In this document: piece by piece, positions 1-60,308 of the stretch | Numbering within the stretch: position 1 is the stretch's first letter | Layout of the letters: each line of letters begins with the position of its first letter | NCBI GenBank assembly: GCA_020072815.1 | Contig: JAIQGE010000024.1 | Coordinates: 1 to 60,308 of the forward strand | DNA: 60,308 nt | Direction: 5' to 3' | Origin: Terriglobia bacterium | GTDB taxonomy: Bacteria > Acidobacteriota > Terriglobia > Terriglobales > Acidobacteriaceae | Notes under the pieces: model-generated | What the model was told of the DNA's origin: nothing | Seen by the model: the letters and a program-made list of their open reading frames with translations, nothing else | Databases searched by the model: none | Translations under genes and position numbers: made by a program

Positions 1-1089
1 AAGGTGTTGTCCAAGCACAACCCCAAGATCAAGTTCCGTTCGTTTGATTCGATTGATAACGCGCCGGAAGAAAAGGCGCGCGGCATCACCATCGCCACGG
101 CGCACGTGGAGTACGAGACGCCCAACCGGCACTACGCCCACGTGGACTGCCCCGGCCACGCCGACTACATCAAGAACATGATCACCGGCGCGGCGCAGAT
201 GGATGGCGCGATCTTAGTCGTCGCCGCCACCGACGGTCCCATGCCGCAGACGCGCGAGCACGTGCTCCTGGCCCGCCAGGTCGGAGTGCCGTGCATCGTG
301 GTCGCGTTGAACAAGTGCGACGCGGTGGACGATCCGGAACTGCTGGACCTGGTGGAACTGGAAGTGCGCGAGCTGCTCAAGAGCTACAAGTTCCCGGGCG
401 ACGACGTGCCGGTGGTGCGTCTCTCCGCGCTGGGCGCGTTGAACGGCGAAGAGAAGTGGGAAAAGCAGGTGGACGAGCTGATGGCCGCGGTGGACAAGTA
501 CGTTCCGCTGCCGGCGCGCGACATTGATAAGCCGTTCCTGATGCCGATTGAAGACATCTTCTCCATCTCCGGCCGCGGCACGGTCGTAACGGGCCGCATC
601 GAGCGCGGCAAGGTGAAGGTGGGCGAGGAAGTGGAGATCGTGGGCTTCCGCGACACGCGCAAGACGGTGGTCACGGGCGTGGAGATGTTCAAGAAGCAGT
701 TGGACGAAGGCATGGCGGGCGACAACGCGGGACTGCTTCTGCGCGGTATCGGCAAAGACGACGTGGAGCGCGGCATGGTGCTGGCCAAGCCTGGTTCAAT
801 TACGCCGCACACCAAGTTCAAGGCCGAGATCTACGTGTTGAATAAGGAAGAAGGCGGGCGGCATACGCCGTTCTTCAAAGGCTATCGTCCGCAGTTCTAC
901 TTCCGCACCACGGACGTTACGGGCGTGGCGGAGTTGCCGGCGGGCACCGAGATGGTGATGCCGGGGGACAACGTGTCGCTGACCATTGAACTGATTACGC
1001 CAGTGGCCATGGAAAAGGGCCTGCGCTTCGCCATCCGCGAAGGCGGAAGGACGGTAGGGGCAGGCACCATTTCAGAGATCATTCAGTAA
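1..1089 (+). CDS. tuf: Elongation factor Tu, 5'-truncated by the window edge
   Basis: This GTPase delivers aminoacyl-tRNA to the ribosomal A site. The reading frame is open from the first base, and the protein enters at the switch I region, so the N-terminal P-loop lies upstream of the window. The G3 motif DCPGHAD and the G4 motif NKCD are visible, followed by domains 2 and 3. The C-terminal residues end at a TAA at 1087. The GTG at 4 is an internal valine codon and not a start. It is followed by rpmG, tRNA-Trp, secE and nusG, the order expected for the tuf copy next to the rpoBC block. Identification is certain; only the 5' end is missing. Confidence 0.98.
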
Positions 1090-1103
1090 GGAAGGGATTT
1101 AGC

Positions 1104-1265
1104 AATTGCCAGAATTGACAATTGCCAAAGAATCCAAATTGAGGCGACGAGCGGGCGTGAGCGAAAGCGGAAGCCCGCTGCCGAAATCCTGAGGGCCAGG
1201 CCCGAAGGATCTGGTAGCAACAAGGCAATTTCGGCGATGTTTGGCAATCTTGGCAATTGTGGCAA
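1104..1265. repeat. Intergenic inverted repeat (AATTGCC family, copy 1)
   Basis: The left arm (about 1104-1142) carries repeated CAATTGCC-type words. The right arm (about 1223-1262) carries the complementary GGCAAT words, so the whole spacer can fold back on itself. A smaller hairpin at 1151-1178 is nested in the middle. Very similar arms recur in the nusG-rplK spacer and, as a partial copy, near 49219-49262. It looks like a dispersed non-coding palindromic element; no coding frame is supported. Confidence 0.75.
1151..1178. repeat. Nested hairpin unit with GAAA-type centre, copy 1
   Basis: GCGGGC at 1151-1156 pairs with GCCCGC at 1173-1178, enclosing a GTGAGCGAAAGCGG core. A second copy with the same core is at 4019-4046. 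The outermost pair differs between copies (G-C here, T-A there), so pairing is kept by a compensatory change. Confidence 0.7.
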
Positions 1266-1286
1266 TGAAGAAGGGGCTGGGTTTTT

Positions 1287-1436
1287 ATGAGAGAAATCGT
1301 GACATTGGCGTGCGGCGATTGCAAAGAACGCAACTACTCGACGACCAAGAACAAGAAGACAACGACCGGTCGTCTGGAGTTCAAAAAGTTTTGCAAGCGC
1401 TGCCGCAAACACACGCCGCACAAGGAAGTTAAATAG
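1287..1436 (+). CDS. rpmG: 50S ribosomal protein L33
   Basis: This is a 49-residue basic protein of the large ribosomal subunit. It opens with [17 protein letters not shown] and ends with KHTPHKEVK. The two cysteine pairs (CxxC near residues 9-12 and CKRC near 38-41) mark the zinc-binding form of L33. The length matches the family. The start is an ATG at 1287; the upstream GAAGAAGGGG stretch can serve as ribosome binding site. It sits between tuf and tRNA-Trp, as in many bacteria, and is probably co-transcribed with the secE-nusG block. Confidence 0.96.
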
Positions 1437-1540
1437 ATTGGGTAATTGAGTAGTTTCGTAATCGGGTAATTGAGCGATCGGCTACGAATGTCCGGATCAG
1501 ATTACCCAATTACCAATTTTAGCAATTACTCAATCTTCGG

Positions 1541-1616
1541 AGGGGCGTAAGCTCAACGGCTAAACTGCCGGTCTCCAAAACCGGACTTGGGGGTTCGAAT
1601 CCCTCCGCCCCTGCCA
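1541..1616 (+). tRNA. tRNA-Trp (anticodon CCA)
   Basis: A seven-base-pair acceptor stem joins AGGGGCG (1541-1547) to CGCCCCT (1606-1612). The anticodon arm CCGGT-CTCCAAA-ACCGG places CCA at positions 34-36. The T arm has the loop TTCGAAT. Discriminator G is at 1613 and CCA is encoded at 1614-1616. It lies between rpmG and secE, a widely conserved position for tRNA-Trp. Confidence 0.97.
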
Positions 1617-1670
1617 AATTTTGATTGCGGGACTGAACACGGGTACTGAGAAGAAGACAGGTAGGACACC

Positions 1671-1922
1671 ATGGCAAAAACGGCAATCATGACGCGTGAA
1701 GACCGGAGTCTGGGCAACCGGATCAAGCAGTTTCCTTCGCGCACCAAGAATTTTCTGGTGGACGTCCGCAATGAAATGCGGAAGGTCACCTTTCCCAGCC
1801 GGAAAGAGGTCCAGGCGACCACCCTGGTGGTGATCATTACCGTGATTCTTTTTGGCGTGTATTTCTTTGTCCTGGACCAGGCCTTTACCCCTGCTGTTGC
1901 CTGGGTGTTGAAGCATAAGTAA
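1671..1922 (+). CDS. secE: Preprotein translocase subunit SecE
   Basis: SecE is the small membrane subunit that clamps SecY in the protein-export channel. The 83-residue protein has an amphipathic N-terminal half with the typical NEMRKVTFPSRKEV signature near residues 34-47. One transmembrane helix follows (about residues 49-70). The length fits the single-helix SecE of most bacteria. The ATG at 1671 follows an AGGTAGGACACC stretch that supplies a Shine-Dalgarno. It precedes nusG by about 20 bases, the classic secE-nusG pair. Confidence 0.96.
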   Translation: MAKTAIMTREDRSLGNRIKQFPSRTKNFLVDVRNEMRKVTFPSRKEVQATTLVVIITVILFGVYFFVLDQAFTPAVAWVLKHK

Positions 1923-1944
1923 CTCCGGAAGGTTGATGGGAAGC

Positions 1945-2595
1945 ATGGAAGAGCAAAAAACAGCTGGAACCAGCGGGACTGAGCCAGAAGCCGGCGTGGC
2001 GCCTGCTGCGGCGGCGGCGGCGGCGGAAAACGTCAACCCGAACATGAAGTGGTACATCATCCACTCCTATTCAGGTTTTGAGCGGAAGGTGAAGGAGTCG
2101 CTGGAAACACGTGTAGCCGCGTTCGGGCTGGAGTCGAAGATCGGCAAGGTTGTCATTCCAACGGAACCTGTCACCGAGATCCGCGGTGGCAAGAAGTACA
2201 CCGTGGAACGGATGTTCTATCCCGGCTATGTTCTGGTGCAGATGGACCTGACAGGTTTTCGTACCGGTGGTGAAGGCGACCACGTTTGGCATGTGGTGAA
2301 GTCCACGCCGCGGGTGACGGGCTTCGTCGGCACGGCCAATGATCCTACGCCGCTGTCCGAAGACGAAGTCAACCAGATCATCTACCGGGTGAACGTAGGT
2401 AAGGACAAGCCCAAGATCAAGGTCAAGTTCGAAAAGAACGAGACCGTGAAAATCACCGATGGTCCGTTCGCAACCTTCACCGGCACAGTGGACGAAGTCA
2501 ATGAAGATCGCGAGACCCTCAAGGTGATGGTGACGATATTCGGCCGCGCGACTCCGGTGGAGCTGGAGTTCGGGCAGGTGGAAAAAGTGGCATAG
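1945..2595 (+). CDS. nusG: Transcription termination/antitermination factor NusG
   Basis: NusG binds RNA polymerase and links it to Rho or to the ribosome. The NGN domain begins at the KWYIIHSYSGFE motif after an Ala/Glu-rich N-terminal extension of about 30 residues. The C-terminal KOW domain contains VKITDGPFATFTG. The start is uncertain. Candidates are TTG 1933, ATG 1936 and ATG 1945; I prefer 1945 (216 residues) because GGAAGG at 1927-1932 is too close to the ATG at 1936. The low-complexity extension is unusual but probably disordered. Confidence 0.95.
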   Translation: MEEQKTAGTSGTEPEAGVAPAAAAAAAENVNPNMKWYIIHSYSGFERKVKESLETRVAAFGLESKIGKVVIPTEPVTEIRGGKKYTVERMFYPGYVLVQMDLTGFRTGGEGDHVWHVVKSTPRVTGFVGTANDPTPLSEDEVNQIIYRVNVGKDKPKIKVKFEKNETVKITDGPFATFTGTVDEVNEDRETLKVMVTIFGRATPVELEFGQVEKVA

Positions 2596-2714
2596 CAATT
2601 GCCAAAATTGAAAATTGCCAAAGAATCCAGATTGAAAAGCCGCAGTACTGGCAGTTGGGATGAACAAGCAATTTCGGCGATCTTTGGCAATCTTGGCAAT
2701 TCTGGCAATTGCAG
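2596..2714. repeat. Intergenic inverted repeat (AATTGCC family, copy 2)
   Basis: The arms at about 2596-2636 and 2667-2712 match the arms of the element at 1104-1265 almost word for word and are inverted relative to each other. The nested hairpin found in copy 1 is absent here. The element fills the nusG-rplK spacer and ends before the L11 start. Confidence 0.75.
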
Positions 2715-2782
2715 AAAACAACGAGAATTAAGGAGCACAGGCAAGAGTGCCTGTGCCACACACGTCAAGGTCAGGAAAACAG

Positions 2783-3217
2783 ATGGCACCGAAAAAAGTA
2801 CAAGGTCAAGTCAAGCTGCAGATTGAAGCCGGGAAAGCGACTCCGGCGCCGCCGGTGGGTCCCGCGTTGGGCCAGGCGCAGATCAACATCATGGAGTTCT
2901 GCAAGCAGTTCAACGCTCGCACGCAGAACAAAGAGATGGCTGGGCTGATTATTCCCGTGGTGATCACGGTTTACACCGACCGTTCGTTCACCTTCATCAC
3001 CAAGACGCCGCCGGCTTCAATTCTGCTCAAGCGGGCCGCCGGCATCGCCAAAGGCTCCGGCGCGCCGAACAAAGATAAAGTCGGCAAGGTGACGGAGAAA
3101 CAGGTCATGGAGATTGCCAAGCAGAAGATGCCGGACCTGAACGCCGCCTCGCTGGACGCAGCCATCAAGAGCGTGAAGGGCACCGCCCGCAGCATGGGCA
3201 TTGAAGTCACAGCTTAG
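2783..3217 (+). CDS. rplK: 50S ribosomal protein L11
   Basis: L11 forms the base of the ribosomal stalk and the GTPase-associated centre. The 144-residue product begins [14 protein letters not shown], with the proline-rich hinge [11 protein letters not shown] near residues 21-31. The C-terminal rRNA-binding domain ends in ARSMGIEV. An in-frame upstream ATG at 2747 exists, but its extra codons lie in repeat-derived DNA. The ATG at 2783 gives the family length and has AGGAAAA upstream. First gene of the rplKAJL set. Confidence 0.97.
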
Positions 3218-3299
3218 GTACTTGTGAACCAGGTTTTGTAAATCGCTAACACCACGGCGACGAAGAAGAACCCGGCGCGGTGGGAGATAAGGAAATGCA

Positions 3300-4010
3300 A
3301 TGAGCCGTAAAACAGGAAAGAATGTCACGAAAGCTCGCGCAGCAGTGGAGCAGCGTTCCTATTTGCTGAACGACGCTGTCGCGCTGTTGCAAAAAGTTAA
3401 ATTCGCCAAGTTTGACGAGACGGTAGAAGTCACCCTCCGGCTGGGCGTTGATCCCAAACACGCTGACCAAATGGTCCGCGGTACCGTGGTGTTGCCGCAC
3501 GGCCTGGGCAAGTCGAAGAAAGTCCTGGTGATCGCCAGCGGCGAAAAAGTCCGCGAAGCTGAAGCCGCCGGAGCCGACATCGTGGGCGGCGAGGAGATGG
3601 TGGAAAAAATCCAGAAAGAAAACTGGACGGATTTTGACGCCGTAATCTCCACCCCGGACATGATGAAGTCGGTGGGCAAGCTGGGCAAGGTGCTGGGTCC
3701 CAAAGGACTCATGCCCAACCCCAAGACGGGGACCGTTACCTTTGATATCGCCAACGCGGTGAAGGAAATCAAGGCCGGTAAAGTGGAATTTCGCACCGAC
3801 AAAACAGCGCTGGTGCACGTGCCGGTGGGCAAGATCTCTTTCAGCCCGGACAAACTGGTGGAGAACGCCACCACGGTCATCAGCAGCGTGGTCAAGGCCA
3901 AGCCTGCGGCGGCCAAAGGCAAATACATCAAAGCAGCGTACATCTCTTCCACCATGGGACCGGGTGTTTCGGTTGACACTACCGCGGTTGAAGCTGCGGC
4001 GAAAGCTTGA
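3300..4010 (+). CDS. rplA: 50S ribosomal protein L1
   Basis: L1 forms the mobile L1 stalk at the ribosomal E site and in many bacteria represses its own operon. The 236-residue protein has the family length. The conserved [10 protein letters not shown] loop is present, within the block [14 protein letters not shown] near residues 132-145. The ATG at 3300 follows a GATAAGGAA Shine-Dalgarno. It lies 82 bases after rplK. Confidence 0.97.
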
Positions 4011-4018
4011 GGCGTTAA

Positions 4019-4046
4019 TCGGGCGTGAGCGAAAGCGGGAGCCCGA
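4019..4046. repeat. Hairpin unit copy 2, in the rplJ leader
   Basis: TCGGGC (4019-4024) pairs with GCCCGA (4041-4046) around the same GTGAGCGAAAGCGG core seen at 1151-1178. The following bases, TGCCGAAATCC, are also shared. It lies in the rplA-rplJ gap, where the L10 autoregulatory leader is expected, but the shared copy near tuf suggests a dispersed element rather than an L10-specific site. Confidence 0.65.
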
Positions 4047-4112
4047 TGCCGAAATCCCGAGCCTAGCGAGGGAGCTCCTCCAAAAAGCCGGGTAAAAGAT
4101 AAGGATCAAACA

Positions 4113-4664
4113 ATGGCGGTTACAAAAGCAAAAAAAGCCGAACAGATTGAAAAGCTCAGCGTGGAGCTGAAACAGGCCAGCAGCATGATTGTCGGCACGT
4201 TTTCCAAGCTCACGGTGGCCAAAGATTTTGAGTTGCGCAAGACGGTCCGCTCCGCGGGGGCGCGCTACAAAGTGGTGAAAAACACGCTGGCGCAGCGGGC
4301 GTCGGAAGGCACCAAGGTTTCCGAAGCGCTGAAGGGCTTGAAGGGTGTCACGTCCATCGCTTACACCAGCGGCGATCCCGTGGCCCTGGCCAAGGCGCTG
4401 GACAAGTACGCGAAAGACAATCCGGAATTCACTTTCAAGGCCGGCATTCTGGAAGGCCGCCTGATCTCCATGAAAGAGGTCAAGGCGCTGGCCACCATGC
4501 CGTCCAAGGAAGAGATCTACGCCAAGCTGCTGTTCCTGATCCAAGCTCCGGCGCAGCGGTTGGTCACGGTGATGAACGCCGCAGGCCGCGATTTGGCCGT
4601 GGTGATCAACCAGGGTGTGGAGAAGAAAAAGTTCAAGGACTCCGGCGAAGCTGCCAGCAGCTAA
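4113..4664 (+). CDS. rplJ: 50S ribosomal protein L10
   Basis: L10 anchors the L7/L12 dimers to the ribosome. The 183-residue protein has the conserved N-terminal rRNA-binding domain, with [13 protein letters not shown] near residues 50-62. A C-terminal helix binds L7/L12. The start is ATG 4113, with AAGGATC upstream. The 102-base gap from rplA contains the hairpin unit at 4019-4046. rplL follows after about 155 bases. Confidence 0.97.
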
Positions 4665-4819
4665 GCCGGGTTCCAGCCTGGACGGGCCCGTGCTGGCCGG
4701 TTCAGGAGAAGTTTCTCGCTGTCAAAGACTCACGTGGCGCATGTCTGGGCGCAATGGAACGCGATGGGATGATGCGGCGAATCAGCACAAATGACTTCAG
4801 AAACTTGGGAGAGAAGACA

Positions 4820-5197
4820 ATGGCAGATTTGCAGCAATTGGAAGATCAAATTGTTGGGCTCAGCTTGCTTGACGCAGCCCAGCTCGTAAAGAAGCTCGAA
4901 GAGCGCCTCGGAGTCTCCGCGGCCGCAGCAGCCCCAGTGGCCGTGGCGGGTGGCGGAGCGGCAGCCGCAGCTCCAGTGGAAGAGAAGACCGAATTCACCG
5001 TGGTCCTGACCGGCGCGGGCGCCAACAAGATCAATGTAATCAAGGCCGTGCGCGAAGTCACCAGCCTGGGCTTGAAAGAAGCCAAAGACCTGGTGGATGG
5101 CGCCCCCAAGAGCATCAAGGAGAACGTTTCCAAGGAAGAAGCCGAGACCATCAAGAAGAAGTTCATTGATGCCGGCGCTACCGTTGAAGTCAAGTAA
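4820..5197 (+). CDS. rplL: 50S ribosomal protein L7/L12
   Basis: This is the stalk protein that recruits translational GTPases. The 125-residue product has the N-terminal dimerization segment [13 protein letters not shown]. An Ala/Gly/Pro-rich hinge spans about residues 36-58. The C-terminal domain ends in [13 protein letters not shown], with the conserved [13 protein letters not shown] helix. The in-frame upstream ATG at 4754 adds 22 unrelated residues; the ATG at 4820, preceded by GGGAGAG, gives the family start. Confidence 0.97.
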
Positions 5198-5758
5198 CTC
5201 CAGGCTCCCAAGGGCTGAAATTGCAGTTTAGTGCGTAGCGGGTGGTCCCCAAAGCAGCAAAAACCGGGGACGCGGCTGGCCACGGGCGGAAGCTAGCCGG
5301 GCCCGCTAAGCATTTTTATCGCCAATGGGGTTGAATCCGGAAGAGGGTTTCTGTTATCAAATAGATACGGTAATTCTCTTCCAAAACCGGAATTATTCAG
5401 GATTGCAGGCAGCGTGGTGCTCTGGGCTGGCGTGGCCCGGAGTCGTAGCTTGGCCTGCCGATTGTTGTCTTTTTGCAACAGGTCTGTGAGTAGCGGACCG
5501 CAGAACGGTTCTTAGACACGGGCGCGGACAAACACAATTCAGTCTTTCAAGATTTCGCTATCGCGGCGTCTTCGGAGATTTTTGTCTCCGCGGACCCGCG
5601 TTGCCGTGTCTTCATGCCCCGTGCGTAGTGCAGCGTGCTTGAAGCTGCATAGTTAACAGGTTTCGCCCTGGAAAAGCAAGAGATTTTCCGGAGCAGGCCC
5701 TTACCCGAAGTTCGCCACCTAGAGCGAGCGGCGAGTGCAACGCATTTAGGAGTAATTC
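5198..5758 (+). other. rplL-rpoB spacer (561 bases), no gene
   Basis: No coding frame with support is present. A short GGAGA/TCTCC hairpin lies near 5575-5590. The Shine-Dalgarno TAGGAG lies just before rpoB. A spacer of this size could hold a promoter or an attenuator for rpoBC, but I see no strong consensus promoter and no clear terminator. Confidence 0.5.
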
Positions 5759-10231
<4,473 letters not shown>

Positions 10232-10243
10232 AAACCCGGCCGT

Positions 10244-10281
10244 GTCTCAACTCCGGGGAGCGAACCGGCTGGGGTTGAGAC
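10244..10281 (+). promoter_or_regulatory. Hairpin in the rpoB-rpoC spacer
   Basis: GTCTCAACTCC (10244-10254) pairs with GGGGTTGAGAC (10271-10281) across a 16-base loop, with one G-T pair. No T-run follows, so it is not an intrinsic terminator. It may stabilise or mark a processing site between the rpoB and rpoC messages. Confidence 0.45.
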
Positions 10282-10340
10282 CTATAAAGCTTCATAAGCC
10301 GGGAGCCGCCGCGGTGGCGTAAAAGCCGCAGGAGGACACC

Positions 10341-14528
<4,188 letters not shown>

Positions 14529-14556
14529 ACAGTTGTTTAATGATTAGTAATCAATC

Positions 14557-14590
14557 GCGGGCTGGAGAAATCCAGCCCGCTTTTTTATTT
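14557..14590 (+). terminator. Intrinsic terminator of the rpoBC operon
   Basis: A perfect 10-base-pair stem (GCGGGCTGGA at 14557-14566 with TCCAGCCCGC at 14571-14580) has a GAAA tetraloop. Six T residues follow at 14581-14586. It marks the boundary between the housekeeping block and the accessory island. Confidence 0.95.
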
Positions 14591-14660
14591 TACCTTAGGA
14601 ATGATCCGCAATACACTTTGCGATGAAGCGGAACGGGGGAGAGAATTACCGAGAAAGGTT

Positions 14661-15389
14661 ATGCCAGTGACAATCGACGAAAAACTAGAGGAGCTTATCA
14701 CGAGAGCCTGGAACACAGTCCAGATCTATAGGTATGATTGGCAGGCGCGTGTAGGTGCATTTCTTCGAGCCGCGGGTTTGGAAGATACGAAGAAGGAATT
14801 CGATAATATTATTTTGCATGGCTCCGATTGGGACTCGACGAGAGCCGCTTTGATTGGGCTTCTCGAAGGAACAGCTATCAGAGTGGCTCAGAATCGATCG
14901 CAAATAGATGCCGCGGTCCGCACCGGTCCCAAGGCTACTGATTCAAGAAAGATTTTTGTGGTACATGGTCACGACAGCCAGACTAAGGAATCAGTGGCTC
15001 GCTTTCTGGAGCGCATCGGACTGGAGCCAGTAATCCTTCATGAACAACCGAGCTCCGGGCTTACCGTTCCCGAAAAGCTTGAAGCATTTTCAGCAGTGGG
15101 CTTCGCAGTCATTTTGCTCACGCCTGATGATATTGGCGGTCTAGCGTCCGAACCCGACAAACTCAACCCGCGTGCCCGTCAGAACGTGATATTGGAGCTC
15201 GGCTACTTCCTAGGAAAGCTGTCTCGCCGAAGAGTATGTGCTCTCTACAAGAACATTGAGATCCCGTCCGATTATCAGGGAGTGCTGTATGTCGAGTACG
15301 ATGCATCAGGAGGATGGCGCACAAAACTGGCACAAGAACTCGTTGAGGCCGGTTTCTCGATCAATCTGGAAGCGCTGCTGAAATCCTGA
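14661..15389 (+). CDS. TIR-like nucleotide-binding protein (PF10137-type)
   Basis: This is a 242-residue protein whose C-terminal two thirds (about residues 96-230) match the 'predicted nucleotide-binding protein containing TIR-like domain' family (PF10137). The block KIFVVHGHD at 97-105 opens the domain. ILLTPDDIGG and the RQNVILELGYFLGKL helix follow, with Glu179 as candidate catalytic acid by analogy with TIR NADases. The N-terminal 90 residues are predicted helical and have no assignment. Related domains act as NAD-degrading effectors in CBASS/Pycsar-like defence, but no cyclase is encoded nearby. The start at 14661 has GAGAAAGG upstream; an earlier ATG at 14601 has a poor ribosome site. 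Local DNA is more AT-rich than the flanking operon, which suggests transfer. Confidence 0.8.
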   Translation: MPVTIDEKLEELITRAWNTVQIYRYDWQARVGAFLRAAGLEDTKKEFDNIILHGSDWDSTRAALIGLLEGTAIRVAQNRSQIDAAVRTGPKATDSRKIFVVHGHDSQTKESVARFLERIGLEPVILHEQPSSGLTVPEKLEAFSAVGFAVILLTPDDIGGLASEPDKLNPRARQNVILELGYFLGKLSRRRVCALYKNIEIPSDYQGVLYVEYDASGGWRTKLAQELVEAGFSINLEALLKS

Positions 15390-15480
15390 CCCTATCTGTT
15401 GGCGCGCGCCTGAAGCAGATACGTCCAAAGGCGACATTAGGGAGGAGCCCCAATGCACAATTCCGGAGCGCTCGGAACGT

Positions 15481-15738
15481 TCAGCGGGTTTTGCGCATCT
15501 GGTCGAAGCGTTTGGCGAGATCTAGAAACGAGATTCCCAGAGCATCACAGACTTCGGCCATGTCGACAACGTCAATGCGGCGGTCACCCAGTTCATATTT
15601 GCTGACGAACCCTTGTGAGCGGCCCATCTTTCGGCTGAGTTCGTCCTGGATCATGCCGATCTCTTCCCGGGCCTGGCGCAGGAGTTGACGCAAGAGCTGG
15701 CGGTTCTTCTGCTGCCGGGGTGATTTGCGCTTTTCCAT
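15481..15738 (-). CDS. XRE-family helix-turn-helix regulator
   Basis: This small 85-residue DNA-binding protein carries one HTH_XRE domain (about residues 14-75). The recognition-helix region reads GRSQGFVSKYELGDRR. After a basic N-terminus, the rest follows the usual five-helix arrangement. It lies 18 bases downstream of the ribbon-helix-helix gene on the same strand, so the two are probably one transcript. Stand-alone XRE proteins of this size often repress their own promoter or pair with a small partner; which applies here cannot be seen. Confidence 0.85.
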   Translation of the reverse strand: MEKRKSPRQQKNRQLLRQLLRQAREEIGMIQDELSRKMGRSQGFVSKYELGDRRIDVVDMAEVCDALGISFLDLAKRFDQMRKTR

Positions 15739-15756
15739 TGGCGACTGAGCGCGCGG

Positions 15757-15936
15757 TTATTGGCCTTTCGGCTTCTTTGCAGGCTGCGACGGATGTTTTT
15801 CCACGTATTGCTGGATAAAATCGATCAACACGTCTGTCATCTTTTTGCCTTCTGCAGCCGTGGCAGCTTTGAAGGCGTCATGCAGGCCCGCCTCGACGTT
15901 CAGGTTCATGCGCTTCCACCTTGGCTCTTTGGCCAT
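15757..15936 (-). CDS. Small ribbon-helix-helix DNA-binding protein
   Basis: This is a 59-residue protein. The segment RMNLNVEAGLHDAFKAATAA followed by EGKKMTDVLIDFI is typical of ParG/CopG-type ribbon-helix-helix folds: a beta strand that reads DNA, then two helices. A basic, proline-rich tail follows. An upstream in-frame ATG at 16017 exists. The ATG at 15936 is preferred because GGGAGGTGAG stands right before it and because the longer form would run through the divergent promoter. It heads a two-gene unit with the XRE gene. Confidence 0.8.
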   Translation of the reverse strand: MAKEPRWKRMNLNVEAGLHDAFKAATAAEGKKMTDVLIDFIQQYVEKHPSQPAKKPKGQ

Positions 15937-15977
15937 TCCGCTCACCTCCCGGGAGTCAAGAGATGAGCTTATATGTT

Positions 15978-16049
15978 TATGAGTAATTTCGCATTGACAG
16001 AAATAGATCATACTCATATACTCATAATGAAGTCAAGGTAATTTCGCAT
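15978..16049. promoter_or_regulatory. Operator-like repeats in the divergent spacer
   Basis: TACTCATA occurs twice in direct tandem (16011-16018 and 16019-16026), and its reverse complement TTATGAGTA lies at 15978-15986. A second pair of direct repeats, GTAATTTCGCAT, lies at 15983-15994 and 16038-16049. The repeats bracket the + strand promoter, as expected of operator sites for the ribbon-helix-helix or XRE protein encoded next to them. The repeats are seen directly; the binding is inferred. Confidence 0.6.
15994..16022 (+). promoter_or_regulatory. Sigma70-type promoter
   Basis: TTGACA at 15994-15999 and TATACT at 16017-16022 are separated by exactly 17 bases, a near-perfect housekeeping promoter. 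It points at the small gene starting at 16048, leaving a leader of about 20 bases. The -10 box overlaps the tandem TACTCATA repeats, so a protein bound there would block polymerase. Confidence 0.8.
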
Positions 16050-16359
16050 GACCGCTACCAAGCGTAAGAACAAATCCGGACGCTCAACCCGCAACCAGCC
16101 CCAAGTCCGCAGCGGAAAAACGTCCAACCTCTACCGCCCGCTGGGCTCCTTTCCCTTTCCGCAGGTGTGCGGCAAGACCATCACGGACGTCTACGTGACG
16201 ACAGACAGTGACCTGAACTGCCTCACGATCTCTTTCGACGACAATACCGAGCTGGTTCTTGATGTTGAGCCCTGCGTGCGTTTCGCGGCTGACTATTCCG
16301 CCTGGAAGAACGGTAACCAGCGCGTCATCAAACGCTGGCCGCTTGTTCGCAGCAAGTAG
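16048..16359 (+). CDS. Hypothetical small protein, first of a divergent pair
   Basis: I do not recognise this 103-residue protein. The first 30 residues are basic and low in complexity (Lys, Arg, Ser, Asn). The rest has alternating hydrophobic strands (GKTITDVYVTTDSDLNC, then LTISFDDNTELVLDVEP) and a basic C-terminus, suggesting a small beta-rich fold. The start is ATG 16048, with AAGG upstream and a strong promoter about 25 bases before it. It is divergent from the ribbon-helix-helix/XRE genes and shares their operator region, so it is likely controlled by them. Confidence 0.65.
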   Translation: MTATKRKNKSGRSTRNQPQVRSGKTSNLYRPLGSFPFPQVCGKTITDVYVTTDSDLNCLTISFDDNTELVLDVEPCVRFAADYSAWKNGNQRVIKRWPLVRSK

Positions 16360-16372
16360 TTTCCTTTGAGCT

Positions 16373-16579
16373 ATGCAACGCCCCTCCAAACCTCGCAAGA
16401 AACTCGGCAAACGACCACTTGGCCTATTTCGGGGCGAAATCTGGATGGCGCCCGATTTCGACGCGCCGTTAGAACTCATAGAGTCCTCCGAAAAGATGGC
16501 GCTGCCGCCTGAAAACTCGAGTGCCACCAAGATAAATGCTAAACGGCGCAAACCCGCCAGGAAGCGTACGCGTCCGTAA
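16373..16579 (+). CDS. Hypothetical small basic protein, antitoxin-tail-like
   Basis: This 68-residue protein begins 13 bases after the preceding gene and is probably co-transcribed. The segment LGLFRGEIWMAPDFDAPLE resembles the C-terminal toxin-binding tail found in several VapB/Phd-type antitoxins. No DNA-binding domain precedes it, and no PIN-type toxin follows. The ends are Lys/Arg-rich. It could be a true small gene, a free-standing antitoxin fragment, or the remnant of a toxin-antitoxin pair. The function is unknown. Confidence 0.5.
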   Translation: MQRPSKPRKKLGKRPLGLFRGEIWMAPDFDAPLELIESSEKMALPPENSSATKINAKRRKPARKRTRP

Positions 16580-16649
16580 GCCGCTAGTGGTCCGAACAAC
16601 GTTCTTTTAGTTGCTAACGGCTTCAGCGCCCTTTACCCTAGTCTAGTTC

Positions 16650-17477
16650 ATGCACTTCACCCGCCTCCGACGCGCGTTCTGGCAAGCCTTTATGCACGGC
16701 CAGTTTTCCACGGCCAAGGCGGCGGCGTATTCGTCCATTCTCACGCTGTTTCCGGCATTTCTGGTGGTCACCTCAGTTCTGGAGGCCTCGCACAACACGG
16801 AAGGCTTCCTGCAGCAGATTGCGGCCGCGGTGGGCTGGGTGCTTCCGCCGGGTTCGCGGTCGGTGGCGCTGTCGTTTTTTCAGACCAAGCAGCACCACGC
16901 CAACCGGATCATCATCTCCACTTCCATCGTGACCCTGCTGGCGGCTTCCGGCGTGATGATTTCCTGGATGGACGGGTTCCGCCGGGCGTACGGCATGCAG
17001 AACACCTGGGGATTCTGGAAGGAACGGGCCATCGCGCTGTACCTGGTGCTCCTGGCGCTGATTCCCATGGGTTTTGCCACCATCCTGGTGGCCTTTGGCA
17101 ATGAAGTGGAGAACTGGATCCAGGCGGAGACCATGCACCTGTTCAAACCGCTGATCATCTTGCTATGGGACGGAGTGCGCTGGGCGATAGCTCTGATTAC
17201 CAGCATCGCGGTAATCAGCCTGATCTACCATCATGGGCTGCCCAAGACGCAATCCTGGCGCAGGGTGCTGCCTGGGGCCACGGTGGCGTCCCTGCTTTGG
17301 TTCCCGGCGACGATGGTCTTTGGCTGGTACGTCAGAGAGTACGCTACCTACAGCGTGGTCTACGGGTCCTTCAGCGCGGCGATTGCCTTGCTGGTGTGGA
17401 TGTACATTGTCTCCGTGATCGTGTTGCTGGGAGCTGAGATTAACGCGCAGGTTTTTCCCAGAAGCCCGGAAAACTGA
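16650..17477 (+). CDS. YihY/BrkB-family inner-membrane protein
   Basis: This 275-residue polytopic membrane protein belongs to the YihY/virulence factor BrkB family (once mis-assigned as RNase BN). About six hydrophobic segments are visible. The family-typical N-terminal GQFSTAKAAAYSSILTLFPA block lies at about residues 17-36. The C-terminal helices carry the YGSFSAAIALLVWMY signature. The substrate is not established for this family. The gene is followed at 44 bases by pyk on the same strand. The ATG at 16650 gives the full first amphipathic helix. Confidence 0.88.
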   Translation: MHFTRLRRAFWQAFMHGQFSTAKAAAYSSILTLFPAFLVVTSVLEASHNTEGFLQQIAAAVGWVLPPGSRSVALSFFQTKQHHANRIIISTSIVTLLAASGVMISWMDGFRRAYGMQNTWGFWKERAIALYLVLLALIPMGFATILVAFGNEVENWIQAETMHLFKPLIILLWDGVRWAIALITSIAVISLIYHHGLPKTQSWRRVLPGATVASLLWFPATMVFGWYVREYATYSVVYGSFSAAIALLVWMYIVSVIVLLGAEINAQVFPRSPEN

Positions 17478-17521
17478 ATTTCACAACTAAGAATTCACAA
17501 CCAAGAAGGAAGAAGTCACTG

Positions 17522-19030
<1,509 letters not shown>

Positions 19031-19031
19031 A

Positions 19032-19216
19032 TCAGCAATTAGCAGACAGCAAATAGCAATCAGCAATCAGCCAAAAAAGTCACGGCCGTGTCTTTTCGGC
19101 AGTTGTTCTGGTGGATCGTCGTTGAGCTATGCCGTCCGCACGCCAAACCGCCAAGTCATCACTAGGTTCGAGAGTGCTTGAAGGCTGACTGCTGATTGCT
19201 GACGGCTGATTGCTCA
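19032..19216. repeat. Intergenic palindrome (AGCAATCAGC family, copy 1)
   Basis: The left arm (about 19032-19072) is made of AGCAAT/AGCAGA words. The right arm (about 19182-19216) is the inverse, with CTGATTGCTGA words. It fills the gap between the convergent pyk and rhomboid genes, and its right arm overlaps the rhomboid stop. Related copies are at 32407-32593 and 42646-42763. It may act as a bidirectional transcription stop. Confidence 0.75.
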
Positions 19217-20029
19217 GTTCACCCACCCGCCGGAATCGCCGTCTTTTTTGTCCTTGTCAGGGTCTTCCGGGTAGAACCGTTTGGGGTCGCGTTCTTGTTT
19301 GCTCATGTAGACTTGAAACTTTTTGGCGGCGCGCTTCCGTTTCCAGCGATGGTACGCATTCCTGAGACCGAAGGACCGTTCCGACACAGCAAACGACATG
19401 CCCCGCCGGGGAACAAATTTGACAAACAGGTAGCCGAAGAAAAGTCCGCCGAGGTGCGCAATGTGGGCCACGCCGCCGCTCTCCTGCATGGAGAACACGA
19501 CCGTAACAACAATGAGGATCGCAATCAAATATTTTGCTTTGATCCCAACCGGCAAGGGGATCATGATGATTTCGTTTTCCGGAAAGAACATGGCAAAGGC
19601 CATCAGCACTGCATAGATTCCTGCCGAGGCACCGACGGTGATGGAATTGGGATTTCCGAGAATCCCCGAATAAGCCAGCCCGATGCTGAACAGAGCGCCG
19701 CCGACCACTCCTGCCAGGAACAACTCAAGGAACCAGCGGTGGCCGCGCAAGCTTTCCGTGGAAGGGCCGAACATCCACAAGGTAATCATGTTGAAGAACC
19801 AATGGATGAAACCGCCGTGTATGACGGAATAAGTAACGATCTGCCACACCCATCCGTGCATGACGGCGGTGGGCACGAGTCCAAACCAGAACACAAACCT
19901 GGCTTCCAGCAGCGGCGCCGAGAGGCCCAGCAACGCCATCGCAAAATACACGACAGCGTTAATGGCGATCAGCCAGGTTACCGCGGGCGTGAACGGCGGC
20001 AGGCTCAGCGTCTGTTGGGTTCTGGTCAT
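19214..20029 (-). CDS. Rhomboid-family intramembrane serine protease
   Basis: Rhomboids cleave transmembrane helices inside the bilayer. The 271-residue protein has six predicted membrane helices. The catalytic serine is Ser135 in GASAG, and the partner histidine is His192 in AHIAHLGG. The HWFFN oxyanion region is at residues 76-80. A basic, charged C-terminal tail of about 60 residues extends into the cytoplasm. The start ATG overlaps the stop of the upstream M28 peptidase gene by one base (TAATG), so translation is probably coupled. The substrate is unknown. Confidence 0.93.
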   Translation of the reverse strand: MTRTQQTLSLPPFTPAVTWLIAINAVVYFAMALLGLSAPLLEARFVFWFGLVPTAVMHGWVWQIVTYSVIHGGFIHWFFNMITLWMFGPSTESLRGHRWFLELFLAGVVGGALFSIGLAYSGILGNPNSITVGASAGIYAVLMAFAMFFPENEIIMIPLPVGIKAKYLIAILIVVTVVFSMQESGGVAHIAHLGGLFFGYLFVKFVPRRGMSFAVSERSFGLRNAYHRWKRKRAAKKFQVYMSKQERDPKRFYPEDPDKDKKDGDSGGWVN

Positions 20030-21576
20030 TACTTCTTGTCCGCCTGGGGCGTTGGTGTTGCCGCCGGCGAAGGTCCGCGCTCCGGCCCAGGAATCGCCAC
20101 CAGGCTGCGTTGTCCATTGGCGCCTACGGACCGCACGCCGAAGATCACGTTGTCCTTGGACTCCTGCAGGTCAATCTTGGTTGCGGTGGTGCGGGTTGCG
20201 TTCTCCTCGGGGAAGTCAGGGTCCGTGGTCTTGCGCCAGACCACGTCGTAGGCCACGGCCCCGGCGACCGCGTCCCACTCGATTTTGGAATCGTTCTCCA
20301 GGTCGTGCGTCAGCAGGCGGGCCTTGGGCGCTGCCGGCGCGGACGCCAGCGTGGCCAGCGTGGCGGCGTTGAGCCGGGCCACGTTGGCCAGGTAGTCGAA
20401 ATTGACGAACTTGGGCCAGTCACCGTACTCGATGCCTTTTTCCACGCGCGGGGTCTGGTGCTGGTGGTGGAAGTCTTCGCGATACTCGGTAAAACGGACT
20501 GCGGCGAATCCTTGCTCATTAAAGGAGCTGTGATCGCCGCCGCGCAGGAAACGGTCGCGGCGGAAAATGATTTTTGGGGTAAATTTCCCGAAGCTGGTAT
20601 ACGTCTGGTTGACTTCCTGGACGTAGCGGGCAATCTGGCGCGAGGCGGAATCGTTTTCACCGCCCACGGCGCGGATGGCGCGCAGATCGGCTTCGCTGGC
20701 CGCTGCGGGAAGGCCCTCAGAAAAAACGCGCACCCAGTTAAAATTCTGCAGCGTATCGCCGGGCGTGCGATTTCCGCCGACAATGTCATTGTTCAGCACG
20801 CCTTCCAGTTGCCAGCCCTCGGCTTTGGCCATCTTGGCGAAGTGCGAGCTGCCGTCCAGACCCTGTTCTTCGCCGGCGACGGTGAGAAAAATAATGGTCG
20901 CAGGAAACCTGTGCTTGCTGAGCACGCGGGCGCATTCCAGAGACACGGAAGTGCCGCTGCCATCGTCATTCGCGCCCGGGGCGGGATCAGTGGTGTTTTC
21001 GTTCTGGCTGTTGCGGGAATCGTAATGGCCGGTCACCAGGAAAATACGCTTGGCCTGTGCCGGATCGGTACCACGCAAAATCGCGTAGACGTTCTGGAGT
21101 TCCGTCGGCTGCGGGATGCGGTTTTTAGGCTGCAGCACAAACGTGTCGGTCTTTACTTCCAGGCAGCCGCCGCATGCGGCGGAGTAGCGCTCGAATTCAG
21201 ACTTGATCCAGTTGCGCGCGGCGACGATGCCTTTGTCTGAGGTCGCGGCCCCCGGATTGTTCACGGAGAGCGTGCTCCGCGTGCCAAAGCTGACCAGCTT
21301 TTCATCCGTCTGCTGCAGCTGTTGCGGAGACACATCATGGATAATATGAATGATGGCCTCGTCTTTGACCCGGCCCGGCGTTTTGGCTGGGGCCTTCTTG
21401 CCGGCGGCAGTTTTGGCCGGCTTCTTCCCGGCGGTCTTGGATGCGGCGGGCGCGGGTTTCGGTGTATGGGCCGGCTGCTGGGCAACGGCGCCCGGCAAAA
21501 GCAGCATCAGAACGGCCATCAGGAAAACCAAGGTACAGTATGTTGTGCGGCGCAAGAGCAAGATTTTCACCTTCAT
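20029..21576 (-). CDS. Secreted M28-family metallopeptidase
   Basis: This is a zinc-dependent amino- or carboxypeptidase of 515 residues. A signal peptide (about 1-33) is followed by an Ala/Pro/Lys-rich linker (to about 70). The M28 zinc ligands are visible: His in VTGHYDS (about 184), Asp in PGANDDGSG, Glu in AGEEQG, Asp in NNDIVGG, and a late His in GGDHSSF. The C-terminus resembles a fibronectin-like beta domain. The start ATG at 21576 is chosen over a TTG six codons upstream. It is coupled to the rhomboid gene. Confidence 0.92.
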   Translation of the reverse strand: MKVKILLLRRTTYCTLVFLMAVLMLLLPGAVAQQPAHTPKPAPAASKTAGKKPAKTAAGKKAPAKTPGRVKDEAIIHIIHDVSPQQLQQTDEKLVSFGTRSTLSVNNPGAATSDKGIVAARNWIKSEFERYSAACGGCLEVKTDTFVLQPKNRIPQPTELQNVYAILRGTDPAQAKRIFLVTGHYDSRNSQNENTTDPAPGANDDGSGTSVSLECARVLSKHRFPATIIFLTVAGEEQGLDGSSHFAKMAKAEGWQLEGVLNNDIVGGNRTPGDTLQNFNWVRVFSEGLPAAASEADLRAIRAVGGENDSASRQIARYVQEVNQTYTSFGKFTPKIIFRRDRFLRGGDHSSFNEQGFAAVRFTEYREDFHHQHQTPRVEKGIEYGDWPKFVNFDYLANVARLNAATLATLASAPAAPKARLLTHDLENDSKIEWDAVAGAVAYDVVWRKTTDPDFPEENATRTTATKIDLQESKDNVIFGVRSVGANGQRSLVAIPGPERGPSPAATPTPQADKK

Positions 21577-21663
21577 TAGAAAGCTTGACGGCAACCTGCA
21601 GAGATTCTAAATATAATCACGTGACCTATGCCACCTGGGAGTGGCCCGCTGAGGAGGAAAGCA

Positions 21664-21867
21664 ATGCCAATTTGTCCACAATGTGACACCGACCTCGACC
21701 TGGATGAGGAGGAGCTCGAGGAAGGGGAAATCGTCGCCTGCCCGGAGTGCGGCACGGATTTCGAAGTCGTCACCAAGAGCCCGCTGGAGTTGAATCCAGT
21801 GGACGAGCTCGACGAAGATGACGAGGACGACCTGGACGATGAGGAAGACGAGGAAGATGAGTACTGA
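21664..21867 (+). CDS. LysW-like acidic zinc-ribbon protein
   Basis: This 67-residue protein has two CxxC pairs (Cys4/Cys7 and Cys26/Cys29) enclosing an acidic loop. The layout of the LysW amino-group carrier follows, including SPLELNPVDEL. Canonical LysW ends in EDWGE, where the terminal Glu is loaded. Here the tail is a run of Asp/Glu ending in DEY. No lysX or argX-type ligase is present nearby, so a role in lysine or arginine synthesis is doubtful. The ATG at 21664 has GAGGAGG upstream; an earlier in-frame ATG at 21628 is disfavoured. The stop overlaps the next start. Confidence 0.8.
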   Translation: MPICPQCDTDLDLDEEELEEGEIVACPECGTDFEVVTKSPLELNPVDELDEDDEDDLDDEEDEEDEY

Positions 21868-22279
21868 GCGCCGCGCCCTGGCCAAAGCCGCGGTCCTGAG
21901 CGTGGCGCTGGGCCTGCTCATTACTTCCGCGTTCGCCCGCGAAGACCGGAAAAAGCGCGAAGACTCCAGGAAGCACTACGCGCTCATCTTCGGCACCGTC
22001 TTCGGCACTGACGACCGTCCTGTCTACGGCGTTCGGATTACCATCCGCGAAGTGGGAAAGAAACATCCCAGCTGGGAACTGGTGTCTGACCATCGCGGTG
22101 AATTCGCGCAGCGCGTGCCTCCCGGCCCGTCTGACTACGAAATCAAGGGCGAAGCCGAGTTTGCTCCCCTGGAAAATGGCAAGCCGCAAGTAGCTAAAAA
22201 GAAGAAGGTTAGAGCTGAAGCCAAAGTGCACATTGCAGAAGAAGAGCGCCAGGACGTCAGCCTGCATCTAACTGACTAG
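21857..22279 (+). CDS. Small secreted CarboxypepD_reg-like protein 1
   Basis: This 140-residue protein has a signal peptide (about 1-26, ending SAFA). A domain like the carboxypeptidase regulatory (transthyretin-like) fold follows: GTVFGTDDRPVYGVRITIRE and a later DHRGEFAQRVPPG. A Lys-rich stretch and a short acidic end close the protein. The start overlaps the LysW-like gene by 11 bases, so translation of the two is probably coupled. Such domains usually occur in larger surface proteins; the stand-alone form has no assigned role. Confidence 0.78.
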   Translation: MSTERRALAKAAVLSVALGLLITSAFAREDRKKREDSRKHYALIFGTVFGTDDRPVYGVRITIREVGKKHPSWELVSDHRGEFAQRVPPGPSDYEIKGEAEFAPLENGKPQVAKKKKVRAEAKVHIAEEERQDVSLHLTD

Positions 22280-22312
22280 CAATTTCCAAAGAATTTAGTC
22301 GGAGGACATGCT

Positions 22313-22678
22313 GTGAGAAAGTCTGCGTACAGATGGGCGCTGCTGCTGGGCATCCTGGCGGCGACTCTGGGCTTGGCCCAGACGCGCGCAGAGAGCGGCG
22401 GCGCGCAGCAGGCCTTGCGTTCGCTGACTGGTCACGTCGTGTCCAGCCAGAACCAGCCGCTGCAGAAGGCCATTGTGTATCTGAAGAACACCAAGAGCCT
22501 GGTGATTAAGACATACATCACGGAAGCCGACGGGTCTTACCGTTTTCCCGCGCTCTCTCCCAACGTGGATTACGAAGTCTACGCCGACTATCAAGGCTCG
22601 CGTAGTGACACCAAAACGCTCAGCGCGTTCGACAACCGGAAGCAAGTGAACATCACGCTGAAAATCCACAGCAAATAA
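22313..22678 (+). CDS. Small secreted CarboxypepD_reg-like protein 2
   Basis: This is a 121-residue secreted protein with a signal peptide (about 1-26). One carboxypeptidase-regulatory-like domain spans LTGHVVSSQNQPLQKAIVYL to a VNITLKI terminal strand. It starts at GTG 22313 directly after GGAGGACATGCT. It lies 33 bases after the previous gene and is paralogous in fold to it. It may be anchored or act as a partner in the envelope; no catalytic residues are seen. Confidence 0.78.
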   Translation: MRKSAYRWALLLGILAATLGLAQTRAESGGAQQALRSLTGHVVSSQNQPLQKAIVYLKNTKSLVIKTYITEADGSYRFPALSPNVDYEVYADYQGSRSDTKTLSAFDNRKQVNITLKIHSK

Positions 22679-22682
22679 CTTC

Positions 22683-22725
22683 CAAAAGAAAAAGGCCGCC
22701 CTCTTGATACAAAGTAGGACGGCCT
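22683..22725 (-). terminator. Intrinsic terminator of rpsA
   Basis: On the - strand, AGGCCGTCCT (22725-22716) pairs with the segment at 22702-22693 with one mismatch. A T-rich run follows (complement of the A-run 22684-22692). It lies between the convergent rpsA and small secreted-protein genes. Confidence 0.8.
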
Positions 22726-22752
22726 AGAATCGTTTTGACTGCGCTCCAGCGA

Positions 22753-24507
22753 TCAGCTCTGGTCGTTGCCGGCGCGCTTCCAGTTGATGATGTCGCCCAG
22801 CGTGGTGGTGGCGCTGCTGCTGGACGCCGGATGCTTATAGGCTTCCACATCAGCGCGGCTGGCTTCATCGCCCACGGCGCGCAGGCTGAGTCCGACTTTC
22901 TTTTCCTCAGCGTTCATCTTGATGATCTTGAACTCGTGTTCCTGGCCGGCTTCCAATTTGGCGGATGCTCCGCTGGAATCGGTGGCTTCAGAGTTGTGGC
23001 AAAGGCCTTCCACGCCTTCCGCGATCTCCACAAACGCGCCGAACTGCGCCAGACGCAGCACCTTGCCGTGCACCTGGTCGCCCACGCGATGCGTATTGAA
23101 GAAAGTTTCCCAGGCGTCAGGCTGAAGCTGCTTTACGCCCAGCGACAAGCGGCGCTGTTCCGGCTCAATGCCCAGAACAATGGCCTTCACCTTCTCGCCT
23201 TTTTTCAGGACTTCAGAAGGATGCTTGACCCGCTTGGTCCAGCTCAAGTTGCTCACGTGCACCAGGCCGTCAATGCCGTCTTCGATTTCGATAAATGCGC
23301 CAAAGTCGGTGAGGTTCCGCACCCGGCCTTCCACCGTGGAGTTGATCGGATACTTCTCGTGCAAGCGCTCCCAGGGATTCGATTCCAGTTGCTTCAGGCC
23401 CAGAGAGATGCGGCGCTCGCCGGAATTCACGTTGAGCACCACGCACTCGATCTCATCACCCACGTTCACCAGCTTCGAAGGGTGCTTCATTCGCTTGGAC
23501 CACGACATCTCGCTCACGTGGACCAGGCCTTCAATGCCCTGCTCCAGCTCCACAAAGGAGCCGTAGTCGGTCACGCTGAGCACGCGGCCTTTCACGCGGG
23601 CGCCGATGGGATAGCGTTCCGCGGCGTCCAGCCAGGGGTCGGGCGTAAGCTGTTTGAAGCCGAGGGAAACGCGCAGCTTCTCCGGATCGAACTTTAAGAC
23701 TTTCACCTGGATCTGGTCGCCCACGTGGACCAGGTCGCGAGGATGCGTCAGCCGGCCCCAGGACATGTCCGTGATGTGCAGCAGGCCGTCAATGCCGCCC
23801 AGGTCCACGAACGCGCCGTAATCGGTCAGGTTCTTCACCGTGCCGGTGAGGATGGCGCCCTCCGCCAGGTTCTCCAGGGTCTTGCCGCGCTTGGCGGTGA
23901 CTTCTTCATCCAGGATCGCTTTGCGCGAAACCACAATGTTGCCGCGCTTCTTGTTCAGCTTGATCACGCGGACTTCAATTTCATGGCCCTTCAACGTGTC
24001 CAGATTGCGGACCGGATGGGTATCCACTTGCGAACCCGGCATGAACGCCTTCACGCCGATGTCCACCGAGACTCCGCCCTTCACCCGCTCTACCACTGTG
24101 CCCTTCATGGGTTCTTTGGAGTGGTAGGCCTTCTCAATGTTCTCCCACACACGGACGCGGGCCGCGCGCTCATGCGAGAGCAGCACGGAACCTTCTTCGT
24201 TCTCCCCGCGCTGTACCATCACTTCAATCGGGTCGCCGGGGTTGAACTTGATGTTGCCTTGCGCGTCGGTGACTTCGGCGATCGGCACCAAGCCTTCTGA
24301 CTTGAAGCCGATGTCTACGACAACGTGGGTGGCAGTAATCTTGATGACGGTGCCTTTGAAGACGTTGTCTTCACTGGGCGCCGGTTCGGTTTCCAGGGTG
24401 TACGACTCAAGAGCCGCGGCAAAATCGTCCATGTGGGTTTCTTCTTTTTGAGTCGAGCCCGCAACGGGCTGCTCAGTGGATTCGAGTTGAGAGTTTTTCC
24501 CGGACAT
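22753..24507 (-). CDS. rpsA: 30S ribosomal protein S1
   Basis: S1 helps unstructured mRNA bind the 30S subunit. The 584-residue protein contains six S1 RNA-binding repeats. The best preserved are repeats 3 to 5 (LTDYGAFVDLGGIDGLLHI, VTDYGSFVELEQGIEGLVHV and LTDFGAFIEIEDGIDGLVHV). The two N-terminal repeats are diverged, as expected for the ribosome-binding part. About 45 residues of acidic, Ser/Gln-rich extension precede repeat 1. The frame stays open to 24645; the ATG at 24507 (MSGKNS) is the likeliest start. It has no strong Shine-Dalgarno, which is common for rpsA. Its own terminator is at 22683-22725. Confidence 0.95.
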   Translation of the reverse strand: MSGKNSQLESTEQPVAGSTQKEETHMDDFAAALESYTLETEPAPSEDNVFKGTVIKITATHVVVDIGFKSEGLVPIAEVTDAQGNIKFNPGDPIEVMVQRGENEEGSVLLSHERAARVRVWENIEKAYHSKEPMKGTVVERVKGGVSVDIGVKAFMPGSQVDTHPVRNLDTLKGHEIEVRVIKLNKKRGNIVVSRKAILDEEVTAKRGKTLENLAEGAILTGTVKNLTDYGAFVDLGGIDGLLHITDMSWGRLTHPRDLVHVGDQIQVKVLKFDPEKLRVSLGFKQLTPDPWLDAAERYPIGARVKGRVLSVTDYGSFVELEQGIEGLVHVSEMSWSKRMKHPSKLVNVGDEIECVVLNVNSGERRISLGLKQLESNPWERLHEKYPINSTVEGRVRNLTDFGAFIEIEDGIDGLVHVSNLSWTKRVKHPSEVLKKGEKVKAIVLGIEPEQRRLSLGVKQLQPDAWETFFNTHRVGDQVHGKVLRLAQFGAFVEIAEGVEGLCHNSEATDSSGASAKLEAGQEHEFKIIKMNAEEKKVGLSLRAVGDEASRADVEAYKHPASSSSATTTLGDIINWKRAGNDQS

Positions 24508-24880
24508 AGTTGTTTGAGTTTTTTTCGAGGACTTCTGAAGGGGCCGAATGAACTCCTGAACTTGAGCTGCTTGCTTACTTCCGGCTGACTGCTCAGAGCA
24601 ACATTTTTCTACCCTTCCGGACCTAAAACACGCCGGAGCTCGCAAGGAGGATCAGTGGACGTGCTGAAGGCGGACTCGGGATCATCCGAGCCCCACTGGT
24701 TTGATTCGGCCCCCTTACTTTGCCCTCGGGAGACCTGAAACCCAGCGGCCGGATCTTACGGCAGTCCTGAATGGGCCATAAGACTCCTTCGAGTGTAGCA
24801 ACGCCCCAAGGGAGTGTCAAACGCCGCAGGCCGCTAAAACCCGTTCTTCAGGCCTGTCCGTCTGGTATCTTTCCAGGGTC

Positions 24881-25513
24881 ATGGACTTCCTGTTCACCCC
24901 CTGGCGCTACGCCTACGTCACCACCGCGGAGCAGGCCCAGGGCTGCCTGTTTTGCCGGGTTGTAGGCCACAAAAATGAGCAAGGCAAGACCGCCGACGCC
25001 AAAAAAGCCGAAGAGCGGACGACAGACGACGCGGGGAAAGATTCCGCCCGGACGGGCTCGGCCCAGAGTGGCGAAGGCCAGTCCCAAGCTCAGCCCGACG
25101 CTCCATCCCAGTCCGAATCCGCCGCCGAGTCCGACGCCAAGAACATGATCGTCCACCGCGGCCGGCACTGCTTCGTCATCCTGAACACCTTCCCCTACAC
25201 CAGCGGACACGTCATGGTGGTCCCTTACCAGCACGTTGACCAGCTGCTCAAGCTGCCCGCTCCCGCCGCCCAGGAAATGATGGAGTTGACCCAGAAGATG
25301 GAAGGCATCCTGCGCGAGCTGTACCGCCCGGACGGCCTCAACCTGGGCATGAACCTTGGAAAAGCCGCCGGCGCCGGCGTGGCCGGCCACATCCACATGC
25401 ATATCCTGCCACGATGGGTGGCCGACGCCAGCTTCATGAGCGTGGTGGGCGAAACGCGCATCCTGCCGGAAGATTTGGCGACGACGTACAGAAGAATCAG
25501 GGAAAAGTTCTAG
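24881..25513 (+). CDS. HIT-family nucleotide hydrolase/transferase with long linker
   Basis: This 210-residue protein has the histidine-triad motif HIHMH at residues 170-174 and the N-terminal block MDFLFTPWRYAYV. A CxxC pair (22, 25) precedes the split. Homologues hydrolyse or phosphorolyse dinucleoside polyphosphates such as Ap4A. An Ala/Gln/Ser/Lys-rich segment at about residues 31-87 interrupts the fold between the CxxC and the IVHRG strand. It is probably a disordered insertion of about 55 residues. It is divergent from rpsA across 370 bases. Confidence 0.9.
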   Translation: MDFLFTPWRYAYVTTAEQAQGCLFCRVVGHKNEQGKTADAKKAEERTTDDAGKDSARTGSAQSGEGQSQAQPDAPSQSESAAESDAKNMIVHRGRHCFVILNTFPYTSGHVMVVPYQHVDQLLKLPAPAAQEMMELTQKMEGILRELYRPDGLNLGMNLGKAAGAGVAGHIHMHILPRWVADASFMSVVGETRILPEDLATTYRRIREKF

Positions 25514-25640
25514 CGATTGTCATCTTGAGCAAGCGCAAGGGAGCGTTAGCGACTGAGTGCGCGTCGAAAGATCCCGAGGATGTGTCCTCTGCCATGCCGC
25601 TACGGTGTGTTCTACCCCAATCGCATCTCTACTCTTCCGC

Positions 25641-25724
25641 GTGCGCGACAGTTTCCATTACAAGTTCTGGGTCTACATTCTCTCCGCCTGGTCTGGCATG
25701 CTCTATGTCGGGATCACTGGGTAA
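25641..25724 (+). pseudogene. GIY-YIG endonuclease remnant
   Basis: A 27-codon frame from GTG 25641 to TAA 25722 encodes FWVYILSAWSGMLYVGITG at its end. That is the N-terminal VYIL...LYVGIT core of small GIY-YIG nucleases. Intact members run to about 80-100 residues; here a stop falls right after the second motif and the catalytic Arg/Glu part is missing. It sits in the centre of the palindromic element. It is either a decayed gene or a conserved fragment carried by the repeat. Confidence 0.65.
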
Positions 25725-25889
25725 AACGCCCTGATCAGCATGGTGGAGTAAGCACCCTCGGGATCTTTCGACGCGCCCTCGCTTCCTGCGTCGCTCGGGC
25801 TTGCTTGATTTCATAACAACGACGGCTCCTAAGAGCGCCGAGTAAACTTGAGTTTGCAAAGACCAAGACTCGGACGAAAGGAGCCGCCA

Positions 25890-26918
25890 ATGAAGATTAT
25901 AGGCTGTGATTTCCATCCGAGTTTCCAGCAAATTGCGATGGTCGACACAGAAACAGGAGAACACACGGGACGGAGGCTGACCCGGGAGGAAGCGGCTGAG
26001 TTCTACCGCGGACTCTCTGGCCCGGTGATCGTAGGCATGGAAGCCTGCGGCAACACGCTGTGGTTGGAGCGTCTGCTGGCCGAACTAGGCCATGAGCTGC
26101 GGATGGGCGATGCCGCCAAGATCCGGGCCATGGAGGTGCGCAAGCAGAAGACCGACCGACGCGACGCCGAGTTGTTGTTAACGCTGTTAGTCGAAGGCCG
26201 GTTTCCCCAGGTGTGGGTGCCGGGCCTGGAGCAGCGGGACACACGGCAACTGCTGCTGCATCGGCAAAAACTGGTGAGTGTGCGCCGGCAGATCAAGAAC
26301 CAACTGCAGCACCTGGCGCTGAACCAGGGAGTCCAGCAGAAGCGGAAGCTGTGGACGCAGAAAGGCCGCCAGCTGTTAGAGGAGTTGCCTTTGACGGGCT
26401 GGACGGCGCGGCGGCGTGCCGATGATCTGCAGCTGCTGGAGCAGTTGAATCGCAGCATCGCGGAACTGGATACGGCGGTCGAGCAGGCCGCGGCCCAGGA
26501 CGGGATCGCGCGACTGCTCCAGACCCATCCCGGAGTCGGACCGATCACGGCTCTGGCCTTTGGGTTGACGCTAGGCAGGGTCGACCGTTTTGCTCACAGC
26601 AAGCAAGTAGTCAGCTATCTGGGATTGAATCCAGCCGAGCACTCCAGCGGCGGCCGGCAACGGCTGGGGAGTATCAGCAAGCAAGGCAATCCCATGCTAC
26701 GCAGTTTGTTGGTGGAAGCGGGCCAGAGCGCGGCCCGTCTGGTTCCGGAATTAAAGCGCGCCTATCAGCGGCTCAAACACAGAAAGCATGCGGGAGTCGC
26801 CAAGGTCATGGTAGCGCGCAAACTGGCGGTGCGGCTGTACTGGATATGGCGAACACAACAGCCTTACTCCGCCACTCGCATGCAGGGTAGCCCGAGTCAT
26901 CTTGTGGGGGAAGGTTAA
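25890..26918 (+). CDS. IS110-family transposase
   Basis: This 342-residue DEDD recombinase is of the IS110/IS1111 family. The RuvC-like N-terminal domain has Asp7, Glu51, Asp89 and Asp92 in the expected order, the last two in KTDRRDAELL. The C-terminal Transposase_20 domain contains THPGVGPITALAF, then SYLGLNPAEHSSGGRQR with the family's serine region. The ATG at 25890 has GAAAGGAG upstream; an earlier in-frame ATG at 25848 is not favoured. The frame is intact, so the element may be active. Confidence 0.93.
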   Translation: MKIIGCDFHPSFQQIAMVDTETGEHTGRRLTREEAAEFYRGLSGPVIVGMEACGNTLWLERLLAELGHELRMGDAAKIRAMEVRKQKTDRRDAELLLTLLVEGRFPQVWVPGLEQRDTRQLLLHRQKLVSVRRQIKNQLQHLALNQGVQQKRKLWTQKGRQLLEELPLTGWTARRRADDLQLLEQLNRSIAELDTAVEQAAAQDGIARLLQTHPGVGPITALAFGLTLGRVDRFAHSKQVVSYLGLNPAEHSSGGRQRLGSISKQGNPMLRSLLVEAGQSAARLVPELKRAYQRLKHRKHAGVAKVMVARKLAVRLYWIWRTQQPYSATRMQGSPSHLVGEG

Positions 26919-27151
26919 CCCCGGTCGCTTGAATGGGCGCCCTGCCTCCCAGAAAAGTCTGGGAGTTCGAAGACAAGAATCATGGTCGGTGGAACTGACC
27001 GCATAGATGATTGGTGGAGCGTAACGCTTCCACCGGTGATTCACCAAGAAACGCGAGCCTTGGTCTTATGCAGAAAAAGCAATTCCCTCGAGAGCGAAAT
27101 GGCGCTTCTCTAACACCCGTGGCGTCGACGCTCTCGTTTACCCTTGACACC
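26919..27151 (+). ncRNA. Candidate bridge/seek RNA region of the IS
   Basis: This 233-base non-coding stretch lies between the transposase stop and the right inverted repeat. It is rich in hairpins. CTCCCAGA/TCTGGGAG closes on AAAG near 26946-26966. GGTGGAGCG pairs with CGCTTCCACC, with one bulge, near 27013-27034. IS1111-group elements encode the structured guide RNA for target choice in this position. RNA ends and guide loops cannot be set from sequence alone. Confidence 0.5.
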
Positions 27152-27366
27152 GCCGTCGTTGTTATAGACAAGATGACAATTTCATGGAATTGTTACTTCC
27201 AATCCGCGTCATCCGCGTTAATCAGCGGTAAGGTTTCTTCTCAGATCGGCGAAATCACTTCAGCTCCCTAAAATCCTCTTCCCTGAACTCCGTCATCGCT
27301 TTTGCGTCCGTCTTCGGTTGCGCACGGCGGAGGCGGAGAAAGCGTTGAATGCGATTCGCGCGCTCG

Positions 27367-29121
27367 CTACCATACTACGTACTTAAAGGTATCGCCGTCA
27401 GTGTTGGCCTTAATGAAGAATGAGTTCCGGACGCAATTGTCAATCAGCGGATTGTCCTGGCCTTCGCAAGCCTGCATGAGCGGATCGACGATCACCACTT
27501 TGAACGAGTGGCCATTGACCCAGCCGTTGTGTCCGATGAGGTTGATCGTGTCCGGATCCGCGGGCTGCCCGTTCTCATCAAATGGGCACGATCCGTCTTC
27601 GGCATACTGCGTCTTCATTCGCGCTGACAGCCAATAGCCGGCGGCGGGCAAGTTGAGATCAAGAAGATATACGCTGATGCTTCGGTGCTTGCCGACCCGG
27701 TCCACGTCGCTATTGCAATTGTTGACCTCAAGCTTGGCGTACCCCACCGGCGAGGGCGGCCCCGGCGGAGGCGGACCAGCCGGGCAGCGGAGAACGCCGT
27801 TGTAGTTCTCAATCCTTCCTGCGCAGGTCTGATAGTTTGCCAGGGTCGTAGGCAGCCAGTTCCCTTGCGGTGTTTCGCACAGGGCCTTGAGAACGGTCCC
27901 TGCCACCACAATGTTCCGGCAGCTCTTCAGGTAGGACCCTGCAGGCTCAGGTCCATTGCCTTTGGGGCAGGTCAGAAACCCGTGGATGTTGGCGATGTCG
28001 CCGGTGCATCCGCGCACGTCGAGGCTTGAGGTTTGCGCCAGGACTCGAGTGGAGCCGGTGACGCAGCTCGCCGTCAACGTAAAATCAGTCATTGCTATGT
28101 TGCTGCATGACTGGCGATACGACCCCTGTGGCGGAGGCTGGTTCCCAAACGTACACACCAGCGTTCCGCCGTGGTTCTCAATGGAGCCGGGCAGGCAATG
28201 GGAAAATTGCGTGAGTTGCGCCGTTGCCATGCCACCGCCGGCGGTCTTGCAATGGGCATTCACGGTGTCGCCGCTGACCCACATATCGCTACAAGTTTGC
28301 TGATAGGAACCGCCGGGCAGCGGTAATTTGTTGCACGTGAGCGCCCCGTTGAAATTGAAAATATCGCCCAAACACCACCCGAACATGTCAATGGCCCCGG
28401 GAAACCAGCCACCAGACCCATTCGGGCAAGACGCGTGCAGCACGGTCCCGTCAACCCATATGTCACGACAACTTCCCATGTAGGAACCGCGGGGTGTGGC
28501 GCCGCCGAGGTTGCAGTGGAGCTGTCCATCCTGGTTCTGGATATCGCCGCGGCATCGCGAGATGTCGGGGATCGTGCTTGAAACCCAGCCGCCATTGCGG
28601 TTCTGACAATTGGCGTGCAAGGTCTGGTTGTCGAGCCAGATATCACGACAGCTCGCAGTATAGGAACCGCCGGGTGGTGTTGCTCCGCGGTCGCACCGGA
28701 GCTGGCCTTCCTGGTTTTGGATGTCGCCGCGGCATTGCGAAATATTGGGCAGAACGCTGGTAATCCAGACGCCACCACGGTTCTGACAACTCGCGTGCAA
28801 CGTCCCGTTTTCCAGCCAGACATCACGGCAGCTTCTGGTGTAGGAGCCTCCAGGAGGGGCCGCGCCGCGATTGCATCTGAGTTGGCCATCTTGATTCTGA
28901 ATGTCGCCGATGCACTGGTGATAATTGGGTAGTGACGTATTGGGCCAGTTACCGCTGCGTGTGCGGCATTGAGCGGAGAGCGTGCCCCCGTTGGCGCTCA
29001 TGTTGCGGCAGCTCTGTTGATAAGACCCGCCCGGAAGATTGTCGGCCAGGCACTGCTGCGCGGCTACGGCCAGCAGGATTGCGATGAAAAAGGCAAAAAG
29101 CAGAATCGGGCTGCGGCGCAT
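27367..29121 (-). CDS. Secreted protein with seven cyanovirin-N-type half repeats
   Basis: This 584-residue protein has a signal peptide (1-26). Seven units of about 60 residues begin near residues 31, 91, 151, 211, 270, 332 and 394. The consensus opens GGSYxxSCRDIW, continues TLxAxCxNxxGxW, and ends CxGDIxNxxGxLxC. This matches one half of the cyanovirin-N homology (CVNH) fold, a mannose-binding lectin normally built of two such halves in about 100 residues. Each unit holds four cysteines, so two disulfides per unit are likely. After a proline-rich linker (449-459), an unassigned domain of about 125 residues closes the protein. The start is ATG 29121 after AAGGAGAG. It lies downstream of ligA but is probably transcribed on its own. 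Glycan binding at the cell surface is inferred. Confidence 0.82.
   Translation of the reverse strand: MRRSPILLFAFFIAILLAVAAQQCLADNLPGGSYQQSCRNMSANGGTLSAQCRTRSGNWPNTSLPNYHQCIGDIQNQDGQLRCNRGAAPPGGSYTRSCRDVWLENGTLHASCQNRGGVWITSVLPNISQCRGDIQNQEGQLRCDRGATPPGGSYTASCRDIWLDNQTLHANCQNRNGGWVSSTIPDISRCRGDIQNQDGQLHCNLGGATPRGSYMGSCRDIWVDGTVLHASCPNGSGGWFPGAIDMFGWCLGDIFNFNGALTCNKLPLPGGSYQQTCSDMWVSGDTVNAHCKTAGGGMATAQLTQFSHCLPGSIENHGGTLVCTFGNQPPPQGSYRQSCSNIAMTDFTLTASCVTGSTRVLAQTSSLDVRGCTGDIANIHGFLTCPKGNGPEPAGSYLKSCRNIVVAGTVLKALCETPQGNWLPTTLANYQTCAGRIENYNGVLRCPAGPPPPGPPSPVGYAKLEVNNCNSDVDRVGKHRSISVYLLDLNLPAAGYWLSARMKTQYAEDGSCPFDENGQPADPDTINLIGHNGWVNGHSFKVVIVDPLMQACEGQDNPLIDNCVRNSFFIKANTDGDTFKYVVW
27781..29031 (-). 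repeat. Seven tandem coding repeats of about 180 bases
   Basis: These are the DNA copies of the CVNH-type units. Units 1 to 4 keep an exact 60-codon period, and units 2 to 4 are the most alike, suggesting recent duplication. Units 5 to 7 are diverged in sequence and spacing. Confidence 0.85.
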
Positions 29122-29217
29122 CTAGCTCTCCTTTTTTTTGACCCATCTCCGGACCGCTTCAGGATTTGCGAAGCTGGCCGGCGCCAGTGGCGATTGTACG
29201 CTCCTGGAGTGGAACGC

Positions 29218-31263
<2,046 letters not shown>

Positions 31264-31365
31264 TTATATTGTCTGCGCGCTTTCCATGGCGTACAGCTTG
31301 TTTGCGATACTGTCCAGCAGCTTGAAGCGTTGCAGCAAGGAATCGGCGAAGAAGCGAAGTCCCAA

Positions 31366-31462
31366 AACCTTTTGAAACACGGAGGGAAGGAGGACGCGGA
31401 GGAAATTAGAATCGCGTACAAAATCCTCCGCTGCCTCCGTTCCTCCGTGTTTCAAGACTTTT
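31366..31462. repeat. Intergenic palindrome (GAAACACGGAGG family, copy 1)
   Basis: The left arm has GAAACACGGAGG at 31374-31385; the right arm has CCTCCGTGTTTC near 31442-31453. Flanking GGAGGA/TCCTCC words extend the pairing. It lies in the promoter gap between divergent ligA and the lipid kinase gene. A close copy is at 32443-32546 and a half copy lies near 45333-45360. Confidence 0.8.
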
Positions 31463-31473
31463 AAGCGACAGGC

Positions 31474-32403
31474 ATGCAGAAAATATTTCTTCTCTACAAC
31501 CCGGCGTCCGGCACCCGGCGCGAAGCCCGCACCCAGCAGATCGTCAAGATCGCTGAAGTCTTTCGCTCCGCCGGCGTTGAGCTGGAAACCTGCGCCACCG
31601 CCCACGCCGGCAGCGCCACAGCGCAAGCGCAGACCGCCGCGGCTGGCGGGTTTGACACCATCATCGTATGCGGTGGCGACGGCACCGTGAATGAAGCCAT
31701 GAACGGCCTGGTGGTCAGCGGTTCGCAGGCCGCGCTGGGCGTGGTCCCTTTGGGCAGCGGCAACCTGCTGGCCACCGACCTGCGTCTCCCAACCAACCCC
31801 GTGGCCGCGGCGAATGCTCTTCTCCGTTACACTCCGCGCGAAATTCATCCCGGATTTATTACTTCGCAGAGCAAGAACGGCACGCAGCGGCGCAACTTTA
31901 TTGTCGCCGCCGGCGTGGGCGCAGACGCCGAACTCATGTACCGCACCGCCGTGGAGTCCAAGCAGCGCTTCGGCCGCATGGCGTACTTCATGGAGATGGC
32001 GCGCATGACCCGCTACGGCAAGTTCCCCATGTTCCACGTGGAATGGCAGGACGAAAGCGGCCAGACGCTGCACGACGAAGTCTCCCTGGTGATGGCCATC
32101 CGAGCCACCAGGTTTCCTGGCCTGCTGCGCTTCGTGAACCTGGAATCGGCCATCACTCGCGACGATTTCCGCCTGCTGCTCTTCCGCACCAACAAAGTCC
32201 GCCACTTCCTCAACTATTTTTACAGCGTGGCCAGCGGACGCAACTGGAACGTTCCTCAGGTGACCGTGGTGTTCTCCCGCCGGGTCCGGTGCAGCAGTCC
32301 CATGGCGAACGATATCCACTGCGAAGCCGACGGCGAATCGCTCGGACGCCTTCCCGTGGAAGTCGGCATTGAAGAGAAGACTTTCAGGTTGTTGATGCCG
32401 TGA
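31474..32403 (+). CDS. Diacylglycerol kinase-family lipid kinase
   Basis: This 309-residue protein of the DAGK_cat family (YegS/DgkB-like) phosphorylates lipid or sphingoid substrates using ATP. The nucleotide-binding motif GGDGTVNEAMNG is at residues 67-78, and PLGSGNLLATDL follows in the expected place. The C-terminal beta-sandwich domain is complete. The start is ATG 31474, directly after the palindromic repeat, with a weak Shine-Dalgarno. The exact substrate is not predictable. Confidence 0.9.
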   Translation: MQKIFLLYNPASGTRREARTQQIVKIAEVFRSAGVELETCATAHAGSATAQAQTAAAGGFDTIIVCGGDGTVNEAMNGLVVSGSQAALGVVPLGSGNLLATDLRLPTNPVAAANALLRYTPREIHPGFITSQSKNGTQRRNFIVAAGVGADAELMYRTAVESKQRFGRMAYFMEMARMTRYGKFPMFHVEWQDESGQTLHDEVSLVMAIRATRFPGLLRFVNLESAITRDDFRLLLFRTNKVRHFLNYFYSVASGRNWNVPQVTVVFSRRVRCSSPMANDIHCEADGESLGRLPVEVGIEEKTFRLLMP

Positions 32404-32406
32404 GGG

Positions 32407-32593
32407 AGCAAATAGCAGCTAGCAAATAGCAGTCAGCAAAATCCAAGACCTTTGAAACACGGAGGAACTGAGGTAGCGGAGGATTTTGGAGGAAGATTTC
32501 ACAATCCTCCGTTTCCTCCCTTCCTCCGTGTTTCAAAGATTTTTGGATTTTTGGATGGCTTGCTGAATGCTGATTGCTGATTGCTGACTGCTC
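32407..32593. repeat. Composite palindrome: one repeat family nested in another
   Basis: Outer arms of the AGCAAATAGCAG / CTGATTGCTGA type lie at about 32407-32440 and 32555-32593. They enclose a complete GAAACACGGAGG-type palindrome at 32443-32546. The nesting indicates that one repeat inserted into the other, or that both spread as a composite. It fills the gap between the lipid kinase and the next gene. Confidence 0.8.
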
Positions 32594-32601
32594 TGAATAC
32601 A

Positions 32602-33699
32602 ATGTCGGATTCACCCCGGAGGCTAAAGCAACTGGACCCTCTCACCCACATCCTCACCGGAGCCTGTCTCAGCCGCGCCGGCCTGAACCGCACGACCGGT
32701 TTGGCCACGCTCACGCTGGTCCTGGCCGCCGAGGCCCCGGACGTGGACATCCTCAGCGTCTTCGGCGGCTCGGTCTCTTACTTTCAGCATCACCGCGGTT
32801 TCACCCACACGCTGCTCGGCGCGCCCTTTGTCGCCGGGCTTGCACTGGCCATCGCCTATGGCATCCATCGCCTGCTGCGGCTTCGCGGCGGCGGAACCAA
32901 GGTTCCGGTCAAATGGAAACTGCTGTATCTTTACGCGCTGCTTGCCGTGCTGCTGCATATTCTGCAGGACTTCACCAACAGCTACGGCGTGCGGCCGTTT
33001 GCTCCATTCAACCCAAAGTGGTTTTCCTGGGACATCGTTTCTCTCATCGATCCGGTCATGCTGGCCGCGCTGTTTCTGGGGCTCGCCGTCCCCGGCATGC
33101 TGGGTCTGATCACCGATGAAGTGGGCGCCAAGAAGCAGCCTTTTCGCGGACGGGGCGGGGCCATCTTTGCCCTGGTCTGTCTTATCGCCGTGATCTTCGC
33201 GCGCGACCTGGGCCATCGCCGCGCGCTCACCGCTCTGCAATCGGTGAATTATCGCGGCGAGGACGCGCTGCGCATCTCCGCCTTCGCCCCGCGCATGAGC
33301 TTGAATCCGTTTGCCTGGAACGGCGTGGTTGAGACCCAGAACTTTTTCGGCGTGCTGCCGGTGAACTCTCATTCCGGAGAAATTGATTCGCAAGGCTCCA
33401 TGATGGTGTATTACAAGCCGGAGGAAACGCCGGTGACACTGGCCGCCAAGAAATCCAGGCTGGGCCGCGTCTTTCTCGACTGGGCGCAATACCCCGTGGT
33501 CGCCACCGAGCGCCTTCCCGGCGACGCTGGCTATCAAGTCCAGTTTGTTGATCTGCGTTTCACATCGCCGGACGCGGTTCGCGGGCAAGCGCCGCCCCTG
33601 GCCGGCTACCTGACGCTGGATCCGCGGCTCAACGTGCTGGACATGTCATTGGGCCGTCCGCTGGTCCGCGACAAGGGGCCCGCTGGAAGCCGTCCTTGA
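32602..33699 (+). CDS. YdjM-type membrane-bound metal-dependent hydrolase
   Basis: This 365-residue protein is of the PF04307 (YdjM/DUF457) family. The conserved N-terminal DPLTHILTGACLSRAG and the metal-binding HRGFTHTLLG and HILQDFTNSYG motifs are visible. Four to five membrane helices are predicted in the first 210 residues. A soluble C-terminal domain of about 150 residues follows. The family's substrate is not known. The start is ATG 32602; the seven upstream in-frame codons fall in repeat DNA. Confidence 0.85.
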   Translation: MSDSPRRLKQLDPLTHILTGACLSRAGLNRTTGLATLTLVLAAEAPDVDILSVFGGSVSYFQHHRGFTHTLLGAPFVAGLALAIAYGIHRLLRLRGGGTKVPVKWKLLYLYALLAVLLHILQDFTNSYGVRPFAPFNPKWFSWDIVSLIDPVMLAALFLGLAVPGMLGLITDEVGAKKQPFRGRGGAIFALVCLIAVIFARDLGHRRALTALQSVNYRGEDALRISAFAPRMSLNPFAWNGVVETQNFFGVLPVNSHSGEIDSQGSMMVYYKPEETPVTLAAKKSRLGRVFLDWAQYPVVATERLPGDAGYQVQFVDLRFTSPDAVRGQAPPLAGYLTLDPRLNVLDMSLGRPLVRDKGPAGSRP

Positions 33700-33760
33700 C
33701 TGGGGTGCTTGACGCTGGACAGCCCAAGCCCTCAGAATACTTGCTGCTGAGGTGTCTCAA

Positions 33761-34300
33761 ATGCTCGCTTACCTGTTTGTGGTCATTGCCGTTGCCGTGC
33801 GCGCCCTGGCTGGTACAGGGACCTTTGCCACCCATGGATTTACTCCCGTGGGAGCGGCGCTTCTATTCTTCGGGTCGCGCATGCCGCGCAAACAGTTTTG
33901 GGCGCCGGTAGCGCTCTTGATAGCTTCTGATTTGTATCTGAATTTCAAGGTCTATCAGTTCCCCTTCACCTGGGACCAGACAGTGGTCTGGGCCTGGTAC
34001 GTGGGCGCGTGCTTCCTGGGAGTTCTGCTGCACAACCGGGTGAAGCCGCTTTATGTCGGAGGCGCTGCGCTGGGCAGCTCCGTCTCATTTTTTCTGATCA
34101 CCAACTTCGCGGTCTGGGCTGCCGGCTACATTGGTTATCCTAAGACCCTGGCGGGATTGGCCGCGTGCTACACGGCCGCCCTGCCGTTCTTCCGGCCGGG
34201 AGTTGTGTCTGACCTGATGTTCTCGGCAGTCTTCTTCGGATTGCCGGCGCTGGTGGCCTACGCCACTCGTTCGACAGATAGCGAAACCGCCCGGATCTGA
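33761..34300 (+). CDS. DUF6580-family membrane protein
   Basis: This 179-residue integral membrane protein has about five hydrophobic segments. The family block FLITNFAVWAAGYIGYPKT, then GLAACYTAALPFFRPGVVSDL, is intact. Members resemble small ECF-transporter S-type components and are called putative transport proteins; the substrate is unknown. The ATG at 33761 is preferred, with GAGGTG as ribosome site; that GAGGTG contains an alternative GTG start at 33752. Confidence 0.85.
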   Translation: MLAYLFVVIAVAVRALAGTGTFATHGFTPVGAALLFFGSRMPRKQFWAPVALLIASDLYLNFKVYQFPFTWDQTVVWAWYVGACFLGVLLHNRVKPLYVGGAALGSSVSFFLITNFAVWAAGYIGYPKTLAGLAACYTAALPFFRPGVVSDLMFSAVFFGLPALVAYATRSTDSETARI

Positions 34301-34578
34301 ACGCCGTTCACAGTCTTTCTTGCCCCACTCGTCTAGGCCGGTGGGGTGCGTCTCAACGTTAAAAAGTTTATTAGGTTTTTTAACCGCAGGCCCGTTCTCC
34401 GCGTGTCTCAGGGGCAGTTCTAATCTTTCCCGCCAAGCCTTCAAGTAATTTGTTTTCTTTGGGTTAGTTCATTTTGCCCCGTCCGCCGCCCATCCCCATC
34501 CAAATCACTGATTGGGGACAAAGCCCCATCCGAAGTACCATGCTCCTAACGATTTAAGCTTTGCAGGTTTGACGGACC

Positions 34579-35703
34579 ATGGAAAACAAAATTGATTTAA
34601 ACACAACTCCACTTATTGTGGTGTGGGAGACCACCACGCCACCCGCGAGCGAGCGCCCGCCGAGCCCGTTGGCGTCCTCAGAACTAACTGACCCCGAGGC
34701 GGAACAACTCATCCGCGAAATTGGGGAACTCGGTCCCCGCGTTTTTGTATTTACCGGAGACCCGCTCAAGCGGCCAGGAATCCTCAGTTTTGTTCGCTAC
34801 GCGGTTTCGTGCCACTTGCACCCCAACATGCTGATCACCGCCAGCCGGTCGCTGACCGGCAAAAGCATCGCGGCACTCAAGTCTGCAGGATTATCGCGGC
34901 TGGGTTTGACTCTGGATGGCTCCACGCCTGAGCTTCACGACAGCCGGTGCGGGATAGAAGGATCGTTTGATCGCACCCTCCAAGCCATCCAATGGGCCAC
35001 GGATTGTCACATCCCGGTGCAGATCCAGACTACGGCGACCCGGCAGAACTGGAATGACCTTGAAGGCATCGCTGCCATCCTGAAGAACTTCCGGCTGATC
35101 GCTTGGAGCGTCTCGTTCCCAGTGGCCGTGCCAGGCGAACAGGAGCAAGTGGAAGATGGGCCTTCGCCGGAGGAATTTGAAGAAATTTTTGCCCGGCTTT
35201 ACGCTCTGGCCCAGCAAGTGCCTTTCAAGATCAAGACGGTTGAAGCCCAGCACTACCGCCGCTTTGTGTTGCAGGAGCGGACCAAGGCCCGCAAGGTAAG
35301 CATAGAACACGCCGATAATATCTTTCGGGAAGAAGGCGTCCCCGGTGTGTTGCCCGTCAATGAAACCAGAGAATCGGTGTTCGTCACTAGTTCAGGGGAG
35401 GTTTTCGCCAGCAGTTGCATGCCGGTTTCCGCGGGCAACGTGCGTCACCAGAAGCTGGCGGAGATTTACCGGAACTCGCTGCTGTTCAAGTCCCTGCGCG
35501 ATCCTTCCTTGCTCACCGGCAAGTGCGGCCGCTGCGAGTTCAAGGAAATCTGCGGCGGCTCGCGCGCCCGCTCCTGGGCGATTGCCGGCGACATGTTTGG
35601 TGAGGACTCCTGCTGCGCCTACCTGCCCGGACAGCGCCCTCGAAGCAACGCCACCGTCGCTTCGGAACCTGACATCGCGGGAGAGCCGGCGGTTTCCGCT
35701 TAG
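34579..35703 (+). CDS. Radical-SAM/SPASM relative lacking the radical-SAM cysteines
   Basis: This 374-residue protein aligns by eye with radical-SAM/SPASM enzymes (TIGR04053-like): VVWE at the start, FTGDPLKRPGILSFVRYA, LTLDGSTPELHD and FDRTLQAIQWA. At the place of the CxxxCxxC [4Fe-4S]-SAM motif (about residues 18-34) the sequence is TTPPASERPPSPLASS, with no cysteine, so classic SAM cleavage is not expected. The C-terminal SPASM-type cysteines remain: 316, 319, 325, 345 and 346, in CGRCEFKEICGG and DSCC. I see no frameshift; no other frame restores the cysteines. It may be a scaffold, a peptide-binding partner or a non-radical enzyme. A 278-base leader precedes it, with one small GGGG/CCCC hairpin. 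Confidence 0.78.
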   Translation: MENKIDLNTTPLIVVWETTTPPASERPPSPLASSELTDPEAEQLIREIGELGPRVFVFTGDPLKRPGILSFVRYAVSCHLHPNMLITASRSLTGKSIAALKSAGLSRLGLTLDGSTPELHDSRCGIEGSFDRTLQAIQWATDCHIPVQIQTTATRQNWNDLEGIAAILKNFRLIAWSVSFPVAVPGEQEQVEDGPSPEEFEEIFARLYALAQQVPFKIKTVEAQHYRRFVLQERTKARKVSIEHADNIFREEGVPGVLPVNETRESVFVTSSGEVFASSCMPVSAGNVRHQKLAEIYRNSLLFKSLRDPSLLTGKCGRCEFKEICGGSRARSWAIAGDMFGEDSCCAYLPGQRPRSNATVASEPDIAGEPAVSA

Positions 35704-35722
35704 TCTTACGGATAAGCCTCCA

Positions 35723-35751
35723 GCCGGGACCAGCCGCAACGCGGTCCCGGC
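35723..35751. terminator. Hairpin between convergent genes
   Basis: GCCGGGACC (35723-35731) pairs with GGTCCCGGC (35743-35751). It lies between the radical-SAM relative and the VTT-family gene and may stop transcription from both sides. The T-run is weak, so efficiency is uncertain. Confidence 0.6.
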
Positions 35752-36396
35752 TTAATTCCGGGTTCCTTCCGAGTGCTTCATCTCTTCAGCTACTTCTTTC
35801 ACTGGCTGGCGCAGCAGGCGAAACAGCAGGTAAACCAGCCCGGCCACCACAACAACCGCCACAATTGCCAGCCACAGATGGTTCTTGAACAGGTTTTTCA
35901 CCTGCCCCACAATCTGCGGACCAAAAAACACAGTCAGCACAGACAGCACGCCAAAGCGCACCAGACGGCCAGCAATAATGGCCGCAAGAAAATTCACCAC
36001 CTTCATCTCAAATACGCCGGCTGAGAGCACAAACAGCTTGAAAGGCGTAGGCGGAGGCAGGGTAGCCGGAATCATCAAGGCCAGAAACTCCTGGCGTTCA
36101 AAGCGGTCGCGTATGCGCTGCAGGCGGCCCGGATCCATGCGCTTGAGCAGGATGAGCTCTCCGCCGGCCCGGCCAATGCCGTAAGGAATCAGGCTGCCCA
36201 GGGCCGATCCCACCGCCCCGGCAATGCAATAAAGCCATGCCCGGTGAGGGTTGGCATAGACGTAGCCCGCCACCAGGGGGTCCATGGGGACGCCGAAAAG
36301 GGAAGCGTCAATGCCTGCCAGCAGAAAAACGCCCCACGCTCCCAGCGCTTTCAGGGCGGTAAGCCAGCTAAGATATTTGACGAGGAACCCGCGCAT
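35752..36396 (-). CDS. VTT-domain (YqaA/DedA-like) membrane protein
   Basis: This 214-residue protein of the SNARE-associated/VTT family has membrane helices around residues 10-30, 45-65, 105-130, 140-160 and 175-195. The re-entrant glycine/proline block GSALGSLIPYGIGRAGGE is visible. DedA-family members are linked to membrane potential and lipid scrambling. An upstream frame to 36531 exists, but the ATG at 36396 (MRGFLVKYL) begins the conserved part. Confidence 0.82.
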   Translation of the reverse strand: MRGFLVKYLSWLTALKALGAWGVFLLAGIDASLFGVPMDPLVAGYVYANPHRAWLYCIAGAVGSALGSLIPYGIGRAGGELILLKRMDPGRLQRIRDRFERQEFLALMIPATLPPPTPFKLFVLSAGVFEMKVVNFLAAIIAGRLVRFGVLSVLTVFFGPQIVGQVKNLFKNHLWLAIVAVVVVAGLVYLLFRLLRQPVKEVAEEMKHSEGTRN

Positions 36397-36566
36397 GGAA
36401 GGCTGGCATCCATTGTATGCGACCCCAGGCCCGGGAAAGAAGGTCTGGGGCTGCCAGGCGGCCCGCGCTTGCGCCTTTCGCGGGACATGGTAGAGTTGGG
36501 TGCGGCCCTTTACACAACATTTTTCCAACAATTACACTAAGCGGTTTACCGTTGTGAGGAGATTCC

Positions 36567-36815
36567 ATGCCGTCGGTTGAGGACCGGGTGACCCAGATTA
36601 TCGTCGACCAGCTTGGGGTCGAGCCCGAGGAGGTCAAGCCCAAGGCGTCGTTTGCCGACGATCTGGGCGCTGACTCCCTGGACCGCGTGGAATTGATCAT
36701 GGCCTTTGAAGAAAGTTTTGGGATGGAAATCCCGGACAGCGACGCGGAAAAGATCGTCACCGTCCAGGACGCGGTTGCTTACATTCAACGGAATGCGAAG
36801 TCAGTAAAACAGTGA
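36567..36815 (+). CDS. acpP: Acyl carrier protein, copy 1
   Basis: This 82-residue acidic four-helix protein carries the growing acyl chain in fatty acid synthesis. Ser37 in [10 protein letters not shown] is the 4'-phosphopantetheine site. The ATG at 36567 follows GAGGAG. It is about 70 percent identical by eye to the second copy, 81 bases downstream. Which copy serves the main pathway cannot be told from sequence. Confidence 0.95.
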
Positions 36816-36838
36816 TCCCTTGCCGTCCGGGACGCACA

Positions 36839-36880
36839 GCAGCAGAAATCACGCAGAAGAAATTACGCAGCAGAAATCAC
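36839..36880. repeat. Three tandem 14-base units between the two acpP genes
   Basis: GCAGCAGAAATCAC is at 36839-36852 and again at 36867-36880, with the variant GCAGAAGAAATTAC between them (36853-36866). It ends just before the Shine-Dalgarno of the second acpP. It could tune spacing or translation, or be a slippage product. Confidence 0.75.
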
Positions 36881-36896
36881 AAGGAGACGCGATTCT

Positions 36897-37145
36897 ATGG
36901 CATCAGCAGTCGAAGAGAAGGTAAAGCAGATTATCGTGGAGCAGCTCGGAGTGGATGAGGGCGAAGTCACGCAGAACGCCTCATTCGTGGATGACCTCGG
37001 CGCCGACTCGCTGGATACCGTGGAGCTGGTCATGGCCTTCGAGGAAGCCTTTGATATTGAGATCCCGGACGAAGACGCGGAAAAGATCCGCACGGTCAAA
37101 GACGCCATCGAGTACATTGACAAGCACGCGAAAGGCGGGAAGTAA
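36897..37145 (+). CDS. acpP: Acyl carrier protein, copy 2
   Basis: This 82-residue acyl carrier protein has the phosphopantetheine site at Ser38 in [10 protein letters not shown], the commonest AcpP form. The ATG at 36897 follows CAAGGAGA. The stop is two bases before the fabF start, so this copy is the one most tightly coupled to fatty acid elongation. Confidence 0.96.
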
Positions 37146-37147
37146 CG

Positions 37148-38386
37148 TTGGCCAGGCGTGTCGTCGTAACAGGGTTGGGCATGATTTGCGCTGTGGGCAA
37201 CACCAGCCCTGAGGTATGGAAGAACATCCTTGCCGGCAAGAGCGGAGTCAGTAGAATCACCCACTTTGACCCCAGTCCCTTTGCCTGCCAGATTGCCGCC
37301 GAAGTAAAGAACTTTGATCCCCTGAACTTCATTGAAAAAAAGGAAGTAAAGAAGATGGGCCGCTTCATCCACCTGGCGCTGGCCGCCACCGATGAAGCCA
37401 TGAAGATGTCAGGGCTTCAGGTGACCCCGGAGATCTCCAGCCGCGTAGGTGTGCACATAGGCTCCGGCGTGGGCGGCTTTGATGTGATTGAACGTGAGCA
37501 CGAAGCTCTGCTTACCGGGGGGCCGCGCAAGATCTCGCCTTTTTTTATTCCCGCCGCCATCGTCAATCTGGCGGCCGGGCACGTCAGCATCCGCTATGGG
37601 GCCAAGGGTCCCAATGAAGCCACAGCCACCGCCTGTACCACCAGCGCCCACGCCATCGGCGACGCGTATGAGATCATCCAGCGCTCTGATGCTGAGGCCA
37701 TGATCGCCGGCGGCAGTGAAGCGGCCATCACTCGCATGGGCGTGGGAGGCTTCGGGGCCATGCGCGCTCTTTCCACGCGCAATGACGAGCCGGAAAAGGC
37801 CAGCCGTCCTTGGGACGCCGGGCGTGACGGCTTCGTCATCGGCGAAGGCGCCGGGATCGTCATCCTGGAGGAGCTGGAATTTGCCCGCAAGCGCGGAGCG
37901 CCCATCCTCTCCGAGATCATCGGTTACGGCATGAGCGCGGACGCCTTCCACATTACCCAGCCGGCTGAGGACGGAGAAGGCGGCTACCGCGTGATGATGA
38001 ACGCCATTCATGACGCCAAGATCACGCCCGCCGACGTGGGCTACGTGAACGCCCACGGCACTTCCACGCCCATCGGCGACGCGCTGGAAACCTTGGCCAT
38101 CAAGCGCACGTTCGGAGAGGGCACCAAGATCGCCGTGAGTTCCACCAAGTCCATGACCGGACACCTGCTGGGCGGTGCCGGCGGCCTGGAAGCCGGCATT
38201 ACCATTCTGGCCTTGCGCGACCAGGTTCTTCCTCCTACCATCAACCAGGAAACTCCTGATCCCAAGTGCGACCTGGATTACGTGCCGAACACCGCGCGCA
38301 AAGCGTCGTTCGATATCGCGCTGTCGAATTCCTTCGGCTTCGGCGGCACCAACGGGTCGTTGATTTTCCGTCGCTGGACGGAGTGA
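37148..38386 (+). CDS. fabF: 3-oxoacyl-ACP synthase II (KAS II)
   Basis: This condensing enzyme of fatty acid elongation is 412 residues. It has the Cys-His-His triad: Cys163 in TATACTTSAHA, His near 304 in NAHGTSTP, and His near 341 in TGHLLGGAGG. It starts at TTG 37148, two bases after acpP copy 2, with GGGAAG upstream. The tight spacing suggests translational coupling. The C-terminal SFGFGGTN motif is intact. Confidence 0.96.
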   Translation: MARRVVVTGLGMICAVGNTSPEVWKNILAGKSGVSRITHFDPSPFACQIAAEVKNFDPLNFIEKKEVKKMGRFIHLALAATDEAMKMSGLQVTPEISSRVGVHIGSGVGGFDVIEREHEALLTGGPRKISPFFIPAAIVNLAAGHVSIRYGAKGPNEATATACTTSAHAIGDAYEIIQRSDAEAMIAGGSEAAITRMGVGGFGAMRALSTRNDEPEKASRPWDAGRDGFVIGEGAGIVILEELEFARKRGAPILSEIIGYGMSADAFHITQPAEDGEGGYRVMMNAIHDAKITPADVGYVNAHGTSTPIGDALETLAIKRTFGEGTKIAVSSTKSMTGHLLGGAGGLEAGITILALRDQVLPPTINQETPDPKCDLDYVPNTARKASFDIALSNSFGFGGTNGSLIFRRWTE

Positions 38387-38418
38387 GCAGGCTTCCGCCC
38401 CTGAAAAAACAACCAATC

Positions 38419-39303
38419 ATGCGCTCTCGCTCCCCCCAATTTGCGCGTTCTCTTCTGACACTAATATTCCTCCTTCCCTTGTGCGCGGAGGCCCAATCCC
38501 CTGCCTGGAGAGTCACCCTGGAGCCTCTCCGCCCCGTCAACGGCTCGCCGGTGCTGTTTCGCGTGACGCCGCCGGCGGCGCTGACGTCGCTGCAAGCGAC
38601 GTGGCTCGGGCACAAACTCCGGTTCCGCTTCAATGCGAAATGCAAATGCTGGTACGCTCTGGGGGGCGTAGAACTGTCCACCAAGCCCGGCAAATACCCG
38701 CTTCACCTGGAAGGCGACAGCGCCACCAACCACAGCTTGGCCTTCAGCCATGACGTGCTGGTCAGGGCCGCTCACTACCCTTCCACGGCTTTGAAAGTGG
38801 CGCCAGGCTTCGTTGAGCCTCCCAAGGAGATCCAACCGCGCCTGGAGGAAGAAGCGGCGCTCAAGAAGCGCGTCTTCGCGGAGACTACGCAGGAGTCGGT
38901 TTGGTCCGGCAGTTTTGTTGCTCCCACGCAAACCGACCCCACCGGAGTCTTTGGCGCGGGGCGCGTGTTCAATGGCAAATTGCGCAACCAGCATCAAGGA
39001 CTCGACTTCCACGCCAACACCGGCACGCCCGTGCATGCCACCAACAGCGGCAAAGTGCTTCTGGCCCGCAGTCTTTATTTCGAAGGTAACTGCGTCGCCC
39101 TGGATCACGGCGACGGATTGATCACCCTGTACATGCACCTCTCGGAGTTCAAGGTCAAAGAGGGTGACGCGGTAGAGAAAGGCCAGCTTCTGGGACTGAG
39201 TGGCGGCACTGGCCGTGCCACCGCGCCGCATCTTCATTTTGGCGTGCGCTGGCAGGGCACGTATCTTGATCCTGCGACTCTGCTCAAACTGCACGCCCCG
39301 TAA
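38419..39303 (+). CDS. Secreted M23-family peptidase
   Basis: This 294-residue cell-wall endopeptidase-like protein has a signal peptide (about 1-25). Its N-terminal half (to about 150) is beta-rich. The LytM/M23 domain shows HQGLDFHANTGTPVHA, LDHGDGLITLYMHLSEF and APHLHFGVRW, giving the zinc ligands and the HxH pair. It probably cuts or remodels peptidoglycan. The ATG at 38419 is chosen; the frame runs back into fabF but without a sensible start. Confidence 0.92.
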   Translation: MRSRSPQFARSLLTLIFLLPLCAEAQSPAWRVTLEPLRPVNGSPVLFRVTPPAALTSLQATWLGHKLRFRFNAKCKCWYALGGVELSTKPGKYPLHLEGDSATNHSLAFSHDVLVRAAHYPSTALKVAPGFVEPPKEIQPRLEEEAALKKRVFAETTQESVWSGSFVAPTQTDPTGVFGAGRVFNGKLRNQHQGLDFHANTGTPVHATNSGKVLLARSLYFEGNCVALDHGDGLITLYMHLSEFKVKEGDAVEKGQLLGLSGGTGRATAPHLHFGVRWQGTYLDPATLLKLHAP

Positions 39304-39320
39304 GAAGCAGCGCCAACAAG

Positions 39321-39347
39321 AAAGCGTGGCTGGTTAGGCCACGCTTT
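39321..39347. terminator. Terminator between convergent M23 and PDZ genes
   Basis: AAAGCGTGGC (39321-39330) and GCCACGCTTT (39338-39347) form a perfect 10-base-pair stem with a 7-base loop. The A-rich and T-rich ends let it work on both strands. Confidence 0.85.
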
Positions 39348-39375
39348 GCTTGAGGAGGCACGGGGGCAGAAAGAG

Positions 39376-40494
39376 CTAGATCAACGCGTCAACATATCTT
39401 TTGATTTCTATCTTCAGCTCTTGTTGCATGAGCTTTTCCGTCCGGCGGAGTTCGTTGCGCGCGTCGCGAAAAGCCCGGCGCATTTCCGGCTGCTGGCTTC
39501 TGACCGCGGCCAGCGCGCTGCGCAACTGTGCCCGCAGCTCCCTGCCGGGGAAGACCAGGTTATGCGACTCTGACGGCTCGTCAGGATCGGCCACCGAATC
39601 CTCGATGATGCTGTCAATATTGCCTTCCAGCAGTTCCATGTCATCGAAATCAAGGTAGAGCTTGGAGGAGTCTTTGGCGCCGTGTTGCGGCACTTCTACC
39701 GTGACCGTTTGCTCGTGCTTGTCACGGACAATGCCCAGATTGATCTTGCCGGCTTCGCGGTGGCTGCGCAGTATGCGCGACAGGTCGGAGCGGTCCGTAA
39801 GCTTTTCGTTTTCCGCTTTCACGATCACGTCACCGGCTTTGATCCCCGCTTTTTCCGCCGCGCTGCCTTTTTCCACGCTGCGCACCAGGATGCCTTCGCC
39901 GTTCTTCACGCCAAAGTATTCACCCAGCTGCCGGGTCAAGCCTTCCGTCTGGATGCCCAGGATCCGTGAATAGCTTTGCATCACGATCACGTTAGGGACG
40001 CCGAACGCATTGGGCATCTCCGGTATCCGCGGCACGACTGGCCAGCTCGGATGGCTCTCCGCTACAACCTTGCTGCGATCGGCCAGTTGGGCGCTGATCT
40101 TCATGATGTTGCCGTCGCGGCTCACGTTCAGCGTCACGGTGCGTCCCGGCGGCGTTTCTTTGATCATGCGCCGAAGCTGTTCCTCGCTTTCAATGCGCGC
40201 GCCGTTGAAATCCAGAATGACGTCATGTTCTTTCAAGCCGGCTTTCCCCGCGGGCGCGTCCTGGTCCACCATGGTGACCTCTACGCCGCGTTCTTCCTTG
40301 AGCTTCAGCGGCCCAACGCGGTCCGCCGTGATGTCCCGGATGTCCACGCCCAGGTACGACCGGCCTTGCGCGGCTGCGCCCAGCAGGACTTCCATGTTCT
40401 TGCTTTGCATTTCCGGCTGTTCTTCCGGGCCGGCGGACGCGGCGGGCAGGGCCAGCCCGGCGAGCAGGAGCGTTGTTGCTAATGTTTTGATCAT
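39376..40494 (-). CDS. Periplasmic protein with two PDZ domains
   Basis: This 372-residue protein has a signal peptide (about 1-22). Two PDZ domains follow (about 45-145 and 180-265). The first contains YLGVDIRDI and GLKEHDVILDFNG; the second contains GILVRSVEKGSAAEKAGIKAGDVI. A long charged helical tail closes the protein. No protease domain is present, so it is not a full HtrA/DegP. It is the last gene of the sigma / anti-sigma / DUF4097 run and is likely a target or sensor in the same response. The start is ATG 40494 with GGGGGAA upstream. Confidence 0.85.
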   Translation of the reverse strand: MIKTLATTLLLAGLALPAASAGPEEQPEMQSKNMEVLLGAAAQGRSYLGVDIRDITADRVGPLKLKEERGVEVTMVDQDAPAGKAGLKEHDVILDFNGARIESEEQLRRMIKETPPGRTVTLNVSRDGNIMKISAQLADRSKVVAESHPSWPVVPRIPEMPNAFGVPNVIVMQSYSRILGIQTEGLTRQLGEYFGVKNGEGILVRSVEKGSAAEKAGIKAGDVIVKAENEKLTDRSDLSRILRSHREAGKINLGIVRDKHEQTVTVEVPQHGAKDSSKLYLDFDDMELLEGNIDSIIEDSVADPDEPSESHNLVFPGRELRAQLRSALAAVRSQQPEMRRAFRDARNELRRTEKLMQQELKIEIKRYVDALI

Positions 40495-40549
40495 TGGAGC
40501 ATTCCCCCAATCCAAGAATTATCGGGACGTCTGTAGGACGTTCCGGAAG

Positions 40550-41683
40550 TTATTCATTCTTTGCCATCCGTTTGAGCTCGATATTTCCCGTGGTGGTGTG
40601 GACGTGCAGCAGAGGTCCTCCGCCGTTCAAATTGCCTTTGGCGAACATGGAGCGCGGGCCAAACCGCTCTTTGGGTTTGTCAATCTTGAGTTCAGAAAAC
40701 TCGCTGGTGATGCCGGATCCGCGTGCCGTGTCCACGGTGGCCACAATGGTCACGCCCAGGCCGTCCGGCACGTACACAATAATGTCGCCCATCTTGGTTT
40801 CCAGCCGGGAATCGCTGAAGATTTTCACGCCCGGGGCGAGCGTCGCCACAATCGGTCCGCTGCCTGTCTCTGCCCGCAAACCTCCGTGGATCACGCCCAC
40901 TCTGATCTTGCCACCGCTGGTTTCGATCTGCGCCGGGCCTCCCGACTCGGTGACTTCAACGGCGCCGCCGCCGGTTTCCGCCTTGATGCCGCCATCACAT
41001 TTGGTCACGCTGATGGAGCCGGCCCCGGTGCTTAAGGTCATGACTTTGGCCGCTCCGATGTTCAAGTTGCCGCCGCCCGAACTGGCTCGTACTTTCCCGC
41101 CCGCTGAGGCAATGCGAATATTGCCGGCCACGGTATTCGCGTCCACATCATGGCCCACGCGGCCAATATCAATGCCCCCGCCGGCGCTGGACACCGAAAC
41201 ACCGCCGCCAATCTGGTCCAGTTGGATGTTGCCCCCGCCGGTGCTGGCGATCACTTTGCCCTCAATCCCGTTGGCGGAAACCGCCCCGCCCTGGGTCTCC
41301 AGTTTGACCACCGCGGTTTGCAGCGGAACGTGGACTTCAAAATCAATGTAGCCCTGCCGGGTGCCTTCGCAGTCCGCGCGCAGGATGGCGCCTTCCGCGG
41401 AATTGAACGTGCTGAACTTCAGGCGCTTGAATTCGGCGCGCGCTGCGGCTTCCGAGCCGGCATAGACGTGTTCGCGGATCACGTAGCTGATGCTCAGCTG
41501 ATTTCCGCCCTGCACCCTAATGGCCCCGGCCGTGGAGCGCACGCGTACGATCTTGTTGGCCGGCAAAGTGCCTTTGATTTCCTGGATCCACTCATTGCCG
41601 GAGCGATGGATGGGCTTCTGCGCCCCTGCAGCCACACTGGCCGTCAAGAAAAGGGCCGCGAGTTGTAAGTACTTCGTCGACAT
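40550..41683 (-). CDS. Secreted DUF4097-family beta-repeat protein
   Basis: This 377-residue protein has a signal peptide (1-21). A long array of short glycine-rich beta strands follows (repeated GGxIxV and GGNIxL words from about residue 125 to 290). This is the DUF4097/adhesin-like beta-helix pattern, common in Acidobacteriota. The family has no enzymatic role; it is thought to form an extended envelope structure. It lies 24 bases downstream of the anti-sigma gene and belongs to its operon. Confidence 0.85.
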   Translation of the reverse strand: MSTKYLQLAALFLTASVAAGAQKPIHRSGNEWIQEIKGTLPANKIVRVRSTAGAIRVQGGNQLSISYVIREHVYAGSEAAARAEFKRLKFSTFNSAEGAILRADCEGTRQGYIDFEVHVPLQTAVVKLETQGGAVSANGIEGKVIASTGGGNIQLDQIGGGVSVSSAGGGIDIGRVGHDVDANTVAGNIRIASAGGKVRASSGGGNLNIGAAKVMTLSTGAGSISVTKCDGGIKAETGGGAVEVTESGGPAQIETSGGKIRVGVIHGGLRAETGSGPIVATLAPGVKIFSDSRLETKMGDIIVYVPDGLGVTIVATVDTARGSGITSEFSELKIDKPKERFGPRSMFAKGNLNGGGPLLHVHTTTGNIELKRMAKNE

Positions 41684-41707
41684 TTCGATTTTGTCTGTGT
41701 CGCTTTC

Positions 41708-42637
41708 TTAGTCCAGATTCGGGGTGCTGGCGATATACCGCTGCGCCTGGCCGCGGATCGACGCATTCTGGTCATTCAGCAACCCGTGCAACACGTCGCG
41801 AACGCTGCTGTCCGCTTTCACCGGGTCCAGCAGGCTGATCGCCTCCTGGCGGACGCCGGGATTCGAGTCATACCGCAGCGCTTCCAGTACGGCATCGCGC
41901 ACGCGGCGGTCGTCGCGCACGTAGCCTTTGAGCGCGTCCAGGGCCTGGAGCCGCACGCCCGCATTGTCGTCATAGTGTAACCGGGAGATCAGTGCATCGC
42001 GCACGTCATCGTCTTGTGTACGGCTTTTCAGAATTCCCATGGCCACCAGCCGTACATCAATGTTGTTGCTGTTTTGCGCCGCCATCAGCAGTGATTGCAT
42101 CTGGGGATCGTCCGCCGTCCCTTCATACACCTGTGGCCGCAGGGTGTCATATTTCACTTGAACTCGGTTGGAATTGGGCTGCTGGACGATAGACTCAAAG
42201 CCGGCGATGCTGGCTTCTTGGGGCAGGATCGAAGTGCCTGTTCCGGTGGGGGCCTCGGGGTGGTTGGCTATGCGCCATGTGGTAAGCACCCCGCCAGTAA
42301 AGCCGATCATCAGCAGCGCCACGGTCAGCGCCGGAGCCAGTTTGAGCTGGTGCATCCATCCGGCAACGTCAAAGACGAACATGCCCCAGCCGCCGCGCGC
42401 CTGTTCGGCGTGTTCCAGCTCTTCCTGCAGCTTCATGCGGCTTGCGGCCAGCAGGTTGGGAGAGACCTCCTGGACCGGAAACGCCGCCATGTCCTTCTTG
42501 AACGCTTGCGCCTGCTCCACTTCCTTGCGGCAACCCAGGCAATGGTTCACGTGATGCTCAAACTCGTATTTCGCGTCGTCCCCCAGTTCGTCATACATGT
42601 AGAGGACAACGTTTTCTTTTACCCATTCGCAGTTCAT
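41708..42637 (-). CDS. Membrane anti-sigma factor with zinc finger and HEAT-type repeats
   Basis: This 309-residue protein has a cytoplasmic zinc-binding anti-sigma domain (zf-HC2). The ligands are His29, Cys33 and Cys36 (HxxxCxxC), with Cys3 near the N-terminus. One transmembrane helix lies at about 100-121. The periplasmic part (about 190-305) holds four to five helical repeats with VRxxALxxL pattern, HEAT-like. It would hold the ECF sigma encoded upstream and release it when the outer part senses a change. The fusion with HEAT repeats is uncommon. The ATG at 42637 begins the zinc-finger block. Confidence 0.85.
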   Translation of the reverse strand: MNCEWVKENVVLYMYDELGDDAKYEFEHHVNHCLGCRKEVEQAQAFKKDMAAFPVQEVSPNLLAASRMKLQEELEHAEQARGGWGMFVFDVAGWMHQLKLAPALTVALLMIGFTGGVLTTWRIANHPEAPTGTGTSILPQEASIAGFESIVQQPNSNRVQVKYDTLRPQVYEGTADDPQMQSLLMAAQNSNNIDVRLVAMGILKSRTQDDDVRDALISRLHYDDNAGVRLQALDALKGYVRDDRRVRDAVLEALRYDSNPGVRQEAISLLDPVKADSSVRDVLHGLLNDQNASIRGQAQRYIASTPNLD

Positions 42638-42645
42638 AAAAACCT

Positions 42646-42763
42646 CAGCACTTAGCAAATAGCACTTAGCAACTGGCAACTAGCACTTAGCTCAAATCCC
42701 AATTCTTTGTTCACCAGGCTGCCTGCATCTTCTAAACAAAAGCTAGTTGCTAGCTGCTAGCTA
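42646..42763. repeat. Intergenic palindrome (AGCAATCAGC family, copy 3)
   Basis: The left arm is AGCACTTAGCAAATAGCAC (about 42647-42665); the right arm is AGCTAGTTGCTAGCTGCTAG (about 42741-42760), reaching the sigma-factor stop. It separates the sigma gene from the anti-sigma gene, an unusual break in a pair that is often overlapping. Confidence 0.7.
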
Positions 42764-43363
42764 CTTACTTCTCATCGGCGCCAATACGCCTCTTAGCTTC
42801 TGCGTCGCCCGGAAGAGCGTGTTCTTGGCCGTTTCTTCCGTGGTATTGAGCATCTCGCCGATGGTGCGCAGGCGCAGCCCCTGGTAATGCTTTAATTCAA
42901 AAACCATGCGTTCCCGCGGCGTCAGCCGGGTAAGCGCTGCCGCGATCTTCGCGCCCAGCTCTCGCCGCATCAGGTCGCGTTCCGGATTCGCGCCGGCGCG
43001 GTCGTCAGACACGCGGTCCAGCAAATCCATTTCCTGTCCGCTCGAATCGGTCACCACCGCGGAATCTTCTTTGCGCGTCTGCCGCTTGCGCAGATGGTCC
43101 AAGCACAGGTTGGTGACGATGCGGTAAATCCACGTGTAAAAGGAACATTCAAACCGGAAATTGCCGATGTGGCGATACGCCTTGAGGAACGCTTCCTGGT
43201 AAATGTCGCGCGCGTCGGCTTCCGAGCCGGTCAGGTGCAGCGCCAGACGGAGCACGGCCTGATCATACTGGCGGACCAGTGCTTCGAAAGCGGCGCAGTC
43301 GCCCCGCTGAGCGGAGCGAATCAGCTCGCTGTCGTGAACGCGGCTTAGGGGTTGACTCACCAT
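42761..43363 (-). CDS. ECF-family RNA polymerase sigma factor
   Basis: This 200-residue sigma factor has region 2 (FEALVRQYDQAVLRLALHLT, then ARDIYQEAFLKAYRHI and the -10-reading SFYTWIYRIVTNLCLD). Region 4 is near the end (LTPRERMVFELKHY and the helix-turn-helix RLRTIGEMLNTTEETAKNTL). The middle linker is variable. It directs polymerase to a set of envelope genes, probably including its own operon. An in-frame extension to 43474 exists; the ATG at 43363, with GGAG upstream, fits the family start. Confidence 0.9.
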   Translation of the reverse strand: MVSQPLSRVHDSELIRSAQRGDCAAFEALVRQYDQAVLRLALHLTGSEADARDIYQEAFLKAYRHIGNFRFECSFYTWIYRIVTNLCLDHLRKRQTRKEDSAVVTDSSGQEMDLLDRVSDDRAGANPERDLMRRELGAKIAAALTRLTPRERMVFELKHYQGLRLRTIGEMLNTTEETAKNTLFRATQKLRGVLAPMRSK

Positions 43364-43662
43364 TGCTCCGGAGGAATGTGAGCTCCGTTTACCGTTCGCG
43401 CCAACCGCTCCTTTCCACAGTGCAGTTTCGGCCGGCATCTGTTTTAGTGTCCCTGTAATCCTCTCTGCTTGCAATTACTTGGACGCGCCAAAACACGAGA
43501 CGTAAGCTGAGGTTATCCCATTTTCGAACAGTTTTAAAAGGGGCCGCCGCAGGCAGCCGAATCTTGCCCGGGCAGGGGTGCAAAACCGCCCAGATGCCCG
43601 ACCGGATAGGAAATATCGGGTATGGACGTGTAGCGGGTAGGTCTCCCGCCCGGTACCGCTGC

Positions 43663-44664
43663 TCAGTCTTTCGTTAAGATCGCAGAGACCGTCGGCGTTG
43701 CTTTTCCCAGTCGCGAATCCCCGGAAATCGAATGGAAGAAGCGGGTTGTCTTTGCTGAAAATCCAGCCTCGTACGCAATTTCCAGCATATCGTCCACCGT
43801 GGAAGAATCCTCCGGATCGCGGGTCCTCTGGCTTCTGATCAACAGAATCCCGCCGGAGCGCAGCAGGGTGAATGCATTGACGATTCCTGCCCTGAGCTCC
43901 ACCTTGTCGACAAGTTGCAGGCCGGAGCAGAAGATCACATCCACAGTGCCGGGTGCTGACACAACGAACCTGTTGGTTGCGAAGAGGATACCATCCTCTT
44001 GCGGAACAAAGAACCCGTTGTTCATGTAGACGGCCATCGAGTCTTTCGTCATCAACGTGCTTGCGAAACTGATCAAGAAGGCGGCGATGAAGCAGCCCTT
44101 GGTGACAGGCACGTAAACGAAAGGGCGACCCTGGGCCAGGGCATTGAGGTGTTCCCGCACGAGAAACTTTCCCTGCAGTCCCGGGCCGTAATCAATGACG
44201 ATTCTGGAGTGCGACACCGGGGGCAAATCATAGCTGTGCTGGTTCGCGTCAAAGAGAAGAGTGTCGTTCATCAGGGTGGTTGAGGCTGCATGCGAGGACC
44301 AACCCGGGGAAATCATAATATCGGCAGCGCAGGCGCATGCTGCCTGCATTTCAAACGCCGCCAGTCCTTTCCGCCAGGCTGCGGGCGACTCTTTAAGAAT
44401 GGCGCGCAAGGCAGGTTGAAACGTGCCCTCGCTGTAACTGTGTTCGCCAAATAGCTCGCCGAGCTTGGCATCTTCAAAATTCCCAGGGTGTAAGCGTGCG
44501 ACTTCATCATGGCTGCACACTGCCAGGGCGCAGGGGAATATGTACTTTTGAAAATTCTCGAGCGTCGCAAACTCACGCGGCGCGCCCAAGAGCTCGCATA
44601 TATCTTCCACTGTAACTTGATCTTCAGGGCACCTGGGCGGTCTTTTCCAAGGCGTGTCGAACAT
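43663..44664 (-). CDS. Hypothetical protein, weak methyltransferase-like fold
   Basis: I do not recognise this 333-residue protein with certainty. A Rossmann-like order can be seen in the second half: RIVIDYGPGLQGKF (glycine-rich motif I-like), VDVIFCSGLQLV (motif IV-like) and LLRSGGILLIRS. This would fit a class I SAM-dependent methyltransferase-like domain, but the match is weak and the GxGxG motif is incomplete. The first half is helical with no assignment. It stands alone between the sigma gene (188 bases to its right end, nothing seen there) and rplI. Confidence 0.45.
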   Translation of the reverse strand: MFDTPWKRPPRCPEDQVTVEDICELLGAPREFATLENFQKYIFPCALAVCSHDEVARLHPGNFEDAKLGELFGEHSYSEGTFQPALRAILKESPAAWRKGLAAFEMQAACACAADIMISPGWSSHAASTTLMNDTLLFDANQHSYDLPPVSHSRIVIDYGPGLQGKFLVREHLNALAQGRPFVYVPVTKGCFIAAFLISFASTLMTKDSMAVYMNNGFFVPQEDGILFATNRFVVSAPGTVDVIFCSGLQLVDKVELRAGIVNAFTLLRSGGILLIRSQRTRDPEDSSTVDDMLEIAYEAGFSAKTTRFFHSISGDSRLGKATPTVSAILTKD

Positions 44665-44732
44665 GGCCGGTCATCATACGCCGGCGGTCTTTGCGAATGC
44701 CAGGCAATTGGGGAAGGTAACAAAAACAGAAA

Positions 44733-44758
44733 AGGCTCTGGGCTTGAACCCAGAGCCT
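44733..44758 (-). terminator. Intrinsic terminator of the rpsF-rpsR-rplI run
   Basis: A perfect 10-base-pair stem (44733-44742 with 44749-44758, 6-base loop) is followed on the - strand by a T-rich run (complement of 44720-44732). It is placed 17 bases after the rplI stop. Confidence 0.9.
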
Positions 44759-44775
44759 GCGTGTGGTGTGAAAAG

Positions 44776-45228
44776 TTACGCTTCGGCTTCCTTCGCTACT
44801 GATACTTTCACCTTGCTGGTGACGTCGCGATGCAGGCGGATGGGAACTTCAAAGTCGCCGATGCTCTTGAGTGGCTCGTCCAGCTGGATCTTGCGGCGGT
44901 CAATATTGAAGCCTTGGCGTTCCAGCGCTTCCGCAATGTCTGACGAGGTGACCGATCCGAACAGGTGGTCTTTTTCGCCGGCCTTGCGGTGGAAAGAGAG
45001 GCTCACGGCCTCCAGTTGCTTGGCCAGGGCTTCCGAATCGGCCTTCTCCACGGCGGTGCGGCGCACGGCGGACGACTTCATCTGCTCGATCACAGCTTTG
45101 TTGCCGGAGGTGGCCTCAATGGCCAGCTTGCGCGGCAGCAGGTAATTGCGGCCATATCCCTCGGCAACTTTCACCACGTCGCCGCGGTGGCCCAGCTTAG
45201 GAACATCTTCTTTAAGAATGACTTCCAT
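44776..45228 (-). CDS. rplI: 50S ribosomal protein L9
   Basis: L9 is a two-domain ribosomal protein at the base of the L1 stalk. The 150-residue product has the N-terminal signature MEVILKEDVPKLGHRGDVV and GRNYLLPRKLA. A long helix follows, then the C-terminal domain with LFGSVTSSDI. Family length. It is the last gene of the rpsF-rpsR-rplI order and has its own terminator. Confidence 0.97.
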   Translation of the reverse strand: MEVILKEDVPKLGHRGDVVKVAEGYGRNYLLPRKLAIEATSGNKAVIEQMKSSAVRRTAVEKADSEALAKQLEAVSLSFHRKAGEKDHLFGSVTSSDIAEALERQGFNIDRRKIQLDEPLKSIGDFEVPIRLHRDVTSKVKVSVAKEAEA

Positions 45229-45368
45229 GACAGATCTCCAGTAAAGAATCTCGTTGTACTACTAGCCGATGATTCTTGCAGCCTGTGACGACCATTGCGC
45301 CGTCCGAACCACCGCGCTCCAATTCTTGCCTTCCTCCGTGCCTCTGTGTTTCCGTGGTAGGGTTTGCT

Positions 45369-45704
45369 CTACCGCGCGGCGAAAGGCAGCAGGGCGATGT
45401 TACGGGCCCTCTTGATGGCCGCCGTCAGCCGCCGCTGATGGGGCGTGCACACTCCGGTCAACCGACGCGGCACAATCTTGCCGCGTTCCGCCACGAACTG
45501 CCCCAGCAGACGCACGTCCTTGTAGTTGATGTCGTCAATCTTTTCGACGCAGAACCTGCAAACCTTCTTGCGCCGGAAGAACTTGCGTCCGCCTTCGCGG
45601 GGGCCGCCGGGGCCTCGATCGGGCCGGTCCGGACGGTCCGGGCGGCCGCCCGATGGTGGCCGGGATGGTGGTGCGGAACTCTCTTGTCGTTGCTCGTCAG
45701 CCAT
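45369..45704 (-). CDS. rpsR: 30S ribosomal protein S18 with N-terminal extension
   Basis: S18 pairs with S6 in the platform of the 30S subunit. The conserved core begins at [16 protein letters not shown] (about residue 42) and ends in ALLPFAAR. Cysteines in VCRFC and GVCTPH suggest the zinc-binding form. The 111-residue protein is longer than the usual 75-80 because of a Pro/Gly/Arg/Asp-rich head. The start is ATG 45704 with AGGAGAG upstream. Confidence 0.95.
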
Positions 45705-45756
45705 AACTCTCCTTGAGTCCAGCGCGTGTCATGCAGCGCCGGAAAATGTTTTGCTG

Positions 45757-46170
45757 TTACGCGTTGATCGCGGGGGTCTCGCCTTGCGCAGCGCCTGGCG
45801 CTTCCGCGGCAGCCGGCGGCGGAGTGGGAGCGCGCTTGGCGTGCTCGGCGCGGTGCTTCTTCACTTTGTCCAGCCGCTGCTGCTCTTCGTCGGTGCGCAC
45901 GGTCAGGAATTTCAGCACCTGCTCGGTGACGCGCAGGCGGCGCTCCAGTTCGTGGATGGCCTTGCCGTCAGAACTCAGCGTAAACAGCACGTACTGGCCG
46001 TCCTGGCACTTGTTCACGTCATAGGCCAGGCGCCGTTTCCCCATCTTCTCCACGTTCTGTACGGTTGCCCCCGCCGTGGTGGCGTGGCCAGACATCGTGG
46101 CAATCAGTTTGTCCAGATCCTCTTCCAGCACTTCCGGACGCACGATAAACATTACTTCGTAGGTTCTCAT
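45757..46170 (-). CDS. rpsF: 30S ribosomal protein S6
   Basis: S6 binds S18 on the small subunit. The 137-residue protein begins MRTYEVMFIVRPEV and contains MGKRRLAYDVNKCQDGQYV and ELERRLRVTEQVLKFL. An Ala/Pro-rich tail of about 35 residues follows the fold. The ATG at 46170 has GGAGATGAA upstream; an in-frame extension to 46227 is not supported. Confidence 0.96.
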   Translation of the reverse strand: MRTYEVMFIVRPEVLEEDLDKLIATMSGHATTAGATVQNVEKMGKRRLAYDVNKCQDGQYVLFTLSSDGKAIHELERRLRVTEQVLKFLTVRTDEEQQRLDKVKKHRAEHAKRAPTPPPAAAEAPGAAQGETPAINA

Positions 46171-46287
46171 TTCATCTCCAATTCTGTCGCTGCGCTCCAC
46201 ACCGCCGCCGAGCTTCATTGACCTCAAGCTCTTTTCAGCTTTCGAAGCGCGCCGCTCAGCACGCTAGTCGGCTTCGCGGCGTCAAAT

Positions 46288-46884
46288 TCAACTTTCTTCC
46301 GCCGGATCTTCCGGCTTGTTCTTGCGATTAAACCGGTTCATGGCGATGAGGATTCCTTCGCTCAAAGCCACGTTCACCGCTTGCGCCGTCAGGTCCAGCG
46401 CTTCATCCACCGCAACCATCTGCGATTTGCGGAACGGCGCGAGTATGTACTTCGCCCCGCCTTTTCTCGGATCGTCAGGCGCAACACCGATCCTGATCCT
46501 GGCCAGTTCTTCAGTCTGCAGCGCGTCAATGATGGACTGCATTCCGTTGTGCCCGGCCGACGACCCTCGCGCCCGTACGCGGATCATCCCCAGAGGAAGG
46601 TCCAGCTCGTCATAAATCACGATCAGGTCCTTCTCCGGCTCCACTTCATACTTCCTGACCAGCTCCAGGACCGACATGCCGCTCAGGTTCATGTAGGTTT
46701 CCGGCTTGGCCAGCAGAATCTCTTCATTGCCGATCCTGCTGCGCGCCGTCAGCGCCTTACAATGCCGGTTGTCCACCATTACGCCGCATTGCTCGGCGAT
46801 GCGGTCTACCGCGAGAAAGCCGATATTGTGCGGCGTGAACTGGTATTCGATACCGGGATTTCCCAGCCCGACGATCAGCTTCAC
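46288..46884 (-). CDS. pth: Peptidyl-tRNA hydrolase
   Basis: This enzyme frees tRNA from peptidyl-tRNA that drops off the ribosome. The 198-residue protein has the opening motif MKLIVGLGNPGIEY (Asn9) and catalytic His19 in FTPHNIGF. KPETYMNLSG and GSSAGHNGMQSI form the rest of the active site. It follows rplY with a five-base gap, the usual rplY-pth pair. Confidence 0.97.
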   Translation of the reverse strand: MKLIVGLGNPGIEYQFTPHNIGFLAVDRIAEQCGVMVDNRHCKALTARSRIGNEEILLAKPETYMNLSGMSVLELVRKYEVEPEKDLIVIYDELDLPLGMIRVRARGSSAGHNGMQSIIDALQTEELARIRIGVAPDDPRKGGAKYILAPFRKSQMVAVDEALDLTAQAVNVALSEGILIAMNRFNRKNKPEDPAEES

Positions 46885-46889
46885 TCGGT

Positions 46890-47591
46890 CTACTTCTTCG
46901 CCGGCGCGGCGGGTTCAGCGCCTTCCTCTTCCGTCTCCTGCTTGCCCTTCTTGATGACTTCCGGTTCAGCAGGCGCGGCCGTCGCAGCTTCCGCAGCGGC
47001 TTCCGGCGTCGCCACAACTTCCTCTTTCACTGAGGCGATGTGGGCCACGGCCTGGGTCGCGTCCGTGATGTACTTCAGCTTGCCGCCGTTGTCCGCCAAA
47101 TCGGACACGCGCAGCACCACGCCAAACACCAACTCGGTTACGTCGGCATCTATGTGGCCGGGAATATCGGCGGGCAGGCACTCAACTTCCACTTCGCGCA
47201 GAATCTGGTCCAGGATTCCGCCCTGGGTCTTCACGCCGGCAGCTTCGCCGACCAGGTGGATGGGCACGCTGACCCGGATCTTCTGGTCCATGGCGATCCG
47301 CTTCAGGTCTATGTGCAGCAGCTTGCCTTTGATGGGCTCCAGCTGCCAGTCCACGATCATGGCTTTGGTCTTTTCGCCGCCGACCTGGAGATCAAAAATG
47401 GTGTTGTGGCCGGTGTCCGAGTGCAGGATCCGCGAGATTTGCTTGGGGTCCACACTGACGGCGACGGTATCTTTCTTGGCGCCGTACACCACGGCCGGGA
47501 TGCGGCCGCTGACGCGCAGACGGCGGGCTTCATTCTTGCCTCGCGAACTGTCCGGCCTTGCCTGGGTTTCAACTAGTTCTGATGAACTCAT
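46890..47591 (-). CDS. rplY: 50S ribosomal protein L25/general stress protein Ctc
   Basis: This 5S-rRNA-binding protein is of the long Ctc form, 233 residues. The N-terminal L25 domain (ARRLRVSGRIPAVVYG, then FDLQVGG) runs to about residue 100. The C-terminal TL5-type domain (IRVSVPIHLVGEAAGVK, then ECLPADIPGHI) runs to about 185. An Ala/Glu/Pro-rich tail follows. It lies between prs and pth. Confidence 0.95.
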   Translation of the reverse strand: MSSSELVETQARPDSSRGKNEARRLRVSGRIPAVVYGAKKDTVAVSVDPKQISRILHSDTGHNTIFDLQVGGEKTKAMIVDWQLEPIKGKLLHIDLKRIAMDQKIRVSVPIHLVGEAAGVKTQGGILDQILREVEVECLPADIPGHIDADVTELVFGVVLRVSDLADNGGKLKYITDATQAVAHIASVKEEVVATPEAAAEAATAAPAEPEVIKKGKQETEEEGAEPAAPAKK

Positions 47592-47624
47592 TTTTTGTTT
47601 CCTTCTTCTCCGCTTCCACCGGCG

Positions 47625-48665
47625 TTACAAAAACAGCGTGCTGACGGAAGTTTCTTCATGGATTGACTGGATCGCGCGGCCCAGCAGGCCGGCGATGGAC
47701 AGAACTTTGATCTTGGGTTCAGCTTTGCCCGCTTCCGTAAGCGGAATGGTGTTGGTCACCACCACCTGCTCCAGACGCGATTTGGAAATCCGCTCAATCG
47801 CCTGCCCGGAAAGCACGGGATGCGACGCGCAGGCAAAAACTTTGGTGGCGCCGGCGTTCAGCAGCGCTTCCGCGGTCTTGACCAGGGTGCCCGCCGTGTC
47901 AATGATGTCGTCAATGATCAAGCAGGTGCGCCCTTTCACGTCGCCGATTACGTGCATCACTTCGGCCACGTTCATGTCCGTGCGGCGTTTGTCCACAATG
48001 GCCAGCGCGGCGTCAACTTTCTTGGCAAAGAAGCGGGCGCGCTCCACGCCGCCGGCATCGGGCGAGACCACGGTCAGGCTGGGCAGCTCCATCTTCTTGA
48101 AGTAATCCACCAGCACCGGCGAAGCAAACAGGTGGTCCACCGGGATGTTGAAGAACCCCTGGATCTGCGGCGCGTGCAGGTCCACCACCAGCGCGCGGTG
48201 CGCTCCCACCGTGGTGAGCAGGTCCGCGACAACTTTGGACGACACCGGAACGCGCGGTTTATCTTTGCGGTCCTGGCGCGCATAGCCGTAGTAGGGAATC
48301 ACCGTGGTGATGCGCCGGGCCGAGGCTCGCTTGAGCGCGTCCACCAGCAACAGCAACTCCATCAGATGCTCATCCACCGGGAAACAGGTGGGCTGGACCA
48401 CGAACACGTCCGCGCCGCGCACGTTCTCTTGAATATGGATGTAGGCCTCGCCATCGGAGAAGCGGGTGACCGTGGCCTTGCCCCGTTCAATCCCCAGGAA
48501 GGCGCAAATCTCGTCCGTCAGCGCTTCATTGGCGGTGCCGCAGAAGATCTTGAACTTGCTGTCATCGGAACGCGGACGCGTCCGGCTCTCAGTCTTGGGC
48601 TGAGTTTGCTGGGCCTTTGCAGGCTTGCTCTCGGTCTTTTCCGGTGGTGTGATTGTCGTTGCCAT
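47625..48665 (-). CDS. prs: Ribose-phosphate pyrophosphokinase
   Basis: This enzyme makes PRPP from ribose-5-phosphate and ATP for nucleotide, histidine and tryptophan synthesis. The 346-residue protein has the motifs RFSDGEAYI, YYGYARQDRKDKPR (ATP loop), VVDLHAPQIQGFF and the PRPP-binding DDIIDTAGTL. An N-terminal Lys/Gln/Thr-rich extension of about 35 residues precedes the fold. The ATG at 48665 is taken; another lies three codons upstream. Confidence 0.96.
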   Translation of the reverse strand: MATTITPPEKTESKPAKAQQTQPKTESRTRPRSDDSKFKIFCGTANEALTDEICAFLGIERGKATVTRFSDGEAYIHIQENVRGADVFVVQPTCFPVDEHLMELLLLVDALKRASARRITTVIPYYGYARQDRKDKPRVPVSSKVVADLLTTVGAHRALVVDLHAPQIQGFFNIPVDHLFASPVLVDYFKKMELPSLTVVSPDAGGVERARFFAKKVDAALAIVDKRRTDMNVAEVMHVIGDVKGRTCLIIDDIIDTAGTLVKTAEALLNAGATKVFACASHPVLSGQAIERISKSRLEQVVVTNTIPLTEAGKAEPKIKVLSIAGLLGRAIQSIHEETSVSTLFL

Positions 48666-48724
48666 AGTGATCACCCGTTCGAAGCTGGTTGGCTTACAAC
48701 GGATCTTGTCGCGGACTCTTTGCC

Positions 48725-48801
48725 TTCAAGGGCTCCGCCGCAAGCGGCTTCGCCTTCGGCTGTGGCTCGCGCGTCATCGGCGCTCGCCTCGCCTCACCCC
48801 C
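48725..48801. repeat. TTCAAGGGCTC repeat, copy 1
   Basis: This 77-base unit begins TTCAAGGGCTCCGCCGC and ends GCCTCACCCC, with an internal GCCGCAAGCGGC hairpin. Two related units in tandem lie on the other side of tRNA-Gln. The rest of the prs-tRNA gap holds no gene. Confidence 0.7.
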
Positions 48802-48965
48802 ACAAGAGCCCAGGAACTGCCTCACTCGCCCATAACATTACTTCGACTGCAAAGAACGCTGTCTTCGTCCCCGTCGTCTTTCATGCTCTTCGCCAATCCG
48901 TTCGGCCCGACTTTCCGATCACGTGCGATGACGGCGATCACGCGCGATTCCGGCGATCTCAAAAC

Positions 48966-49039
48966 TGGCTGGGCCGCTAGGATTCGAACCTAGACAAAGT
49001 GCTCCAAAGGCACTTGACCTACCATTAGTCGACGGCCCA
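48966..49039 (-). tRNA. tRNA-Gln (anticodon TTG)
   Basis: The acceptor stem TGGGCCG (5' end at 49039) pairs with CGGCCCA. The anticodon arm AGTGC-CTTTGGA-GCACT places TTG at 34-36. The T loop is TTCGAAT, and CCA is encoded (48968-48966). It lies between prs and ispE, a frequent place for tRNA-Gln. Confidence 0.96.
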
Positions 49040-49046
49040 ACTTCAC

Positions 49047-49204
49047 TTCAAGGGCTCCGTCGCATAGCGACTTCGCCCTCGCCTCAGGTTCGCGCGATCC
49101 AGCGCTCACCGTTCGGCTCACCCCTTCAAGGGCTCTGCCACTCGGGCGGCTTTGCCCTCGGCTCGGGTTCGCGCGATTAAGGCGCTCACCACTCGCCTCA
49201 CCCC
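49047..49204. repeat. TTCAAGGGCTC repeat, copies 2 and 3 in tandem
   Basis: Units at 49047-49124 and 49125-49204 (78 and 80 bases) are head-to-tail and match copy 1 at 48725. The centre of each holds a variable short hairpin (GTCGCATAGCGAC in copy 2). A partial AATTGCC-family repeat follows at about 49219-49262, before ispE. No gene is seen. Confidence 0.8.
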
Positions 49205-49280
49205 ATTTCGCCGACGCCCAATTGTCAATTTTGGCAATTCCGGAGATTTTGGCAATCTCTTCCTGAGTCTATCCCGGTTC

Positions 49281-50300
49281 TTACTTCCTTGAGAAAATTT
49301 CCTTCCAATATTGTGCGCGCGGCAACGTCACTGTAGCCTGTGCAGGAATATCGTTGTCCTGCAACAACTTAACGGCCTTGACTGCCGCCTCTTTCCCCAG
49401 GAAAAGCCCGTACACCGTGGACCCCGAGCCGGACAGCGACACGTACCTGGCCCCGGAACGCTCCAAGACACGTTTGACCTCGCGCAGAGCAGGATATTTA
49501 GGAAAAACGACACTTTCAAAGTCGTTTTCTATCCCGGTACGGACAAGGTCGAGAAGCAGTGCCTCGGCCCGGTCCCGGCCTTTGCCTGGGACACCGGTTG
49601 GGGAAAAACTACCGCCATTCAGCCATCCATAAACCGATTGACTGAATAAATCTATTTTATCGGAGCCTTCGTTGCTGGTCAATTCGACGCCCGTCAATTT
49701 GGGGCCCGTCAATTTTCCGCCGCCGGACGCCTTGCCCGCCCGCTTGTCCCAGTCGGCGAAGGCCGCTGGAGTCGAGACTCCGGTTGACGACGTAGCGATC
49801 ACGCAATGCATCGCCGGCAAGTCTTCCAGGGCGTACACCTGTTCGCCCCGGCCCGTTCCCAGCACCGTCCCGCCGATCAGAAACAGCGGCAGATCAGAGC
49901 CAACCTCGGCCGTAATGCGCATGCGGTCTTCCGGCGGCAGAGGACGCTTTAACTCTTTTTCCAGTCCCAGCAGGGTCGCCACGGCGTTGGACGACGCCGC
50001 GCCCAGCCCGCCCTGCACCGGCAGGTTCTTTTCGATGGTGATGCGGACCTTGCCCCGCGTCTTCAGCGTGCGGAGCACGCGGTCAGCCACGCGCCAGCAG
50101 GTGTTCGACTCGTCGTCCGGCACGCGGGGGTCTTTGCAATGGATCTCAATCCCCACGCCGCGGCCCACGTCCACCCGCACCAGGTCAGAAAGCCCGATGG
50201 TCTGGTAGATGGTGCGCAGCTCGTGGTAGCCATCTTTACGAAGGTGGCCGATTCGCAATCCGATATTGATTTTGGCAAAGGAACGGACGATTGTGGGCAT
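49281..50300 (-). CDS. ispE: 4-diphosphocytidyl-2-C-methyl-D-erythritol kinase
   Basis: This GHMP kinase of the MEP isoprenoid pathway is 339 residues, longer than the 283 of E. coli. FAKINIGLRI with Lys10 and the GHMP loop PVQGGLGAASS (94-104) are visible, and SGSGSTVYGLF lies near the C-terminus. A loop around residues 215-235 contains three LTG-type words in tandem and explains part of the extra length. The frame stays open upstream to 50765; the ATG at 50300 (MPTIVRSFAKINIGL) begins the conserved protein. Confidence 0.94.
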   Translation of the reverse strand: MPTIVRSFAKINIGLRIGHLRKDGYHELRTIYQTIGLSDLVRVDVGRGVGIEIHCKDPRVPDDESNTCWRVADRVLRTLKTRGKVRITIEKNLPVQGGLGAASSNAVATLLGLEKELKRPLPPEDRMRITAEVGSDLPLFLIGGTVLGTGRGEQVYALEDLPAMHCVIATSSTGVSTPAAFADWDKRAGKASGGGKLTGPKLTGVELTSNEGSDKIDLFSQSVYGWLNGGSFSPTGVPGKGRDRAEALLLDLVRTGIENDFESVVFPKYPALREVKRVLERSGARYVSLSGSGSTVYGLFLGKEAAVKAVKLLQDNDIPAQATVTLPRAQYWKEIFSRK

Positions 50301-50557
50301 ACCGATGATGGAATGATAAACGACAGTGCGGCTTTTTTTTGAAATCCCGCAGCCGAGCTTCAGAAGTTCGCCCTGAATGCGCGGGGCTCCGCAACGCGAA
50401 ACCGAAGCCGGCGAGCGCGGGTGGACCGCTGTGAAATAAACCGCTGTGAAATAAGAAGAAGTTGATGGCCAAAAGGCAATTTGGGAGAAGAGCCGAATTA
50501 CGAGAACCAGTACAGTCCCAGGGTACTTTACAACTAAGGAGAAACCGAGGAACCGCC

Positions 50558-51622
50558 ATGAAAACGAAGATTTGGTGCTCAATTGCGCTGGTTGTCGCCG
50601 GTCTGGCGCTGCCCCTGTGGGCCCAGAATTTCCCGGCGGCGAAGGGCGATGATGGACCCGTTGCGTCCTTCGGAAAGTTCTGGATCCTGATAGATCCTCC
50701 CTATCAAGCCATGTTTGCCGGCTGTCCTTTGTACAACCCGGCAACCCATGTCCTGGAAAGCCCAACGCTCTACGACAACATTACGACAGTGATCGGGCGC
50801 AGTGTGCCCATCAAAGAGGGCTCGCCCCAGGACAATGGTGGGGTTCCAGTTGGTTCCGCCAATACTCCGGTGAGAGATGCGGGCATGGTGGTGCCGCCCA
50901 GTTTCACCCCGATCGCCCCAAATTCGCACGAAGTCCACACCGAACTCCGCCACCTGAACATGGAGACGTGGCCCCCCGTCCCACCAGCGAACCAGGCACG
51001 TGTGCGGGCTGGCGTCTGCTACAACGGCACCGCGTGCTCGTCGCCGCCGCCGCCGAACCGGATCAGCCGGGGGGAAGTCGTATCCAACCACGCCCCTGCG
51101 GGCACAGCGCCGGATTTTCCGGCCCGCAGCTACTTCAATGTCTTCGCGCAGATCGACATTCCCGCTTGCCCGGGCTCGACCTTCCCCGGCGCGACGGTGT
51201 ACAACAAAGCTCCGCTGCTCGTCCACACCCCTAGCATCGCTGGTTTCCCTCCGTCCGGGGTTGTTTATATGCACGACAGCAGCAGCGCCGTGCCGGTATT
51301 CCTAAAACACGGGCTGAAATGGGAGCATGGGAAGCGGCGGCTTGGCTGCGTCATTCTCGCCGGGCATGGAATCATTCCGACCTTCCACAGGGCAGCAACG
51401 CTAGACGAGGCGCCGCCAGCGACGCAAGTCTCGTTCCAGAAGGGACAGGCCGCGCCACCGAGGGAGTACGAGCGGGAACAGAAGATAAGGCCGCCGGAAA
51501 AGCACGAGGTGGAGAAAGAAGCCGAAAAATTCCAAGAGCATATGAAGCGCGAGCACGATCGTGAAGGCGGCCACCATCGTGACTGCGGCCCCGCAGGCAG
51601 GGATGACGACAAGGATGACTGA
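50558..51622 (+). CDS. Secreted protein of unknown function
   Basis: This 354-residue protein has a signal peptide (1-23, ending LWAQ). The middle part (30-290) is rich in Pro, Gly, Ser and Asn, with a few cysteines (CPLYNP, GVCYNGTACSS, IPACPG, RLGCV), suggesting a disulfide-held extracellular fold. The last 60 residues are highly charged (Glu, Lys, Arg, Asp, His) and probably helical or disordered. I do not recognise it. The ATG at 50558 follows CGAGGAACCGCC. A strong terminator follows. It is divergent from ispE. Confidence 0.7.
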   Translation: MKTKIWCSIALVVAGLALPLWAQNFPAAKGDDGPVASFGKFWILIDPPYQAMFAGCPLYNPATHVLESPTLYDNITTVIGRSVPIKEGSPQDNGGVPVGSANTPVRDAGMVVPPSFTPIAPNSHEVHTELRHLNMETWPPVPPANQARVRAGVCYNGTACSSPPPPNRISRGEVVSNHAPAGTAPDFPARSYFNVFAQIDIPACPGSTFPGATVYNKAPLLVHTPSIAGFPPSGVVYMHDSSSAVPVFLKHGLKWEHGKRRLGCVILAGHGIIPTFHRAATLDEAPPATQVSFQKGQAAPPREYEREQKIRPPEKHEVEKEAEKFQEHMKREHDREGGHHRDCGPAGRDDDKDD

Positions 51623-51685
51623 AGACATTTCGCGGGACAGCGATTCATCCATCAACTGAAACACAGGACTTCGTCATTCTCCTTG

Positions 51686-51727
51686 GCCCACCTCTCGTTT
51701 GACCGTGCGAGAGGTGGGCACTTTTTC
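51686..51727 (+). terminator. Intrinsic terminator after the secreted protein
   Basis: GCCCACCTCTCG (51686-51697) pairs with CGAGAGGTGGGC (51708-51719), followed by CTTTTT at 51721-51726. The remaining bases up to the DUF5916 gene at 51948 hold nothing I can name. Confidence 0.92.
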
Positions 51728-51947
51728 CACAGAACTGTTCCCCATACAATCAGTCGAAGCAAGACTCCGCGCTGTTAGGCTGCGGGCAATAAGCCTGACC
51801 GGCCACCTCATAGCATTTCGCGAGCGCCAAAGAAGCTTCGCCAATGTCCTGATGGGTGAACCGGTAGTTATCCCGGTCCAGAAGTCCTGTTCTGGGAAGT
51901 CAGCCGCGGTTAGCAGACGAACTTTTCTGGAATGATGCTTGCAGTCT

Positions 51948-54302
51948 CTAGTACCTAAACAAATACGAAATCTTCACAAACACCTGCCGCCCGTCGTTGA
52001 GGAACTGATTCCGCGTGCGCAGCAGGCCGTCCGGGGTGGACGCCAGAGAGCGGTCCAGGTTCTGCAGGTTACTGTTGTAGCCCGCGTAGATGGCTGTGCC
52101 GGGGTTCAGCAGGTAGGTGAAAAGTACGTCGCCATTGAAGGACTTGGTGCTCTGCAGCGTGGTCAGTCCGGGATTAGCGATGGTGGTCACATACTGCCCG
52201 ATCAGGCGCAGGGAAAACTCCTTGGTGAACTGGTAATTCCACTTGGACCGGATGATGTGGTTGTTGAAGATGTTCAGGTTGGTGTTCTGGTCCCGCAACC
52301 GGACCATCAGGTAAGTGTTTTCCACCGTCAGGCCTTTGGCCGGGCGCACCACCGCGCGCGTGAAAGCTGTATTCTGGTAAGCCAGAATGGGCGGTCCGTT
52401 GCGTGGTACAAAGTTCGTCGCCGTGCCCCAATCCATCTCCAGGTCCAGGCTGATCCACTTGAAATATTGCGTCCCTGTTTCAACGCCGCCGACCATGTGC
52501 GCGTAGTCGCGGTTCGTGGCCAGGGTGGAAAAGTCCTGCGGCCGCAAACGTTCGTGTTCCCAATTGGCAAAGACATTGAAGAATGAACCGCGCTGGAAAT
52601 TCCATATGTACCCGGGATTCATCCCGTAGGCCAGGCGCGTGCCGTTGTGGTCCCACAGCGTCTGCTCGTAAACGCGCGGCCCGTGCGAGACAAAGTGCTT
52701 TCCGTCCGGATGCCAGGTGTAACTGCCAAAGTTGCTGAACCGCCGCAGGTCCGTGCGGTTTACGAAACCAAGGTCCGCATTGAATCCCTGGGCGATGTCC
52801 AGGTACATGGTATTGAATTCGATCTTGCGGGAGCTGCGTTCGGCATACACCTGGTAAGCCGGGCCGGCACGGCGGGTGCCGTCATTGAACTTGGTCTCAC
52901 TGGTCACGGCCTGGGCTTGCACCTGCCAATTCGGTCCGATTTTCATGCGACCGTCAACTCCACCGACCCGGTTGAAGCCCACCGAGCATTCGGTAAGCGT
53001 GCACGAACTGGCGGGCGCCGTATGCAGTTCGCGGTCCGTGTAAATCACGCCGATGCTGTTTCCCTGGCCAATCTCCCGGTTCAGACGAAATACGCCAAGG
53101 TTCGCGTTCTGCCCGGCAAGCGGGTCGGTGGCGATCACGTTTTTCCCCGGCGCGCGATCATTCGCCAGGAACGTCCCAATGGCCCACGGGCCGGTTTTGC
53201 CGGTAAGCCGCACGCCGTAGAGCGGGTCCACCACGCGGCGGGTGAAGACCAGATTCAGCGGCGTGGAAAAATAGCTGGAGTTTTCCTGGAAGAACGGGCG
53301 CTTCTCCGGGAAAAAGACTTCAAAGCGCTGGTTCACCGTGACCTGTGGATCGTCAGATTCAATCTGCCCGAAGTCCGGATTGATGGTCGTGTCCAGCACC
53401 AGGCTGTCTTTCAGCACGATCTTGGAATCCAGGCCTTCCTTGGGGGCCACATGCTTGCCGCTGAAGCGCGCTCCGGCTGGATCGCGCTGGTCCAGGTCGC
53501 GAAACGCTCCGATGGAACCGTAAGGCATGAATTGCATATTGCGGCCGGGTGAGATCTGCTCGAACGGCTTGTAGTCGCCTTCATGCACCAGCCATCCCTG
53601 CGACCGGCTGGAGTTTTCCGGATAGTAGGCGCGCTCGTTGTTGCGCGGCAGCACGCGCGCCAGGATGATCCCAAAGGTATGCGTCGGCGCGGGCTGAAAA
53701 CGCAGCGACTTGAACGGAATCTCAAATTCCAGAATGTAGCCCTGCCCGGTGATCTTGGTCATGGTGTGCCAGACGGTGTCAAAGGAATTGTCCGGTCCGT
53801 CCGTTTCTGAGAAAAGCCCGTCCTGCTGGATGCCGTATGGGTTGGCGTAAAACGCGTAAGCGTGGCGGTGGTCGTGAAAGGTATCCAGGAAGACCCCGCA
53901 CTGGTCGTCGTCATCAATCAGCTCGCGGCGAAGCATGCGTGCGCGCAGGAGCTGAGGCTGGCTGTCATGGGCCAGAAAAACCGCGTAAAAATTCTTGTCT
54001 GTATATCCCAGAAAGGCCTGCGTGCGCTGCGAAACCGGCGAACCATCTTTGGGGTCGCGCTGCAGGAACCCTTCCACCATGAGCATTTTGCGGGCTAGTT
54101 CGGTGGCCGGGACCATGCCCTCAAAGTCGCTGACTTTGGGCGCGTCCGTCAGCCGCGGGACGTCCTTGGAGCTTATTTCATTGGCCAGGCTGGGACGCGA
54201 GGGAGTGGGCGTTGGCGACGGCTGCTGCGCCATGACGGACGCCGCGAGCATGCTCAATAGCATGGCCCTGGCAAAACAAGCGAAGTCATGGAACTTCAAC
54301 AT
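51948..54302 (-). CDS. DUF5916-family outer-membrane-type protein
   Basis: This 784-residue protein has a signal peptide (about 1-25). A carbohydrate-binding-like beta domain (about 45-215) follows, with FLGYTDKNFYAVFLAHD and YILEFEIPFKSLRF. The DUF5916 region comes next (NPDFGQIESDDPQVTVNQ, FFPEKRPFFQENSSYF). The C-terminal half has alternating strands and ends in an aromatic residue (SYLFRY), as in outer-membrane barrels. Family members are found near sugar-use and peptidase genes; the function is unknown. The ATG at 54302 is preferred over a longer frame. Confidence 0.85.
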   Translation of the reverse strand: MLKFHDFACFARAMLLSMLAASVMAQQPSPTPTPSRPSLANEISSKDVPRLTDAPKVSDFEGMVPATELARKMLMVEGFLQRDPKDGSPVSQRTQAFLGYTDKNFYAVFLAHDSQPQLLRARMLRRELIDDDDQCGVFLDTFHDHRHAYAFYANPYGIQQDGLFSETDGPDNSFDTVWHTMTKITGQGYILEFEIPFKSLRFQPAPTHTFGIILARVLPRNNERAYYPENSSRSQGWLVHEGDYKPFEQISPGRNMQFMPYGSIGAFRDLDQRDPAGARFSGKHVAPKEGLDSKIVLKDSLVLDTTINPDFGQIESDDPQVTVNQRFEVFFPEKRPFFQENSSYFSTPLNLVFTRRVVDPLYGVRLTGKTGPWAIGTFLANDRAPGKNVIATDPLAGQNANLGVFRLNREIGQGNSIGVIYTDRELHTAPASSCTLTECSVGFNRVGGVDGRMKIGPNWQVQAQAVTSETKFNDGTRRAGPAYQVYAERSSRKIEFNTMYLDIAQGFNADLGFVNRTDLRRFSNFGSYTWHPDGKHFVSHGPRVYEQTLWDHNGTRLAYGMNPGYIWNFQRGSFFNVFANWEHERLRPQDFSTLATNRDYAHMVGGVETGTQYFKWISLDLEMDWGTATNFVPRNGPPILAYQNTAFTRAVVRPAKGLTVENTYLMVRLRDQNTNLNIFNNHIIRSKWNYQFTKEFSLRLIGQYVTTIANPGLTTLQSTKSFNGDVLFTYLLNPGTAIYAGYNSNLQNLDRSLASTPDGLLRTRNQFLNDGRQVFVKISYLFRY

Positions 54303-54489
54303 GTCGATTTTCTCTGGGCAACCGGATCCAGCCAAGAACGCGAGGGTACCCGCCCCGGAATCTTAGGCTGTTTAGACTTTCACTGGAGCAGAAGGTTAGA
54401 ATTCATCGCCGCTTCAGGTCAAGCCGTCGCGTACAAGGCTGATTACGGCGGAAGAACGCTCAGGGTTTCCAGAATTTGCCCTGAATCGC

Positions 54490-55530
<1,041 letters not shown>

Positions 55531-55600
55531 TTTGGCGATGGTAAAGCGAAATGGAAAAAAAGGGAAGGAGGGAAAATCGGCAGCGGCCGTTCATCGCAAA

Positions 55601-57049
55601 TTACTTCGTCTGGCTCAGCCCCTGGACAATTCGCTGGAACCCCGGGTCGCCGGACAGCGGCTGCAACTCGGGGTCCTGCGTCAAAGTCTCTGGGCGCTTG
55701 ATGCCCCGCTTCACGGCCTCTTCCAGGGCCTTCAAGGCAGCTTTTTTGTTGCCGGCGCGAACCTGAGCTTCGGCCAGCAGCAGTACCGGCCAAGCCTGGT
55801 CCGGAGCCACCTCAGCCATCAGCTCGAAGTAAGTTTGCGCGGCCGCCAGACGGTTGTTGCGGAATTCGTCCTGCCCGGCCTCAATGCCCTGGATCCAGAG
55901 CTGGTTGAAGGCCCGCATGAAGACCGGGTGAGTTATTGACTTGGCCTGTCGCCGCAGGTCCGCAAACGCTGACGCAATATGTTGCGTCAATCGCATCTGT
56001 TCCTCGGCAGACGCCTGGCCAAGCTGGCTGATCTCGCCGCTGGTGACGGCGGTGAGGGACGCCTGTTTTTCAATTTCCTGCTGCTCGTCGCGGACAGCCT
56101 TTTTCAAGGCTTTCGAGTTCTTCAACGCGGCCAGCGCGCTTTCGTATTGCGTTACGTCCTCCAGGCCCTTGAAATCCACGGCCAAAGACCGCAGCGCATA
56201 GAACTGGAGCATGGTATCGCCGCGTTGTTCCGCTTGCGCCGCCTCGGCTCGCGTCTTGTCCAGCAGCCGATGGACGAACGCCGTGTCAGGCTTCTTTGTG
56301 CCGGCTTGCATGGCTTTCAATTCAAGCCATTCGACGGCGTCTTCCACCACATCGGGCGGGGCCCACTGATGCGGACCGGGATAGATCTTCACCTTGAACG
56401 CTGCTCCTTGTTCTTCTTTCTTTTTTCGCAGCGCAAGGACTTCAGGAAGATTGAAGTCAGCATCTCCGGCGGCCGCGTAGTAAACGAAGCGGTCATTCGC
56501 CGGCGGGCTGCTCTGTTTTGCGGGATAAGTTGCTCCCTGGGCGATGACTCCGGCCACCGCGCAGGTGTAGCAGTACAGTGCAAATGACGTTGCGAAGCGT
56601 GCGCCACCAGACAGGCCGGTGGTGTAGACCCGGTCCTTGTCAATCGCAAAACGGTGATGCGTGTCCTGCCAGACCGCCTGGGCAGCGGCCGCTTCCTGTG
56701 CGCTTGGGCCGTTCTTGGCGTTGTTGGAACCCACAACAATGTAGCCATACTTCTCCGCCGCGTCCTTATACAGCTCCACCGGGACCCTGCCGTGGGCAAA
56801 AGGATCAAACGCGTAGATGATCGGCCAACGGCGGTCAGCGAAATATTGCGAGGGCAGGTACAACGCGTAGCTCTGCGATGGATCGCCAGCGCACGGCACG
56901 CTGTTGACCACGGTGCCGCGGGCCTTGACTGGATCAAGGCTGGCAGTGGGCTGGGCTTGCGCTGCCACAACGCCGGCCATGCACACGACAAGCGCCAGCG
57001 TCGCGAAACGCCGACATTCCGTCAGCTTGCGGCTCTCTGAGTAGGGCAC
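55601..57049 (-). CDS. Secreted alpha/beta-hydrolase with C-terminal helical region
   Basis: This 482-residue protein has a signal peptide (about 10-33). An alpha/beta-hydrolase (esterase/poly-hydroxybutyrate depolymerase-like) domain follows, with nucleophile Ser147 in GLSGG. Likely partner residues are Asp in AAAGDADFN and His in YPGPHQW. From about residue 260 the chain is helical with TPR-like pairs (AQTYFELMAEVAPDQAWPVL, AGNKKAALKALEEAVKRG). It may act on an extracellular ester; the substrate is unknown. The start is GTG 57049. It is divergent from the next gene across 145 bases. Confidence 0.78.
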   Translation of the reverse strand: MPYSESRKLTECRRFATLALVVCMAGVVAAQAQPTASLDPVKARGTVVNSVPCAGDPSQSYALYLPSQYFADRRWPIIYAFDPFAHGRVPVELYKDAAEKYGYIVVGSNNAKNGPSAQEAAAAQAVWQDTHHRFAIDKDRVYTTGLSGGARFATSFALYCYTCAVAGVIAQGATYPAKQSSPPANDRFVYYAAAGDADFNLPEVLALRKKKEEQGAAFKVKIYPGPHQWAPPDVVEDAVEWLELKAMQAGTKKPDTAFVHRLLDKTRAEAAQAEQRGDTMLQFYALRSLAVDFKGLEDVTQYESALAALKNSKALKKAVRDEQQEIEKQASLTAVTSGEISQLGQASAEEQMRLTQHIASAFADLRRQAKSITHPVFMRAFNQLWIQGIEAGQDEFRNNRLAAAQTYFELMAEVAPDQAWPVLLLAEAQVRAGNKKAALKALEEAVKRGIKRPETLTQDPELQPLSGDPGFQRIVQGLSQTK

Positions 57050-57194
57050 GGTGGGCGTAATTGTATCTTCCTGAACTGATTTAGACGTTGCACGTGAACG
57101 TTTGCCTCACTTCCACAGCTGGTTTTTCCGCAAGCGATGCCAAACTCGTCCGGCGCACGTCTAAGGGTGAAGGACCTGCCCAGGGAGTCTCGCT

Positions 57195-58565
57195 TTGATC
57201 AAACGATGGTTGGCCGCCGCGGCGCTCGCGGCGATTTCATTCAGCGGCCCAGCAAATTACGCGCGGGCCATGGACCGGGCCCGCTTCATTGAGCTCAATA
57301 AGCAAGGCCGCGAGCTGGCCAAGAAAAAGGATTGGAAAGGCCTTCGCGAAGTCCTCACGGAAATTGGCAAGGAACTGCCCGCGCCAACGCCCAACTACAT
57401 GCTGCGCGTGGCCTCAGCGGAGGCGCATCTGGGCCACAACAAAGAAGCGCTACGCTGGCTGGAGCGCTACGCAGCCATGGGTCTGACCTACGACGTGGCC
57501 AGTGACGACGACCTCAAGCCGCTGCTCGCGGAGCCGGGCTGGCCGAAGCTTGCAGCGCAGATGAAAGACAAGTCGCGCCGCATCACGCTGGCGGAACAAG
57601 TCTGCACGCTGCCTATCGCCGACCTGATGCCTGAGGACATCACCTTTCAGCCGGCTTCCGACGCCAAAACTCCCGGCGACTTTTTTGTCTCCAGCATTCG
57701 GCGCCATTCGCTTTTACGCGTTACGCTTCCCCAGCACGACGCGAAAGAATGCGGCCTGAAAGAGCTGCCGCTTGAGGACCAGGCCAAACGCTGGCCGGTG
57801 CTGGCGGTCACGTCCGCTCCGCGAAACAACGCGCTGTGGATGACCGCAGCCGCCATGTACGGCTTCACCGGATTCCCGAAAGAGGACGAAGGCAAGAGCG
57901 TGCTCTTGGAAGTGGACGCAGCCAGCGGAAAAATACTGCGCCGGTTTGATCTGGATTCGGGCGGGCCGTCCGTGCTGGGTGATATGTCGGTTTCGCCAGA
58001 CGGCGTGGTCTATGTAACTGACAGCCGCGGCGGCGGCGTTTACCGCCTGCAGGGCAAATCAGAAAACGCCAAACTTGAGGCCGTTGCGGGCGGGTTCTTT
58101 TCTCCGCAGACTCCCGTCCTGGCGCGCGATGGCCACCGGTTGCTGGTCCCCGACTATTCCGTGGGAATCGCGGTGATTGATTTAGCGGCCAACAGCAAAA
58201 ACAAGATCACCTATCTGGAGCATCCGGAGAGCATTGCCGTGACCGGTCTGGACGGCCTGCTGCTTTCCGGCGATTCGCTCATCGGCATTCAGAACGGCAC
58301 GGATCCTGAGCGCATTGTGCGTTTTCATCTTGATCGCCGGCAAACGCGCATTGTGTCCGCGGAAATCATTGAGCAGTCCACGGAGAGGCTGGGGGAACCC
58401 ACGCATGCCACTGCGGCCGGCGGATGGATTTACGTGATCGCCAACGTGGGCTGGAACAAGGTGGATGACCACGGCCAGCTCAAAGAAGGTCAGAGTTTCA
58501 GCGCGCCCGTGCTGTTGCGCTTTCGCGACCACGGCCGGAGAAAGACGCCGGCAGCCGCGAAATAA
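57195..58565 (+). CDS. Secreted TPR / beta-propeller protein
   Basis: This 456-residue protein has a signal peptide (1-25, ending ARA). A short TPR-like helical region (26-120, with RVASAEAHLGHNKEALRWLE) comes next. A six-bladed-propeller-like domain (about 150-445) follows, with SVSPDGVVYVTDSRGGGVYR and ILRRFDLDSGG, similar in kind to SMP-30/gluconolactonase or NHL folds. It may be a binding or lactonase-like protein. It starts at TTG 57195, with AGGGAG upstream. Confidence 0.75.
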   Translation: MIKRWLAAAALAAISFSGPANYARAMDRARFIELNKQGRELAKKKDWKGLREVLTEIGKELPAPTPNYMLRVASAEAHLGHNKEALRWLERYAAMGLTYDVASDDDLKPLLAEPGWPKLAAQMKDKSRRITLAEQVCTLPIADLMPEDITFQPASDAKTPGDFFVSSIRRHSLLRVTLPQHDAKECGLKELPLEDQAKRWPVLAVTSAPRNNALWMTAAAMYGFTGFPKEDEGKSVLLEVDAASGKILRRFDLDSGGPSVLGDMSVSPDGVVYVTDSRGGGVYRLQGKSENAKLEAVAGGFFSPQTPVLARDGHRLLVPDYSVGIAVIDLAANSKNKITYLEHPESIAVTGLDGLLLSGDSLIGIQNGTDPERIVRFHLDRRQTRIVSAEIIEQSTERLGEPTHATAAGGWIYVIANVGWNKVDDHGQLKEGQSFSAPVLLRFRDHGRRKTPAAAK

Positions 58566-58589
58566 GCCTCGGAGAGGACGAGCGGCAGA

Positions 58590-59738
58590 TCAATTCTTGC
58601 TGGCGACTATCTTTTCCTCCAGCTGTTTGAGCTGGGCGGTAAGTTTGTCAGCGTCAGGCGCGCCCGGCACCAGGGCCAGGTACTCGCGCAACTGCTGCGC
58701 CGCGCCTTGATAATCCTGTTTGTGCGTCAGGATGTTGCACAGCAGCAAAGCCACGTCAGGATGCCGGTGTTCCACGTCCAGGGTCTTGTACCGGCGCGCA
58801 CTTTCTTCAGCAGCGCCGTCCTTTCCCAGGTTGTAGTTGGCCACGGCGTTATAAAAATAGGTGGCCGGGTAAGCCGCGGCATTTAACTGGATCACCTGTC
58901 CGGTGAATTGCGCCGCCTCTGGCCAGTTTTTCTCCTGCATGGCGATAATCGCCAGCCCGAAATGGGGATTCACGTACTGGGCATCGGCGAAGATCGCTTT
59001 CATGTAGTCTTCGCGGGCCTGCTGCAGGTGGCCTTGCTCCTGGTGAACGTCTCCCAGGCTGGACCAGGCGGACGCATACTGGGGATAAATCTTTACGGCC
59101 TTATTCAGCTCCTTTTCTGCTTCATCAAATTTCTTTCTCTCAACCGCCCGCTCCCCTTTTTCAAAAGACTGTTTGGCATCTTTGGGAGCAGCCATGCTGG
59201 TCAGGCTGATGGTGGAGCCTTTCGCGCCTCCCATGCGCTTCAGAATAATCGTGCCGACTTCATAACGCGTGTCCTCGCGCGAAGGGAGCATGACCGTGGT
59301 GGACTGAAACCCGGCACGCGCGGCACGGAACTCGCAGCCGGCCAAATCCACCGGGCGACGGCTTCCGGTGGAGGAGCTGACCCGCGGCGCGGAATTGGGG
59401 GAGCTCTGGATGCCATTCTCGCTCGCGTCCTGGAACGTGGGATTTACTCCCAGCTGAATCTCGAACTGTCCTTTGAAGTCGGTGTAACCTTCGCGCCGCG
59501 CCACACCGTTGCACACGCGCTCAATGGCCACCGGTTCTCCCGGCGAGCTTCCGCCTTCCATGAGGACTTTTCCGGAAATGAATATCGGCTGGATCGAAGG
59601 GTCAACCGTGGTGGGAGTGCGGGGCGTGTTGGTCCGGCCACCGCCGCCGCCGGGCGGACGGCCTTGCGTCCATGCCGTGGACAGCCCGCAGAAAACAATC
59701 ATGCACCAAATCCCGAAGCGAGAGGAGCTGGAACCCAT
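58590..59738 (-). CDS. Secreted CarboxypepD_reg and TPR protein
   Basis: This 382-residue protein has a signal peptide (about 1-25). A Gly/Pro/Thr-rich linker follows. A transthyretin-like (CarboxypepD_reg) domain (about 50-170) contains PIFISGKVLMEGG and GYTDFKGQFEIQLG. Four to five TPR repeats follow (about 195-370), including AERAV-type and ASAWSSLGDVHQEQGHLQQA units. It is probably a periplasmic or surface scaffold. The ATG at 59738 follows GGAGGGCAC; a longer frame to 59807 is less likely. Confidence 0.82.
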   Translation of the reverse strand: MGSSSSRFGIWCMIVFCGLSTAWTQGRPPGGGGGRTNTPRTPTTVDPSIQPIFISGKVLMEGGSSPGEPVAIERVCNGVARREGYTDFKGQFEIQLGVNPTFQDASENGIQSSPNSAPRVSSSTGSRRPVDLAGCEFRAARAGFQSTTVMLPSREDTRYEVGTIILKRMGGAKGSTISLTSMAAPKDAKQSFEKGERAVERKKFDEAEKELNKAVKIYPQYASAWSSLGDVHQEQGHLQQAREDYMKAIFADAQYVNPHFGLAIIAMQEKNWPEAAQFTGQVIQLNAAAYPATYFYNAVANYNLGKDGAAEESARRYKTLDVEHRHPDVALLLCNILTHKQDYQGAAQQLREYLALVPGAPDADKLTAQLKQLEEKIVASKN

Positions 59739-59914
59739 ATGTGCCCTCCAGACGGTGGCTTGGGCAGGCCTTTGGCCCCCGGAATTGGCGGCCCGCGCAA
59801 GACACAATGGTACGTCCTTTGCGGCCCAATGTCTTTGAAAATTGCAAGAAAATGGCAGACAACCAAAGATGCCCTCAAGATGTCTAATGCCTGCTTTTCG
59901 CTGCGGCCGGCGGG

Positions 59915-60124
59915 CTATTTGGGTTCCCGGCCCACTCCGATTTCGGCTACAACTTCCTGGCCCAGAAGCTTGCTGCCGTCGTAGAGGACTTCAATCACGC
60001 GAGCGCGCGTGACGCGCGCACTGGCCATGGCGGTGGGCAACTCCAAGGTGGGAAACACGCCCACCATCTCCCATTTATTTTCTCCGGCTGGTACCCAGAG
60101 CTCGTACTGTTTCCACCTGGCCAT
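59915..60124 (-). CDS. Small conserved-looking hypothetical protein
   Basis: This 69-residue protein opens MARWKQYELWVPAGENKWE and has alternating beta and helix segments (VIEVLYDGSKLLGQEVVAEI). No domain is recognised. The ATG at 60124 with GGAAGCGAG upstream is favoured over an earlier ATG at 60190, which adds a hydrophobic head of low support. The last 118 bases of the window hold nothing I can name. Confidence 0.6.
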   Translation of the reverse strand: MARWKQYELWVPAGENKWEMVGVFPTLELPTAMASARVTRARVIEVLYDGSKLLGQEVVAEIGVGREPK

Positions 60125-60308
60125 AACGCTCGCTTCCTGAAGAAATGCCCTTTCACTTTCTGAAAAGAAAACGAACCACAAAAGACACAACGGACCCCGT
60201 AAGCGCGTAACCGCAAAAAAACTCGCTTGGTGGACCTTGTGTGACCCTGGTGGTTAATTCTTACGGAAGCTCCGCCCGAGGTGGCGAAGCTGCACGTCTT
60301 TAGTCTCC

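Follow-up and report, generated by a model that had tools for sequence, protein, structure and literature searches.

In cyanovirin-N (CV-N), the two repeats exchange strands, so that the hairpin of each packs against the three-stranded part of its partner, giving two sugar sites. How would a chain with an odd number of such repeats fold, in exchanged pairs with one unit left over or unit by unit? The question is raised by a gene of a Terriglobia bacterium (Acidobacteriaceae; GenBank assembly GCA_020072815.1, contig JAIQGE010000024.1), which we analyzed within a stretch of 60,308 nucleotides, hereafter called the window.

The array gene is one open reading frame of 584 codons on the minus strand (27367 to 29121) that encodes a signal-like N terminus, seven CVNH half repeats, and a C-terminal domain. 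It lies downstream of ligA, in the same direction and 96 bases apart, and a ribosome-binding site, AAGGAGA, is present within this gap (29127 to 29133, minus strand). From the start codon (ATG, 29119 to 29121), the signal-peptide-like N terminus (residues 1 to 27; 29041 to 29121, minus strand) reads MRRS and a long hydrophobic run before unit 1; judged by this appearance, the protein is seemingly secreted. All units were placed on the minus strand by unit profile and alignment, and units 1 and 2 also by a structure model: unit 1 comprises residues 32 to 83 (28873 to 29028), unit 2 residues 92 to 143 (28693 to 28848), unit 3 residues 152 to 203 (28513 to 28668), unit 4 residues 212 to 263 (28333 to 28488), unit 5 residues 271 to 323 (28153 to 28311), unit 6 residues 333 to 385 (27967 to 28125), and unit 7 residues 395 to 446 (27784 to 27939). 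Their starts are thus spaced 59 to 62 residues apart. Pairwise identity among the seven ranges from 33 to 70%, the highest value being that of units 2 and 3; units 1 and 7 share 52% identity. The first-pass annotation had proposed a seven-unit array at 27781 to 29031, odd in number and with four cysteines per unit, and this description holds: seven consecutive units occupy the one reading frame and carry 28 cysteines, to which the N terminus adds one and the C-terminal domain four (33 in total). That annotation was silent on the ∼130 residues C-terminal to the array, in which the sequence reveals a Pro-rich hinge (residues 447 to 454; 27760 to 27783, minus strand) and an orphan domain with four cysteines (residues 455 to 584; 27370 to 27759, minus strand), followed by the stop codon (27367 to 27369).

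The proposed cyanovirin-N character of the repeats was supported by Pfam, NCBIfam, and PDB comparisons. The Pfam CVNH model (PF08881) matched the protein with an E value of 1.8e-36 and 125.4 bits (cutoff, 24.5) in five stretches, and no other Pfam family reached E 1 anywhere along the chain. With the NCBIfam mannose-binding lectin model NF052356, the protein scored 187.8 bits (equivalog cutoff, 80); the 103 positions of this model span two units, whereas the array protein has seven. A unit profile built from the array units themselves and related units recovered all seven in a whole-genome search (E 9.8e-18 to 2.0e-24), the best candidate outside CVNH genes reaching E 0.25. A chance origin of the array is excluded. 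Against the PDB, the unit profile matched 18 distinct CVNH chain sequences (E ≤ 0.01). In five of the PDB alignments, all to CV-N forms, the four columns holding Cys3 were a gap, from which it follows that the array unit differs from CV-N by a short cysteine-containing insertion before the hairpin and a cysteine after it. The residues of the Cys1-Cys2 pair, whose bond is putative, are present in 49/49 units of the genus; we take C8-C22 and C58-C73 to be their CV-N counterparts.

No relative of the orphan C-terminal domain emerged from Pfam at E 5 or better or from PDB sequences at E 10, and among 41 relatives and 399 class genomes its own genome gave the sole match. NCBIfam (E 0.049) and PHROGs (E 0.14) returned subthreshold matches only. 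A six-unit relative (L055) ends in another C-terminal domain, composed of two similar-looking halves and likewise lacking a Pfam match.

Neighbors of the array gene in the window, as assigned by Pfam, are the DNA ligase, a HIT protein, an IS110-type transposase, a diacylglycerol-kinase-like protein, and a YdjM-like protein; no known system around the array gene was found among them. The transposase gene (25890 to 26918) is close by, but a mobile unit carrying the array was not shown. The HIT-family protein (24881 to 25513) contains a charged low-complexity stretch of ∼48 residues (residues 35 to 82) that was skipped in matches from 7/9 genus genomes. All nine genomes of the genus contain ligA. 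The array was missing from all seven other ligA regions examined (G403 left out), six of which are informative, since the G400 contig stops 363 bases past ligA. Diacylglycerol-kinase-like and YdjM-like genes were both present near ligA in three of the seven regions, and a diacylglycerol-kinase-like gene alone in a fourth. By this comparison, the array gene appears to have been added locally to a partially conserved block.

CVNH genes were found in eight of the nine genus genomes by protein search, in agreement with the Pfam model. Beyond the genus they look rare. In a phylum sample searched with the Pfam model, 1/396 genomes had a match, namely, the array genome itself. CVNH genes occurred in 9/300 genomes (2/79 genera; unit profile) of a family sample, 4/399 genomes (3/135 genera) of a class sample, and 2/200 genomes of the family of G899, all counts in which matches were possibly missed because the first filter scored part of the candidates; the phylum, class, and family samples overlap. 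One of two genome-contig scans returned none and the other three loci, from Acidobacteriaceae, Terriglobia, and Acidobacteriales metagenome bins, one of them labeled with a trench depth; a soil origin of the array bacterium is probable. Among 72,556 plasmid records, a single match was obtained, a three-unit protein of Rhizobium lusitanum, whose gene lies, within L058:5965-8147, directly upstream of another gene with a product that presumably resembles an LGFP-repeat protein. No CVNH match was found in 50,697 phage records or, by pattern scans, in viral contigs. A literature search covering titles and abstract openings, with subscription papers outside its scope, retrieved no multiunit or single-repeat bacterial CVNH proteins.

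Other proteins with more than two units, for which the first-pass annotation had suggested a search, do exist, with three, four, and six units. The genus encodes 15 CVNH proteins, seven with odd and eight with even unit numbers: the seven-unit array protein (27367 to 29121), five proteins with four units (L014, L019, L021, L023, and L024), five with three (L015, L016, L017, L018, and one of L020), three with two (L022, L026, and the other L020 protein), and one with a single unit (L025). The array genome itself also encodes a two-unit protein, on its contig 6. Only 51 bases separate the start of the single-unit gene from the end of its contig, but a GGAGGAG site and a signal-like N terminus are present. 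The single-unit protein contains an Asp/Arg-rich stretch resembling the ∼50-residue Asp/Arg-rich linker that separates units 2 and 3 of the four-unit protein from the same genome (L019:1467-2390). Outside the genus, six units were counted in G899 (L055), three in Rhizobium, and two in G936, the second being incomplete near a contig end. In G625 and G966, one CVNH unit heads longer proteins that are 35% identical over a shared 245-residue span. Such one-unit starts of longer, secreted-looking proteins (L056:1235-4708 and L079, from different families and with a further conserved region in common) are a recurrent architecture. The NF052356 cutoff was passed by the six-unit protein and the one four-unit protein tested, and the one-, two-, and three-unit proteins tested were below it or unmatched.

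Between related genes, the count also seems to have shifted by a single unit, as indicated by a common neighbor and the unit tree. A CoA-transferase III gene lies within 5 kb of the two-unit genes L022 and L026 and of the three-unit genes L016 and L017 (Pfam was run on the L017 copy; the L015 contig, G402, is too short to tell), and in the tree both units of the two-unit proteins cluster with the second and third units of L015 to L017. The opposite flank differs, with MurJ adjoining L015 to L017 and RecG adjoining L022 and L026. In both long arrays and in 8 of 10 shorter ones, adjacent units were more alike than units two apart; L015 and L016 showed the contrary. On balance, the evolutionary module looks, from these sequence comparisons, like the single unit rather than the pair.

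In a predicted two-unit model, computed with no CV-N control, one unit superposed at 1.1 to 2.5 Å on the composite domain A in 15 CVNH structures; superposition of one predicted unit was poorer for seven further CVNH structures, and the whole predicted pair fitted Foldseek's 25 CVNH chains only at 14 to 19 Å. No strand exchange between units is seen in the predicted structure models. The first-pass annotation had left open whether the units form 3.5 paired domains, the odd one serving dimer formation, or each fold alone. The unit counts (1, 2, 3, 4, 6, and 7), the two- and three-unit relatives with a shared neighbor, and the structure models speak for the latter and against the former. A unit predicted to close on itself rather than exchange strands is therefore favored, though not conclusively.

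According to PMC8091458, direct hydrogen bonds from CV-N side chains to the sugar come from Asn42 and Thr57, and probably Glu41, alone; Asn42 and Thr57 are equivalent to Asn93 and Thr7, and exchange of Asn42 for Ala abolished binding. At the contact positions of the 49 genus units, Asn was present in 49, Ser/Thr in 48, and Glu41 in 9, and Arg occupied the Arg76 position in 16. Contact Asn and Ser/Thr are kept in all seven array units, which makes sugar sites in the array, and high-mannose binding as envisaged by the first-pass annotation, plausible at the sequence level. The contact Asn may have an additional role in the hairpin turn.

We consider it slightly better than even (probability, ∼0.53) that the array protein is a secreted, multivalent CVNH-family lectin whose folding unit is the single half repeat. 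In each ∼52-residue unit, the hairpin would pack back onto the unit's own three strands, the four-residue cysteine-containing insertion before the hairpin giving the chain room to turn back. The cysteines would pair as Cys1-Cys2, stapling the strands, and Cys3-Cys4, stapling the hairpin. Every unit would then hold one complete sugar pocket, formed by the Ser/Thr before Cys1 and the Asn in the hairpin, and seven units joined by short Pro/Gly-rich linkers would present seven pockets on a flexible string with the orphan domain at its end. Such a string would gain avidity for dense mannose-type glycans (mannan of fungal walls, glycoprotein, or exopolysaccharide) and serve as an adhesin or agglutinin; secretion, sugar specificity, and biological role are all putative.

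The main competitor, which we regard as possible but clearly less probable, is a chain of three ordinary CVNH domains formed by strand exchange (units 1-2, 3-4, and 5-6), the leftover seventh unit joining that of a second molecule in a 14-site dimer. The solved CVNH structures matched are two-repeat proteins or tandems thereof, and in 5/5 four-unit proteins the middle linker is the longest; moreover, type III CVNH tolerates a LysM between its repeats, according to PMC4926178, so long linkers are compatible with exchange. Against this reading stand odd counts in 7/15 genus proteins and the existence of single-unit proteins, two- and three-unit relatives beside a common neighbor gene, and a similarity that runs mostly from neighbor to neighbor along the arrays; the predicted models, too, lack exchange.

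It appears doubtful that the CVNH fold has been reused in a disulfide-rich protein of the envelope or matrix, with sugar binding lost. This reading would account for the extra cysteine pair in each unit, for the mostly changed Glu41 and Arg76 positions, and for the Pfam-searched neighbors of CVNH genes in the genus, nine proteins that are mostly housekeeping and include no sugar-active enzyme, but not readily for the two contact side chains kept nearly throughout the genus, unless the Asn is structural. Tandem repeats are prone to misassembly, and an array length made wrong by collapsed or expanded repeats was therefore considered; it is very improbable here, since the closest DNA repeat in the array gene (74% identity over 180 bases) is too different to be confused, the frame and ribosome-binding site are intact, and ligA and the diacylglycerol-kinase-like gene lie alongside, as in four of the seven relatives' regions. 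The CVNH array itself is real, natural, and odd-numbered, and its most probable form is a string of lectin units that each close on themselves and carry one site.

With CV-N and other CVNH proteins (PF08881; PDB 1iiy, 5k79, and 2jzk), the array protein shares sequence family, order of secondary structure, Cys1-Cys2, and the Asn and Ser/Thr contacts. It differs from CV-N in having seven units instead of two, an orphan C-terminal domain, and units predicted to be self-closed rather than exchanged, and from the CV-N forms in the second cysteine pair and the insertion of four residues ahead of the hairpin. Engineered tandem cyanovirin-N (CVN2L0, CVN2L10; Nested CV-N) resembles it in multivalency and in more than two repeats per chain, but is man-made from complete CV-N pairs, with domain-swapped tandem crystal forms, whereas the array is natural, odd-numbered, and composed of four-cysteine units. 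Type III CVNH-LysM (PDB 2l9y) likewise places CVNH repeats in a modular protein; there, however, one CVNH is split by LysM with no array, and the array protein gave no LysM match in the Pfam search.

CV-N is the standard case of sugar sites built jointly by two halves, and engineering has increased its valency. That nature also holds a single-repeat cyanovirin fold, a self-closed unit of ∼52 residues with two disulfides and one whole pocket that serves as the bead in strings of one to seven, is a tentative proposal that we rate just short of even. If true, the single-repeat unit could be the un-exchanged ancestor of the CV-N pair, or its reversion, and would offer lectin design a monovalent module ready for use. 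The natural series of 1, 2, 3, 4, 6, and 7 units offers a direct test of lone-repeat folding and binding and of the gain in avidity with unit number, and it also bears on the evolution of a strand-exchanged fold. A half repeat that folds by itself would give a known protein fold a new twist.
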